From: Clostridia bacterium
GTDB lineage: Bacteria; Bacillota; Clostridia; Oscillospirales; CAG-272
Reading direction: 5' to 3'
Length of the DNA stretch: 42,841 nt
NCBI GenBank assembly: GCA_017412045.1
Contig: JAFQOX010000043.1
Coordinates: 1 to 42,841, forward strand
Of the stretch, positions 1-42,841 are shown piece by piece. The stretch's first letter is position 1. Each line of letters begins with the position of its first letter. The position numbers were made by a program, and so were the translations under genes. The notes under the pieces were generated by a model. That model saw nothing but the letters and a program-made list of their open reading frames with translations, did not search any database and had not been told where the DNA came from.

Positions 1-145
1 ATTCTATTCGCCCTAAACTTGCGTAGCAAATATCACTCGGCGTAAGCCGAATATCACTGCGTACACAATGCAATTGTGCGCAATAGAACTCGCCGCAGGC
101 GAATAGAACTGCGTGATACTCCGCTTGGAGTATCACGCTAAGCCC
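1..145 (-). repeat. Array of short palindromes punctuated by GTGATAT / GTTCTAT
   Basis: Read on the minus strand, this stretch is a chain of different small palindromes (for example TCGGCTTACGCCGA and TCGCCTGCGGCGA), each preceded by the same seven-base word GTGATAT or its variant GTTCTAT. On the plus strand the word appears as ATATCAC or ATAGAAC. The array runs off the left edge of the window. It lies at the 3' side of the minus-strand hydrolase pair and may terminate their transcript. No open frame explains it. Related arrays lie at 28636-28735 and 30112-30150. Confidence 0.75.
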
Positions 146-160
146 GAGGGTATTTTTTCG

Positions 161-982
161 TTATATGCCGTTCATCCAGCGGATCGAGTCGTCGATCCAC
201 CCGGAAATCGAGCGGAGCGCGCTACTGACGATCGCATTGCCGAGCGATGCACCGTGTCCGCCTCTGGGATAAATATGCATCTCGAAGGGAATACCGTATT
301 CCGTCAGCGCGAGCGCAAACATCAGGGAATTCTGCACGGGAACCACGTTGTCGGGACGCGTCGACCAGATGAAGGCGGGAACCGTGTCGGCACTGACGCG
401 GGTTTCCAGAGAAAGCGCCTTACGCGCCGCTTCGTCATTCTTTTTTTCGGAAAGAATATTGTCGAAGGAGCCTCTGTGCGCAAATTCGCCTCCGGAGATG
501 ACGGGATAAGAAAGCACCATGCCGGTCGGTCGGTTATAGCCCTTCTTCATGTCCAGAAGCTTCTCGATCTCATCGTCCGACCACAGCGTGCCGAGTGCCG
601 CCGCCAGATGTCCGCCCGCAGAGAAGCCGACGACGAAAACGTAGTCCGGATCAATGTGGAATTCCTCGGCGTGGTCGCGGATATATTTCATCGCCGCAGA
701 CGCGTCGATCAGGGGCGCGGGCCAGGTGGCTTCCGTTTCCTGCGTGTGATTGCTGTATTTCAGAACGAAGGCGTTGAAGCCGTTCGCCATATAATACTGC
801 GCGATCGGATCGCCCTCTCTGTCGGAGCAGAAGCTGTATCCGCCGCCCGGGATCACGAGGACGGCTTTTCGTTTGTCGTTAAAGGGCATTTCCGCGGAGG
901 TTCCTGCGATATAGCTTGTCAGCGTGACGTGCGGCTTGTCCGCAAAAAGCGTCACTTTTTCGATTTTTGTCAAGGTCAGCAT
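161..982 (-). CDS. Alpha/beta hydrolase, BD-FAE/esterase-like
   Basis: A 273-residue protein with the alpha/beta-hydrolase fold. An oxyanion-hole segment VIPGGGYS lies near residues 44-50, the nucleophile elbow GFSAGGH has Ser121, and the likely acid and base are Asp211 (RPDNVVP) and His243 (YPRGGHG). Family members of this type hydrolyse short-chain or acetyl esters on carbohydrates; the substrate here is not determined. There is no signal peptide, so it should act in the cytoplasm. A purine-rich ribosome binding site (AAAGGA) precedes the ATG. It follows a near-identical-length paralogue 30 bp upstream, probably in one transcript. An acetyl-xylan-esterase-like role is a guess from the family. 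Confidence 0.85.
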   Translation of the reverse strand: MLTLTKIEKVTLFADKPHVTLTSYIAGTSAEMPFNDKRKAVLVIPGGGYSFCSDREGDPIAQYYMANGFNAFVLKYSNHTQETEATWPAPLIDASAAMKYIRDHAEEFHIDPDYVFVVGFSAGGHLAAALGTLWSDDEIEKLLDMKKGYNRPTGMVLSYPVISGGEFAHRGSFDNILSEKKNDEAARKALSLETRVSADTVPAFIWSTRPDNVVPVQNSLMFALALTEYGIPFEMHIYPRGGHGASLGNAIVSSALRSISGWIDDSIRWMNGI

Positions 983-1012
983 TTCCGAAAATCCTTTCTG
1001 ATTCGTTTTTGA

Positions 1013-1834
1013 TCAAAGGCTTTCCATCCAGCGGAGGGAATCCTTCATCCACGCCGCGAGCTCCGTATAGGGACAGCCAACGATGCGGTTGGCGGTCGCA
1101 AGTCCGTGACCGCCTCTCGGATAGATGTGCATTTCAAAGGGAATCCCCTTTTCCGCAAGCGCTTCTCCGTACAGAAGCGTATTCTGTACGGGCACGACGT
1201 CGTCCGTGCGCGCCGCCCAAAGAAAGGCGGGAACGGTCTTTTCGGAAACGAGAAGCTCCAGCGAGACCGATCTTCTCGCTTCCTCGGAGTCACGTTGCTT
1301 TCCGAGAATATTGTTGATTGAGCCTCTGTGCGCGTGGGGCTCCAAAGCCGAGATGACGGGATAGGAGAGCACCGTGCCGCGCGGACGGTTGTAGCCCTTT
1401 TTCATACCGAGCGCCTGTTCGATCTCGTCGTTATCCCAAAGCGAGCCAAGCGCCGCCGCCAGATGGCCGCCCGCAGAAAAGCCGACGGCGAAAACGTAAT
1501 CGGGGTCAATATGCAGCTCCTCGGCGTGGTCGCGGATATATTTCATCGCCGCGGAAGCTTCCATCAAGGGCTTGGGCCAGACGGAATCCACGCCTTTGCC
1601 GACGGAATAGCGCAAAACGAAGGCGTTATATCCCATCGCCATGTAATAATGCGCGATCGGGTCCGCCTCCGCATCGGATTGGAGCCAATACGCGCCGCCG
1701 GGAATGATCAGCACAGCCTTTCTTTTATCGTTGAAGGGCATTTCCGAAGAGGTGCCCGCCACGTACGCGATCAGCTTCGCAAGCGGTCTGTCCTCCAGAA
1801 GCGGGATTTCCCTGACAAATGTTTCCGTATACAT
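1013..1834 (-). CDS. Alpha/beta hydrolase, tandem paralogue
   Basis: A 273-residue paralogue of the gene at 161-982, with the same layout: IIPGGAYW oxyanion segment, nucleophile elbow GFSAGGH with Ser120, ARTDDVVPVQN for the acid, and YPRGGHG for the histidine. The ATG at 1834 is preferred to the one at 1840, because AGGAGG (1841-1846) abuts the upper ATG but lies six bases before the lower one. This choice also gives exactly the paralogue's length. A sigma-A-like promoter lies at 1872-1900. This gene is first in a probable two-gene operon. It probably deacylates a carbohydrate or related ester; the substrate is unknown. Confidence 0.85.
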   Translation of the reverse strand: MYTETFVREIPLLEDRPLAKLIAYVAGTSSEMPFNDKRKAVLIIPGGAYWLQSDAEADPIAHYYMAMGYNAFVLRYSVGKGVDSVWPKPLMEASAAMKYIRDHAEELHIDPDYVFAVGFSAGGHLAAALGSLWDNDEIEQALGMKKGYNRPRGTVLSYPVISALEPHAHRGSINNILGKQRDSEEARRSVSLELLVSEKTVPAFLWAARTDDVVPVQNTLLYGEALAEKGIPFEMHIYPRGGHGLATANRIVGCPYTELAAWMKDSLRWMESL

Positions 1835-1871
1835 AAACATCCTCCTGTTCTTTACGGCTTGATTTGCTTCT

Positions 1872-1900
1872 ATTTTATCATATACGCGGCAAAATTGCAA
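1872..1900 (-). promoter_or_regulatory. Sigma-A promoter of the hydrolase pair
   Basis: On the minus strand TTGCAA (1895-1900) is followed after 17 bases by TAAAAT (1872-1877), 38 bases before the ATG at 1834. Confidence 0.6.
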
Positions 1901-1923
1901 GACGTCGGAGAAAATCTGTCAGG

Positions 1924-2024
1924 GCAACGGCATTTACTTTTTCACTATGATTCAAATATGAAAAATCTTATCTTTTTCATATTCGATAAAAAATCATATT
2001 ACAATCAAAAGTAAATGCGGTCGC
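1924..2024. repeat. 101-bp MITE-like element, GCATTTACTTTT termini
   Basis: The ends GCAACGGCATTTACTTTT (1924-1941) and AAAAGTAAATGCGGTCGC (2007-2024) are inverted repeats, 16 of 18 bases matching. The 24-base segment at 1957-1980 occurs exactly again at 37593-37616 inside another element with the same ends. It has no coding capacity. It resembles a small non-autonomous mobile element, and it sits directly upstream of feoA. Confidence 0.65.
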
Positions 2025-2104
2025 GCGAACACTTGGCGGTCAAGAGCATATATTGGTCAGGGAGAATCTTTCACCAAAATACTTCTCTCGGAAAGGATTT
2101 TTCT

Positions 2105-2332
2105 GTGACAACCAAAACCTTGCTTTCTTTAAAAAAGGGGGAATGCGGTACGGTGGCTTCCGTTTCGGGACACCGCCGCTTGATGGATATGGGCTGTATT
2201 CCCGGCGCCCGCGTGACCATGCTCGGAGAAGCGCCGTTCAGCGGTATGCGGGCGTACCGTATCTGCGGCGCGGTCATTGCGTTACGGGAAAGCGATGCAA
2301 AAAACGTCCACATCCTTGTGGAAAACCGCTAA
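2105..2332 (+). CDS. feoA: FeoA-family SH3-like protein
   Basis: A 75-residue FeoA-domain protein. It carries the family signature GHRRLMDMGCIPGARVTML, followed by GEAPFSGMRAYRI, and ends with IALRESDAKNVHI. FeoA proteins are small cytosolic SH3-like domains that modulate the ferrous iron transporter FeoB. The GTG at 2105 is chosen because GAAAGGA lies eight bases upstream and the length then equals the family norm. A longer frame upstream starts inside the repeat element and is unlikely. No feoB follows within the window; a 42-residue membrane peptide follows instead, so this is an orphan FeoA or the partner of a FeoB encoded elsewhere. Confidence 0.85.
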   Translation: MTTKTLLSLKKGECGTVASVSGHRRLMDMGCIPGARVTMLGEAPFSGMRAYRICGAVIALRESDAKNVHILVENR

Positions 2333-2356
2333 CGCGCGCAAAAAAGCGGTGACATC

Positions 2357-2485
2357 ATGGATCACGACCGTATCAAAATCGCGCTTGCGGAAAGCAGGGC
2401 TGACCACTTTCTTTTGCCGACCGCGCTTGGCATCGCCTTTTGTATGGGCTTGAACGCGATATTGACCGTTTTTGCTTCCGCATAA
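2357..2485 (+). CDS. 42-residue single-pass membrane peptide downstream of feoA
   Basis: A short frame beginning MDHDRIKIALAESRADHF and ending in a hydrophobic segment (about residues 19-41, LLPTALGIAFCMGLNAILTV) that could span the membrane once. GGTGA at 2348-2352 is an acceptable ribosome binding site four bases before the ATG. It starts 24 bases after the feoA stop and reads the same way, so it is probably co-transcribed. I do not recognise a family. It lacks the cysteine-rich tail of FeoB-associated small proteins. It could be a small partner of the iron system or a chance frame. Confidence 0.45.
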   Translation: MDHDRIKIALAESRADHFLLPTALGIAFCMGLNAILTVFASA

Positions 2486-2509
2486 GTATGGAGCCAAGGT
2501 CAACGCCGC

Positions 2510-4594
2510 CTACGGTGTTTCATTTTTATATTTACGGATGCCGGAGGGCAGATGAACCCATATCTCTTTTTGGATCGTTCTTTCCGTACGGATCGAAAAA
2601 TGGTAGCCGTCGTCCGTATGCTTGACGGAAAAATCGGTTTTTCCGTAATGAGAGCGGAAGCCCTTCACACAGATTTCTTTTCCCTTTGACAGCCATTCGG
2701 GCGCAATACCGGCGCAGACGTGAACGGCGTCGCCGTCCTCATGGAACAGAGCCTCCGTCAGATATTGGCATACGGAAAGCGGCGTCCAGAGATGCTGTCT
2801 GTCTCCGGAAATTTTGGAAGCGCCGGCTTCCGCGCCTCTTTCCTCGCACCAAGTCACGAAGGGCGATGCGTGATTCAGCGCGGGATAGAGATATTTTGAC
2901 GGATCTGCGGAAGCTCCCATGCGGAGGTAAGCTCTCGCTACGTTTCCGAGCGCCATCGCAACCCAGAGGCCGTCCCGCATCCAGCCCATGCCGATCGGCA
3001 ATCCGCCAACGCTCTGCCTGCCGGTTTCGATGAGCCGTACTGTGTCTCTCACGATGGGATCGTCCTGTGACAAAAAGCCCGCCGGAAAGAATGCGTACAG
3101 ACAGCCGTACAGGGAGGTCAGGGGCATACCCGCTACGGAGGGAACGATGCGGCAGCCGTTGACCTCTGCAAGATTTGCCCGGATGGATGCCATCAGATCA
3201 TGCTTCGCTTCTTCGCAAAGCCTCGTGAGGCGTAAAACGTCCTCCTCTCTGCCGAGGATCCTCGCCGCCTCCAGCGTTTTGAAATCCGCCGCGACGGCAA
3301 GAATATTGTGCGGATAGAAAACGCCGTAATAATCGCCGCCGTTCATCATCCCGCAGTCTCCCATGCCGCGGGGCATGAGTCCCCGCTCCGAGATGACGGG
3401 AGCATTTTTCGTGGTCGCCCTGGCGCGGCTGTTGAACATGGAGGATGCGTACATCCTCGGATAATACGCTTCCAGAAAAGCAAGGTCACCCGTCATGTAA
3501 TAATGCTCCGTGACGGCGTTGGCTTTGTTATAGATCAGACTCCAGACCTCGTGCTCCCAGCCCCTTGACGTCACCCAACAGCCGTCTGCATCCTGTCCGT
3601 CCAGATACAGCGGGTAATCGTTCAGAGCTTCCTCGGTATAGCCGATGGTCTCGAGAAGGACCGTCGATTCCAGAGATTCTCCGCTGTTTGCCGAGCGGTA
3701 AAATCTCGTGCCGCAGCTGATCCCCATACGCTCTCCGATCGGCTCCCGCATAACGAAAAGATCCGCCACGCAGGCGCGGTAGCAATGCATCAGCTTTTCG
3801 TCCGCGATACGGATTTCCGTCCCCTTCGCCAGAAGCGACAGCCATTCTTCAAGGGCTTCCGCCATCTCGGCTTCGAAGCCGTTGGGATCAATCCCCGCCA
3901 GATCGTCAAAATACTTCTCGTACGGCAGGAAGAAATAGCCGATTTTCGTTTCCGAAGGATCGAGTGTGTCGTGCGCGGTGATCTTTTTCATGGAATTCGG
4001 CTTGATGCCGAATTTTTCGTTCGCCATGGGCGGCAGGCTTTCGCCCTCCGCGCCGTTTTTGTAAATGGGATAATCCTGCGCGCCGTAAGCGCAAACCAGA
4101 AGCCTGTCAGCTCTGCCGTCGTTCATCGTCATCAGAACGTGGGAATGGATCCCGTCGATCCAGCCCTTATTGCTGATGACCCAGCCCGTCGTATGCGCAA
4201 ATTGGATATGGCAATCGCGTTTTTCCGCGCCCGTATTGAGAACGGCGGTCCTGACGATCAGACCGCTTGCCGCCGCAATCGCGGAAACGGAATAGTGCAC
4301 GTCCCGCTCCGCGCCTTCCGCCAGCAGAAACGGCGCGCCGCTCTCGTGCCTTCTCCATTCCGAAAGCTTTGCCTCGTGTCCGTCCACGGAAACACTCATG
4401 GCAAACTGCACGTCCTGCGGAAGAACGACCCAGGAAAGCGGATCAATATTTTTGAGAGAGCCCGTCGCGCAGAAAAATCGAATGCCGCCTTCGGAAACGT
4501 CCGCGACGATCTTTCTGCTTGCCGAGGGACGGCACAGCGTCAGCGAATGGGGCGCCTGAAATGCATATCGGAAATCAATCGTTGCTTGCTTCAT
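2510..4594 (-). CDS. Six-hairpin glycosidase-like protein
   Basis: A 694-residue soluble protein without a signal peptide. The first ~270 residues look like a beta-sandwich. The middle (about 280-610) has the spacing and aromatic/acidic motifs of an (alpha/alpha)6 barrel, such as FYRSANSGESLESTVLLETIGY, DADGCWVTSRGWEHEVWSL and the run MPRGMGDCG. The C-terminal ~70 residues look like a beta-domain. Proteins of this superfamily (near GH78/GH94/GH36-like enzymes) act on glycosides, but I cannot assign a family or substrate. An ATG preceded by GGAGGT starts it. It is divergent from an AraC-type regulator whose gene starts 184 bases away, the usual arrangement for a locally controlled sugar-utilisation gene. 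Confidence 0.7.
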   Translation of the reverse strand: MKQATIDFRYAFQAPHSLTLCRPSASRKIVADVSEGGIRFFCATGSLKNIDPLSWVVLPQDVQFAMSVSVDGHEAKLSEWRRHESGAPFLLAEGAERDVHYSVSAIAAASGLIVRTAVLNTGAEKRDCHIQFAHTTGWVISNKGWIDGIHSHVLMTMNDGRADRLLVCAYGAQDYPIYKNGAEGESLPPMANEKFGIKPNSMKKITAHDTLDPSETKIGYFFLPYEKYFDDLAGIDPNGFEAEMAEALEEWLSLLAKGTEIRIADEKLMHCYRACVADLFVMREPIGERMGISCGTRFYRSANSGESLESTVLLETIGYTEEALNDYPLYLDGQDADGCWVTSRGWEHEVWSLIYNKANAVTEHYYMTGDLAFLEAYYPRMYASSMFNSRARATTKNAPVISERGLMPRGMGDCGMMNGGDYYGVFYPHNILAVAADFKTLEAARILGREEDVLRLTRLCEEAKHDLMASIRANLAEVNGCRIVPSVAGMPLTSLYGCLYAFFPAGFLSQDDPIVRDTVRLIETGRQSVGGLPIGMGWMRDGLWVAMALGNVARAYLRMGASADPSKYLYPALNHASPFVTWCEERGAEAGASKISGDRQHLWTPLSVCQYLTEALFHEDGDAVHVCAGIAPEWLSKGKEICVKGFRSHYGKTDFSVKHTDDGYHFSIRTERTIQKEIWVHLPSGIRKYKNETP

Positions 4595-4668
4595 AAAAAC
4601 CTCCGTGTACGGTCCCGGTCAATGCCGGAATCCATATGATCAGACAGATCACCGTTTTCCGTAAATGC

Positions 4669-4697
4669 TTGACATCGGTGAATCTTTGCAGTATATT
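4669..4697 (+). promoter_or_regulatory. Sigma-A promoter of the AraC-family gene
   Basis: TTGACA (4669-4674), 17 bases, TATATT (4692-4697) reading toward the regulator gene. The divergent interval 4595-4778 must also hold the promoter of the glycosidase-like gene. A minus-strand TATAAT overlaps at about 4700, without a convincing -35. Confidence 0.6.
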
Positions 4698-4778
4698 TAT
4701 ATTATACAGCATCAAAAATTGTAAATATATCAATTTTATCGCAATAAATAGCATTTTTGTCGCATGACAGGAGCCCGT

Positions 4779-5609
4779 ATGAAATACAATCCCCGTTTAA
4801 CCTCTCTTTTCTCCTCGGCAAGCCATATCTCGGCAGAGATCCGGTATTGTAAATACCATACCGCCGTGGACGACGTACGCCACGATGACGATCATATCCA
4901 TGATTTTTATGAAATCTACGTCAATCTGAACGGTGACGTTTCTTTCCGCGTGGAAAACCGCGTGTATCCCATCCGCCGCGGCGACGTTGTCCTGACGCGC
5001 CCCAATGAGATTCATCGGTGCATCTATCACAGCGACTGCGTGCACGAGCATTTCTGTATCTGGTTCAGCGGGATTTCACCCTCGTTTTTTGAAAAAACGC
5101 CCTTTGCGGATCAGATTCTGATCCGCTTTTCCGAGGAGGACAGGGAAAGGCTGATCGAGCATTGCTTCCATTTATATCAAAGCGCGCGGGAGGAGAATTC
5201 GCCGTTTTCCCGCGAGCATCATTTTTTCGCGCTTCTGGATCTGATCTGCACGGGCAAACGGACGGCTTCCGCTTTGACGGGTATGCCTTTGGACTTTACG
5301 GAGATCCTTCTGTATATCTCGAGCCACGCCTGTGAGCCAGGCTGTAACGTGAACCATCTCTGTCGGACGTTTTTTATTTCGCGAAGCAGGCTGAACCGCG
5401 ATTTCGCCGCCTGCTTCCAGACCACACCCTCCGCGTATATCGAATCCTGTCGGATGAGCGAGGCGAAAAGGCTTTTGCAAATCGGTTATTCCGTGCAATA
5501 TACCGCGCTTCATTGCGGATATACGGACGCTTCTTATTTTATCATGCGCTTCCGCAAAAAATTCGGTCTTACGCCTCTGCAATACCGGAGATCCCAAAGC
5601 AAACCTTAA
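4779..5609 (+). CDS. AraC-family transcriptional regulator
   Basis: A 276-residue regulator. The N-terminal cupin-like sensing domain includes HIHDFYEIYVNLNG and YPIRRGDVVLTRPNEIHR, and is followed by a C-terminal double helix-turn-helix (about residues 175-272), with the typical second-helix signature GYTDASYFIMRFRKKFGLTP. Such proteins usually bind a sugar or its derivative and activate a neighbouring operon. The ATG at 4779 is chosen because AGGAG (4769-4773) sits five bases upstream; the ATG at 4764 would place that site inside the gene. It is divergent from the glycosidase-like gene, its probable target. Confidence 0.88.
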   Translation: MKYNPRLTSLFSSASHISAEIRYCKYHTAVDDVRHDDDHIHDFYEIYVNLNGDVSFRVENRVYPIRRGDVVLTRPNEIHRCIYHSDCVHEHFCIWFSGISPSFFEKTPFADQILIRFSEEDRERLIEHCFHLYQSAREENSPFSREHHFFALLDLICTGKRTASALTGMPLDFTEILLYISSHACEPGCNVNHLCRTFFISRSRLNRDFAACFQTTPSAYIESCRMSEAKRLLQIGYSVQYTALHCGYTDASYFIMRFRKKFGLTPLQYRRSQSKP

Positions 5610-5638
5610 GCTTGTGCTTCGATGGCAAAATTTTCCTG

Positions 5639-5667
5639 TTATAAAAGACGAATGCGGTGACATAATA
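5639..5667 (+). promoter_or_regulatory. Candidate forespore sigma-G promoter of the spore protein gene
   Basis: TTATAAA (5639-5645) and CATAATA (5661-5667) resemble the -35 and -10 of sigma-G promoters (GHATR and CATWHTA). They lie about 110 bases before the SASP start. The -35 is imperfect, so this rests partly on the known control of SASP genes. Confidence 0.4.
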
Positions 5668-5777
5668 ACATCAGAACGCAAAAGCGTTCACAAAAAGGCT
5701 TGATCGGACAACGGAAGATCCAAGCCGAAAATATAAATTTTGATTCAAAAAAACAAACCGGAAAGGAATTTCTTATT

Positions 5778-5984
5778 ATGTCCAATAACAAAAATCTCGT
5801 TCCCGAAGCAAAAGAAGCGCTCAACCGATTCAAGATGGAAGCCGCAGCAGAAGTCGGCGTAAACCTCAAGCAGGGCTATAACGGCAATCTCACCTCCAAG
5901 GAAGCAGGCTCCATCGGCGGTCAGATGGTAAAGAAGATGGTTGAATCCTACGAAAATTCCGTCAAGAACACCACCAACGGCTGA
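5778..5984 (+). CDS. Small acid-soluble spore protein, alpha/beta type
   Basis: A 68-residue SASP. Family members coat forespore DNA, shift it to an A-like form, and protect it from UV and chemical damage. They are degraded by the GPR protease at germination. The conserved pieces are present: NLVPEAKEALNRFKMEAAAE, with the GPR-type site region around KMEAAAE, the EVGVNL segment, and GSIGGQMVKKMVE near the C-terminus. The ATG follows GGAAAGGA by ten bases. It is a single gene followed by a strong terminator. The family link is firm; which ortholog it is cannot be told. Confidence 0.92.
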   Translation: MSNNKNLVPEAKEALNRFKMEAAAEVGVNLKQGYNGNLTSKEAGSIGGQMVKKMVESYENSVKNTTNG

Positions 5985-6020
5985 TCAACGGACTCGCGGA
6001 TCTCATAATCCTATCATATA

Positions 6021-6056
6021 AAAAATTGGCAGAGAATTTTCTCTGCCAATTTTTTT
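6021..6056. terminator. Rho-independent terminator after the SASP gene
   Basis: A long stem (AAAAATTGGCAGAGAA with its complement) with a two-base loop and a following T run. Almost the same hairpin recurs at 7714-7751. Confidence 0.85.
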
Positions 6057-6075
6057 GACCTCGTTGTTCATGATG

Positions 6076-6225
6076 GGAACCGCATTTACTTTTTTATCGC
6101 ATAGGAAATTGCGCAAAATGGTCCTCGCCGTTTCGCATTGTTTCGATACAGGCTGAACTGCGGTAGGCGAGCAACTTCCAGCGGGCGTTGCCCGCTTTTT
6201 TATATTCAAAAGTAAATGCGGTTGC
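6076..6225. repeat. 150-bp element with GCATTTACTTTT termini enclosing a ~102-nt repeat
   Basis: GAACCGCATTTACTTTT at the left and AAAAGTAAATGCGGTTGC at the right form terminal inverted repeats related to those at 1924-2024. Between them lies a complete copy of the ~102-nt terminator-ended repeat (6101-6202), so one repeat family is nested in another. Confidence 0.6.
6101..6202 (+). repeat. ~102-nt repeat unit, copy A (candidate structured RNA)
   Basis: It begins ATAGGAAATTGCGCAAA, contains CAGGCTGAACTGCGGTAGGC, and ends in an intrinsic-terminator-like hairpin AGCGGGC-GTT-GCCCGCT followed by six Ts. It shares order, length and end structure with copies B (7757-7858) and C (7859-7963). The short frames inside differ between copies, so coding is unlikely. 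Confidence 0.6.
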
Positions 6226-6247
6226 TCCGGTTTTTGTACCTTATATC

Positions 6248-6276
6248 TTGCAAAATCTGCATCTGTATGATATAAT
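6248..6276 (+). promoter_or_regulatory. Sigma-A promoter of the three-gene cassette
   Basis: TTGCAA (6248-6253), 17 bases, TATAAT (6271-6276), 54 bases before the ATG at 6331. Confidence 0.7.
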
Positions 6277-6330
6277 ATCAACGAAAGATACGTTGGTCTG
6301 TCAATTTCGGAAAGTGAAAGGAGAATCCAC

Positions 6331-7032
6331 ATGGAAATGAACGGATTGATGCGGGAAGCCTATGAAAAGCTGCTCGGAATTTTTGCCAAGGAGGATGCCA
6401 AAGCAAGTCTCTTATATGATCTGAAATCCGATTTATATAGCGCGCTGTATTGGGTGCGCTATTGGGCGCGGAGCGATGAAGAAAAGGCGTTTGCCGGGGA
6501 ATGCGAGGATCGCGCCGTCGATTACTATCAGCGGGCGCTGGAATGCAATTACGACGCCCTGCGCCGCTATAAGGAAACCGGCGACGAAGGAATTCCCGGC
6601 TTCCGCAATCTTCTGATGACCGTGGATGCGGACGAAACTCCGACGAAAACACGGGTGATCGGCGTGCGGAACGGCGCTCCCGTCTTTGCCGACGGATGTC
6701 AGACGCAAAGCATACAAAGCGAAAGAAATTACGTTGACAGGCTGATCGGTGAACTGAGACGGTGGATGGATTACGGCGGCACGCTACGGGAAAAGCTCGA
6801 AAAGGCATTGGCACTGAAGGCGCGCGGACCGCTCGGCATCAGTGAGCCTCCCAAACCGAGCGACGGATCCAAAGGAATGACCAGGGAGCAATCGGAAGCC
6901 AACGCGTGGAGAAACTACGCCATCGAAGCAGGCACGATCACCGCGACGCATTACGACGATACGCTGGACCGTCTGATCGTATCGCTGAAAAAGTGTATGG
7001 AATTTTACGAAAAGGCAACGAGCATTGTATGA
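6331..7032 (+). CDS. Uncharacterised helical protein, first gene of a three-gene cassette
   Basis: A 233-residue soluble protein rich in charged residues and predicted helix, with no signal peptide or membrane segment. I do not recognise its family. An N-terminal helical region (about 1-80, with YWVRYWARSDEEKAFAGECED) could form repeats of TPR-like hairpins; the middle (about 105-130) looks like a short beta-stretch; a C-terminal helix ends KKCMEFYEKATSIV. The ATG follows GGAGA by five to six bases. It is the first of three same-strand genes separated by 10-21 bases, driven by the promoter at 6248-6276. Confidence 0.75.
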   Translation: MEMNGLMREAYEKLLGIFAKEDAKASLLYDLKSDLYSALYWVRYWARSDEEKAFAGECEDRAVDYYQRALECNYDALRRYKETGDEGIPGFRNLLMTVDADETPTKTRVIGVRNGAPVFADGCQTQSIQSERNYVDRLIGELRRWMDYGGTLREKLEKALALKARGPLGISEPPKPSDGSKGMTREQSEANAWRNYAIEAGTITATHYDDTLDRLIVSLKKCMEFYEKATSIV

Positions 7033-7053
7033 CGAATGAAAAGAGGTGTCGGA

Positions 7054-7245
7054 ATGAAACCGAAATGTCCCAATTGCGGGAGCGCAAAGCTGATTTGTCC
7101 GGACGGCAAAGGCGCCGTCGAAAAGTACGGCGGTAACGTCATGATCGAGGCTGTGCCCGATATATGGATATGCGCCGATTGCGGCGAAAGCTTCCGTGCG
7201 GAGGATGCGTACGAAAGCGCCGCTTCGTCCAATCATATGCAGTAA
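7054..7245 (+). CDS. Small zinc-ribbon protein
   Basis: A 63-residue protein with one zinc-ribbon: CPNCG near the start and CADCG after a beta-rich stretch, giving four cysteines for one zinc ion. The ATG at 7054 is preferred to the ATG at 7036, since GAGGTG lies about seven bases upstream of the former. It starts 21 bases after the preceding gene. Its stop codon overlaps the ribosome binding site region (AAGGAG, 7244-7249) of the next gene, which suggests translational coupling. Such single ribbons can bind nucleic acid or protein; the actual role is unknown. Confidence 0.75.
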   Translation: MKPKCPNCGSAKLICPDGKGAVEKYGGNVMIEAVPDIWICADCGESFRAEDAYESAASSNHMQ

Positions 7246-7255
7246 GGAGACCGTT

Positions 7256-7678
7256 ATGGAAAATGATTTGAAATGCTGGAAACCGCTTGACGGCGGGGAT
7301 GCTGACGATCGGGAGGTCTTACGTATCGGGGAAGAAGCTTACGCTTTGTTCCCGCCGACCGAGCTGGAGATCGGAAACGGCAGGATCTGCCTGGATCATT
7401 TGTACATCGAACGAAAATATAAAACGCAGGTGGCGGGTCTCGGTCGGGTTTATTACGACATGAGAAGCGAAGTGCAGGAGATTCCTTTTGAAGAATTGAT
7501 CTTCAGGGAGGACGGCATCTGCATCGGCGTATATCACGACGGACTGGTATTCCTGATTTTCAATGAGAAAACGTACGATCAGAAAAAGTATCTCGGCGAA
7601 ATGCCGACCGGTCCCGATCAGAGCCTCGAATTCTACGATTACTACTATCTCCGTTTTAAAGAGACGTCGTCCACTTAA
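7256..7678 (+). CDS. Uncharacterised 140-residue protein, third gene of the cassette
   Basis: A soluble acidic protein of mixed alpha/beta character, with many aromatic residues toward the end (EFYDYYYLRF). No family is recognised. Beta-strand-like segments include GRICLDHLYIERKYK and LVFLIFNEKTY. The ATG at 7256 is chosen for the AAGGAG six bases upstream. A longer frame starting at 7196 would overlap the zinc-ribbon gene by 50 bases. It is the last gene of the three-gene cassette and is followed directly by a terminator. Confidence 0.75.
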   Translation: MENDLKCWKPLDGGDADDREVLRIGEEAYALFPPTELEIGNGRICLDHLYIERKYKTQVAGLGRVYYDMRSEVQEIPFEELIFREDGICIGVYHDGLVFLIFNEKTYDQKKYLGEMPTGPDQSLEFYDYYYLRFKETSST

Positions 7679-7713
7679 GAAAAAGGCATATCCGTTGTCT
7701 GAAATTTCAAGCT

Positions 7714-7751
7714 AAAAAAATTGGCAGAGAAAATTCTCTGCCAATTTTTTT
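7714..7751. terminator. Rho-independent terminator after the three-gene cassette
   Basis: The stem AAATTGGCAGAGA pairs with its complement across a short A/T loop, followed by a T run. It is nearly the same sequence as the terminator at 6021-6056. Confidence 0.85.
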
Positions 7752-7756
7752 ACACT

Positions 7757-7858
7757 ATAGGAAATTGCGTAAAACGGCTCCGCCGTCGAACAAGGGACAA
7801 AATCAGAACAAACTGCTATACGGCGGCAACCATCAGCGGCGATTCGCCGCTTTTTTAT
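7757..7858 (+). repeat. ~102-nt repeat unit, copy B
   Basis: Same start (ATAGGAAATTGCGTAAA) and length as copy A, but the terminal hairpin is AGCGGCG-ATT-CGCCGCT, with coordinated changes on both stem sides. A second short stem ACGGC-TCC-GCCGT is also kept as ATGGT-CCTC-GCCGT in copy A. It lies head-to-tail with copy C. Confidence 0.6.
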
Positions 7859-7963
7859 GCCGTAGGAGATTGCGCAAATACGACCTCACCGTTTGGTATT
7901 GTTTGAATACAGGCTGAACTGCGGTAGGCAAGCAACCTCCTGCGGGCGTTGCCCGCTTTTTAT
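7859..7963 (+). repeat. ~102-nt repeat unit, copy C
   Basis: Begins GTAGGAGATTGCGCAAA, contains the same CAGGCTGAACTGCGGTAGGC block as copy A, and ends in GCGGGCGTTGCCCGC plus a T run. It lies immediately after copy B. With copy B it fills the 328-base interval 7679-8006, which holds no gene. Confidence 0.6.
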
Positions 7964-8006
7964 TACGTAAGATGATTTCACGCTTGAGGCGAGTTGTTAT
8001 CGCGGT

Positions 8007-9512
8007 TTATTCCGTTACGCCTGCTACGGTGAATTTGAAGGAAATCGGTTCGCTTGCCGCGCCCCAGGAGTCGTAAGCGGTCAGAATGACCTCGTAATCG
8101 TCGGGACTGAGTGAACCGAGCGAGTGAGACAGGGACTTTTTCATCTGAGCGGGATCCGATACGCGATAGAAGTCGGAAAGAATATTGAAGGTTCTTCTGG
8201 TCTTTCCTGCTTTTTTGAATTCCATCGTGTAGTGGTGCGCGAAGGTGTCGTCCGTTGCGGCATCAAATTGGATGGTAACGCTCTGCTTGCCGGTTGCGCT
8301 GGGCGTGCCCATGATGGCTTCAATACCGGAAAGCGCGGGCGCCTGATTGTTTTCGGCGTTGCCTCTGTCCTTGCCGTATTTGGTCAGATGAGAACCGTCT
8401 GCGGTCGGATGAGAGATTTCCCAGGGCTCCATAGCCGCCTTATTGTAGAAGTCCATGCGGGTAATACGCATATTGCCGTTTTCGTCAATCTGGCAGAGCA
8501 GACCCTGAGAATATTCGGTATTGTCCTTCATGGTCGTTGCGCTTGCCATGTTTTCGTATTTACCGTCCTCGATCGCCATATAGTTGACGGAGCCGCAGCC
8601 GAGGGAGGTGAAGCTCGTCTGCATGATGGTGCGGGGATCGTTGATCGGGAAATGCAGGTGTCCGCCGAAGGTGACGACCTGATTGTATTTGGAAAGAATG
8701 GGGGTCAGATCGCTGGTCGCCCACATATCGGTCAGCGAGGTGCCGGGCTCTCTGCCGAGGGTGCTTCCGTATACGGTGTCGTAGATCATCGGGTGCGTCA
8801 GTACGATGACGTAAGCGTCGGGATCAGCGGTCGTGATCTCAGAAAGCGTCTTGTCGAGCCAATTTTTGGTTCCCTGCGTATAGGATACGTTGGTAGACGT
8901 TACGGGGAGGAGCGTCAGGATGTGGTAGCCGTTGACCACGCAGTGACGGTTGCCTTCCGCGGCAAGCGCGTCCTTGTCAACGTCCGTGAGGAAGAAATTC
9001 GGGCCGAACATAGCGTTGTGTTCTGCGGCAACGTTTTTTGCCGTGCCGTCCCATTTGAGGTCGTGGTTGCCTTCCGCGTGGATCATGGGAACCTCGGCGG
9101 GATTGAAAACGCTCTGATAAATCTGCTTATAGGAGTTGATGTTGCCCGACGTATTGGTGCCGCCGTAGCCGCTGCCTTCAAAAAGGTCGCCCACGGCTAA
9201 AACGGCATCGATGCCGTCCGCATCGTGCTTTGCCGCCTGCTCCTTGAGCTGAAGAAGCGCGCTTTTGAATTTGTTTTCTTCGACGTTGTTGGTATCTCTG
9301 CCGATATGGATGTCGCTGATCGCGGCAAAGGAGAATACGATCTTGCTTTCGTCAAAGACTGCGTTCACGTTCGGCTGCTCTGGCTTCTGCGTGTCGGAGT
9401 TTGTGGATGATGCTGTGGTGGATGCCGTGGTTTGGTCGGTCGTGTTCGGCTTACAAGAGACCAGACCGAGGGTCAGAACCGCGGCGAGGAATGCCGATAG
9501 AAATTTTTTCAT
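8007..9512 (-). CDS. Calcineurin-like metallophosphoesterase lipoprotein
   Basis: A 501-residue protein with a lipoprotein signal peptide: basic start, hydrophobic core, and lipobox LVSC with Cys20. A low-complexity Thr/Ser linker follows. The metallophosphoesterase motifs are in order: ISDIHIG, VGDLFEG, EGNHDLKW, LTHPMI and GGHLHFP, covering the two-metal site. The C-terminal ~95 residues look like an immunoglobulin/fibronectin-like beta-domain (MEFKKAGKTRRTFNI to the end). It probably hydrolyses a phosphate ester or nucleotide outside the membrane; the substrate is unknown. A close paralogue without signal peptide lies at 19816-21144. It is a single gene with its own promoter. Confidence 0.88.
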   Translation of the reverse strand: MKKFLSAFLAAVLTLGLVSCKPNTTDQTTASTTASSTNSDTQKPEQPNVNAVFDESKIVFSFAAISDIHIGRDTNNVEENKFKSALLQLKEQAAKHDADGIDAVLAVGDLFEGSGYGGTNTSGNINSYKQIYQSVFNPAEVPMIHAEGNHDLKWDGTAKNVAAEHNAMFGPNFFLTDVDKDALAAEGNRHCVVNGYHILTLLPVTSTNVSYTQGTKNWLDKTLSEITTADPDAYVIVLTHPMIYDTVYGSTLGREPGTSLTDMWATSDLTPILSKYNQVVTFGGHLHFPINDPRTIMQTSFTSLGCGSVNYMAIEDGKYENMASATTMKDNTEYSQGLLCQIDENGNMRITRMDFYNKAAMEPWEISHPTADGSHLTKYGKDRGNAENNQAPALSGIEAIMGTPSATGKQSVTIQFDAATDDTFAHHYTMEFKKAGKTRRTFNILSDFYRVSDPAQMKKSLSHSLGSLSPDDYEVILTAYDSWGAASEPISFKFTVAGVTE

Positions 9513-9582
9513 AGAGATGTCCTTTCCGCTGATACAGCGATAAATTCAGACCGTTTTTGAAAAAAACGATTTCTTACCTTCT

Positions 9583-9611
9583 ATTATATCAACTTTCGGC
9601 GGATTCATCAA
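9583..9611 (-). promoter_or_regulatory. Sigma-A promoter of the lipoprotein phosphoesterase
   Basis: Minus strand: TTGATG (9606-9611), 17 bases, TATAAT (9583-9588). The same TTGATG/17/TATAAT pattern precedes the paralogue. Confidence 0.65.
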
Positions 9612-9720
9612 GCCCTTCGCGGCAAACCGACTTGAAAAAATGACGGTTCAATTTTGTGCCTTTTGAATAAAAATGCAATGCCCAATACGGAATTTTCGAA
9701 ATTTTACCGAACGGACGCGG

Positions 9721-9747
9721 TCATTTTTGAGAAAAACATCATAAAAT
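9721..9747 (+). promoter_or_regulatory. Candidate mother-cell sigma-E promoter of sipL
   Basis: TCATTTT (9721-9727) and CATAAAAT (9740-9747), 12 bases apart, resemble sigma-E -35 and -10 elements. They lie about 94 bases before the sipL start. Support comes partly from the known mother-cell expression of sipL in Clostridioides difficile. The rest of 9513-9840 shows nothing else. Confidence 0.35.
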
Positions 9748-9840
9748 GAGAGCGCGGCGCATAGATTGGAACAAACACGAAACGTCTGTCTGCGGCGAAG
9801 GCAGACGAGGCTTCTATTTTTCGCCGAGAAAGAGGCAGAT

Positions 9841-11445
9841 ATGGCTATGCATAGCAAAGAAAACCAGCGGGGAAATACGATCCTCGTGAAAACCTTTGAA
9901 GATACGTCTCACAATGAAATTTCCGCGGAATACAATCTTCCCGATTATCTCCCCGACATCAACCGACTTCTGAAGGTCAGCGCAAAGATCACGGAAAACG
10001 CCCATTTCCTTTCGGGCGACGTTCTGGAATACGACGGAAAGCTGAAATGCACGATTTTGTATGCGACGGGCGACGGCGATCTGAAGAGCGCGGAATTTGA
10101 ACGCGATTTTTCGGGCAATATGAGCGTTTCGGGCACGTCCGGCGACTGTGACATCCGTTTCGATGCCGATATCGAAACGGTTTCCTGCCGTCTGATGAAC
10201 CCGCGCAAGCTGACCGCGAAGATCAAGCTCGTCCTGAAGGGCGAGGTATATTGCAGCGTGATCACCACGCCGAATATCGTCGGCAAGCTCAGCGCCGCCG
10301 ACGAGCGCGCCCTGCAATACCGCACGCACGCGGCGGTGGGCGTGGAAATGAAGCAGGCGCAGGAACTTGCGACCCCGATCAGCGAGGATCTGGAATTGGA
10401 TGCTTCGCTCCCCTCCATCGACGAGATCATCGCGGTGGAAACGGAGCCGTATATCACGGAATTCCGCGTTTCCGACAGCAATATTTCCTATAAGGGCGAG
10501 ATCGTCGCGGAGATCCTGTACCGCGTCGTCCCCGAGGAAAACGAGGGCGCGGAAAAGAGCGCGATGAAATTCGCTTCGTTCTCCGCCCGTATTCCGATCG
10601 CGGGAGAAATTCCCGCAGAGGGCATCGGGGAGCACCCCGTCATCCGCGCGAGCGTACAGATCGGCGCGATGGAATCCCGCCCCCAGCAGAATGCGTTTGG
10701 CGAAAACAGAACGGCGGAATTGGATTTCGATTACAGCGTCTATCTCGACGTTTTCTGCAACGCCGAAACGGAGATCACGACCGATATGTATTCCACGGAC
10801 TACGAGAGCGACTGCGAAGAAGAAAATCTTTCCTATGAAACGGCGCTGTGCGCGAAAGCCTTCAATTTCTCCGCCGACGGAAACGCCGCGCGGGAGGATA
10901 CCGACTTTGACCGCATCGTGATGACGACGGCAACCGCCGCGATCGAAAAAACGGAAAAGCAGGGCAACAAGCTCGTCTTTACGGGAACGGCAAACGTCTC
11001 CGTCGTCCTGACCAACGGCGAGGGCATCTATCTGAGCCGCACCTTCCCGATGCCGCTGAAGGGCGAGACGGATGCGCCGAGAAGCGTTTTTGACTGCGCC
11101 GTCGATGCGCGCGCGTGCGTGGTTTCGGCAATTTCCAAGCTGGACGGCGATCAGATCCGCGCGAATCTGGAGGTGCTCGTTTCCTATACGGTGACGGAGC
11201 AGCACACCGAGCCCCGCATCCGTCAGATCAGCGTATACAAGGACCGCCCCGCAAGAAGCGAAAAAGCGCCCTCTCTCATGCTCTGCTATCCCTCCTTCGG
11301 CGAAACGCTCTGGGACGTCGCGAAGAAATACAGCACCACGGTTTCCGAGCTGATGGCGGCGAACGGCATTTCCGCGGAAAATATGCCCGCCGTCCTCGTG
11401 ATCCCGCGCCGCGTGGGTAATGGGGAGAATCGGAGAGTTTTGTAA
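9841..11445 (+). CDS. sipL: SipL-like DUF3794/LysM spore coat morphogenesis protein
   Basis: A 534-residue protein made of repeated DUF3794-type beta-domains (for example SAEYNLPDYLPDINRLLK near the start), followed by a C-terminal LysM domain (about residues 478-525, with GETLWDVAKKYSTTVSELM and VLVIPRR). This matches SipL, which in C. difficile binds SpoIVA through its LysM domain and is needed to attach the coat to the forespore. It acts on the mother-cell side. The ATG at 9841 follows an AGAGG purine stretch; frames upstream of it read through the promoter region. The gene is monocistronic. Confidence 0.82.
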   Translation: MAMHSKENQRGNTILVKTFEDTSHNEISAEYNLPDYLPDINRLLKVSAKITENAHFLSGDVLEYDGKLKCTILYATGDGDLKSAEFERDFSGNMSVSGTSGDCDIRFDADIETVSCRLMNPRKLTAKIKLVLKGEVYCSVITTPNIVGKLSAADERALQYRTHAAVGVEMKQAQELATPISEDLELDASLPSIDEIIAVETEPYITEFRVSDSNISYKGEIVAEILYRVVPEENEGAEKSAMKFASFSARIPIAGEIPAEGIGEHPVIRASVQIGAMESRPQQNAFGENRTAELDFDYSVYLDVFCNAETEITTDMYSTDYESDCEEENLSYETALCAKAFNFSADGNAAREDTDFDRIVMTTATAAIEKTEKQGNKLVFTGTANVSVVLTNGEGIYLSRTFPMPLKGETDAPRSVFDCAVDARACVVSAISKLDGDQIRANLEVLVSYTVTEQHTEPRIRQISVYKDRPARSEKAPSLMLCYPSFGETLWDVAKKYSTTVSELMAANGISAENMPAVLVIPRRVGNGENRRVL

Positions 11446-11463
11446 ATATTATACAGATTTTAA

Positions 11464-11491
11464 AAGGGAACTTTTCACGAAAAGTTCCCTT
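11464..11491. terminator. Hairpin after sipL
   Basis: A perfect 12-bp stem AAGGGAACTTTT / AAAAGTTCCCTT with loop CACG lies 18 bases after the sipL stop. The T run is weak on the plus strand. Confidence 0.6.
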
Positions 11492-11496
11492 AATCA

Positions 11497-11525
11497 TTGC
11501 AAAATTTCTGCAAAAATGCTATAAT
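11497..11525 (+). promoter_or_regulatory. Sigma-A promoter of the GH94-like gene
   Basis: TTGCAA (11497-11502), 17 bases, TATAAT (11520-11525). Confidence 0.7.
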
Positions 11526-11546
11526 GATACTTGCAAAAGAAAATAT

Positions 11547-14477
11547 ATGAGAAAGGATTTGAAAAAACTTATGAATTTTACGAGAGAAAACGCCAGAAAC
11601 GTGCTCGGCGCCGCCGAAAGCAAGCTGATTTCCGTTTTCGGCGATCAGGTCACGGGCGCATACGCCGCTTCCTTCCAATCCGTCGACGGGAAGACCGTCG
11701 TCGGCGCGTGCAATCTTCCGTATGCCGCTCCCGTCGCCGTCACGATGATGAATACCGCTGACGTTGCCTGCTATCTGGAGGATTTCGCGGACAAAAACAG
11801 CCTTTTCGTTTTCGGCGACACGATCCGTCACGTGACGGATGACGGGGAAGCAGAGATTCCCGAAAATATCCGCGCATCGCTTGCGGCAATCTATACCGAG
11901 GTTTGCAGTGGTGCGGGCACGCTCGCGGAAAACGGCGATCATATCATCGACCTCAAGGCGGGCAAGATCGGCACGCACTTTGACGTCAACCTTCTGATCG
12001 GCAACCGCATCGGCTTCCCTTCGCCCCTTCTCACCACGCCCAAGGGCGCGCTGGATTCCCTCGGCAGAGGCTCCTTCCGAAGCACCGCCGCCAGACAGGT
12101 CACCTCCACGCGCTACACGCTGACCCCCGAGCAGAACGGCGAGCCCTGCAACCGTCAGTTCTATCTCGTGGAAAACGGCGCGCAGATCTTCTATTCCGCC
12201 GACGTGCATACCAACGTCAAGAGCGCGTTCTGCCGCCATTCCCATAACTATTCCGAAATGACCTACGAGACCGAATGCGGTCTGAAGATCGTCAGAACCA
12301 TTTTCATCCTTCCTCAGGAGGAGGGTATGCCCGAGGCTGTCGAGGCACAGCACGTCACCGTGGAAAATCTGACCGACAAGCCGAGAAAGCTGAAGATCGT
12401 ATTCACGGGTATGTTTGGTCTCGCAACGCCCGAATCCATCATGAGCGATACCGTTTACGCGAGCGTAACGTGGGAGAGCAGCGTGCTTTGCCTGAACGGA
12501 AAGCCCGCGGTCGTTTGTCCCAGCCCGTTCCCGCAGTACCTCAAACCCTTGAAGAGATTCGCCGTCGTTCTCGCTGACGGTGAAACGATGGATGAATATA
12601 CCGCAAACTACATGGACTTCATCGGCAACGGCACGCTCGAAAAGCCGCAGAACGTGGCGCACCTCGCTTGCGCGCCCGTGACGAAGATCGTTCCCTTCTT
12701 CGCCGTCGGCAAAAAGATCACCGTTCCCGCAAAGGGTATGGCTTCCGCTGACAGCTTCGTCGGCATGACGATCACCAGAGGCGGCAAGGACGACGTGCTC
12801 GACGGTATGCTGACACAGCTCATCGAAAAATATAAGAATCCCGAAGAAGCGGTGAAGGCTTTGCAGAAGGTCAAGGACTTCTCGAGCCGTTACGCAAGCT
12901 TCCTCAAGGTCAAATCGGACGATCCCGATTTTGATGCTTACGTCAACAATAACCTGCCCTTCCAGGTATACTATCAGTCTTACGTTTCCCGCTCCTTCGC
13001 GTGGACGCAGAAATCCTACCGTGAGATCGGCTTCCGCGAAATTCAGGATATGTTCGCTTCCCTCTATTATATCATCGGTATGGGCGAGGACGGTCTGGCG
13101 CGCGAAATGCTCGGCAACTGGATCTCCAACGTTCACGAGATGGGCTACGCAAACCATAACTTCTACCAGACCGGTAAGGAGCCGGGTATGTGCTCCGACG
13201 ACGGCTTGTGGCTGATCCAGGCGATCTACCGCTACGTTTCCCTGACGGGCGACACCGATTTTCTTTCCGCGGAATTCCCGATCGCAAGCTCCGACAAGCA
13301 AAGAAGCGTCCGCGATACCCTGCTTGCCATCGTGACCTACAGCGGTAAGATCTCCGTCGGCGCGCACGGTCTGCCTTTGCTCGATAAGGCTGACTGGAAC
13401 GACTGTCTGAAGCTCGACGACGACTGGATCAATGGACCCGAAAAGGAAAAACGCTATCTGGCACAGCTCGAAGCGGACGGCACGGAATACGGCGTGCCCT
13501 TCAAGAGCAACTATTCCGAGAGCGTGATGAACGCATTCCTGCTTAAGATCGCTTACGACGAGCTCGGCGCGATGATCGCGCTGACGGGTGACGAGGCGCT
13601 TTCCGATGAAATGAAAACGCTTTCCTCTGCGCTGACCTACAGAATTCAGGAGCATTGCTGGAAGGGTGACTTCTTCGCAAGAGCGCTGGTCGGCGGTGTC
13701 CGCGAGGGCGGTTACACCTACCTCGGCGCGGGCGGCGACGGTCTTTCCACCGATGAAAATATCGACGGCTCCTACTTCCTGAACGCTTGCAGCTGGTCCA
13801 TCCTCGCAGGCGTGGCAACGGACGATCAGATCCGCATCATGCTCGACAGAATCAAGAAATATCTCGTCACCGAAGCGGGCATCAAGCTCTGCACGCCCTG
13901 CGATCTCGGCAAGCTGGCGAACGGCACGGCCTCCGGCTCCTACTTCCCCGGCGACAGAGAAAACGGCGGCGTTTTCAAGCACGCGGCAATGATGGCGGCT
14001 TCCGCCTTCTTCAAGGCATCCAAAACGGTTGCCGACGAAGCGCTTGCAAAGGATCTCGCGGATCTCGCGTTCTTCGCGATGGATACCGTATATCCCTATA
14101 AGACGATGGCGCACCCCTACCATACCAAGGGCAATCCCCGCTTCTGCACGCAGTACAACAACAGCATTACGGGCGAAAATATCGGTCCCATGCTCTCCGG
14201 TACGGCAAGCTGGCTGAATCTTACCTTGATGGAAATGCTCGGTATGGAATATCAGGGCGAAAATATCGCCTTCTCCCCGATCCTCGAGGACGGCGTGACC
14301 GACATCTCCTACACCGTTACCACGGGTAAGACCGTCATCCACGTTCACGTCCGCAAAGCCGAGGGCTACGCGCGTGTCAGCGAAGCCTCCTCCTTCACGC
14401 TCGACGGCGTGGCGTTCAACGGCGCGATCAAGCGTCCCGACGACGGCAAGGAGCATTTCGTTGAAATTGTGATTTGA
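11547..14477 (+). CDS. GH94-like glycoside phosphorylase (cellobiose phosphorylase family)
   Basis: A 976-residue cytosolic protein: an N-terminal beta-sandwich (about 1-290), a linker, and an (alpha/alpha)6 catalytic barrel with GFREIQDMFASLYYI near 490-510 and ADWNDCLKL (Asp616-Cys620) holding the catalytic acid expected of GH94. Such enzymes split a beta-glucoside by phosphate to a sugar-1-phosphate. It is longer than typical cellobiose phosphorylase (about 800), so the acceptor specificity is open. The start is uncertain: the ATG at 11547 has a weak site, and the ATG at 11571 has AGAAAGGA but 13 bases away. A decayed near-copy of its 3' end lies at 18681-18745. Confidence 0.82.
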   Translation: MRKDLKKLMNFTRENARNVLGAAESKLISVFGDQVTGAYAASFQSVDGKTVVGACNLPYAAPVAVTMMNTADVACYLEDFADKNSLFVFGDTIRHVTDDGEAEIPENIRASLAAIYTEVCSGAGTLAENGDHIIDLKAGKIGTHFDVNLLIGNRIGFPSPLLTTPKGALDSLGRGSFRSTAARQVTSTRYTLTPEQNGEPCNRQFYLVENGAQIFYSADVHTNVKSAFCRHSHNYSEMTYETECGLKIVRTIFILPQEEGMPEAVEAQHVTVENLTDKPRKLKIVFTGMFGLATPESIMSDTVYASVTWESSVLCLNGKPAVVCPSPFPQYLKPLKRFAVVLADGETMDEYTANYMDFIGNGTLEKPQNVAHLACAPVTKIVPFFAVGKKITVPAKGMASADSFVGMTITRGGKDDVLDGMLTQLIEKYKNPEEAVKALQKVKDFSSRYASFLKVKSDDPDFDAYVNNNLPFQVYYQSYVSRSFAWTQKSYREIGFREIQDMFASLYYIIGMGEDGLAREMLGNWISNVHEMGYANHNFYQTGKEPGMCSDDGLWLIQAIYRYVSLTGDTDFLSAEFPIASSDKQRSVRDTLLAIVTYSGKISVGAHGLPLLDKADWNDCLKLDDDWINGPEKEKRYLAQLEADGTEYGVPFKSNYSESVMNAFLLKIAYDELGAMIALTGDEALSDEMKTLSSALTYRIQEHCWKGDFFARALVGGVREGGYTYLGAGGDGLSTDENIDGSYFLNACSWSILAGVATDDQIRIMLDRIKKYLVTEAGIKLCTPCDLGKLANGTASGSYFPGDRENGGVFKHAAMMAASAFFKASKTVADEALAKDLADLAFFAMDTVYPYKTMAHPYHTKGNPRFCTQYNNSITGENIGPMLSGTASWLNLTLMEMLGMEYQGENIAFSPILEDGVTDISYTVTTGKTVIHVHVRKAEGYARVSEASSFTLDGVAFNGAIKRPDDGKEHFVEIVI

Positions 14478-14501
14478 GAATGAAATAAAAGCGTAACAAA
14501 A

Positions 14502-14537
14502 CCCCCTTCGCGTAGATCGAAGTCTGTGCGGAGGGGG
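14502..14537 (+). terminator. Terminator-like hairpin after the GH94-like gene
   Basis: CCCCCT (14502-14507) pairs with AGGGGG (14532-14537), with partial pairing inside, 24 bases past the stop. Confidence 0.5.
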
Positions 14538-14574
14538 AATTCCTATTTAAAAGACGAAATATGACTTTTTGATT

Positions 14575-16077
14575 TTACCAATTTTGGTCTTCGTAAGGTG
14601 TATTTTCGACACCCTTTTCTTGCAAGTTTGCAACCATGCGGTCAAGCGTTCCTCGCCACATTTTCTTAAACCATTCGGTTTCACCAAACCACTTTACAAG
14701 AGTGGGGCTGATTGCATAGTATGTTTTGATAAAGGCTCTGCCATGCCATGTAGAGCCGAGCGTATAGTCGCGATAACGGCGAAGTGTCCAAACCTCGGGG
14801 CAGTCGTAGGAACCGTAAACGGCGGTGGCAACGTAGCAACCGCCACCACCTGCGGCAGTACCTTTTTCCAAATACGGATATTTTTCCAACAACATTTTAG
14901 CGATTTCAGAATCAGTGTGTTTATTATATAACGCAACTCCACCTGTGTTGGTTACATCAGCTTTTGCACCATTATCCAACAAGAATTTTGCAATTTTTCT
15001 TGCCGCTTCAATATTAGATTCATCGGGCTTTTTGCGGCATATAATCCACAAAGCAGTAGCTTTATGGGATTCTGCATTAATATCAGCACCGTACTCTACC
15101 AAGTATTTTACTACTTCATAATCATAATGGATGGAAGCAGCCATCAACAATGTGATGTCATCGTTATTTTGATAGTTGATAATAAATTTAAGATTGTCTT
15201 TTTCTTTATCATTCGAAGCGGTGTACGATATTGCTTTTCTTAAATTCTCTAAAGCATTTTTTATGTTTCCGTTTGTATAATAGATTGCGCAAGCTTTACC
15301 TACATAACCAATCGGTGAGTTAGTGTTTTTCTTTATGTACTCACTAAAATAATGCAAAGCAAATTCCGGATAACCATTTTTCAATGTTTCAAGAGCTTTT
15401 TCAAGAATCTCTTCTTTGGACAAGTCTTTACATTGTACTATAATAATATTAGCTAATGAATCCACATAAGCTTCAATAACCTTATTTATCATATTGTAAG
15501 TGACATCCAAAGAATCATTCTCAATGACTTGGTTGCGATCTACAACATTACCATAACCATTTTTTGTCACATATTCCTGTAAATGTGTAGTCGGGACAAT
15601 TTTGCCCGTTTTCAACCCTTTAATATCATCCATTATTTCGAATAATAACTTTTGAAGTTCTTTGTTTTTGTTATCATAGTTATCATCTATGATGGATACA
15701 CTTTTTACCAATACATTGAAAACACCTTGTCTCTTGTCTTTGGTTTCTGCTTCTAACAAGGCTAATTTTACCCGTGCAAACGTACTGTAAAAAATTGCTT
15801 CAATATTGGTTGGATCGTTTTGTTCCACCATATTATAATATTTTTCGGTTTCAGCCCAGTCTTCTTTTTGTTTCGCACGACGAGCATTTGTCAGATATTT
15901 TTCAACGAAAGCGGAATTGTCAACCTTGACGGTACCTTGGATATCAACCGTTCCTTCGATCATCATTTTTTTCGCTTCTTCTACGGAATATTTTGTTCCA
16001 CAAGTTTGGCAAACAAAGAATCCGTCCTGCTTGATAAGGTCTGTGCTTCCGCACATTTCACAAGTTAATTGTTTCAT
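14575..16077 (-). CDS. Zinc-ribbon / ankyrin-repeat / CFI-box C-terminal protein
   Basis: A 500-residue multidomain protein. It starts with a zinc ribbon (CEMCG, then CQTCG; Cys6, Cys9, Cys23, Cys26). Next comes a long helical region with TPR-like character (about 55-300), then ankyrin repeats (about 305-405, for example LLMAASIHYDYEVVKYLVEY and KFLLDNGAKADVTN). After a four-glycine hinge it ends in a CFI-box-like C-terminal module (CYVATAVYGS, then EVWTLRRYRDYTL and GRAFIKTYYAISPTLVKWF). The functions of CFI-box proteins are unknown. It is the last gene of a four-gene operon; AAGGAG before the ATG lies just after the upstream HTH gene. Its AT-rich codons differ from neighbouring genes. Confidence 0.8.
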   Translation of the reverse strand: MKQLTCEMCGSTDLIKQDGFFVCQTCGTKYSVEEAKKMMIEGTVDIQGTVKVDNSAFVEKYLTNARRAKQKEDWAETEKYYNMVEQNDPTNIEAIFYSTFARVKLALLEAETKDKRQGVFNVLVKSVSIIDDNYDNKNKELQKLLFEIMDDIKGLKTGKIVPTTHLQEYVTKNGYGNVVDRNQVIENDSLDVTYNMINKVIEAYVDSLANIIIVQCKDLSKEEILEKALETLKNGYPEFALHYFSEYIKKNTNSPIGYVGKACAIYYTNGNIKNALENLRKAISYTASNDKEKDNLKFIINYQNNDDITLLMAASIHYDYEVVKYLVEYGADINAESHKATALWIICRKKPDESNIEAARKIAKFLLDNGAKADVTNTGGVALYNKHTDSEIAKMLLEKYPYLEKGTAAGGGGCYVATAVYGSYDCPEVWTLRRYRDYTLGSTWHGRAFIKTYYAISPTLVKWFGETEWFKKMWRGTLDRMVANLQEKGVENTPYEDQNW

Positions 16078-16095
16078 ATTGATTTTCTCCTTATG

Positions 16096-16269
16096 TCAAT
16101 TATGTTTTTTCTTTAACATTTCTTCTATTGTGCTTTCGGGTATGTGCCAAGGACTACCTTTGGCGTCTTGCTCTGCACCTTTAATTTTTCCTTCGCGACA
16201 AAGTTTTGCAACTGTTGATTGAGCCAATCCCAATCTTTCTGCCGCTTCTTTTGTACCTATTGTTGCCAT
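16096..16269 (-). CDS. 57-residue excisionase-like helix-turn-helix protein
   Basis: A very small winged-helix/MerR-type DNA-binding protein: GTKEAAERLGLAQSTVAKLC forms the helix-turn-helix, followed by REGKIKGAEQDAKGSPWHIP, the wing typical of excisionase-family (HTH_17) domains. The AAAGGA at 16281-16286 overlaps the stop of the upstream membrane-protein gene, and the next gene starts 18 bases downstream, so it is inside the operon. It could regulate the operon, direct excision of the island, or bind a specific DNA site for the system. There is no recombinase gene beside it. Confidence 0.75.
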   Translation of the reverse strand: MATIGTKEAAERLGLAQSTVAKLCREGKIKGAEQDAKGSPWHIPESTIEEMLKKKHN

Positions 16270-16277
16270 TATAGAAA

Positions 16278-16949
16278 TTATCCTTTTAGTATTTTACATT
16301 TTTTATTGCGTTCTGTAAGTAATGTGCCAATCTCTTGGATGAGATATTTTTTATCATCTGCCGTTTTCATTTCTTCAACCTTGGCAATGATTCTTGATTC
16401 CAAATCACAGAGCATTTCGTGGCTCATCGGATCGCTGAAGCGTACTTTTTCGGCAAGCTTGGTTAGCAATATCTTCGTTTCGGAATCAGATTCGCTGTTT
16501 GCCAACATTTCAATATCCATTTGTAAAAATTGAATAAAAGCGCGTTTTGTCTTGATTTTTTCATCCAAACGATCAATCTCGCCTACGCCTGCTTGTCCCG
16601 TGATTGAGCAGATGGCAAAGATGGCAAGAATGACAGCGCATACGATGATTGCCAACCACATGGGCAACGTAGGGAAGATCTTAAAAACCGCAAAAGCAAT
16701 CAGTTGAAGGATCAGATACGTAAGTCCAACGTGAATAAGGGGAATACCGAGAAATTTACTGTTCAAGGTTTCCTTTTTGTCAAAAGCAATCTTCCAAAGC
16801 GGAATTTGAGTTACAAAAGCAAGGATGGAGAAAGCGTATGCAGTCCAGAATGTTGCGGTTTTGTCGGTAGGTATCACGAATGCAATGACATGAAAAAGCG
16901 CAAACCCAATGCCCACAACAAGATAAGCCATAGAATGTTTCTTTTTCAT
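16278..16949 (-). CDS. Four-helix membrane protein with cytosolic helical tail
   Basis: A 223-residue protein with four predicted transmembrane helices in the first ~120 residues (around 8-26, 33-52, 70-92 and 97-116), then a charged helical cytosolic tail (about 122-223), which includes EIDRLDEKIKTKRAFI and may form a coiled coil. I do not recognise a family. Its ATG overlaps the stop of the SPFH gene by four bases (ATGA), so translation is coupled and the two products are probably made in equal amounts. The SPFH protein may dock on this membrane anchor. This is the second gene of the operon. Confidence 0.78.
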   Translation of the reverse strand: MKKKHSMAYLVVGIGFALFHVIAFVIPTDKTATFWTAYAFSILAFVTQIPLWKIAFDKKETLNSKFLGIPLIHVGLTYLILQLIAFAVFKIFPTLPMWLAIIVCAVILAIFAICSITGQAGVGEIDRLDEKIKTKRAFIQFLQMDIEMLANSESDSETKILLTKLAEKVRFSDPMSHEMLCDLESRIIAKVEEMKTADDKKYLIQEIGTLLTERNKKCKILKG

Positions 16950-18136
16950 CGGTCATCCCCCCTCTTTGTTCCGCATTTGGGGCAGAATTTCCCGGGGCGC
17001 TCAAATTGATAACCGCAATTTCGGCATATGTGATCGGGAACGGAAACTTTTGCTCCGCACTCATCACAAAATACGGAGCCGGGAGTCAGCTTTGCCCCGC
17101 AATTTTCGCAAAAAGCATTGATTGGCGCGGAAGGATTTGTCGGTAGGGTGTTTACGTTGTTAAATGCTGTATTGACTGCGCCTCCGACCATGCTTGCAAT
17201 CTCGCCACCTACGCCTGCCATCATGCCAAGCCCGATTCCCATATTTGTAAATTGCCCCGAGCCCTCATTTTTAGCCGCGTCTTGCGCAACGTCAAAACCG
17301 CGTTCCTGCTGATAGGTATAGCCTTCCTGCGCGCGTTTGGTTGCTTGTGCTTGTGAATCAATCACTACCTTCTGCGCTTCTGTTTGTGCATGAATCAATT
17401 CTGTTTGCTGTTGGATTTTGGCTTCGGCAATATCAGCATACTGACGGAAATGGAGTTCTTTGAATTTTTCATATTGTATCGTTCCTTCGGGCTTTACAAT
17501 CGTTGTAACGTAAAAACGATTGAGTCTGACACCGTATTCCAAAAAGTCATTGATTAACTTTTCATGAATTTCCGATGAAAAAGTTTCAAGCTGCTCATCA
17601 ATTTCAAAAATATTGATTGCATTTTTCCGCATGATCTGCGCAATATATGTCTTGACCTTTGTCATCAAAACTGCACGGAAAAAGGTGGTCAGTTTATCCC
17701 GTCCGAGATCGCGTTCAGTTCCGACAAGCTTCGTCAGAAGCATACGGGAATCTTCCACGCTTAAAGCCATCTCACCGGAAGCGCCGATTGCCAAAGGGAA
17801 TTTATAGGTTGGTTCAATATATTGAATCTTACTGTCTGTTCCCCAACGAATCGCCAATTGTTCTGTTTTATTGACAAAATAAACCTCACAGTGAAAGGGC
17901 GTTTTCCCTCCTGTCGGAATATTCGTGAAGTGGCGCAGCAATGGAATATTCTGTGTTTCCAATGTATATCTGCCCGCTCCAAACAAATCCAATGCTTGAC
18001 CGTTCATGAAAAAGACTGCTTCCTGGCTTTCATGAACGATCAACTGTGTTGTTGTATTGAAATCCTCGCAAGGATGTTTCCAAACAAACGTGCTGTTGTC
18101 GCCTTCGTATTTAATAATATCGACAATATTCGCCAT
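16946..18136 (-). CDS. SPFH-domain protein with C-terminal double zinc ribbon (YdjI-like)
   Basis: A 396-residue protein. The N-terminal ~260 residues form an SPFH/band-7-like domain (starting VDIIKYEGDNSTFVWKHP). A helical, glutamine-rich region follows (about 255-300), then a glycine-rich hydrophobic stretch (MGIGLGMMAGVGGEIASMVG), and a tail with four CxxC pairs (CENCG, CDECG, CRNCG, CPKCG) for two zinc ribbons. The closest known protein is Bacillus YdjI, from an operon linked to membrane-stress response with a PspA paralogue. The ATG at 18136 follows AAAGGAG; the upstream extension lacks a site. It is the first gene of the operon, with a perfect sigma-A promoter at 18180-18208. Confidence 0.85.
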   Translation of the reverse strand: MANIVDIIKYEGDNSTFVWKHPCEDFNTTTQLIVHESQEAVFFMNGQALDLFGAGRYTLETQNIPLLRHFTNIPTGGKTPFHCEVYFVNKTEQLAIRWGTDSKIQYIEPTYKFPLAIGASGEMALSVEDSRMLLTKLVGTERDLGRDKLTTFFRAVLMTKVKTYIAQIMRKNAINIFEIDEQLETFSSEIHEKLINDFLEYGVRLNRFYVTTIVKPEGTIQYEKFKELHFRQYADIAEAKIQQQTELIHAQTEAQKVVIDSQAQATKRAQEGYTYQQERGFDVAQDAAKNEGSGQFTNMGIGLGMMAGVGGEIASMVGGAVNTAFNNVNTLPTNPSAPINAFCENCGAKLTPGSVFCDECGAKVSVPDHICRNCGYQFERPGKFCPKCGTKRGDDR

Positions 18137-18179
18137 CAAATGATCGACTCCTTTAAAAAATGGAACTATTCTACCTATG

Positions 18180-18208
18180 ATTATACTATTAAAGTTCCTG
18201 TTTGTCAA
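18180..18208 (-). promoter_or_regulatory. Sigma-A promoter of the SPFH operon, inside a dyad
   Basis: Minus strand TTGACA (18203-18208), 17 bases, TATAAT (18180-18185): both boxes are consensus. GGAACT (18162-18167) and AGTTCC (18193-18198) form an inverted repeat around the -10 box, a likely repressor site. Confidence 0.75.
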
Positions 18209-18215
18209 GGTTTTT

Positions 18216-18231
18216 AGGAAGTATAATTCCT
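18216..18231. promoter_or_regulatory. Palindromic operator candidate between the XRE gene and SPFH operon
   Basis: AGGAAGTATAATTCCT is an interrupted palindrome overlapping a TATAAT box that faces the XRE gene. It shares the GGAA/TTCC half-sites with the dyad at 18162-18198. The XRE protein is the obvious candidate ligand. Confidence 0.5.
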
Positions 18232-18258
18232 ATATAAGCACAAAAAGGAGGAAGAATA

Positions 18259-18588
18259 ATGCTTATTTATGATTTTACAACGATAGGTAACAAATTATTT
18301 TCATTTCGTAAAAGAATGGGGATGACACAAGCGGAGGTGGCTGAGGCTGCGGGACTTTCCGACAGAACGTACGCTGATATTGAACGCGGCACGGTCAATA
18401 TGCGTATCGAAACGATTTTGCATATTTGCGATGTTTTGCACATTACGCCCGATGAAATTTTTACGGAGAAAGATACCAATGAAATTTCCAAACAAGACGA
18501 AATCTGGGAACGCCTGAAGTCATGCTCTCCGAAAGATCAGGAAACCGCGCTGCGGATTCTTGCCGCTTATTTGCAATCTTTGGATTAA
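18259..18588 (+). CDS. XRE-family helix-turn-helix regulator of the SPFH island
   Basis: A 109-residue protein: a lambda-repressor-like HTH over about residues 10-68 (RKRMGMTQAEVAEAAGLSDR, TYADIERGTVNMRIETI), then a short tail with CSPKDQETALRILAAYLQSL, a helical hairpin seen in many small clostridial XRE regulators. AAAGGAGG precedes the ATG. It is divergent from the four-gene SPFH operon across a 122-base interval holding palindromes, so it probably represses that operon and itself. A terminator follows directly. The second XRE gene at 22028 has the same layout. Confidence 0.88.
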   Translation: MLIYDFTTIGNKLFSFRKRMGMTQAEVAEAAGLSDRTYADIERGTVNMRIETILHICDVLHITPDEIFTEKDTNEISKQDEIWERLKSCSPKDQETALRILAAYLQSLD

Positions 18589-18589
18589 C

Positions 18590-18636
18590 AAAAAATCCCA
18601 CTCTTCGGATTTCTCCGAAAGAGTGGGAACGTTTTT
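18590..18636. terminator. Rho-independent terminator after the XRE gene
   Basis: The stem TCCCACTCTTCGGA pairs with TCCGAAAGAGTGGGA, with flanking A and T runs. It belongs to a hairpin family also found at 19715, 21274 and 22342. Confidence 0.85.
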
Positions 18637-18680
18637 ATCATCATATCATAACACATAAAAGTACCGCGAACTGCTTACTG

Positions 18681-18745
18681 CCGGTTCAATCCTCACAGGA
18701 CTGTCGTTCAACGGTGCGATCAAGTGTCCCGACGGCGGCAATTTT
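18681..18745 (+). pseudogene. Relict of the GH94-like gene 3' end
   Basis: Bases 18705-18741 match 14413-14449, the last coding part of the GH94-like gene, at 34 of 37 positions. Translation around it reads SILTGLSFNGAIKCPDGGNF against SFTLDGVAFNGAIKRPDDGK in the intact protein. The reading frame has no start and is not a gene. It is either a leftover of a second phosphorylase gene or an old attachment-site duplication. The rest of 18637-18885 is AT-rich and shows nothing further. Confidence 0.6.
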
Positions 18746-18885
18746 CAATTCTTTAGAATTCTTCAGAATTTTTTTCGGTTTTTCTTCAGAAACGTATGTT
18801 ATCATATAGGCACAGGAAAGGAAGAACAAATCGAACTTCCCCGAAATCCACAACAACAAAACAACAAAAAGAAAGTGAGGAAAAA

Positions 18886-19233
18886 ATGATGTTGAATTCT
18901 TTGGATTGGTTGGTCATTTTGTTTATGGGCTTGGCAGGTGTTGCCATTCTCTCTCTGGCGCTGATGTTACTCTGCAAAAATAAGGTCGTTCGATACGTAA
19001 CGACGGGAATCGTGCTTGCCGCCGCAGGCGTTGCTGCATTCTTCGGCTTCATGGTCGGTATTACGGGCTATTTCATCGGTCAGCTTGCCGTCGCTTTGAT
19101 GGCGGGACTTTTGATCGCAGGCGCGGTCGTGCTCGGTATTCTCGGCGCGAAGAATACGAAGCTGTTTTTGTATTCCCGTATTGCTTCTGCCATGGCGCTC
19201 GTGCTCGGTATGGCAAGCGCATTCTTCATCTGA
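18886..19233 (+). CDS. Small four-helix membrane protein
   Basis: A 115-residue, very hydrophobic protein with three to four predicted membrane helices (about 8-29, 36-58, 60-82 and 92-114), separated by very short basic turns such as CKNKVVRY and GAKNTKLF. No family is recognised. GTGAGGA lies about five bases before the ATG at 18886; the following ATG at 18889 is equally possible. It is a single gene between the SPFH island and the second phosphoesterase locus, followed by a GC-rich terminator. Confidence 0.7.
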   Translation: MMLNSLDWLVILFMGLAGVAILSLALMLLCKNKVVRYVTTGIVLAAAGVAAFFGFMVGITGYFIGQLAVALMAGLLIAGAVVLGILGAKNTKLFLYSRIASAMALVLGMASAFFI

Positions 19234-19288
19234 TATTCTTGACGAAAAAGCATTTTCATACAGTTGCTTTGGAATCGCGTAAAATGAG

Positions 19289-19327
19289 AACCCCCCTCCG
19301 TAAGGACTGCGTCCGTGCGGAGGGGTT
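19289..19327 (+). terminator. Terminator after the small membrane protein
   Basis: ACCCCCCTCCG pairs with CGGAGGGGTTT, about 55 bases past the stop. It resembles the hairpin at 14502-14537. Confidence 0.6.
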
Positions 19328-19389
19328 TGCTTCGTATGCCTCGATCCCTGCAAAAATCGGGAATTTCCGTATTCTTCGGAATTTTGATC

Positions 19390-19653
19390 TTACAAGATCA
19401 AAATACACAAAAGCGCCGATAAAACACTTGCCGTGAACGCTCCTATGAGAAAGCTCGGAAGCGAAAACGCAAAGCTTTTTCTTTTTTTGCCCGTCTTATA
19501 TTCGGAAATGATGCGGTTGGCTTCCTTTACGATGTCGCCGCCCTTGACCTCGCGCGGCAGATCCCCCTTTAAAATGATGAAGGCTTCGTCGATATAGTCG
19601 CACCCGACACCCTTCAGAATCACTAAATTCTTTTTGAATTCCTTGATAACCAT
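19390..19653 (-). CDS. Small protein with C-terminal membrane anchor
   Basis: An 87-residue protein: a soluble N-terminal part (about 1-60, including VILKGVGCDYIDEAFIILKG), then a basic stretch TGKKRKS, and one C-terminal hydrophobic helix (about 64-87). GAGGAAAGGAAC precedes the ATG. No family is recognised. The tail-anchored layout, with positively charged residues before the helix, suggests the N-terminus faces the cytoplasm. It lies downstream of, and on the same strand as, the second metallophosphoesterase, but a terminator separates them. Confidence 0.65.
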   Translation of the reverse strand: MVIKEFKKNLVILKGVGCDYIDEAFIILKGDLPREVKGGDIVKEANRIISEYKTGKKRKSFAFSLPSFLIGAFTASVLSALLCILIL

Positions 19654-19714
19654 AAAAGTTCCTTTCCTCGCTCGTTTTTTAAGAGTATTGACGGGAAAAG
19701 GGGGGACTATTCAG

Positions 19715-19760
19715 AAAAAATCCCACCTCCTCGGATTTTTCCGAAAGGGTGGGATTTTTT
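19715..19760. terminator. Bidirectional terminator after the second phosphoesterase
   Basis: TCCCACC...GGGTGGGA stem flanked by A6 and T6, of the same family as 18590-18636. It serves the minus-strand phosphoesterase ending at 19816. Confidence 0.85.
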
Positions 19761-19815
19761 GCTTTTCATACATGATCAAACGCTCGTTTGACAAAGATGC
19801 ATTTGGCAATATTGT

Positions 19816-21144
19816 TCAGACCGTAAACGGATAAGAAACCGCCTCGCTTGCCGCGCCCCAGGAATCGTAGGCGGTCAGAATGACCTCGTAATCCGCGGGG
19901 GAGAGCGCGCCGATATGGCAGGTGAGCGTATCCTTCATCTCCGAGGGCGTTTTTACGCGGTAGAAATCGGAAAGGATCTTGAAGGTTTTGACGGTCTCGC
20001 CCGCTTTCTTGAGCTCCATCGTGTAGTGGTGCGCAAAGGTATCGTCCTTTGCCGCGCCGAATTCGACGGTGACGTCCCGATTGCCGTTTTCGTCGATCTC
20101 ACCGATCACGGCTTTGATATTTTTGGAAAGAACGGGCGCGGGATTGTTTTCCGGGAAGCCGCGGTCCTTGCCGTACGCGGTCAGATGAGAGCCGTCGGCG
20201 GTCGGGTGAGCAAGCTCCCAAGGCGTGTCAAGGGTGGTCTTGTTGTAGAAGTCCATGCGGTTGAGTCGCATATTTCCGTTTTTGTCGATCTGACCGATGA
20301 GTCCCTGCGAAAACTCGAATTTGTCCTTCATGGTCGTCAGCGAAGCCATGTTTTCATAGCCGCCGTCCTCGATCGCCATGTAGCTGACGGAGCCGCAACC
20401 GACGGAGGTAAACGCGGTCTGCATGATGCTGCGGGGGTCGTTGAGGGGGAAATGCAGGTGTCCGCCGAAAACGATGACCTGATTGTATTTGGAAAGAATG
20501 TCCGTTACGTCGCTCGTGACCCACATATCCTTGAGCGTGGAGCCGGGCTCTCTGCCGAGCGTGCTTCCGTATATAGTATCGTAGATCATGGGATGCGTCA
20601 AAACGATGACGTAGGCGTTCGGATTTTCGGAGGTGATCTGCGCCAGCGTGCGGTCGAGCCAATCCTTCGTTGCCTGCGTATAGGTAACGTCCGTATACGT
20701 CACGGGGAGCAGCGTGAGGATATGATAGCCGTTCACGACGCAATGGCGGTTGCCCTCCGCTTCCAGAATATCCATGTCAATGTCCTTTTGGAAGTAATCG
20801 GGGCCGAGCATTTCGTTGAGCTTCGCGGCTTCTGTTTTCGATTCCGCGCTCCAATGCACGTCGTGATTGCCGACGGCGAAGATCATGGGCATTTCCTTCG
20901 GATCGAAAACGCTTTCATATACTTTTTTATAAACGTAGATCTGTTCGAATTTGCCGCCGTAGCCGCCCGCGTTGATGAGGTCGCCGACGGTGAGGATCGC
21001 GTCAACGCCGCCGAATTCCTTGATCTGCTTGAGCGCGTTCGTGAAAAAGGCTTTGTCGCGTCCGGCATTGTCGTTGCACATATGAACGTCGCTGATCGCG
21101 GCGAACGTAAAAACGATTTTGGATTCGTCGAATATATTTTTCAT
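19816..21144 (-). CDS. Calcineurin-like metallophosphoesterase, signal-less paralogue
   Basis: A 442-residue paralogue of the lipoprotein at 8007-9512, sharing long identical stretches such as EGNRHCVVNGYHILTLLPVT and THPMIYDT. The motifs ISDVHM, VGDLINAG, VGNHDVHW, LTHPMI and GGHLHFP complete the two-metal site. It starts MKNIFDESKIVF, exactly where the mature part of the paralogue begins, with no signal peptide or lipobox. The ATG at 21144 is preferred because AAAGGA lies nine bases upstream; the upstream extension has no signal sequence either. It also ends in the Ig-like domain. It should act in the cytoplasm. The substrate is unknown. Confidence 0.87.
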   Translation of the reverse strand: MKNIFDESKIVFTFAAISDVHMCNDNAGRDKAFFTNALKQIKEFGGVDAILTVGDLINAGGYGGKFEQIYVYKKVYESVFDPKEMPMIFAVGNHDVHWSAESKTEAAKLNEMLGPDYFQKDIDMDILEAEGNRHCVVNGYHILTLLPVTYTDVTYTQATKDWLDRTLAQITSENPNAYVIVLTHPMIYDTIYGSTLGREPGSTLKDMWVTSDVTDILSKYNQVIVFGGHLHFPLNDPRSIMQTAFTSVGCGSVSYMAIEDGGYENMASLTTMKDKFEFSQGLIGQIDKNGNMRLNRMDFYNKTTLDTPWELAHPTADGSHLTAYGKDRGFPENNPAPVLSKNIKAVIGEIDENGNRDVTVEFGAAKDDTFAHHYTMELKKAGETVKTFKILSDFYRVKTPSEMKDTLTCHIGALSPADYEVILTAYDSWGAASEAVSYPFTV

Positions 21145-21190
21145 GAGAGATTCCTTTCCGCTTGGTCGCAAGCAAATATTTACTATATTT

Positions 21191-21219
21191 ATTATAGCAA
21201 TTTTTTCTCGCTTCATCAA
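21191..21219 (-). promoter_or_regulatory. Sigma-A promoter of the signal-less phosphoesterase
   Basis: Minus strand TTGATG (21214-21219), 17 bases, TATAAT (21191-21196), the same boxes as before the paralogue. Confidence 0.7.
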
Positions 21220-21273
21220 GTTCTTTTTGAAAAGCGGATAAAGAAATTTTTCGGAGCGAGTTTTTGACAAAAT

Positions 21274-21312
21274 AAAAATCCCACCCGATCGGATTTCTCC
21301 GAAAGGGCGGAA
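21274..21312. terminator. Terminator after the 21347-21892 gene
   Basis: TCCCACCCGATCGGA pairs with TCCGAAAGGGCGGGA. Read on the minus strand it is followed by a T run, fitting the minus-strand gene that ends at 21347. Confidence 0.75.
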
Positions 21313-21346
21313 ATATGTTTCTTTATTCGGTTTTCAGAATCTTCAT

Positions 21347-21892
21347 TTATTTTTTGCGGAATATAAATTTTTTGTTGAACAAAATTCCAACTACAAGAAG
21401 CGCCGCTCCTGTAGCAACGAGCGGGATTGACACTACCCCTGCTGCATCTATAGCTTCTGGATTTATAAGTCCCGTCATACCAACTCCGAAAGCGCTGGTT
21501 CCACAAACTAAAATTCCAAATTTCGCAATGTAAAATTTTTTCAGTTTTTCTTTATTTTCTCTCTCGATTCGTAATTCTTCAATCGCATCCTCCATGAAAC
21601 CAACTTCGTTTTTTTCAAAATGGCTCACTTTATATATCGGTTGTCCAATAACGGTTTTGTAAACATGAGCATCTTGATAGCCTACCATTAGTTGTATATC
21701 AATACAATCATATTCAGAAAGCATTGCTTGCACATTCCATTGCGTAATACCACCGTCAAATGAAATAACCAGCATACCATTGCGTACTTTCATATATTCG
21801 CCGCTTTCAAAAGTTGTAAGTAAACCGTTTATTCTGCAATCAAATGTTTCTCTAAGACGACCATTCATGATTCTAAAATGAACATATGCCAT
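21347..21892 (-). CDS. Membrane protein with N-terminal soluble domain, XRE-linked
   Basis: A 181-residue protein. The first ~105 residues are a soluble, beta-rich domain (YVHFRIMNGRLRETFDCRI...). A charged helix (about 106-128, EELRIERENKEKLKK) leads into two C-terminal membrane helices (about 130-152 and 155-173) and a basic end KKFIFRKK. No family is recognised. The ATG at 21892 has AGGAGG seven bases upstream, and an upstream frame lacks a site. It is divergent from an XRE regulator with shared direct repeats in between. Base use is AT-richer than its neighbours. It could be a toxin-like or stress membrane protein; this is not shown. Confidence 0.7.
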   Translation of the reverse strand: MAYVHFRIMNGRLRETFDCRINGLLTTFESGEYMKVRNGMLVISFDGGITQWNVQAMLSEYDCIDIQLMVGYQDAHVYKTVIGQPIYKVSHFEKNEVGFMEDAIEELRIERENKEKLKKFYIAKFGILVCGTSAFGVGMTGLINPEAIDAAGVVSIPLVATGAALLVVGILFNKKFIFRKK

Positions 21893-21926
21893 TGTATTTC
21901 CTCCTAAAATCTTTATGTTTAACCAC

Positions 21927-22013
21927 ATTATATCACAATAGGACTAACTTGTCAACCTTATAAGCATAATATTGTTGATAAATTTGTGATAATATATTCT
22001 TATAAGACTAACT
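21927..22013. promoter_or_regulatory. Divergent promoter and direct-repeat operator of the second XRE module
   Basis: Minus strand: TTGACA (21950-21955), 17 bases, TATAAT (21927-21932) for the membrane-protein gene. The direct repeat ATAGGACTAACT (21938-21949) lies in this promoter's spacer, and ATAAGACTAACT (22002-22013) lies just before the XRE ribosome binding site. Together they are a plausible operator pair. Confidence 0.65.
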
Positions 22014-22027
22014 AAGGAGAAAAAACG

Positions 22028-22309
22028 ATGGATGTTAGTAAAAGATTGATTAGTTTACGAGTACAATGCGGTTTGACTCAAAATGGATTGGCAGAAAGAG
22101 CGGGAGTATCTCAAACACATTTGCGCCGTGTTGAACTTGGTCAAGCGGATATTACCATTGGTCATCTTCAGCTTCTGTGCGATGCTATGAGTATTTCCAT
22201 TCAAGACTTTTTCAAAGATGAATCCGAATCAGATAAAATCGCAATTGCGCTTTCAAAACTTTCTCCGAAACAAAAAACACTTCTTCTCTCATTTCTTGAG
22301 AGTTTGTAA
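22028..22309 (+). CDS. XRE-family helix-turn-helix regulator, second module
   Basis: A 93-residue protein: HTH over about residues 5-60 (RLISLRVQCGLTQNGLAERA, GVSQTHLRRVELGQADITIG) and a C-terminal helical stretch SKLSPKQKTLLLSFLESL. That end parallels the end of the XRE protein at 18259. AAGGAG precedes the ATG by seven bases. It is divergent from the membrane protein at 21347-21892 and probably represses it through the repeats at 21938 and 22002. A terminator follows. Confidence 0.87.
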   Translation: MDVSKRLISLRVQCGLTQNGLAERAGVSQTHLRRVELGQADITIGHLQLLCDAMSISIQDFFKDESESDKIAIALSKLSPKQKTLLLSFLESL

Positions 22310-22341
22310 ATATGTCTACACAAAATATTTACCATATTGAT

Positions 22342-22383
22342 AAAAAAATCCCACCCGATCGGATTTCTCCGAAAGGGTGGGAA
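22342..22383. terminator. Bidirectional terminator between the XRE gene and DUF1292 gene
   Basis: TCCCACCC...GGGTGGGA stem with an A-rich left flank. It is shared by convergent genes and is the same hairpin family as 18590, 19715 and 21274. Confidence 0.75.
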
Positions 22384-22416
22384 TGCGTTTGCCTTAATTT
22401 TATTTCGACGGTGAAG

Positions 22417-22725
22417 TTATTCGCTGTCCATGGCTTCGTGATACAGCTTATCGTACTCCGCAAATACGGCGTCGATAAGCGCCTCGTCCAAAACGATATC
22501 AAAGCGGTCGTTGCCTTCTTCCGTGCGGCTGATCTCAAAGACAAGCGCTTCGTCGTCGTTCATGCCGGGCAGAAGCTGCACGGGCTGGAGAATGGCATAA
22601 AAGTGTCCCTTGTAGGCAATGCCTGCGATCTCCACGAAATCAATTTCCTCGCCCGTGGCGGAGGTCTGGGTCACGATATCGTCGTTTTCCTGCATGGGAT
22701 CCATCGTTTCGTTCTGTTCGTTCAT
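22417..22725 (-). CDS. DUF1292 (YrzB-like) protein
   Basis: A 102-residue acidic protein matching DUF1292: a glycine-poor acidic start (MNEQNETMDPMQENDDIV), then the conserved pattern EEIDFVEIAGIAYKGHFYAI, LVFEISRTEEGNDRF and a final helix. The function of the family is unknown; in Bacillota it is often encoded near yrrK/mreB-type housekeeping genes. AAAGGA lies ten bases before the ATG. A terminator at 22749-22780 separates it from the GGGtGRT gene upstream. Confidence 0.82.
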   Translation of the reverse strand: MNEQNETMDPMQENDDIVTQTSATGEEIDFVEIAGIAYKGHFYAILQPVQLLPGMNDDEALVFEISRTEEGNDRFDIVLDEALIDAVFAEYDKLYHEAMDSE

Positions 22726-22748
22726 ACGGATGATTCCTTTCTGATTTC

Positions 22749-22780
22749 AAAAACCCCCGTGCCTGAGGGCTCGGGGGTTT
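22749..22780. terminator. Terminator after the GGGtGRT gene
   Basis: AACCCCCGTGCC and its partner GGGCTCGGGGGTT form a stem; on the minus strand a T run follows. It ends the GGGtGRT transcript. Confidence 0.8.
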
Positions 22781-22805
22781 CGTATGGATTTTGATTGTCT
22801 GACGA

Positions 22806-23804
22806 TTATTTGGAAGCTTCTTCGATAGCAACCGCTACAGCAACGGTCATACCAACCATGGGGTTGTTACCTGCGCCGATGAGACCCATCATTTCAACGT
22901 GAGCGGGAACGGAGGAAGAACCTGCGAACTGCGCGTCGGAGTGCATACGGCCCATGGTGTCGGTCATACCGTAGGAGGAAGGACCTGCAGCCATGTTATC
23001 GGGGTGGAGGGTACGGCCGGTACCGCCGCCGGAAGCAACGGAGAAGTAGCTTACGCCGTTTTCAATCGCCCACTTCTTGTAGGTACCTGCAACGGGGTGC
23101 TGGAATCTGGTGGGGTTGGTGGAGTTACCGGTGATGGAAACGCCAACGTTTTCGAGCTTCATGATCGCAACGCCTTCGGGAACGTTGTCGGAGCCGTAGC
23201 ACTTAACGTCTGCGCGGGGACCCTTGGAGTAGGGAGTTTCCTTAACGACGGTAACTTCTTCGGTGTTGTTATCAAATGCGGTCTGAACGTAGGTGAAGCC
23301 GTTGATTCTGGAAATGATCATAGCGGCGTCCTTGCCGAGACCGTTGAGGATAACGCGGAGGGGTTTCACACGAACCTTGTTTGCGTTGAGAGCGATCTTG
23401 ATCGCGCCTTCAGCAGCTGCGAAGGATTCGTGGCCTGCGAGGAAGCAGAAGCATTCGGTTTCTTCGGAAAGAAGCATCTTGCCGAGGTTACCGTGGCCGA
23501 GACCTACCTTGCGGTTTTCAGCAACGGAGCCGGGGATACAGAAAGCCTGGAGACCGATACCGATAGCGGCAGCAGCATCAGCAGCCTTGGTGCAGCCCTT
23601 TTTGATTGCGATAGCAGCGCCTACGGTGTAAGCCCACTTTGCGTTTTCGAACGCGATGGGCTGGGTTTCTTCGACGATCTTGTAGGGGTCAATGCCCTTG
23701 GCATCGCAGATTGCCTTGCATTCGTCGATGGAAGAAATGCCGTATTCAGCGAGAACGGCGAGGATCTTGGCCTCACGTCTCTCGTAACCTTCAAATTTTG
23801 CCAT
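22806..23804 (-). CDS. GGGtGRT family protein
   Basis: A 332-residue protein with the name-giving motif ASGGGTGRTLHPDN (about residues 258-271). Family members are found in anaerobes next to a NifU-like iron-sulfur scaffold, and the pair is believed to work in iron-sulfur cluster or redox chemistry, but no activity is established. The N-terminus (FEGYERREAKILAVLAEYG) is a conserved helical lead. AAGGAGGTAA precedes the ATG and overlaps the stop of the scaffold gene upstream, so the two are translationally coupled. Low codon diversity suggests strong expression. Confidence 0.9.
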   Translation of the reverse strand: MAKFEGYERREAKILAVLAEYGISSIDECKAICDAKGIDPYKIVEETQPIAFENAKWAYTVGAAIAIKKGCTKAADAAAAIGIGLQAFCIPGSVAENRKVGLGHGNLGKMLLSEETECFCFLAGHESFAAAEGAIKIALNANKVRVKPLRVILNGLGKDAAMIISRINGFTYVQTAFDNNTEEVTVVKETPYSKGPRADVKCYGSDNVPEGVAIMKLENVGVSITGNSTNPTRFQHPVAGTYKKWAIENGVSYFSVASGGGTGRTLHPDNMAAGPSSYGMTDTMGRMHSDAQFAGSSSVPAHVEMMGLIGAGNNPMVGMTVAVAVAIEEASK

Positions 23805-23818
23805 GTTCTGTTACCTCC

Positions 23819-24520
23819 TTACTGCTTTCTGGGATCGATATAACGAACAGCATCAGCAAATCTGCCGTAAGTACCGATGGATTTTGCGTATGCTTCGTTG
23901 GGTTCCATGCCTTTTTTGATGAAGTCGGTCATCTTGCCGAGGGATACGAATTCGTAGCCGATAACCTGATCGTCTTCATCAAGAGCCATTCTGGTGCAGT
24001 AGCCTTCGGTCATTTCGAGGTAACGAACGCCTTTTGCCTTGGTGCCGTACATGGTACCAACCATGGAACGAGCACCCTTACCGAGGTCTTCCATGCCTGC
24101 GCCGATAACGAGACCGCCTTCGGAGAAAGCAGACTGGGTACGGCCGTAAACGATCTGGAGGAAGAGCTCTCTCATTGCGGTGTTGATCGCATCGCAAACA
24201 AGGTCGGTGTTGAGAGCTTCGAGGATGGTCTTGCCGGGAAGAATTTCAGCAGCCATAGCCGCGGAGTGAGTCATACCGGAGCAGCCGATGGTTTCAACGA
24301 GAGCTTCCTCGATGATACCGTCCTTCACGTTGAGGGAAAGCTTGCAGGCGCCCTGCTGGGGTGCGCACCAACCGATACCGTGGGTGTAGCCGGAAATGTC
24401 GGTGATCTGAGTTGCCTGAATCCATTTGCCTTCTTCGGGAAGCGGAGCGGGACCGTGGTTGGGGCCCTTTGCTACGCAACACATGGATTCAACTTCATGG
24501 GAATAAACGAGTTCTGCCAT
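23819..24520 (-). CDS. NifU-like iron-sulfur cluster assembly scaffold partner of GGGtGRT
   Basis: A 233-residue protein related to the IscU/NifU N-domain. Cysteine-bearing segments are MCCVAKGPNHGPAPLP, GWCAPQQGACKL, IGCSGMTHSA and GYCTRM, suited to holding a transient cluster. It is longer than IscU (about 130) through a C-terminal extension ending with RFADAVRYIDPRKQ. AAAAGGAG lies eight bases upstream of the ATG. It is first in a two-gene unit with GGGtGRT. The interval 24521-24641 holds two GC-rich hairpins after the pduL stop. Confidence 0.88.
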   Translation of the reverse strand: MAELVYSHEVESMCCVAKGPNHGPAPLPEEGKWIQATQITDISGYTHGIGWCAPQQGACKLSLNVKDGIIEEALVETIGCSGMTHSAAMAAEILPGKTILEALNTDLVCDAINTAMRELFLQIVYGRTQSAFSEGGLVIGAGMEDLGKGARSMVGTMYGTKAKGVRYLEMTEGYCTRMALDEDDQVIGYEFVSLGKMTDFIKKGMEPNEAYAKSIGTYGRFADAVRYIDPRKQ

Positions 24521-24641
24521 GGGTGTATTCTCCTTTTCTTTTAGAAAAAATTAATGACGTGAAAAATGTACGGACGTGTCTTACGCGGGGTAAGAGCGCA
24601 CAGCTTGCTGTGCAAGCAGTTGTCGCGCGGGCGTTGCCCGA

Positions 24642-25211
24642 TCAGCGAACGATGGAGCCGTAAACGACGCCGGAAGCGCCTGCTGCGTTGGATTCGTCGG
24701 TATCGATGTGCATAGCGGGAGCGTAGCTGGAGGAAACGCGAACGACAACGCCGTCGAAGATCAGAGGACGTGCGGTATCGAGCTTCACCTTAACGACTTC
24801 CTTATCGGTAACGCCGAGGTCGGCAGCGGTTTCGGGAGTGAGGTGGATGTGTCTCTGTGCGGCGATGACACCTTCGGTCAGTTCAACCGTGCCGCAGGGT
24901 CCGATGAGCGTGCAAGCGCCGGAGCCCTTGATGTCGCCGGATTCACGGACGGGAGCCTTTACGCCGATGGTTCTGGCATCGGTGAGGGAGACTTCGACCT
25001 GAGAGTCTTTTCTTGCGGGACCGAGAACGGACATCTTCAGAGAGCCCTTTTCGCCCTGAACGGTTACTTTTTCTTCGCAAGCAAACTGACCGGGCTGGCT
25101 GAGCGCCTTTTTCACGGTGAGCTGATGACCTGCGCCGAAAAGAATTCCGATGTGTTCTTCAGTCAGATGGATGTGTCTTGCGGATGTTTCAACGAGAATT
25201 TTGTTTTCCAT
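24642..25211 (-). CDS. pduL: Phosphate propanoyltransferase (PduL-type)
   Basis: A 189-residue PduL: two beta-barrel halves, each with a metal-binding histidine motif, SARHIHLTEEHI at the start and AQRHIHLTPETA in the second half. PduL converts acyl-CoA and phosphate to acyl-phosphate and CoA. In clostridia without microcompartments it replaces Pta in acetate formation with acetate kinase. No N-terminal targeting extension and no shell genes are present, so a cytosolic housekeeping role is likely. The ATG at 25211 is taken over the in-frame GTG at 25226, which coincides with the purine-rich AAGTGAG leader. A perfect sigma-A promoter lies upstream. Confidence 0.92.
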   Translation of the reverse strand: MENKILVETSARHIHLTEEHIGILFGAGHQLTVKKALSQPGQFACEEKVTVQGEKGSLKMSVLGPARKDSQVEVSLTDARTIGVKAPVRESGDIKGSGACTLIGPCGTVELTEGVIAAQRHIHLTPETAADLGVTDKEVVKVKLDTARPLIFDGVVVRVSSSYAPAMHIDTDESNAAGASGVVYGSIVR

Positions 25212-25272
25212 TGGAGTATATCTCACTTTCTCGACGGAAGCCGTCGTATTTTATGCATGGGTATCTATATCT

Positions 25273-25301
25273 ATTATAACGCATTTTTTCGCGCTTGTCA
25301 A
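25273..25301 (-). promoter_or_regulatory. Sigma-A promoter of pduL
   Basis: Minus strand TTGACA (25296-25301), 17 bases, TATAAT (25273-25278): full consensus. Confidence 0.8.
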
Positions 25302-25335
25302 ATGTTTGTTTGTAATTTCTGCAAGCTTCTGCGAT

Positions 25336-25920
25336 TTATGAGAATAAAAGCGTGATTTTTTCTTCTTTTTCCATGATAAACCGGAGATGCTTTTCCAATC
25401 CGCACGCATTGGCGGCGTCGATCAGACCGTCAACCGTCGTAACGGCTCGCAGCATTTTTGCGTATTCGTCGATTTCGGCAGGCGGACGCTTGACAGTGGC
25501 GAGCTGATGCAAACAGGATTCAACGTAGTATTTGAGCTGTAGGCGGGGCTTGTCCTCCCGGGGCGCCAGAAAATGGCGGTAAGCGACGTCCAGCAGAGAG
25601 TACGCCTCCTCACGCAGGCGGGAAAGATTTTTCGGGGCGTAATTTTCCCATTTTCCGTCTTCCAGAAACCGTTTGAAGGACGCGGGGATCCGCGCGGCGG
25701 CATCCGCTTCCAGATGATGAATGACATAGTAGGCTTCGGCGAGCGCTTTTTTGTGCTCCTGCCGCTCCGCTTCCTTTTTCGGATCCTCCTCCACGCCGAT
25801 CAGATTTTTGATATTCCCGCGGATTCTCTGCGCTTCCGCTTTTTCGCTTTCGGGAAGATCTTCGGGCAGAAGGGAAAGGATCTGAGAAAAGCTTTTCATC
25901 AGCCGTTCGTCGTCAATCAT
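25336..25920 (-). CDS. Uncharacterised helical protein
   Basis: A 194-residue all-helical, charged cytosolic protein. Its segments LMKSFSQILSLLPEDLPESE and RLREEAYSLLDVAYRHFLAP suggest a repeat-like helical bundle. I do not recognise the family. The ATG at 25920 has GGGGGT five bases upstream. A longer frame to 25950 reads through a palindrome and is unlikely. It is monocistronic and divergent from the ClpP-like gene; the interval holds small palindromes. Confidence 0.7.
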   Translation of the reverse strand: MIDDERLMKSFSQILSLLPEDLPESEKAEAQRIRGNIKNLIGVEEDPKKEAERQEHKKALAEAYYVIHHLEADAAARIPASFKRFLEDGKWENYAPKNLSRLREEAYSLLDVAYRHFLAPREDKPRLQLKYYVESCLHQLATVKRPPAEIDEYAKMLRAVTTVDGLIDAANACGLEKHLRFIMEKEEKITLLFS

Positions 25921-25931
25921 GGAATACCCCC

Positions 25932-26022
25932 TTGGGCAATGCCTCGGCATTGCAGTGATGTCTTTGTGCTTGCGCAGGCGCCGTGACGGCGCGAGGCTGA
26001 CGGAAGCGTCTCTGTGACACAG
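25932..26022. repeat. Cluster of short palindromes
   Basis: GCAATGCCTCGGCATTGC (25937-25954), GCGCCGTGACGGCGC and smaller dyads lie in a row, with AGTGATG after the first. They resemble the GTGATAT arrays but without a strict spacer word. Confidence 0.45.
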
Positions 26023-26135
26023 CCGTATTACTATTATAAATGATTTTTTTCCTCTTGTAAATGATTAACGCGCAATTTTTTTGTAAAAAATATTGGATAT
26101 TGCAAATTTTGAAGAAAAAGAGGAGGCATCCGACT

Positions 26136-26846
26136 GTGTTTTCAACGAAAAATGAGACGGAAGTCACGACGCCGCGCAATCCCTGTGCGAGTGGAGAAAC
26201 GGAAAAGGTGGGAACGATGCTGGCGCCCAAGGACGGCGTCGCGCTCTCCTGTCTGACCGTGATCGGACAGATCGAGGGGCATTATCTGCTCTCCGATAAC
26301 CAGAAAACCACGAAATACGAGCACGTCCTGCCACTGCTGGCGGCGGTGGAGGAAAACCCGGAGATCGACGGGCTTCTGATCATCATCAATACGGTGGGCG
26401 GAGACGTGGAGGCGGGGCTTGCCATCGCGGAAATGATCGCGGGCATGAGCACGCCGACGGCGTCCGTCGTGATCGGGGGCGGTCATTCCATCGGGATCCC
26501 GATCGCGGTTTCCTGCGACCGCTCCTTCATCGTACCGAGTGCGACGATGACCCTGCATCCCGTGCGGACGAACGGAACGGTCCTCGGCGTACCGCAAGCC
26601 TTCGCGGGATTGGAAAAGATGCAGAATCGCATCATCCGCTTCGTCACGGAGCATTCCCGCGCGACGGCGGAGGCGATGAAGCGGCTGATCTTCCGCACAG
26701 ACGAAATGGCGACCGACGTCGGCTCGATCATCGAGGGCGAGGAGGCGGTGGCGCTCGGGCTGATCGACGAGATCGGCGGACTTGCCGCCGCCATGTCGTG
26801 GCTGCGCGCCCGCAAAAAGGAAAGGGGAGGCGAAGAAGGAAATTGA
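26136..26846 (+). CDS. ClpP-like serine protease, TepA family
   Basis: A 236-residue ClpP-fold protein. Catalytic Ser118 is in GGGHSIG, and His141 is in TLHPVR. The NTVGGD loop at about 85-90 matches the family's oxyanion region. This is the TepA (translocation-enhancing protein) branch found in sporulating Bacillota; it is not the main ClpP. The GTG at 26136 is preferred because AGGAGG (26121-26126) lies nine bases before it; the ATG upstream at 26061 lacks a site. The stop overlaps the TTG start of the next gene, so the two are coupled. Confidence 0.85.
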   Translation: MFSTKNETEVTTPRNPCASGETEKVGTMLAPKDGVALSCLTVIGQIEGHYLLSDNQKTTKYEHVLPLLAAVEENPEIDGLLIIINTVGGDVEAGLAIAEMIAGMSTPTASVVIGGGHSIGIPIAVSCDRSFIVPSATMTLHPVRTNGTVLGVPQAFAGLEKMQNRIIRFVTEHSRATAEAMKRLIFRTDEMATDVGSIIEGEEAVALGLIDEIGGLAAAMSWLRARKKERGGEEGN

Positions 26847-27292
26847 TCTTCCAAGAAAGAAAGCCGCTTTTTCTCGGCGGCAGGCTGACGGACCGCTTCG
26901 CCGTCCGTATTCCGCTGAAATGTCTGTTCGGCGGCGTGGGCTATGGACTTGTGGAGGTGATCTGGCGCGGATACACGCATCCGAGCATGGTGATCACGGG
27001 CGGGCTTTGCTTCGCGATGATTTGCGCGGTCAACGGCAGAATGGCGCATCGCTCCCTGCTTTTTCGGAGCGCCGCCTGCACTGCGGGCGTCACGCTCACG
27101 GAATTCTGCGTGGGTATGCTGGTCAATCACGTCCTGCGTATGGGCGTCTGGGATTATTCGGACGAATGGATGCACCTGCTGGGGCAGATCTGTCCGCTAT
27201 ACACCGCATTCTGGTTCGGATTGTGTTTTTTGCTATCTTTTTCTCTTTCAAAGGTTCATTTATCGGCAATTTCCCGAAATTTACAAAAATAA
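26843..27292 (+). CDS. CmpB-type (putative ABC transporter type IV) membrane protein
   Basis: A 149-residue membrane protein with four helices and the conserved pieces of the ABC_trans_CmpB family: VGYGLVEVIWRGYTHPSM at the first helix and DYSDEWMHLLGQICPLYT before the last. The family function is uncertain despite its name. A TTG at 26843 overlapping the protease stop (TTGA) is the likely start and gives the family's usual length; the ATG at 26798 would overlap 49 bases. The spacing from GGGGAGG is about 12 bases, so the start is not certain. Confidence 0.7.
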   Translation: MIFQERKPLFLGGRLTDRFAVRIPLKCLFGGVGYGLVEVIWRGYTHPSMVITGGLCFAMICAVNGRMAHRSLLFRSAACTAGVTLTEFCVGMLVNHVLRMGVWDYSDEWMHLLGQICPLYTAFWFGLCFLLSFSLSKVHLSAISRNLQK

Positions 27293-27293
27293 C

Positions 27294-27322
27294 TTTATTT
27301 TTTGATCATGGTGTGTTATAAT
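27294..27322 (+). promoter_or_regulatory. Sigma-A promoter of the DUF362 gene
   Basis: TTTATT (27294-27299), 17 bases, TATAAT (27317-27322). Confidence 0.55.
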
Positions 27323-27338
27323 AATACAATAGTATTTT

Positions 27339-27376
27339 GTCACGCAGAGAAGCCGCCGCGTTTTTCTCTGCGTGAC
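27339..27376 (+). promoter_or_regulatory. Stable hairpin in the DUF362 5' untranslated region
   Basis: GTCACGCAGAGAA pairs with TTCTCTGCGTGAC across a 12-base loop. No T run follows, so it is not a typical terminator. It may stabilise the mRNA or be a protein-binding leader. No known riboswitch motif was recognised. Confidence 0.5.
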
Positions 27377-27417
27377 GAAGGGACAACCTTAATATATATA
27401 AATAAAGGAGAGATTTT

Positions 27418-28587
27418 GTGAATTTTTCAAATCAAGTTGCGCTCCGCGCCTGCGATTCCTACGATGAGGAGAGGCTCGTCGGGATCCTGCGCGAGCAGAT
27501 GGCTGTTTTCGGTTATGACCGCGCGTTCTTCGAGGGAAAAAAGGTCGTGATCAAGCCGAACCTCGTCATGAAAAAATCTCCCGATGCGGCGGCGACGACC
27601 AACCCTGCCGTTTTATCGGCGTTGCTGACCGTGCTTGCGGAAATGGATTGCCGTCCCATGATCGCGGAAAGCCCGGGCGGGATCTTCAACCGCCAGCGGC
27701 TGGAGGGCATCTACCGCGTCTGCGGCATCGAGGCTGTGGCGAAAGCGCACGGCGCGGCTTTGAATTACGATACGGATGCCGTTCACGTTTCCTTTCCCGA
27801 GGGAAAGACGGTCAAAAGCTTCCATATTCTGAAATCCGTTGCCGAAGCGGATATTCTGATCGACCTTTGCGTGCTGAAAAGCCACGGGCTTACGAAAATG
27901 AGCGCCGCCGTCAAAAACTTCTTCGGTACGATCCCCGGCATTGAAAAATTTGAAATGCACGCAACCTTTCCCGATTACAAGGATTTCGGCAGTATGATCT
28001 GCGACCTTTGCGAGATGTATTGCCGTACGAAAACGGTCATTGCCGTGACCGATGCCGTCGTCGGCATGGAGGGCAACGGCCCGACAGCGGGAACGCCCCG
28101 TAAAATCGGCGCGCTGATGATGAGTCCGAACCCCTTTGCCTCCGACGTCGTAGGCGAGACTCTGCTCGGCTTCGGCGGAACGGTTCCGATCGTGCGCGAG
28201 GGTGTTGCCCGAGGACTTTGTCCCGCGGATATTTCGGGCATCGAGCTGATCGGAGACGAGGTCGCTCCGCTTGTGATCTCCGATTTCAAGGAGCCCGACA
28301 GTGCGCAAAACCGCGCGCCATCCCTGCTGACCTTCTTCTCGCGCGGCAAGCTCGGCAGATTCTTCATGCCCCGTCCGATCGCGGACACCGACAAATGCCG
28401 CGGCTGTGGGGAATGCGCGGCTTCCTGTCCGCAGCATACGATTGAGCTAACCGAGAAAAACGGCAAAAAAATCGCTCGCATCCGCCATGCGGATTGCATA
28501 AGATGCTATTGCTGTCAGGAGCTTTGCCCCTTTGAAGCCATTCGGATCAAGAAAAATCCGCTCATCCGATTGGTCGATTCTCTCTGA
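27418..28587 (+). CDS. DUF362 protein with C-terminal 2[4Fe-4S] ferredoxin
   Basis: A 389-residue protein. The first ~300 residues are a DUF362 domain (KVVIKPNLVMKKSPDAAATT, LIDLCVLKSHGLTKMSAAVK, NFFGTIPG). The C-terminus (about 318-375) carries two 4Fe-4S binding motifs, CRGCGECAASCP and CIRCYCCQELCP. Such proteins are common in anaerobes and probably move electrons to an unknown acceptor. The start is GTG at 27418 with AAGGAGA seven bases upstream. It is monocistronic. The interval 28588-28847 after it is occupied by a palindrome-bearing element. Confidence 0.9.
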   Translation: MNFSNQVALRACDSYDEERLVGILREQMAVFGYDRAFFEGKKVVIKPNLVMKKSPDAAATTNPAVLSALLTVLAEMDCRPMIAESPGGIFNRQRLEGIYRVCGIEAVAKAHGAALNYDTDAVHVSFPEGKTVKSFHILKSVAEADILIDLCVLKSHGLTKMSAAVKNFFGTIPGIEKFEMHATFPDYKDFGSMICDLCEMYCRTKTVIAVTDAVVGMEGNGPTAGTPRKIGALMMSPNPFASDVVGETLLGFGGTVPIVREGVARGLCPADISGIELIGDEVAPLVISDFKEPDSAQNRAPSLLTFFSRGKLGRFFMPRPIADTDKCRGCGECAASCPQHTIELTEKNGKKIARIRHADCIRCYCCQELCPFEAIRIKKNPLIRLVDSL

Positions 28588-28600
28588 CCTCCCCCCACCG

Positions 28601-28800
28601 GGCAATGTCGTCAACTTCAGGCTGCCGACGTTGCGGTGATATATTTCGCCTGTGGCGAAACGTGATATTTTGACTTCGTCAAAGTGATATTCGCGCTGTG
28701 TGCGAGTGATATATTCCGCTGTTCGCGGAATATAAAGAAAAAAATTTGCTCTGCAAATTTTAAATTTATTATATTTTTTCAGAAGCTTGACGACATTGCC
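28601..28800. mobile_element. 200-bp element with 20-bp terminal inverted repeats and a palindrome array
   Basis: The ends GGCAATGTCGTCAACTTCAG (28601-28620) and its near complement (28780-28800) form terminal inverted repeats. Inside are four palindromes, each preceded by GTGATAT (28636-28735), for example TTCGCCTGTGGCGAA and TTGACTTCGTCAA, followed by AAATTTGCTCTGCAAATTT. It has no coding frame and looks like a non-autonomous mobile unit. Confidence 0.65.
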
Positions 28801-28847
28801 ACGTTCCCCCTAATATACGTTAAAATGAAAAGAGTGATAGTACATAT

Positions 28848-29741
28848 ATGGAGAAATTATCCATTCTTGCTCCGGCAAAAATCAATTTATATCTGAACGT
28901 CGGCGCGCGCCGCGCGGACGGTTATCACGATATTGAATCGGTCATGCAGACCGTCACGCTGTTTGACCGCATGGAAGTGACGAAATATCCGCCCGCCGAG
29001 GAAAACGAGATCCGTCTGTTTTGCTTTGACGATAAGCTTTCCTCGGATGAAAACAATCTGGTTTACCGCGCGGCGGCTGCCTTTTTCGAGGCGGCGGGCA
29101 TTGAACGCTACCGCGTATCCTTTACGCTGGAAAAGAGAATCCCCGTACAATCCGGTCTCGGCGGCGGATCCTCCGATGCGGCGGCGACGATCATGGCGCT
29201 TGACAAGCTGTATCAGACCGCCATGCCCCTTGAAAAAATGTGTGAGATCGGCGCGCGTCTCGGCGCGGACATTCCCTTCTGTTTGAAAAAGGGCACGGTC
29301 TATACGACGGGCATCGGCGAAATCATGGAGAGCGCGCCTCCCATGCCCGATTGCGCGTTCATCATTGCGATGCCAAAGGGAAAGGGCATCAGCACGGCGG
29401 CGGCTTACCGCGCGATCGATGCGCTTCCCGTCGAGGCGGAGTCCGTCCGTTTTGCGGATTTCAGAAAGGCGCTTTCCGTATGCGATCTGGAAAAGATCGG
29501 TGCTTCCCTCTATAATAAATTCGAGCTCGTCACGCCCGCGGAGACGGGGTTCGCGGAGCTCCGCGAGATGCTTCTCGCCACGGGCGCGATCGGCGCGCGT
29601 ATGAGCGGAAGCGGTACTGCCGTTTTCGCGATCTATCCCCACATCGGCGCGGCGAGAAAAGCAAAGGATATGCTTCCCGAGACCGTCCAAGCCTTCGTTT
29701 GTACGCCTGCCAGAAGGGATTATCCCTATATTGAGGCATAA
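28848..29741 (+). CDS. ispE: 4-diphosphocytidyl-2-C-methyl-D-erythritol kinase
   Basis: A 297-residue GHMP kinase of the MEP pathway to isoprenoids; it phosphorylates CDP-ME with ATP. Motifs: the PAKINLYLNVGARRADGYH start, the GHMP loop PVQSGLGGGSSDAAATIMAL, GADIPFCLKKGT, and GARMSGSGTAVFAI near the end. The length fits the family. The ATG at 28848 follows a weak site (AGAGTGATA). It is monocistronic and preceded by the 200-bp element, whose right end lies 48 bases upstream. A T-rich -10-like TAAAAT lies at about 28821. Confidence 0.93.
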   Translation: MEKLSILAPAKINLYLNVGARRADGYHDIESVMQTVTLFDRMEVTKYPPAEENEIRLFCFDDKLSSDENNLVYRAAAAFFEAAGIERYRVSFTLEKRIPVQSGLGGGSSDAAATIMALDKLYQTAMPLEKMCEIGARLGADIPFCLKKGTVYTTGIGEIMESAPPMPDCAFIIAMPKGKGISTAAAYRAIDALPVEAESVRFADFRKALSVCDLEKIGASLYNKFELVTPAETGFAELREMLLATGAIGARMSGSGTAVFAIYPHIGAARKAKDMLPETVQAFVCTPARRDYPYIEA

Positions 29742-29778
29742 CGGGCAATTCTGTTTATAAAAATAAAAAGCGGGCTTT

Positions 29779-30104
29779 GCCCAACTTCTCATAAGGAAGT
29801 TGGGCAGCAGACTGTCGAAAAAGCCATGTAGAAAATTCAAAAATAAAAAGTTGCACAAAGCCGGAAAGGCTCCCTCTGGGAGGGAGCTGGATTTTGCGAA
29901 GCAAAAGACTGAGGGAGAGTGCGTAAACATCAAGTTTGATCAAAATTTTAAGTGACGCGAGCTCCTTCCGCCTCGTAAACTCGGCACCTTCCTCCCGGAG
30001 GAAGGCTTTTTAGCATCTCATCTTTTAGCGAAATTGACGAAACTGAATTTTTTAACTGACTTTATCGACAAGCTGTTGCCCAACTTCTCATAAGGAAGTT
30101 GGGC
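29779..30104. repeat. Direct pair of identical 27-base hairpins flanking a long palindrome
   Basis: GCCCAACTTCTCATAAGG plus its completing arm occurs identically at 29779-29805 and 30078-30104. Between them lies a long imperfect palindrome (29847-30013) with GGCTCCCTCTGGGAGGGAGC on one side and CCTTCCTCCCGGAGGAAGG on the other. There is no gene from 29742 to 30308. Confidence 0.6.
29847..30013. repeat. Long imperfect palindrome family, copy 1
   Basis: It has AAAGCC...CTCCCTCTGGGAG at the left and CTTCCTCCCGGAGGAAGGCTTTTT at the right, with smaller palindromes within. It is related in plan to 33560-33727 and 34225-34344. Confidence 0.5.
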
Positions 30105-30111
30105 AGTTTTA

Positions 30112-30150
30112 TTCGCCTTTGGCGAGTGATATTGCGCACAATTGCATTGG
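30112..30150 (+). repeat. Short piece of a GTGATAT palindrome array
   Basis: TTCGCCTTTGGCGA is followed by GTGATAT and then TGCGCACAATTGCATTG. The latter is also found, reverse-complemented, at about 66-82, so it is a truncated array copy. Confidence 0.55.
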
Positions 30151-30229
30151 CAGGGCTGATTCATCAAGCAATTGTCGATGAAAAATATATGATTCACTAC
30201 GGAGTATAATTTTTACACATATAAATTAT

Positions 30230-30267
30230 AAACCCACCGAAAACTGTAAAAAATTTTCGGTGGGTTT
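30230..30267. terminator. Hairpin after gdhA
   Basis: AAACCCACCGAAAA (30230-30243) pairs with TTTTCGGTGGGTTT (30254-30267), about 42 bases past the minus-strand gdhA stop. Confidence 0.75.
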
Positions 30268-30308
30268 AATTTCCTTATGAGAAGTCCGCTTTTTGTTTTT
30301 TGGAATGA

Positions 30309-31643
30309 TCAGCAAACGCCGTGCGCGAGCATAGCGTCTACGACCTTTTCAAAGCCGGCGATGTTGGCGCCGACGACATAGTTTCCTTCCACGCCGTATT
30401 TCTTTGCGGTGGTGGAAATGTTTTTGTAGATATTCTTCATAATGCCGTGAAGCTTTTCGTCAACCTCTTCAAAGCTCCAGCTGAGACGTTCGCTGTTCTG
30501 GGACATTTCGAGCGCGGAGGTCGCAACGCCGCCTGCGTTTGCCGCCTTGCCGGGAACGAACATCACGCCGCCGTCCATGAGGATCTTGGTTGCTTCGAGC
30601 GTGGTGGGCATATTCGCGCCTTCGCAAACAGCTTTGCAACCGTTGGCGACGAGCATTTTTGCATCGTCCTCAAGGAGCTCGTTCTGGGTTGCGCAGGGGA
30701 GCGCGATGTCGCAGGGAACGCTCCATACGCCCTTGCCTTCGGTGTATACGGCATCGGTGTGTACCTTGACGTATTCGGAAATGCGCGCGCGGCGGACTTC
30801 CTTGATATCCTTGACGAGTGCGAGATCAATACCGTTTGCGTCGTAGACCCAACCGGTGGAGTCGCTGAGCGTAACGACCTTTGCGCCGAGCTGGGTTGCC
30901 TTTTCAGCCGCGTAGATGGCTACGTTGCCCGCGCCGGAAATGACGACGGTCTTGCCCTCGAGGGTGTCGCCGTGATCCTTCATCAGCTCGTCGGTCATGT
31001 AGAGCAGACCGTAGCCGGTTGCTTCCTTGCGGGCAAGAGAGCCGCCGTAGGAAAGACCCTTGCCGGTAAATACGCCCTCGTAAACGCCGCGGATTCTCTT
31101 GAACTGACCGTAGAAGTAGCCGATCTCACGCGCGCCCGTACCGATATCGCCCGCGGGAACGTCCACGTCCGCGCCGATGTATTTGTAAAGCTCGGTCATG
31201 AAGCTCTGACAGAACGCCATGACCTCTCTGTCGGATTTGCCCTTGGGATCGAAGTCGGAACCGCCCTTCGCGCCGCCGATGGGAAGTCCCGTCAGGGAGT
31301 TTTTGAATACCTGCTCGAAGCCGAGGAATTTCATAATGCTCGTGTTGACGGAGGGGTGCAGACGGATGCCGCCCTTGTAGGGACCGATGGAGTTGTTGAA
31401 CTGGACGCGGTAGCCGATATTGACGTGCGCGTTGCCCTTGTCGTCCACCCACGGAATCTTGAACTGAATCTGACGGTCGGGCTCCACGATACGCTCAAGG
31501 ATGGCGTTTCTTTCGTAGAGCGCCTCGTTCTTTTCTACCGCGGGGGCGATGGAATCCAGAACCTCGCGGGCAGCCTGCAAGAATTCGGGCTGATTTTCAT
31601 ATTTTTTGTTGAGCTCCTGAAGAACTCTTTCAATATATTTCAT
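30309..31643 (-). CDS. gdhA: Glutamate dehydrogenase (NADP-type, family I)
   Basis: A 444-residue hexameric-type GDH, which interconverts 2-oxoglutarate plus ammonia and glutamate. The family signatures are present: YKGGIRLHPSVN, LPIGGAKGGSDFDPKGKSD with the catalytic lysine region, PAGDIGTGAREIGYFYGQ, and the dinucleotide fold VVISGAGNVAIYAAEK. The start at 31643 is chosen since AAGGAG lies about ten bases upstream and the length equals the family norm; the longer frame begins before the ribosome site. It is monocistronic and divergent from the rplU operon. Coenzyme preference for NADP is inferred from the family. Confidence 0.95.
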   Translation of the reverse strand: MKYIERVLQELNKKYENQPEFLQAAREVLDSIAPAVEKNEALYERNAILERIVEPDRQIQFKIPWVDDKGNAHVNIGYRVQFNNSIGPYKGGIRLHPSVNTSIMKFLGFEQVFKNSLTGLPIGGAKGGSDFDPKGKSDREVMAFCQSFMTELYKYIGADVDVPAGDIGTGAREIGYFYGQFKRIRGVYEGVFTGKGLSYGGSLARKEATGYGLLYMTDELMKDHGDTLEGKTVVISGAGNVAIYAAEKATQLGAKVVTLSDSTGWVYDANGIDLALVKDIKEVRRARISEYVKVHTDAVYTEGKGVWSVPCDIALPCATQNELLEDDAKMLVANGCKAVCEGANMPTTLEATKILMDGGVMFVPGKAANAGGVATSALEMSQNSERLSWSFEEVDEKLHGIMKNIYKNISTTAKKYGVEGNYVVGANIAGFEKVVDAMLAHGVC

Positions 31644-31684
31644 AGATAAATAACTCCTTTCCATATGAAATAAATCACGAAATC

Positions 31685-31713
31685 AGTATAGCAAAAGTCG
31701 GAAAATCCGTCAA
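31685..31713 (-). promoter_or_regulatory. Sigma-A promoter of gdhA
   Basis: Minus strand TTGACG (31708-31713), 17 bases, TATACT (31685-31690). Confidence 0.75.
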
Positions 31714-31795
31714 GTCCCTTTTTTTATTTTCAGTAAAAAAATGGAAGAAAATAAAAAATATTCTTCGCAATGGCAAAATAAACGAGAAAAAGACC

Positions 31796-31824
31796 TTGAC
31801 ATCAAGAAAAAAGTATGGTATAAT
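31796..31824 (+). promoter_or_regulatory. Sigma-A promoter of rplU-prp-rpmA
   Basis: TTGACA (31796-31801), 17 bases, TATAAT (31819-31824): full consensus. About 100 bases of leader to the rplU start could hold an L21-type autoregulatory leader, but I could not recognise its structure with confidence. Confidence 0.85.
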
Positions 31825-31933
31825 AAATCGCCGCATAATGCGAAGGCTGGTAAAAAACAAATAAGATGAACCCGTTTCACAGAGATTTGTTGCCTTGCTT
31901 AGCGAGTCATATATGAAAGAGAGGTGCTTTTCC

Positions 31934-32242
31934 ATGTTCGCAATCATCGTAACAGGCGGAAAGCAGTACAAAGTTCAGGAAGGCGACGTAGTTTTCGTAG
32001 AAAAACTCGAAGCCAACGAAGGCGAATCCGTAAAATTTGAAGAAGTTCTCGCAGTTTCCGGCGAAACTTTCGTAGCAGGCAAGCCTACCGTTGAAGGTGC
32101 TTACGTAACTGCAAAGGTCGTTAAGAACGGCAAGGGCAAGAAGATCCACGTTCTGAAGTACAAAGCTAAAAAGAACGAAAAGAAGAAGATCGGTCACAGA
32201 CAGCCTTACACTAAGGTACAGATCGAAAAAATCGTTGGTTAA
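31934..32242 (+). CDS. rplU: 50S ribosomal protein L21
   Basis: A 102-residue L21, a beta-barrel protein on the large subunit that contacts 23S rRNA and L20. The conserved parts are [20 protein letters not shown] at the start and [13 protein letters not shown] at the end. The ATG at 31934 follows GAGGTG by seven bases; the upstream in-frame ATG lies in the leader. It is first in the rplU-prp-rpmA operon, six bases before prp. Confidence 0.97.
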
Positions 32243-32248
32243 TTTTCC

Positions 32249-32605
32249 ATGACGAAAGTTGTTTTTTACAAACACAACGGCGTCTTTTACGGCTTCCATG
32301 AAGTCGGTCACGCAGGCTACGGCGAGTTCGGTACAGACATCATCTGCTCCGCGCTTTCCGCAATGACCATGCTCATCATCAATACGATCGAGGTCTCCTG
32401 GGGCGTCGATGTGAAATTTGAAATGGATGAGGAAACGACCGACATCACCGTAACCGTGAAGGAAGCACTCCCCGAATACGCTTCGTCCGACGAAAAGCAG
32501 TACGCGGTATCCGGTCTGATTCAGGGCTATTTCTATCAGCTCATGGATATGATCGAGGATTACGGCGACTATATTGACGTCGAAGAAGAGGAAAAACCGA
32601 TTTAA
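32249..32605 (+). CDS. prp: Ribosomal-processing cysteine protease Prp
   Basis: A 118-residue Prp with catalytic His21 ([11 protein letters not shown]) and Cys33 (IICSALSAM). Prp removes the N-terminal extension of L27 in Bacillota, an essential step for ribosome function. It lies between rplU and rpmA, the family's standard place, and the L27 here carries the extension it cuts. It starts six bases after rplU with no strong ribosome site, so translation is probably coupled. Confidence 0.95.
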
Positions 32606-32640
32606 CAGTTACAAAATCTGAAGATGGAGGTACCACAGTT

Positions 32641-32922
32641 ATGTTGAGACTTGGCTTGCAATTTTTTGCACATAAAAAAGGTGTAGGTTCCACGAAGAAC
32701 GGCCGTGATAGCCGTGCGCAGAGACTTGGTGTTAAGAAGTCCGACGGTCAGACCGTTCTCGCAGGTAATATCATCGTTCGTCAGAGAGGTACAAACGTAC
32801 ATCCCGGCGCTAACGTAGGCATCGGTTCTGACGATACACTTTTCGCGCTCGCTAACGGCGTCGTTAAGTTCGAGCGTTACGGCGACAACAAGAAGCGTGT
32901 AAGCGTTATTGCCGCTGAATAA
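32641..32922 (+). CDS. rpmA: 50S ribosomal protein L27 with Prp-cleaved extension
   Basis: A 93-residue L27. It starts MLRLGLQFF followed by [15 protein letters not shown]; Prp should cut between the Phe pair and Ala10, which exposes the mature N-terminus reaching the peptidyl-transferase centre. GATGGAGGTA lies upstream. It is the last gene of the operon, followed by a terminator at 32936-32968. Confidence 0.97.
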
Positions 32923-32935
32923 TGATTCAAGACAG

Positions 32936-32968
32936 AAACGGACTTTTGAAAACGGAAGTCCGTTTTTT
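32936..32968 (+). terminator. Terminator of the rplU-prp-rpmA operon
   Basis: AAACGGACTT pairs with AAGTCCGTTTTTT, followed by a T run, 14 bases past the rpmA stop. Confidence 0.9.
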
Positions 32969-33005
32969 GTTCCGAGCATTTTGATGAAAGAATGGGATAC
33001 TCGTG

Positions 33006-33443
33006 ATGAAAACAGTAATTTCGATTGTAAAAACTTATCTCGGCCACGCAGGTGCGTATTTTATGTTCACCATGCTGGTGTTCGGACTCATTTCCTATTC
33101 CGTCAAGAGTCCCACGGTCAACCTTCCCCTGATCTGGTCCGCGCTTTTGTTCGGCGGTCTGGTTGCGCTCTGGGATTTCCTGTTTGAGTTCCCCCTGATC
33201 CGTTCTTATACGGTCAATATTTTCCTGCACGGCATTCTGACGATCGCTTCCTTTGCGATTGCCTTCGTCTGGGCAACCGATCTGATCGAGCGCGGCAGAA
33301 CCGCAGTGTTCGGCGTGATGTTCTTCTCCGTACTTTATATTATTCTTGCGGTCATCCGTTGTGTCTACCATTTTGCAACGACCAGAAAAGAAAATGCGGA
33401 AAAGGCGTATGAAAGTCTCTATACACCCAAGGACGTCGATTGA
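33006..33443 (+). CDS. Four-helix membrane protein, DUF3021-like plan
   Basis: A 145-residue membrane protein with four helices (about 15-33, 41-60, 71-92 and 101-121) and a charged cytosolic tail ending EKAYESLYTPKDVD. The overall plan and the LWDFLFEFPLIRSYTVNIFLHG middle recall DUF3021 proteins, often next to LytTR regulators, but no such regulator is present, so the family call is weak. The ATG at 33006 has only a weak GGGAT site; an in-frame GTG lies one codon earlier. Confidence 0.65.
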   Translation: MKTVISIVKTYLGHAGAYFMFTMLVFGLISYSVKSPTVNLPLIWSALLFGGLVALWDFLFEFPLIRSYTVNIFLHGILTIASFAIAFVWATDLIERGRTAVFGVMFFSVLYIILAVIRCVYHFATTRKENAEKAYESLYTPKDVD

Positions 33444-33506
33444 AGCATATCAAAGAAAATCCCTCCGTTCGGTCTGCATTCTTAGCGGAGAAAAGACAGG
33501 AACAAA

Positions 33507-33540
33507 AAATCGGCGGAGAACTTGTTTTCTCTGCCGATTT
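33507..33540. terminator. Hairpin after the 33006-33443 gene
   Basis: AAATCGGCGGAGAA pairs with TTCTCTGCCGATTT. A TTGTTT/17/TATAAT promoter-like pair (33522-33550) overlaps it and points into the palindrome downstream. Confidence 0.6.
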
Positions 33541-33559
33541 GTGGTATAATGGGGATAGT

Positions 33560-33727
33560 GGAAAGCCTCTCCCTTTGGGAGAGGTGGCGGCATAGCCGAC
33601 GGAGAGGGCAAAATGGAGAGAGAACCATTAACGAAAAATAATGAGTTGTTGAATGTCGCAAGAATTTTACGCCGTAAATCGCCCTCTCACCCGCTATCGC
33701 GGGAGCTCTCCCGAAGGGAGAGCCTTT
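33560..33727. repeat. Long imperfect palindrome family, copy 2, enclosing a DUF559 remnant
   Basis: The left arm (GCCTCTCCCTTTGGGAGAGG and the following GACGGAGAGGG) and right arm (CCCTCTCACCCG... and CTCTCCCGAAGGGAGAG) are inverted copies. The 70 bases between them hold the start of a DUF559-like frame. Confidence 0.6.
33613..33690 (+). pseudogene. N-terminal remnant of a DUF559 endonuclease-like gene
   Basis: Starting at an ATG with GGAGAGGG five bases upstream, the frame reads MEREPLTKNNELLNVARILR, which resembles the first 20 residues of DUF559 (Vsr-like) proteins, then runs into the right palindrome arm (SPSHPLSREL...). The rest of the domain is missing, so it is a truncated relict. Confidence 0.45.
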
Positions 33728-33812
33728 GGATGCGCTCAACATTAGGGGTATGGGCTTTGCCCGAAGCCTTTGTAATACAAAGGCGAAACTGGCGATAAAT
33801 ACGGAGGAAAAT

Positions 33813-34166
33813 ATGTACGGACTTGTGAAAGTTTATGATCACAATATAATTGCAATCAATCAAAGCGATTCGACTATTATAGTTCGAGAAGGAAAAGACT
33901 TTCATACCATAGACCTTAATAGTTGTGCTGATAACTTTAGGAAAGAACACGGCGATTCTAATGGAATGTGTGTAGGAGACAGAAATGCTGAAGGCAAATA
34001 TTTTTGTTTCAATACAAGTGGCATTCAAACCATAGTATATTTTAAGAGGCTTTATATTTGTAATCTGTCCGGTAAAAAGATTCTTTATGGAAACAGAATA
34101 CAACGATTTCATCAATTGCAAAAAGCGATTACACAATTAGGATATAGAACATATGACTTGACATAA
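33813..34166 (+). CDS. Uncharacterised 117-residue AT-rich orphan protein
   Basis: A soluble protein with beta-rich character (MYGLVKVYDHNIIAINQSDS at the start) and a basic helical end (RIQRFHQLQKAITQLGYRTY). No family is recognised. GGAGG lies five bases before the ATG at 33813. Codons are markedly AT-rich compared with neighbours, and the gene lies between two copies of the long-palindrome family, which suggests it arrived by transfer. No membrane segment or signal peptide. Confidence 0.65.
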   Translation: MYGLVKVYDHNIIAINQSDSTIIVREGKDFHTIDLNSCADNFRKEHGDSNGMCVGDRNAEGKYFCFNTSGIQTIVYFKRLYICNLSGKKILYGNRIQRFHQLQKAITQLGYRTYDLT

Positions 34167-34224
34167 AAATTTACCGGCAGACTTTGAAAATCTGTCGGGA
34201 TGAATCTTTGTTTACTGCATATAA

Positions 34225-34344
34225 AAAGCCTTCTCCTTCGGGAGAAGGGGGACCGCGAAGCGGTGGATGAGGAGTTGCTTTGAGTTTAGAACACCTCATC
34301 CGTCAGCTTTCGGCTGCCACCTTCCCCCACTGGGGAAGGCTTTT
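34225..34344. repeat. Long imperfect palindrome family, copy 3
   Basis: A 120-bp nearly complete palindrome: AAAAGCCTTCTCCTTCGGGA... and its complement ending GGGGAAGGCTTTT, with inner arms GATGAGGAGTT and AACACCTCATC around a 15-base centre. Confidence 0.7.
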
Positions 34345-34422
34345 CAATTTTTTCGCTAATTTTGCACACCATTCGGAGGGATTTTTTGTTGCAGAAATGA
34401 CGCCAAACCGACCTTGCCGCAT

Positions 34423-35118
34423 TTACAGCAACAGATCGATGCCGTATATGACGACCAGATGCAGAGGATAATAAATATAGAAGAGATTTTTCATTTTACG
34501 CTTTCCGCGCTTGCCGTTGTATAGCGCGAGGAAAATGAGGGAGAAAAACGAGATCCACTGATGCCCCGCGTACGTGATGGAGAGAAGCGCGAGCGGAACG
34601 GCGGAAACCGCGAGCTTTGCCGTTTTGTTGGGCGCGGCAAAGACCAGCACGGGCATGAGCACGCCCCAGATGCCGTAATCGACGCTGTAATCCGTGTTCG
34701 GCAGAAGCAGGGGAAGGATCTCCACGAGAAAAACGGTAGCGAGAAACGCGCAGGCGAAGAGCAGCCACGCCTCGGGACGGTTCTTTCCGATCGCGTGATC
34801 GAGCGCGTAGATCAGCAGGACGGAAAAGGAAAACGTGATGAGGATACACTGATACAGCGAGCCCATAGCGAAGAAATAGACGAGCTGACAGATAAGTCCG
34901 AGCCCGAACATCTGCAAAAAATAGCGAATTCGGTTCTTCGTATATTTCGCGCCCTCCGCGATCATATAGGCGAAAATGGGAAAGGCGAGCCTGCCGATAT
35001 AGCGGAGAATCGGATATTGCGGAAAAAGCTGAAGCCCCACATGGTCACAGGTCATGGCGACGAGGGCGAGGATCTTCAGCAGATTGCCCGAAAGGCCGCC
35101 GAAAAATTTTGTTTTCAT
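34423..35118 (-). CDS. TraX-family membrane protein
   Basis: A 231-residue, seven- to eight-helix membrane protein of the TraX family: LLKILALVAMTCDHVGLQLF near the start, RYIGRLAFPIFAYMIAEGAK, and YYPLHLVVIYGI near the end. F-plasmid TraX acetylates pilin, but most chromosomal homologs in Bacillota are of unknown role, possibly acyl transfer. AAGAGA lies before the ATG at 35118. It is monocistronic; no conjugation genes surround it. Confidence 0.85.
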   Translation of the reverse strand: MKTKFFGGLSGNLLKILALVAMTCDHVGLQLFPQYPILRYIGRLAFPIFAYMIAEGAKYTKNRIRYFLQMFGLGLICQLVYFFAMGSLYQCILITFSFSVLLIYALDHAIGKNRPEAWLLFACAFLATVFLVEILPLLLPNTDYSVDYGIWGVLMPVLVFAAPNKTAKLAVSAVPLALLSITYAGHQWISFFSLIFLALYNGKRGKRKMKNLFYIYYPLHLVVIYGIDLLL

Positions 35119-35239
35119 AGATGAATCTCTTTTCTGAATACATGATTTCTTTCAGTATAATGCAAAACGTGTCGTTTTGTCAAGAATGGCGTCACAAAAA
35201 CAAAAAAATAAAAATTTTTCAATTTTTTCAAAAAAGGTA

Positions 35240-35268
35240 TTGACATTTCAAATGATATGTGCTATCAT
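35240..35268 (+). promoter_or_regulatory. Sigma-A promoter of tRNA-Lys
   Basis: TTGACA (35240-35245), 17 bases, TATCAT (35263-35268), 38 bases before the tRNA. Confidence 0.8.
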
Positions 35269-35306
35269 ATAAAAGCGCTCAAGGGTGAGACGCACAAAAT
35301 AAAAAT

Positions 35307-35382
35307 GATCCATTAGCTCAGTAGGTAGAGCACATGACTTTTAATCATGGTGTCCGGAGTTCGACTCTCCGATGGATCACCA
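35307..35382 (+). tRNA. tRNA-Lys (anticodon TTT)
   Basis: All arms can be drawn: acceptor GATCCAT/ATGGATC, D stem GCTC/GAGC, anticodon stem CATGA/TCATG with loop CTTTTAA, and T stem CGGAG/CTCCG with loop TTCGACT. The CCA end is encoded. The central loop bases TTT specify lysine. Confidence 0.97.
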
Positions 35383-35383
35383 G

Positions 35384-35415
35384 GACGGGATGATAGATCC
35401 CGTCTTTTTCTTTTT
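35384..35415 (+). terminator. Terminator after tRNA-Lys
   Basis: GACGGGAT pairs with ATCCCGTC, followed by a long T run. Confidence 0.85.
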
Positions 35416-35428
35416 CTCATAATATTTC

Positions 35429-35457
35429 TTGACAATACGCCAAATATCGTATATAAT
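35429..35457 (+). promoter_or_regulatory. Sigma-A promoter of the threonine aldolase gene
   Basis: TTGACA (35429-35434), 17 bases, TATAAT (35452-35457): full consensus. Confidence 0.85.
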
Positions 35458-35509
35458 AATCATTATGTAAAAAAATCATCAACAGATGTGGATTTGGCAG
35501 GAGTATGAA

Positions 35510-36541
35510 ATGGCTACGATTAGAATGAATTGCGATTATCTGGAGGGTGCGCATCCGAATATTCTGAACCGCTTGATCAAAACGAACTACGACCAGACGA
35601 TTCCCTACGGATTGGACGAGATCACCGCCGGCGCAAAGGAAAAAATTAAAAAGGCTTGTGAATGTCCCGACGGAGAAGTGTTTTTTATGGTCGGCGGTAC
35701 GCAGACCAACGCGACGATGCTGGACTTTATTCTGGATAAGGCGGAGGGTGTGATTTCTGCCGATACGGGACATATCAGCGTACACGAGGCAGGCGCCGTT
35801 GAATACTGCGGAAGAAAGGTCATTACGATCCCCGCGGTAAACGGCAAGCTTTCCCCTGCTTCGGTCAGAGCGTATATGGAGAGCTTTTACGAGGATGCGA
35901 CGTGGTTCCATATGGTTTGTCCCGGCGGCATCTATATTTCTCATCCGTCCGAATACGGTACGCTCTATACGGCGCAGGAGCTCAAGGAGCTTCGAGAGAT
36001 CTGCGACAAATACGATATGCAGCTCTACCTGGACGGCGCAAGACTCGGCTACGCGCTCGCCTGTGAGGATACGGACGTGACCTTGCCCGTGATCGCAAAA
36101 TACTGCGATTCCTTCTGCATTGGCGGCACGAAGATCGGCGCGCTTTTTGGCGAAGCGGCAGTTTTCACGAATAAAAAGCAGGCGAAGCATTTTATCACCT
36201 TTATCAAGCAGCACGGTGCGCTTCTGGCAAAGGGCAGAATGCTCGGAATCCAGTTTGACGAGCTTTTTGAGAACGATCTGTATCTTCAGCTCGGCAATCA
36301 CGCGAATACGCTGGCGCTGAAAATCAAAAAGGCTTTTGCGGAAAAGGGCTACGAGATATACGTGGATGCCCCTTCAAACCAGCAATTTTTCCTTGTGACC
36401 AAGGAGAAGCTGGACGAAATCAACCGCACGGTGGCGGTGGACGATTGGGGCCCCGTGGAGGGCGGCAAGCATTTGATCCGTGTGACCACGAGCTGGGCGA
36501 CCACGGAGGAAGCAGTTGATCTTCTGATCAGTCTGCTTTGA
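35510..36541 (+). CDS. ltaE: Low-specificity L-threonine aldolase / beta-eliminating lyase
   Basis: A 343-residue PLP fold-type I enzyme of the threonine aldolase group, which splits threonine or allo-threonine to glycine and acetaldehyde. Seen: LEGAHPNILNRL at the start, GGTQTNATMLDFIL, DTGHISVHEAGAVEY, LYLDGARLGYALA, and the PLP lysine in CIGGTKIGALFGEA. GCAGGAG lies before the ATG at 35510; the longer frame at 35486 has no site. It is monocistronic. Substrate preference within the family is not shown by the sequence. Confidence 0.9.
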   Translation: MATIRMNCDYLEGAHPNILNRLIKTNYDQTIPYGLDEITAGAKEKIKKACECPDGEVFFMVGGTQTNATMLDFILDKAEGVISADTGHISVHEAGAVEYCGRKVITIPAVNGKLSPASVRAYMESFYEDATWFHMVCPGGIYISHPSEYGTLYTAQELKELREICDKYDMQLYLDGARLGYALACEDTDVTLPVIAKYCDSFCIGGTKIGALFGEAAVFTNKKQAKHFITFIKQHGALLAKGRMLGIQFDELFENDLYLQLGNHANTLALKIKKAFAEKGYEIYVDAPSNQQFFLVTKEKLDEINRTVAVDDWGPVEGGKHLIRVTTSWATTEEAVDLLISLL

Positions 36542-36563
36542 TGGAAAAATAGATTTGATACGT

Positions 36564-36606
36564 AAAAAAACGGCAGGAAGAAGTTTTTCTGCCGTTTTCT
36601 TTTTTA
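36564..36606 (+). terminator. Terminator after the threonine aldolase gene
   Basis: AAAACGGCAG pairs with CTGCCGTTTT, with an AGAAG-containing loop and a T-rich tail. Confidence 0.85.
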
Positions 36607-36674
36607 AAAAAAGGAAATACGTTTGTCTGCTTGGGCATAGATGCAAATCCCATTGCCTTGTCAAGATCCGTCAG

Positions 36675-37653
36675 AAAACAGCATTTACTTTTTTATTTTA
36701 ATATGATTTTTTGCCGAATGTAAAAAAGAGAAGATTTTTCATATTCGGAAAGTCTTATGAAAAAACGAATTTTTCTTTGTCTGCCGACGGAGTTTTTTCA
36801 TAAATTTTTCCCTTTGATCAGGGGGGAACGGTGTCCTTTTTCTTTATTTGAAAGAAAAAGGACGAAAAAGAAGCAAACCAGCGTGCCGCTGGACTGCTTG
36901 CGCGCCATCAATTGTCCCGTCTGATCTTTTTCTGATTCCGAGGGTGCAGATTCCCGGTAGCTCCGATTACAGATACACCCGCAATCAAGAGGTTCGGAAG
37001 TGTCGGTTCAGCGAATCGGTGGTTTCGATTTGATGGCGCGGTGCGTATGGGAGCCGCTTCACGCGAACCACGGAATACCGAACCACGAGGGTTCGGATAT
37101 TCCACGATTCGTGGGAAGTACCGTCTGTGTGGGAGCAAGTTGTGCCTCCGCAAATCTAAGATATTCCCGCGCCATTATTTAGCCCCCAATAGGCTTTTGC
37201 AATGAACTTCCGTAGAAAAAACGACGACAGATCTGCCGTGCAAGCTTAGTGGGACTAAAATAGGCGCTTGGGGGAATCTCTATCCCGTAGGCGCACCAAA
37301 AGAAAAGCTTCCATACGATCAGCAATTCCCCAAAGAACCGCGAGCGGCGCAACACCCTTGCGTCAAGCGAACTGTTCTGCGCTTTGCGCAGGCGTTCGCG
37401 CAGAGCGAGTGGGCTTTGCGGTTTGCAATTCCCATACGCACCGGCGGTCCAGCGGCACGCTGGTTTACTTCTTTTTGGTACTTTTTCTTTTAAAGAAAGA
37501 AAAAGTACACCGTTTCCCTTTTCCAAAGGGTTCAGAAAAAGTTCCGTCTATTTACAGAACAAAAATAATTTTTTTGCTATAAGATTTTCCGAATATGAAA
37601 AATCTTATCTTTTTCACATTAGAATCATCGTGAAAAAAGTAAATGCTGTTGCC
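36675..37653. mobile_element. ~980-bp composite element with GCATTTACTTTT terminal inverted repeats
   Basis: AAAACAGCATTTACTTTTTT (36675-36694) and its complement (37633-37653) bound the region. The 24-base subterminal segment at 37593-37616 is identical to one at 1957-1980 in the 101-bp element. Inside is a 44-base inverted repeat (36851-36894 and 37447-37490) around a ~550-base core. No convincing protein frame is present: the frames seen are short, overlapping and without ribosome sites. It fills the long gap between ltaE and the flippase gene. Confidence 0.55.
36834..37509. repeat. Inner inverted-repeat pair with hairpin ends
   Basis: The left arm 36851-36894 and right arm 37447-37490 are inverted copies (about 41 of 44 bases), including AACCAGCGTGCCGCTGGAC. 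Each arm adjoins a perfect poly-purine/poly-pyrimidine hairpin: 36834-36861 (CTTTTTCTTTATTTGAAAG) and 37480-37509 (GTACTTTTTCTTT with its complement). CGGTGCGTATGGGA (near 37041) is also inverted near 37430. Confidence 0.65.
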
Positions 37654-37675
37654 TTGCAAGAGTCATTTTTTCCTC

Positions 37676-37719
37676 TTGACCTTATTTTCAGAATATGCTA
37701 TAATAGGAATCAGATTCCT
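37676..37719 (+). promoter_or_regulatory. Orphan sigma-A promoter with palindrome, antisense to the flippase gene
   Basis: TTGACC (37676-37681), 17 bases, TATAAT (37699-37704) on the plus strand, then the perfect palindrome AGGAATCAGATTCCT (37705-37719) at the expected start site. Nothing on the plus strand downstream is coded until 39405; transcripts would run antisense into the 3' end of the minus-strand flippase gene. Confidence 0.55.
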
Positions 37720-37726
37720 GCTCCGT

Positions 37727-39298
37727 TTATTTTTGGAAAATACTGCGGAACCAGCGGCTGTCCTCTCCGGAGAGTCCGCCCGTGAGCCGCAGGAGCGCAA
37801 CGTAGAAAACGACGGACAGCAGAATGCCCGAAACGGTGAAAACGGTATTTCCGCAAAACGGCAGCATTTTTCGGAACGCGATCATGGCGAGCGCCGTCGC
37901 GCCCGCGATGCAGGCGAGCGGACAGAAAACGGCTTTGAGAACGGGAAGCTTTGCTTCCGTGACGGTGAGCAATCTCGTCAGACTGAAAGCGAGATTGATC
38001 AGCTCCGTGACGAAAACGCAGATCACGTAGCCGGCAAGACCGATCCGCGGCATGAGAGACCAAACGAGAAAAACACTGAGGGAGGCATCGATGATATTGT
38101 AGAACATGGAATGTAATTGCTGACCAAGTCCCTTGAGCATACCGTCAACTGTCGTGTCAAGGTACATGACGGGGACGAGCGGCGCGAAAATGCGGATGTA
38201 TTTTGCCGCTTCCGCGCTCTTGTAAACGAGGATGCCGAGCGGCTCCGCGAAGCAAACGAGAATCCCCGCGGTGCCGATGCCGAATACGGTCGCCAGAGAA
38301 AGCGCGCGCTTCACGATATAGCAGATATGGCGGTTTTTTCTGACCGTGCCGTAGGTGGATGCAAGCTCGGAAAGCTCGGGCACGATCAGACCGGAGAACG
38401 TCGCGCAAACGGCTGACGGAAAGAGGATCAGCGGAAAGACCATGCCGTGAATCGTTCCGTAGGAGGCGAGCGCCGTCGCGTAATCCGCGCCGTGTCTGCG
38501 CAGTCCGACGGGGATCAGGATATGCTGAACGGTGACGAGCCCCGAGCGCAGGTAGGACGAAAGTGCGATCGGAAAGGCGATGCGGAGCATACGGCTTTTC
38601 ATACGGGGATCGTAACGGGCTTTTTTCGCGCGGATATACTTTTTCTTATCGAGAAGATAAAAGATCAGCAGATAGGAAAAGGAGAGCGCTTCCGCGATCG
38701 CCGTACCGAGAACCAGCGCCAGCGCGCCGTATTCGATGCCTTTCGGCAGAAGCGCCCGCAGGAGCGAGACGGTCAGCGCGATCTTCACGAATTGCTCCGT
38801 TATGCTTGCCGATGCGCTTTTATATACGCGGCGGACGGCGTTGAAATAGCCGGAAAATACGTTGGAAAGTGCGATGAAGGGCAACGCGACGGAAAACACG
38901 CGCAGCGACAGATAGGTCCTGCTATCCTGTAGGATATGCTCGGAAATGAACCCCGCGCCGAAGAACAGGAGCGCGAACGACGAAATGCCGAAGGCAAGCG
39001 CATAGCCCACGCATTTTTTCATGGCGGTGATCACGCCCGACGGATCGGGCTTGCCCAATTCCTCCGAAACCAGACGGACGACGGCGAGGCTGACACCCGA
39101 GGTGGCGAGCGTGACGGCGAAGCCGTAAACGCTCGTGATCAGCGAATAAAGTCCCATGCCCTGGGCGCCGATTTTCCCGGAAACATAGGCGTTGAAAATA
39201 ACGGCAATGCTTCTCATGAAGATCGTGGTCGCCCCGAGAAGCACGGCGTTCAGAAAAAAACGTCTGAGTCGCTTCAAATTTCTTGTCAATCCTTTCAT
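37727..39298 (-). CDS. SpoVB-like MOP-superfamily flippase
   Basis: A 523-residue polytopic membrane protein (about 14 helices) of the MurJ/Wzx/SpoVB branch of the MOP superfamily. It has the family N-terminus FFLNAVLLGATTIFMRSIAV, FNAYVSGKIGAQGMGLYSL and LSNVFSGYFNAVRRVYKSAS. SpoVB is involved in spore cortex precursor export, whereas other members export sugar-linked lipids, so the exact cargo is unknown. The ATG at 39298 has no clear ribosome site; the AAAGGA lies inside the first codons, so a slightly later TTG is possible. It is divergent from the yitT-like gene. Confidence 0.85.
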   Translation of the reverse strand: MKGLTRNLKRLRRFFLNAVLLGATTIFMRSIAVIFNAYVSGKIGAQGMGLYSLITSVYGFAVTLATSGVSLAVVRLVSEELGKPDPSGVITAMKKCVGYALAFGISSFALLFFGAGFISEHILQDSRTYLSLRVFSVALPFIALSNVFSGYFNAVRRVYKSASASITEQFVKIALTVSLLRALLPKGIEYGALALVLGTAIAEALSFSYLLIFYLLDKKKYIRAKKARYDPRMKSRMLRIAFPIALSSYLRSGLVTVQHILIPVGLRRHGADYATALASYGTIHGMVFPLILFPSAVCATFSGLIVPELSELASTYGTVRKNRHICYIVKRALSLATVFGIGTAGILVCFAEPLGILVYKSAEAAKYIRIFAPLVPVMYLDTTVDGMLKGLGQQLHSMFYNIIDASLSVFLVWSLMPRIGLAGYVICVFVTELINLAFSLTRLLTVTEAKLPVLKAVFCPLACIAGATALAMIAFRKMLPFCGNTVFTVSGILLSVVFYVALLRLTGGLSGEDSRWFRSIFQK

Positions 39299-39404
39299 TT
39301 GATTGTTTTTTTCATGTATATTCCCGTTTTTTATCGGCTATTCATAAGTTTTATCCGAAAATCAAAATGATTTGCCGCAGGCAATGCGGCGGGAGGTATT
39401 TTTT

Positions 39405-40367
39405 ATGGGAAATCAGAGAAATTCCAAAAAATGGCGCGAGATCCTGACGGATATCGGGTATCTTTTTGCCAGCGGTATCCTGTTCGGCGTGGCGTATAAT
39501 ATGTTTTTCGTCCCCGGCGAGATCTTTATCGGCGGCGCGGGCGCGATCGCGACGGCGCTCAATATCATGTTCGGTCTGCCGACAGGTACGATGATCTTCC
39601 TGATCAACGTGCCGCTCGTTTTGCTGTTCTGGTATTTTTACGGTCTGCGCTACTGTATCAAGGCGATCATCGGCATCATCGTTTCATCCGTTTTCGTGGA
39701 CGTCACGGCGGCTCTGGGAATTTTCCAATGCCCGTTTGCCAATCCTGCGGATAATACGATCCTGTGCGCGCTGTTCGGCGGTATCGTGATCGGTATTGCG
39801 GTTTCCTTCATGTTCGTCAGAGGCTATACCACGGGCGGCTCCGACCTTGCCGCGTTCCTCGTCAAGGTTCCCTTCCCGAAGGTTTCCACGCCCCGCCTGC
39901 TGCTGGCGATTGACGTCATTGTGATCGTCGGCTCCTCCGTTTCCACGACACTCTATGAGGGAAAATCGATTTATGACTGTTACCTGTCCATTTTATTCTC
40001 GTTCCTTGCGACGTTCATGTTCTCCAGCATGCTCGAATTCATGAACTCCGGCTTTGATAAGACCAAGGTCGCCTATATCTTCTCCGACCGCTACGAGGAG
40101 ATCGCCGACGGTGTTATGCAGAATATCCGCCGCGGCGTGACCGTGCTCGACGGCAAGGGCTGGTATACCAAGGAGGATAAGAAGGTCGTGCTCTGCGTTG
40201 TAAAAAAGAACCAGATCTTCGCCCTGAAAACGCTGGTGCGCGAGATCGACGAGAACGCCTTCATGATCCTCTCCGAGGCAGAAGAAACGATCGGTCAGGG
40301 CTTCAAGGAAGGCATTGGCGACGTTGCCATCGAGCCCAAAAAACGTGCGAAATCAAAAAATAAATAA
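39405..40367 (+). CDS. YitT-family membrane protein
   Basis: A 320-residue protein with five or six membrane helices (YitT/DUF161 part, including GILFGVAYNMFFVPGEIFIG and RGYTTGGSDLAAFL) followed by a cytosolic DUF2179 domain (about residues 215-300, RRGVTVLDGKGWYTKEDKKV). The function of the family is unknown. The ATG at 39405 follows GGGAGGT by nine bases; the upstream frame start lies in the leader. A strong bidirectional terminator follows. Confidence 0.9.
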   Translation: MGNQRNSKKWREILTDIGYLFASGILFGVAYNMFFVPGEIFIGGAGAIATALNIMFGLPTGTMIFLINVPLVLLFWYFYGLRYCIKAIIGIIVSSVFVDVTAALGIFQCPFANPADNTILCALFGGIVIGIAVSFMFVRGYTTGGSDLAAFLVKVPFPKVSTPRLLLAIDVIVIVGSSVSTTLYEGKSIYDCYLSILFSFLATFMFSSMLEFMNSGFDKTKVAYIFSDRYEEIADGVMQNIRRGVTVLDGKGWYTKEDKKVVLCVVKKNQIFALKTLVREIDENAFMILSEAEETIGQGFKEGIGDVAIEPKKRAKSKNK

Positions 40368-40369
40368 CG

Positions 40370-40420
40370 AAAAAATAATAGAAAGGGTATCGCAACGCGA
40401 TACCCTTTCTATTATTTTTT
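40370..40420. terminator. Bidirectional terminator between the yitT-like and blaR1-like genes
   Basis: GAAAGGGTATCGC-AAC-GCGATACCCTTTC (40381-40409), with A/T runs on both sides; it serves both convergent genes. Confidence 0.92.
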
Positions 40421-42091
40421 CTCTTGATACTGATAAATAAAGCGTATGATACCATCCTTGCGGTCATCGGCGTAATGTCCGTAAACGATCAGCGTTTCTC
40501 CGCTCTTCTGCTCCATAATATAATAAAGCTCGATTCCCGCTATGGGCGCATCGGGTATGACCTCGTAGGCGGACTCGTTATTTTCCCGAAGTGACTTTGC
40601 CAATTCTGAATAGTCGAAATATTCGTTTCCTTTTATAAAGGCATCGAAATCAGACTCACGGATGGATGTTTTGTTGACGGTACCGAGTCGTTCCTTCACG
40701 CCGTCCTCCGTCGTATAGATCACGCCGTTCTCGATTTCGATCAGTGGAACTTGCGACGGTTTCATATAGTAAGAATACATGGGTGCATCATAGACGAGGG
40801 CAAGCTTTGCGCTGGCATCTTCAATGAAGCCGTTTAACATATTTTTGTCCCATGCACCGAGCTGTGTGGTTTCACCGTTTTCGGAAGTCCGGAGATAGCC
40901 GTAGGCTGTACAGTATAGATACGTTGCTTGCTCGAACCGAAACTCGACGTCAAATACGAAGCTGATCCCCGATATATCCTGACCCCATCCGGTTATGTTG
41001 CTGATGATGGAGATGATTTCTTTTTCGGTTTCGCTATTGAATTTGAGCGCGGTCTGCTTCTGTGTTCCGTCAAGTCCGAATTCGTAACGCGTGCATGAAA
41101 GCAATAGATTCGTATTGACGTTTGACTCGTTAGGATGCTCGGGATTGCGATTGACAGGATCCGTCAGAAGGCAGGCCGCCGCGACAACGGCTAAAGTGAC
41201 TGCCGCCACGATGATCCAAAAAGCAGGCTTTTTATAATTCAGTACGGATTTCACTCGGTTTTTGACACCGACCTCGCCGAAGGCGAGGGGACAAGCCGCG
41301 ATCATGCGTCTGCTCACACTGCAAGCCAGCAATGCTTCGGAATAATCGGCTCTTTCTTCGCGCGTAAGACCTTTTGCGACCTTTTCGTCACACGCCAGCT
41401 CGATGTCGCGGCAGAGAAGAACGTAGCCAAGCCACATCAGGGGATTGAACCAATGAAGTGAGAGAAGAAGGAATCCCAAAGGCTTCCAGAGATGATCCTT
41501 TCGGCGAATGTGGGCTTGCTCGTGTGCGACGATGTGTGTCATAGCCTTTTCGTTCATACGGAACGGAAGGTAGATTTTCGGCTTGACAAGACCGAGAACG
41601 AAGGGCGATTGCACGTTTTCGCTCTGATAGATATTGTTTTCAAAAAGAACGGCGGTGCTGACTTTTTTTCGGATCCTCATATAACTGAATGCGGTATAGA
41701 TCAGCATAGCCAGAACGCCGACCGCCCAGACGAGCGCGAAAAAGGGAATGATGATCTGCAAGGGGTTCGCGCTGTCCCCGGGATTGGGCGCGAACGATTC
41801 GCTGATGATGGGATTCAGCGTACCGTTAAGGCTCGGTATGCCCGTGTTGACCGTGGGTGTCCTGTCCATCATGATGTCGGGACTGATCACCTCGGCACTG
41901 GGAATCAGGCTGAGCACGCTTTCAATGGAAAAGGGACAGATCAGGCGAAACGCCGCAATGCTCCAAAGGGCGACAGATGCCCATTTTGGCGCCTTTTTCA
42001 AAAGAAGGCGAAGCAGAAGGATGGCGAGCACGGCGTAGCTTGCCGAAATGCTCATGTTCAAGATTCCGATAAAGATTTTTGACACGCTCAT
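40412..42091 (-). CDS. BlaR1/MecR1-like M56 membrane metalloprotease sensor
   Basis: A 559-residue protein: N-terminal membrane helices (about 12-31, 38-56 and 112-135), then the M56 zinc protease domain with HEQAH (190-194) and ELACDE as the third ligand region, a further helix (about 294-312), and an extracellular ~245-residue C-terminal domain. That domain lacks the penicillin-binding transpeptidase motifs of BlaR1, so the signal is probably something else. Its ATG overlaps the stop of the BlaI-like gene upstream (ATGA), so the pair is coupled. On signal, the protease would cleave the repressor. Confidence 0.88.
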   Translation of the reverse strand: MSVSKIFIGILNMSISASYAVLAILLLRLLLKKAPKWASVALWSIAAFRLICPFSIESVLSLIPSAEVISPDIMMDRTPTVNTGIPSLNGTLNPIISESFAPNPGDSANPLQIIIPFFALVWAVGVLAMLIYTAFSYMRIRKKVSTAVLFENNIYQSENVQSPFVLGLVKPKIYLPFRMNEKAMTHIVAHEQAHIRRKDHLWKPLGFLLLSLHWFNPLMWLGYVLLCRDIELACDEKVAKGLTREERADYSEALLACSVSRRMIAACPLAFGEVGVKNRVKSVLNYKKPAFWIIVAAVTLAVVAAACLLTDPVNRNPEHPNESNVNTNLLLSCTRYEFGLDGTQKQTALKFNSETEKEIISIISNITGWGQDISGISFVFDVEFRFEQATYLYCTAYGYLRTSENGETTQLGAWDKNMLNGFIEDASAKLALVYDAPMYSYYMKPSQVPLIEIENGVIYTTEDGVKERLGTVNKTSIRESDFDAFIKGNEYFDYSELAKSLRENNESAYEVIPDAPIAGIELYYIMEQKSGETLIVYGHYADDRKDGIIRFIYQYQEKK

Positions 42092-42453
42092 TCTCCTTTC
42101 CGATAACGGTCGATCATTGCCTGCACGGCGTCGATCTCCTTTTCCGAAATTCTTTGGTGTTTGGTAAAGGCGGCGATGAAAGCGGGCAGAGAGCCTTCGA
42201 AGGTTTTTTCAACCATTTCATTCAGCTCCGCGGCTTGTACCTCGTCCTTGCTTACGAGGGAAGAAACGACGGTGTTTTCATTTTTCAGCACGCCTCTCTC
42301 GGACAGGCGCTTGATGACCGTGTAGGTCGTGGTGGGCTTCCAGCCGAGCCTTTCCTTACACAGTGCGACAAGCTCACTGCTTTTGATTGGCTCGTGTTCC
42401 CATAAGATCAGGCAAAAGCGGTATTCGCTTTCAAATACCTTTGGGGTTTTCAT
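42088..42453 (-). CDS. BlaI/MecI-family repressor
   Basis: A 121-residue winged-helix repressor (SELVALCKERLGWKPTTTYTVIKRL, with the helix-turn-helix at about 26-57) and a C-terminal dimerisation helix region. AAAGGAG lies before the ATG at 42453. It is first in the pair with the M56 sensor protease and controls its own promoter through the dyad at 42471-42514. No beta-lactamase or PBP gene is in view, so the regulated target may lie elsewhere. Confidence 0.92.
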   Translation of the reverse strand: MKTPKVFESEYRFCLILWEHEPIKSSELVALCKERLGWKPTTTYTVIKRLSERGVLKNENTVVSSLVSKDEVQAAELNEMVEKTFEGSLPAFIAAFTKHQRISEKEIDAVQAMIDRYRKGE

Positions 42454-42470
42454 GATGATCAGCTCCTTTT

Positions 42471-42525
42471 GCTCTAATGCATTAGACTGTATGTTTAGTC
42501 TAACACATTAGAGCAGATTTGTCAA
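42471..42525 (-). promoter_or_regulatory. Promoter and double-dyad operator of the BlaI/BlaR1-like pair
   Basis: Minus strand TTGACA (42520-42525), 17 bases, TAGACT (42497-42502). The dyad GCTCTAATGCATTAGACT (42471-42488) and its inverted near-copy AGTCTAACACATTAGAGC (42497-42514) cover the -10 box and spacer, a typical repressor position. The interval 42526-42841 has no gene. Confidence 0.8.
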
Positions 42526-42600
42526 GAGGATTTGTTTTCGGGCGGAAAAAATTTTATGAAGCTCCCACTTGAAAATAAAGAATTTTTATAAAAAAGCGGG

Positions 42601-42620
42601 GCAACAGCATTTACTTTTTT
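42601..42620. repeat. Single terminus of the GCATTTACTTTT element family
   Basis: GCAACAGCATTTACTTTTTT matches the ends of the elements at 1924, 6076 and 36675. The opposite end is not in the window; it may lie beyond the right edge or have been lost. Confidence 0.5.
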
Positions 42621-42691
42621 GTGAGTTGGAACGATAAATTCTTGTTTAGCGGAGATGTTCCGTAGAAAAGCGAACATGATATTCGCACCAA

Positions 42692-42837
42692 TGTAGGGAT
42701 CGGCGTCCCCGACGGTCCGTGAATACAAACAAAAATTGCGCTTGTGATTTGTAGAATGTTACAATTCACCTATATGATTTTGTAAAAATATTTCATTTTT
42801 ACGTGGACCGTCGAGGACGCCGGTCCCTACAAGCGAA
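42692..42837. repeat. Inverted-repeat element at the right edge
   Basis: TGTAGGGATCGGCGTCCCCG... (from 42694) and its near complement ending ...GACGCCGGTCCCTACA (about 42802-42833) enclose ~80 AT-rich bases. There is no coding frame; it is a small repeat of the kind widespread in gut Bacillota. Confidence 0.6.
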
Positions 42838-42841
42838 TCTA

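Follow-up and report, generated by a model that had tools for sequence, protein, structure and literature searches.

Among the known systems closest to the locus analysed here are one from Bacillus and a class of conflict systems. YdjI is an SPFH protein which, in the available text of PMC8581546, is predicted to be soluble, carries a C-terminal zinc finger, needs the membrane proteins YdjG/H and has a role in envelope stress. YdjG combines zinc ribbons with a TM segment (available text of PMC11237479). Polymorphic NTP-dependent conflict systems are described as a constant core accompanied by variable effectors (Kaur et al. 2020, PMC7159879, in the part available).

The window, that is, the whole stretch of 42,841 nucleotides analysed (Clostridia bacterium, contig JAFQOX010000043.1), contains a minus-strand operon whose first gene encodes an SPFH protein with a C-terminal zinc ribbon and no hydropathic TM stretch. 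The initial annotation had confined the likeness to Bacillus ydjI to this gene, and we agree. From sequence comparison, we judge it rather likely that the operon is one allele of a modular conflict system, in which a membrane scaffold recruits exchangeable effectors, most likely against phage. The system is probably undescribed, belongs to gut Clostridia and probably has an anti-phage role; literature searches on SPFH combined with TIR or defence, on type III Thoeris and on the CFI box brought up no description of it (preprints and most subscription papers being outside the scope).

The operon and its promoter region

All four ORFs of the proposed operon were found, and their coupling is borne out by an ATGA overlap, a ribosome-binding site overlapping a stop codon and an 18-base gap (genes were called throughout with a simple ORF picker rather than a trained caller). 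The first core gene (16946..18136, minus strand, 396 aa) was assigned from Pfam and homologues as SPFH/Band-7 with a C-terminal double zinc ribbon (Band_7_1, 3.4e-36; DZR, 3.4e-9); the hydropathy scan detected no 19-residue stretch over the cut-off. The second (16278..16949, minus strand, 223 aa), assigned from hydropathy and gene order, encodes a multi-TM protein. It is called 4TM after the initial count of four segments, although the hydropathy scan gives three stretches over the cut-off (residues 5-29, 66-98 and 83-125). The C-terminal helix region of 4TM bears SDPMS and ERNKKCK motifs, and R214 and K222 are invariant among 59 aligned members. Its best Pfam match, CreD (2.1e-4), is below the cut-off, and no NTPase domain was found by Pfam in the window core. 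PDB searches with the SPFH and 4TM profiles returned only chance matches of zinc-ribbon and coiled-coil type. PADLOC did not recognise the core: SPFH matched no family, and the one 4TM match had an E of 0.46.

The variable small-gene slot (16096..16269, minus strand, 57 aa) is occupied by an HTH_17/excisionase-like protein (HTH_17, 2.7e-11; TIGR01764 excise, 2.4e-7). The gene after it, termed the third gene (14575..16077, minus strand, 500 aa), encodes an N-terminal zinc ribbon of two CxxC pairs, a TPR-like helical region, Ank repeats (Ank_2, 3e-9) and a C-terminal CFI box (CFI_box_CTERM, NF041770, 1.3e-21; 76.2 bits, cut-off 40). A match of the ribbon to the Rrn7 ribbon (4.4e-6, 26.7 bits) is just under the cut-off of 27.1, and the PDB matches of the ZnR-Ank-CFI profile were chiefly to designed TPR proteins and covered the helical region.

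The consensus promoter reported for the operon, TTGACA-17-TATAAT (18180..18208, minus strand), is the sole 12/12 match among the region's 14 promoter-like sites, a number to be compared with 11.0 expected from shuffled sequence, and both hexamers are kept in the same-genus genome G088. The GGAACT/AGTTCC dyad of the initial annotation (18162..18198; halves 18162-18167 and 18193-18198) is present at the promoter but is not conserved in this sister species. Also kept in G088, next to the XRE orthologue, is AGGAAGTATAATTCCT (18216..18231), a candidate operator that may be bound by the XRE protein. The initial annotation had placed the operon under the divergent XRE-family regulator (18259..18588, plus strand; HTH_3, 3.1e-12). 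The regulator gene and intergenic region show 79% DNA identity to G088, but there the genes on the other side of the XRE orthologue and promoters are unrelated ones; on this comparison, the XRE gene is a property of the site, outside the conserved system. The operon site is a cargo hotspot within the genus. PADLOC related the HTH_17 protein to the mad1 model (7.7e-7) and the XRE protein to several regulator models, matches that generic HTH proteins would also give.

The SPFH-4TM pair and the genes that follow it

Among 86 loci found via SPFH alone, the 4TM gene lies directly after SPFH in 81 and a gene later in one more, the gap being ≤ 20 bp in 79 of the 81 direct pairs. Because this core is conserved in other genomes, the gene order is not due to chance. 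A zinc-ribbon (ZnR) gene follows the core on the same strand in 65 of the 72 loci with room downstream, and four of the other seven have one upstream. Two observations count against the conflict-system reading: the more distant SPFH loci L088-L094 gave no 4TM match, and a 4TM paralogue without SPFH adjoins ABC-transporter genes in the window's own genome. In L217, L218 and L223 4TM is fused to DUF6273, a domain that also ends some TIR proteins.

The third gene keeps its N-terminal zinc ribbon and varies in the rest, which may be TIR, CFI box, coiled coil, Ank, LRR, TM tail or trypsin. TIR_2 was found in 19 of 88 third-slot proteins, the CFI box in 17, DUF6273 in 10, LRR_5 in three, RCC1 and Ank_2 in two each and trypsin in one. 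These 88 remain from 96 references after removal of duplicates (L098, L163, L170), a radical SAM gene (L076) and SPFH loci without 4TM (L089, L091-L093), and they still include L095, L117, L122 and L131, which are probably outside the system. The CFI box accompanies zinc-ribbon heads and, in L118, a TIR protein. A full-length relative of the window's third protein occurs in L103 (67%); only the N-terminal part is common to L160, L148 and L063, and strong sharing with L062 is confined to the CFI box. The small gene is also inconstant, being HTH_17 in the window and elsewhere another winged-helix-like gene, a HEPN-like gene or TIR. HTH_17 occupies the slot in three of 137 catalogued loci, window included (the relatives are in L152 and L160, with another in L121 at a different position).

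The initial annotation had presented the four genes as a set. What stands of this is SPFH-4TM and, usually, a ZnR third gene; HTH, XRE and CFI occur independently of them. The refuting condition set at the outset, independent occurrence of the genes, therefore applies to these three parts and fails for SPFH-4TM-ZnR. A fixed four-gene system was rejected because these last three parts are not constant. Among the loci compared, SPFH-4TM is a near-fixed core and the gene or genes following it are exchanged.

Pairs of loci with similar cores illustrate the exchange. Over SPFH-4TM, L137 and L147 show 92% identity, yet beyond it they carry different cargo, with sharp borders; a HEPN-like gene follows the core in the former and a winged-helix-like gene in the latter, after which the ZnR 5' end is shared for 165 bp at 82% before the tails differ. 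In L160 and L169 (82% over the core) the small gene is HTH_17 and TIR, respectively, and the ZnR start is common, whereas L129 and L132 (79%) have the small gene and ZnR start in common and a different tail. Two alleles occur together in one genome bin (L100 with L142, L148 with L168). The SPFH tree needs 28 changes of third-gene class and 19 of small gene, figures from a quick tree with some long branches and 40 of 134 inner branches starred; its 137 rows, 32 of them classless, exclude loci that lack 4TM or repeat an SPFH start. The small protein called HEPN-like is presumed to be so from a motif, and no PDB relatives of it were found. The names DUF1413-like, HEPN-like, BtTIR and glycoside phosphorylase denote putative assignments.

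TIR proteins, distribution and possible function

TIR is found near 51 of 137 core loci and in none of 18 control regions. Of 66 aligned TIR domains, 95% retain the W..NE glutamate. In the PDB, the best match to the stand-alone TIR of L157 is 7uxr (2.4e-27), followed by 7uwg (4.1e-25) and the AbTIR NAD+ hydrolase 8g83 (5.4e-25); TIR of the zinc-ribbon proteins gave only a weak match (Toll-like receptor 7ylf, 1.6e-4). A strong 4TM match was present in 11 of 27 TIR-positive genomes and 13 of 169 TIR-negative ones (p = 3.5e-5, uncorrected for phylogeny, counted by eye and with a 4TM cut of E ≤ 1e-20 of our choosing). This all-hits test is preferred to the 24 strongest TIR matches, 14 of which are not near a core, because the 155-bit cut defining the latter was set post hoc, just above the window's own genome (154.2 bits). 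That genome has eight TIR genes away from the core, and in G118 eight of nine TIR matches are away from it. In the window allele itself, none of the parts is a recognised effector enzyme.

The 4TM marker is patchy among the sampled genomes (31/196 in the family, 48/394 in the order, 31/391 in the class). Mobility is suggested by plasmid pNP21, on which the system lies some 2 kb away from a gene for a restriction S-subunit. Phage records gave one distant match (22%); only the record with the distant relative in L182 contains portal and terminase, and the remaining five viral records and pNP21 showed neither marker. Neighbouring proteins matched 88 PADLOC families and control proteins six (E ≤ 1e-15; 135 proteins each, from 145 drawn at random out of 246 candidates and from 148 controls, respectively, after a size filter for the neighbours). 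This comparison is weak because families rather than proteins were counted, some neighbours are probably members of the system and mad3 is reversed (control eight, neighbours two).

How such a system might work can be outlined. Having no hydropathic TM stretch of its own, the SPFH protein would be anchored by 4TM and oligomerize at the membrane as a sensor platform, on which the zinc-ribbon/TPR head of the third protein could dock. The trigger would act at the membrane, most likely as phage entry or envelope damage, whereupon the tail of the third protein or the accompanying small protein would act. Candidate actions are those of a NAD-cleaving or signalling TIR enzyme, a HEPN-like RNase, a trypsin-like protease or a membrane tail. 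In the window allele, the Ank-CFI tail may be the executor and HTH_17 a regulatory or sensing partner, with transcription presumably gated by the local XRE protein. The inducible membrane-stress or anti-phage module of the initial annotation stays plausible as a coupled operon with a conflict or membrane-stress role, though not as a fixed set.

A bolder and rather doubtful version makes SPFH-4TM a new class of inflammasome-like immune hub, whose zinc-ribbon-tagged effectors would be encoded adjacently and exchanged through recombination at the zinc-ribbon sequence, or, as dispersed ZnR-TIR proteins, used in trans. If trans use is real, one core would read out via an effector repertoire. Should the main reading, a modular conflict system, hold, YdjI-type bacterial SPFH proteins would gain an immune function and an unannotated module of gut Clostridia a name. 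The action of the CFI box becomes testable, as do zinc ribbons as docking tags for effector swapping on a fixed membrane sensor.

The main rival is an envelope-stress module like pspA-ydjGHI, in which SPFH and 4TM would sense and stabilize damaged membrane and ZnR proteins would be diverse partners in repair or signalling rather than immune effectors. YdjI, likewise soluble by prediction, zinc-fingered, dependent on YdjG/H and active in envelope stress (available text of PMC8581546), and YdjG with its zinc ribbons and TM segment (available text of PMC11237479) make this a possibility, albeit an unlikely one, since patchy distribution, fast cargo exchange and TIR, HEPN-like or trypsin cargo all misfit housekeeping repair. 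Moreover, PspA (PF04012) has no match in the window's own MAG and is positive in nine of 14 control genomes; the MAG is 87.7% complete, so absence is not proof. A module of the same architecture for regulated cell suicide or tolerance, responding to membrane insults other than phage such as antimicrobial peptides or bacteriocins, would suit the membrane core, the toxin-like cargo and the many source records that are gut or rumen metagenome bins, but is improbable, as the restriction gene nearby on pNP21 leans to phage. Least credible is a loose neighbourhood, in which SPFH-4TM is a real pair and the downstream ZnR genes are separate genes in the same hotspot, for despite the dispersed ZnR-TIR genes, such as those away from the core in the window's own genome, it sits badly with the same-strand ZnR gene after most cores, the zinc-ribbon 5' end kept at swap borders and the 4TM-DUF6273 fusions, whose DUF6273 recurs at the ends of TIR proteins.

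Comparison with known systems

The anti-phage conflict system proposed here resembles B. subtilis pspA-ydjGHI in having an SPFH protein without its own membrane segment, a C-terminal zinc finger and membrane partners encoded alongside (PMC8581546 and PMC11237479, available text). In the same text YdjH is described by its TPM domain, whereas no TPM and no YdjG-like membrane-partner match occurs in the Pfam search of the window 4TM protein, and the available descriptions lack exchangeable TIR, HEPN-like or CFI cargo. Coupling to PspA was rejected on the missing match in the 87.7% complete MAG.

Membership of Thoeris was rejected on score: the TIR segment, and that segment alone, of all seven scanned TIR-bearing third genes matches the type III protein ThcB4 (NF058526) at 21-29 bits, against a cut-off of 220. 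The cargo of L157 is like NADase-type TIRs (8g83, 7uwg, 7uxr), with the difference that TIR in the present system is one of several cargoes exchanged on a membrane core. CFI_box_CTERM (NF041770) describes a C-terminal domain for which no function is named; in the loci compared it goes with zinc-ribbon heads.

The NTP-dependent conflict systems, in the available text of PMC7159879, resemble the present system in that TIR and trypsin are exchangeable effectors beside constant components, and in having zinc ribbons as well as TM components. Their cores are MoxR-vWA or DO-GTPase-GAP1, in contrast to a core in which Pfam found no NTPase domain here, and Band-7 is placed on their effector side, whereas in the present system SPFH is the constant part.

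The operon and its site

The operon consists of four minus-strand genes at 14575-18136, where the initial annotation had placed them, and the domain set it described is borne out: an SPFH protein with a double zinc ribbon, a multi-TM protein (4TM), an HTH_17/excisionase-like protein and a zinc-ribbon/Ank/CFI-box protein. The second protein is multi-TM, but hydropathy does not establish the count of four: three stretches exceed the cut-off, and two of these overlap. The same scan revealed no TM stretch in either the SPFH or the third protein. The consensus promoter was also correctly recognized (perfect -35/-10 at 18208-18180). The GGAACT/AGTTCC dyad is present, but a different palindrome, AGGAAGTATAATTCCT, is the one kept in the sister species.

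The divergent XRE gene does lie beside the operon, as first described, but it belongs to the site rather than to the system, with the SPFH operon being one cargo of that site, since same-genus sites hold other genes. G175 and G922 keep the upstream 976-aa gene (which we take to be glycoside-phosphorylase-like) and the downstream 87-aa gene; by visual inspection, the genes between these two are others, and the XRE-like gene next to them is a different one. In the sister species (G088), gene order differs; the XRE gene and both promoters are present (79% DNA identity), and what they face is a pair of unrelated ORFs (196 and 232 aa). Among the genes compared in the stretch examined, the 976-aa gene alone was matched in G923, G026 and G132.

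Two metallophosphoesterase-type paralogues (66% identity) flank the operon at 8007-9512 and 19816-21270, and their relatives are also close to each other in G175 and G922. A second, weakly related XRE-type gene is found at 22028-22309. A short dispersed repeat, hairpin-forming and REP-type in appearance, is present at 18586-18645, 19715-19754, 21289-21305 and 22359-22383, one copy coming after the XRE gene.

A near-constant SPFH-4TM core

Public genome and viral contigs were scanned with an SPFH profile (A2), giving 80 and 6 loci, respectively, the genome part being the best 80 of 535 and hence close relatives. The 4TM gene was immediately 3' of SPFH in 81 of these 86 loci and one gene further on in another (L118), a figure that holds for this subfamily, as the 17 rows of A2 all came from loci with a prior 4TM match. 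It was absent from L112, L182 and L183, while at L154 just 859 bases were available downstream. The more distant SPFH loci L088-L094 gave no 4TM match. The 4TM family is patchy, being matched in 31/196 genomes of the family, 48/394 of the order and 31/391 of the class (overlapping sets). It is clear from these gene neighbourhoods that SPFH and 4TM form a core. As for conservation of the four-gene set, the SPFH-4TM pair and, mostly, the zinc-ribbon third gene are kept elsewhere; the HTH and CFI parts are not, as small gene and tail vary.

A short form of 4TM (135-158 aa), missing the SDPMS region and mostly ending in an RQKxHH-like motif, occurs in L123, L124, L136-L139, L141, L147, L161, L162, L164, L171, L173, L176 and L177; long and short forms require three changes on the SPFH tree. 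The window's own genome also has a 4TM paralogue (30% identity) without SPFH at G000:C126:19288-19947 (L087:9289-9951), adjoining genes for an ABC ATPase and a 281-aa protein with no Pfam match. Judged from gene sizes, G175 (L086) has a similar arrangement.

Exchange of cargo and association with TIR

A zinc-ribbon gene (two CxxC pairs within the first 70 residues) lies 3' of the core in 65 of the 72 loci that leave 1.5 kb of room; four of the other seven have one upstream. Matches among 88 third-slot proteins were TIR_2 (19), CFI box (17), DUF6273 (10), LRR_5 (3), RCC1 (2), Ank_2 (2) and trypsin (1); the trypsin-like protease (L075:4150-5025) has CxxC pairs at both ends. TIR and CFI box are united in a single protein at L118, and fusion proteins at L217, L218 and L223 combine 4TM with a DUF6273 match. 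The small gene between core and third gene is optional. It is of HTH_17 type in the window, L152 and L160; other types are two winged-helix-like families (one presumably related to DUF1413), an RHIRNGIAHG protein, which we take to be HEPN-like, and a stand-alone TIR (L157, L169).

On a tree of SPFH proteins from 137 loci, built by a quick method, with some long branches and with 40 of its 134 inner ones starred, third-gene class requires 28 changes when rows with a label are counted; for the small gene the number is 19. With the unlabelled class counted in, 47 changes are needed compared with a mean of 75.9 for shuffled labels; cargo is clustered on the tree, yet far from having single origins. 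L137 and L147 have 92% identity in SPFH-4TM, whereas their small genes are entirely different and their zinc-ribbon genes match over the first 165 bp (82%) and differ thereafter. L160 and L169 (core 82%) have HTH_17 and TIR small genes, respectively, with zinc-ribbon start and coiled-coil end in common, while L129 and L132 (core 79%) share the small gene and zinc-ribbon start, followed by CFI in one and coiled coil in the other. The window's third protein matches L103 along its entire length (67%), L160, L148 and L063 in the N-terminal part only, and L062 strongly in the CFI box only. According to record titles, two genome bins each hold two alleles (L100 and L142; L148 and L168). These alignments leave little doubt that cargo is exchanged.

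Fifty of the 137 cores have a TIR protein on the same strand at a distance of up to about 6 kb, and the L118 fusion raises this to 51; the 18 control regions (207 kb) have none. In the family, 27 of 196 genomes have a TIR match, and a strong 4TM match was found in 11 of these 27 versus 13 of 169 TIR-negative genomes (Fisher p = 3.5e-5, kinship ignored). By eye, ten of the 24 strongest TIR hits are ≤ 10 kb from a 4TM gene; the other 14 are scattered, with G118 accounting for eight. Association of TIR with the core is thus clear from gene position. Across an alignment of 66 TIR domains, 95% retain the W..NE glutamate. In a PDB search, the stand-alone TIR was close to known NADase TIRs, and a zinc-ribbon TIR protein gave only a weak match, to a Toll-like receptor (1.6e-4).

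Elsewhere in the window's own genome there are eight TIR hits, each of which matches a zinc-ribbon/TPR head model. These dispersed proteins (L256-L261; 505-1355 aa, one clipped by the stretch end) have a zinc-ribbon-type region and none adjoins the SPFH operon.

Mobility, possible defence neighbours and related systems

The Butyrivibrio plasmid pNP21 carries a close relative, its 4TM gene split over two ORFs; a restriction S subunit is encoded some 2 kb away, and a recombinase is nearby. Portal and terminase matches occur in one of the six viral records, that containing L182 (IMGVR_UViG_2703719136_000004), where a distant SPFH protein is followed by a zinc-ribbon protein without 4TM. Neighbour proteins matched 88 PADLOC families compared with six for control proteins. 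This contrast is only suggestive of defence, because families were counted, 25 of the 88 were listed (AbiE and SoFic models among them) and mad3 was commoner in the control.

SPFH and 4TM probably form a membrane scaffold that would recruit zinc-ribbon-headed proteins, presumably by docking, and fire upon membrane attack, most likely by phage. We infer effector activity for the cargo; in the window allele the CFI box would be the executor. The scaffold proposal comes from likeness to two known arrangements. Of the systems studied, the nearest is Bacillus subtilis pspA-ydjGHI, in which, according to PMC8581546 and PMC11237479, the SPFH protein YdjI requires membrane partners. The logic of an SPFH protein with a membrane partner is common to both; unlike that system, no PspA match is present in the window's own MAG. 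In kind, the constant-core/variable-effector conflict systems set out in PMC7159879 are the nearest.
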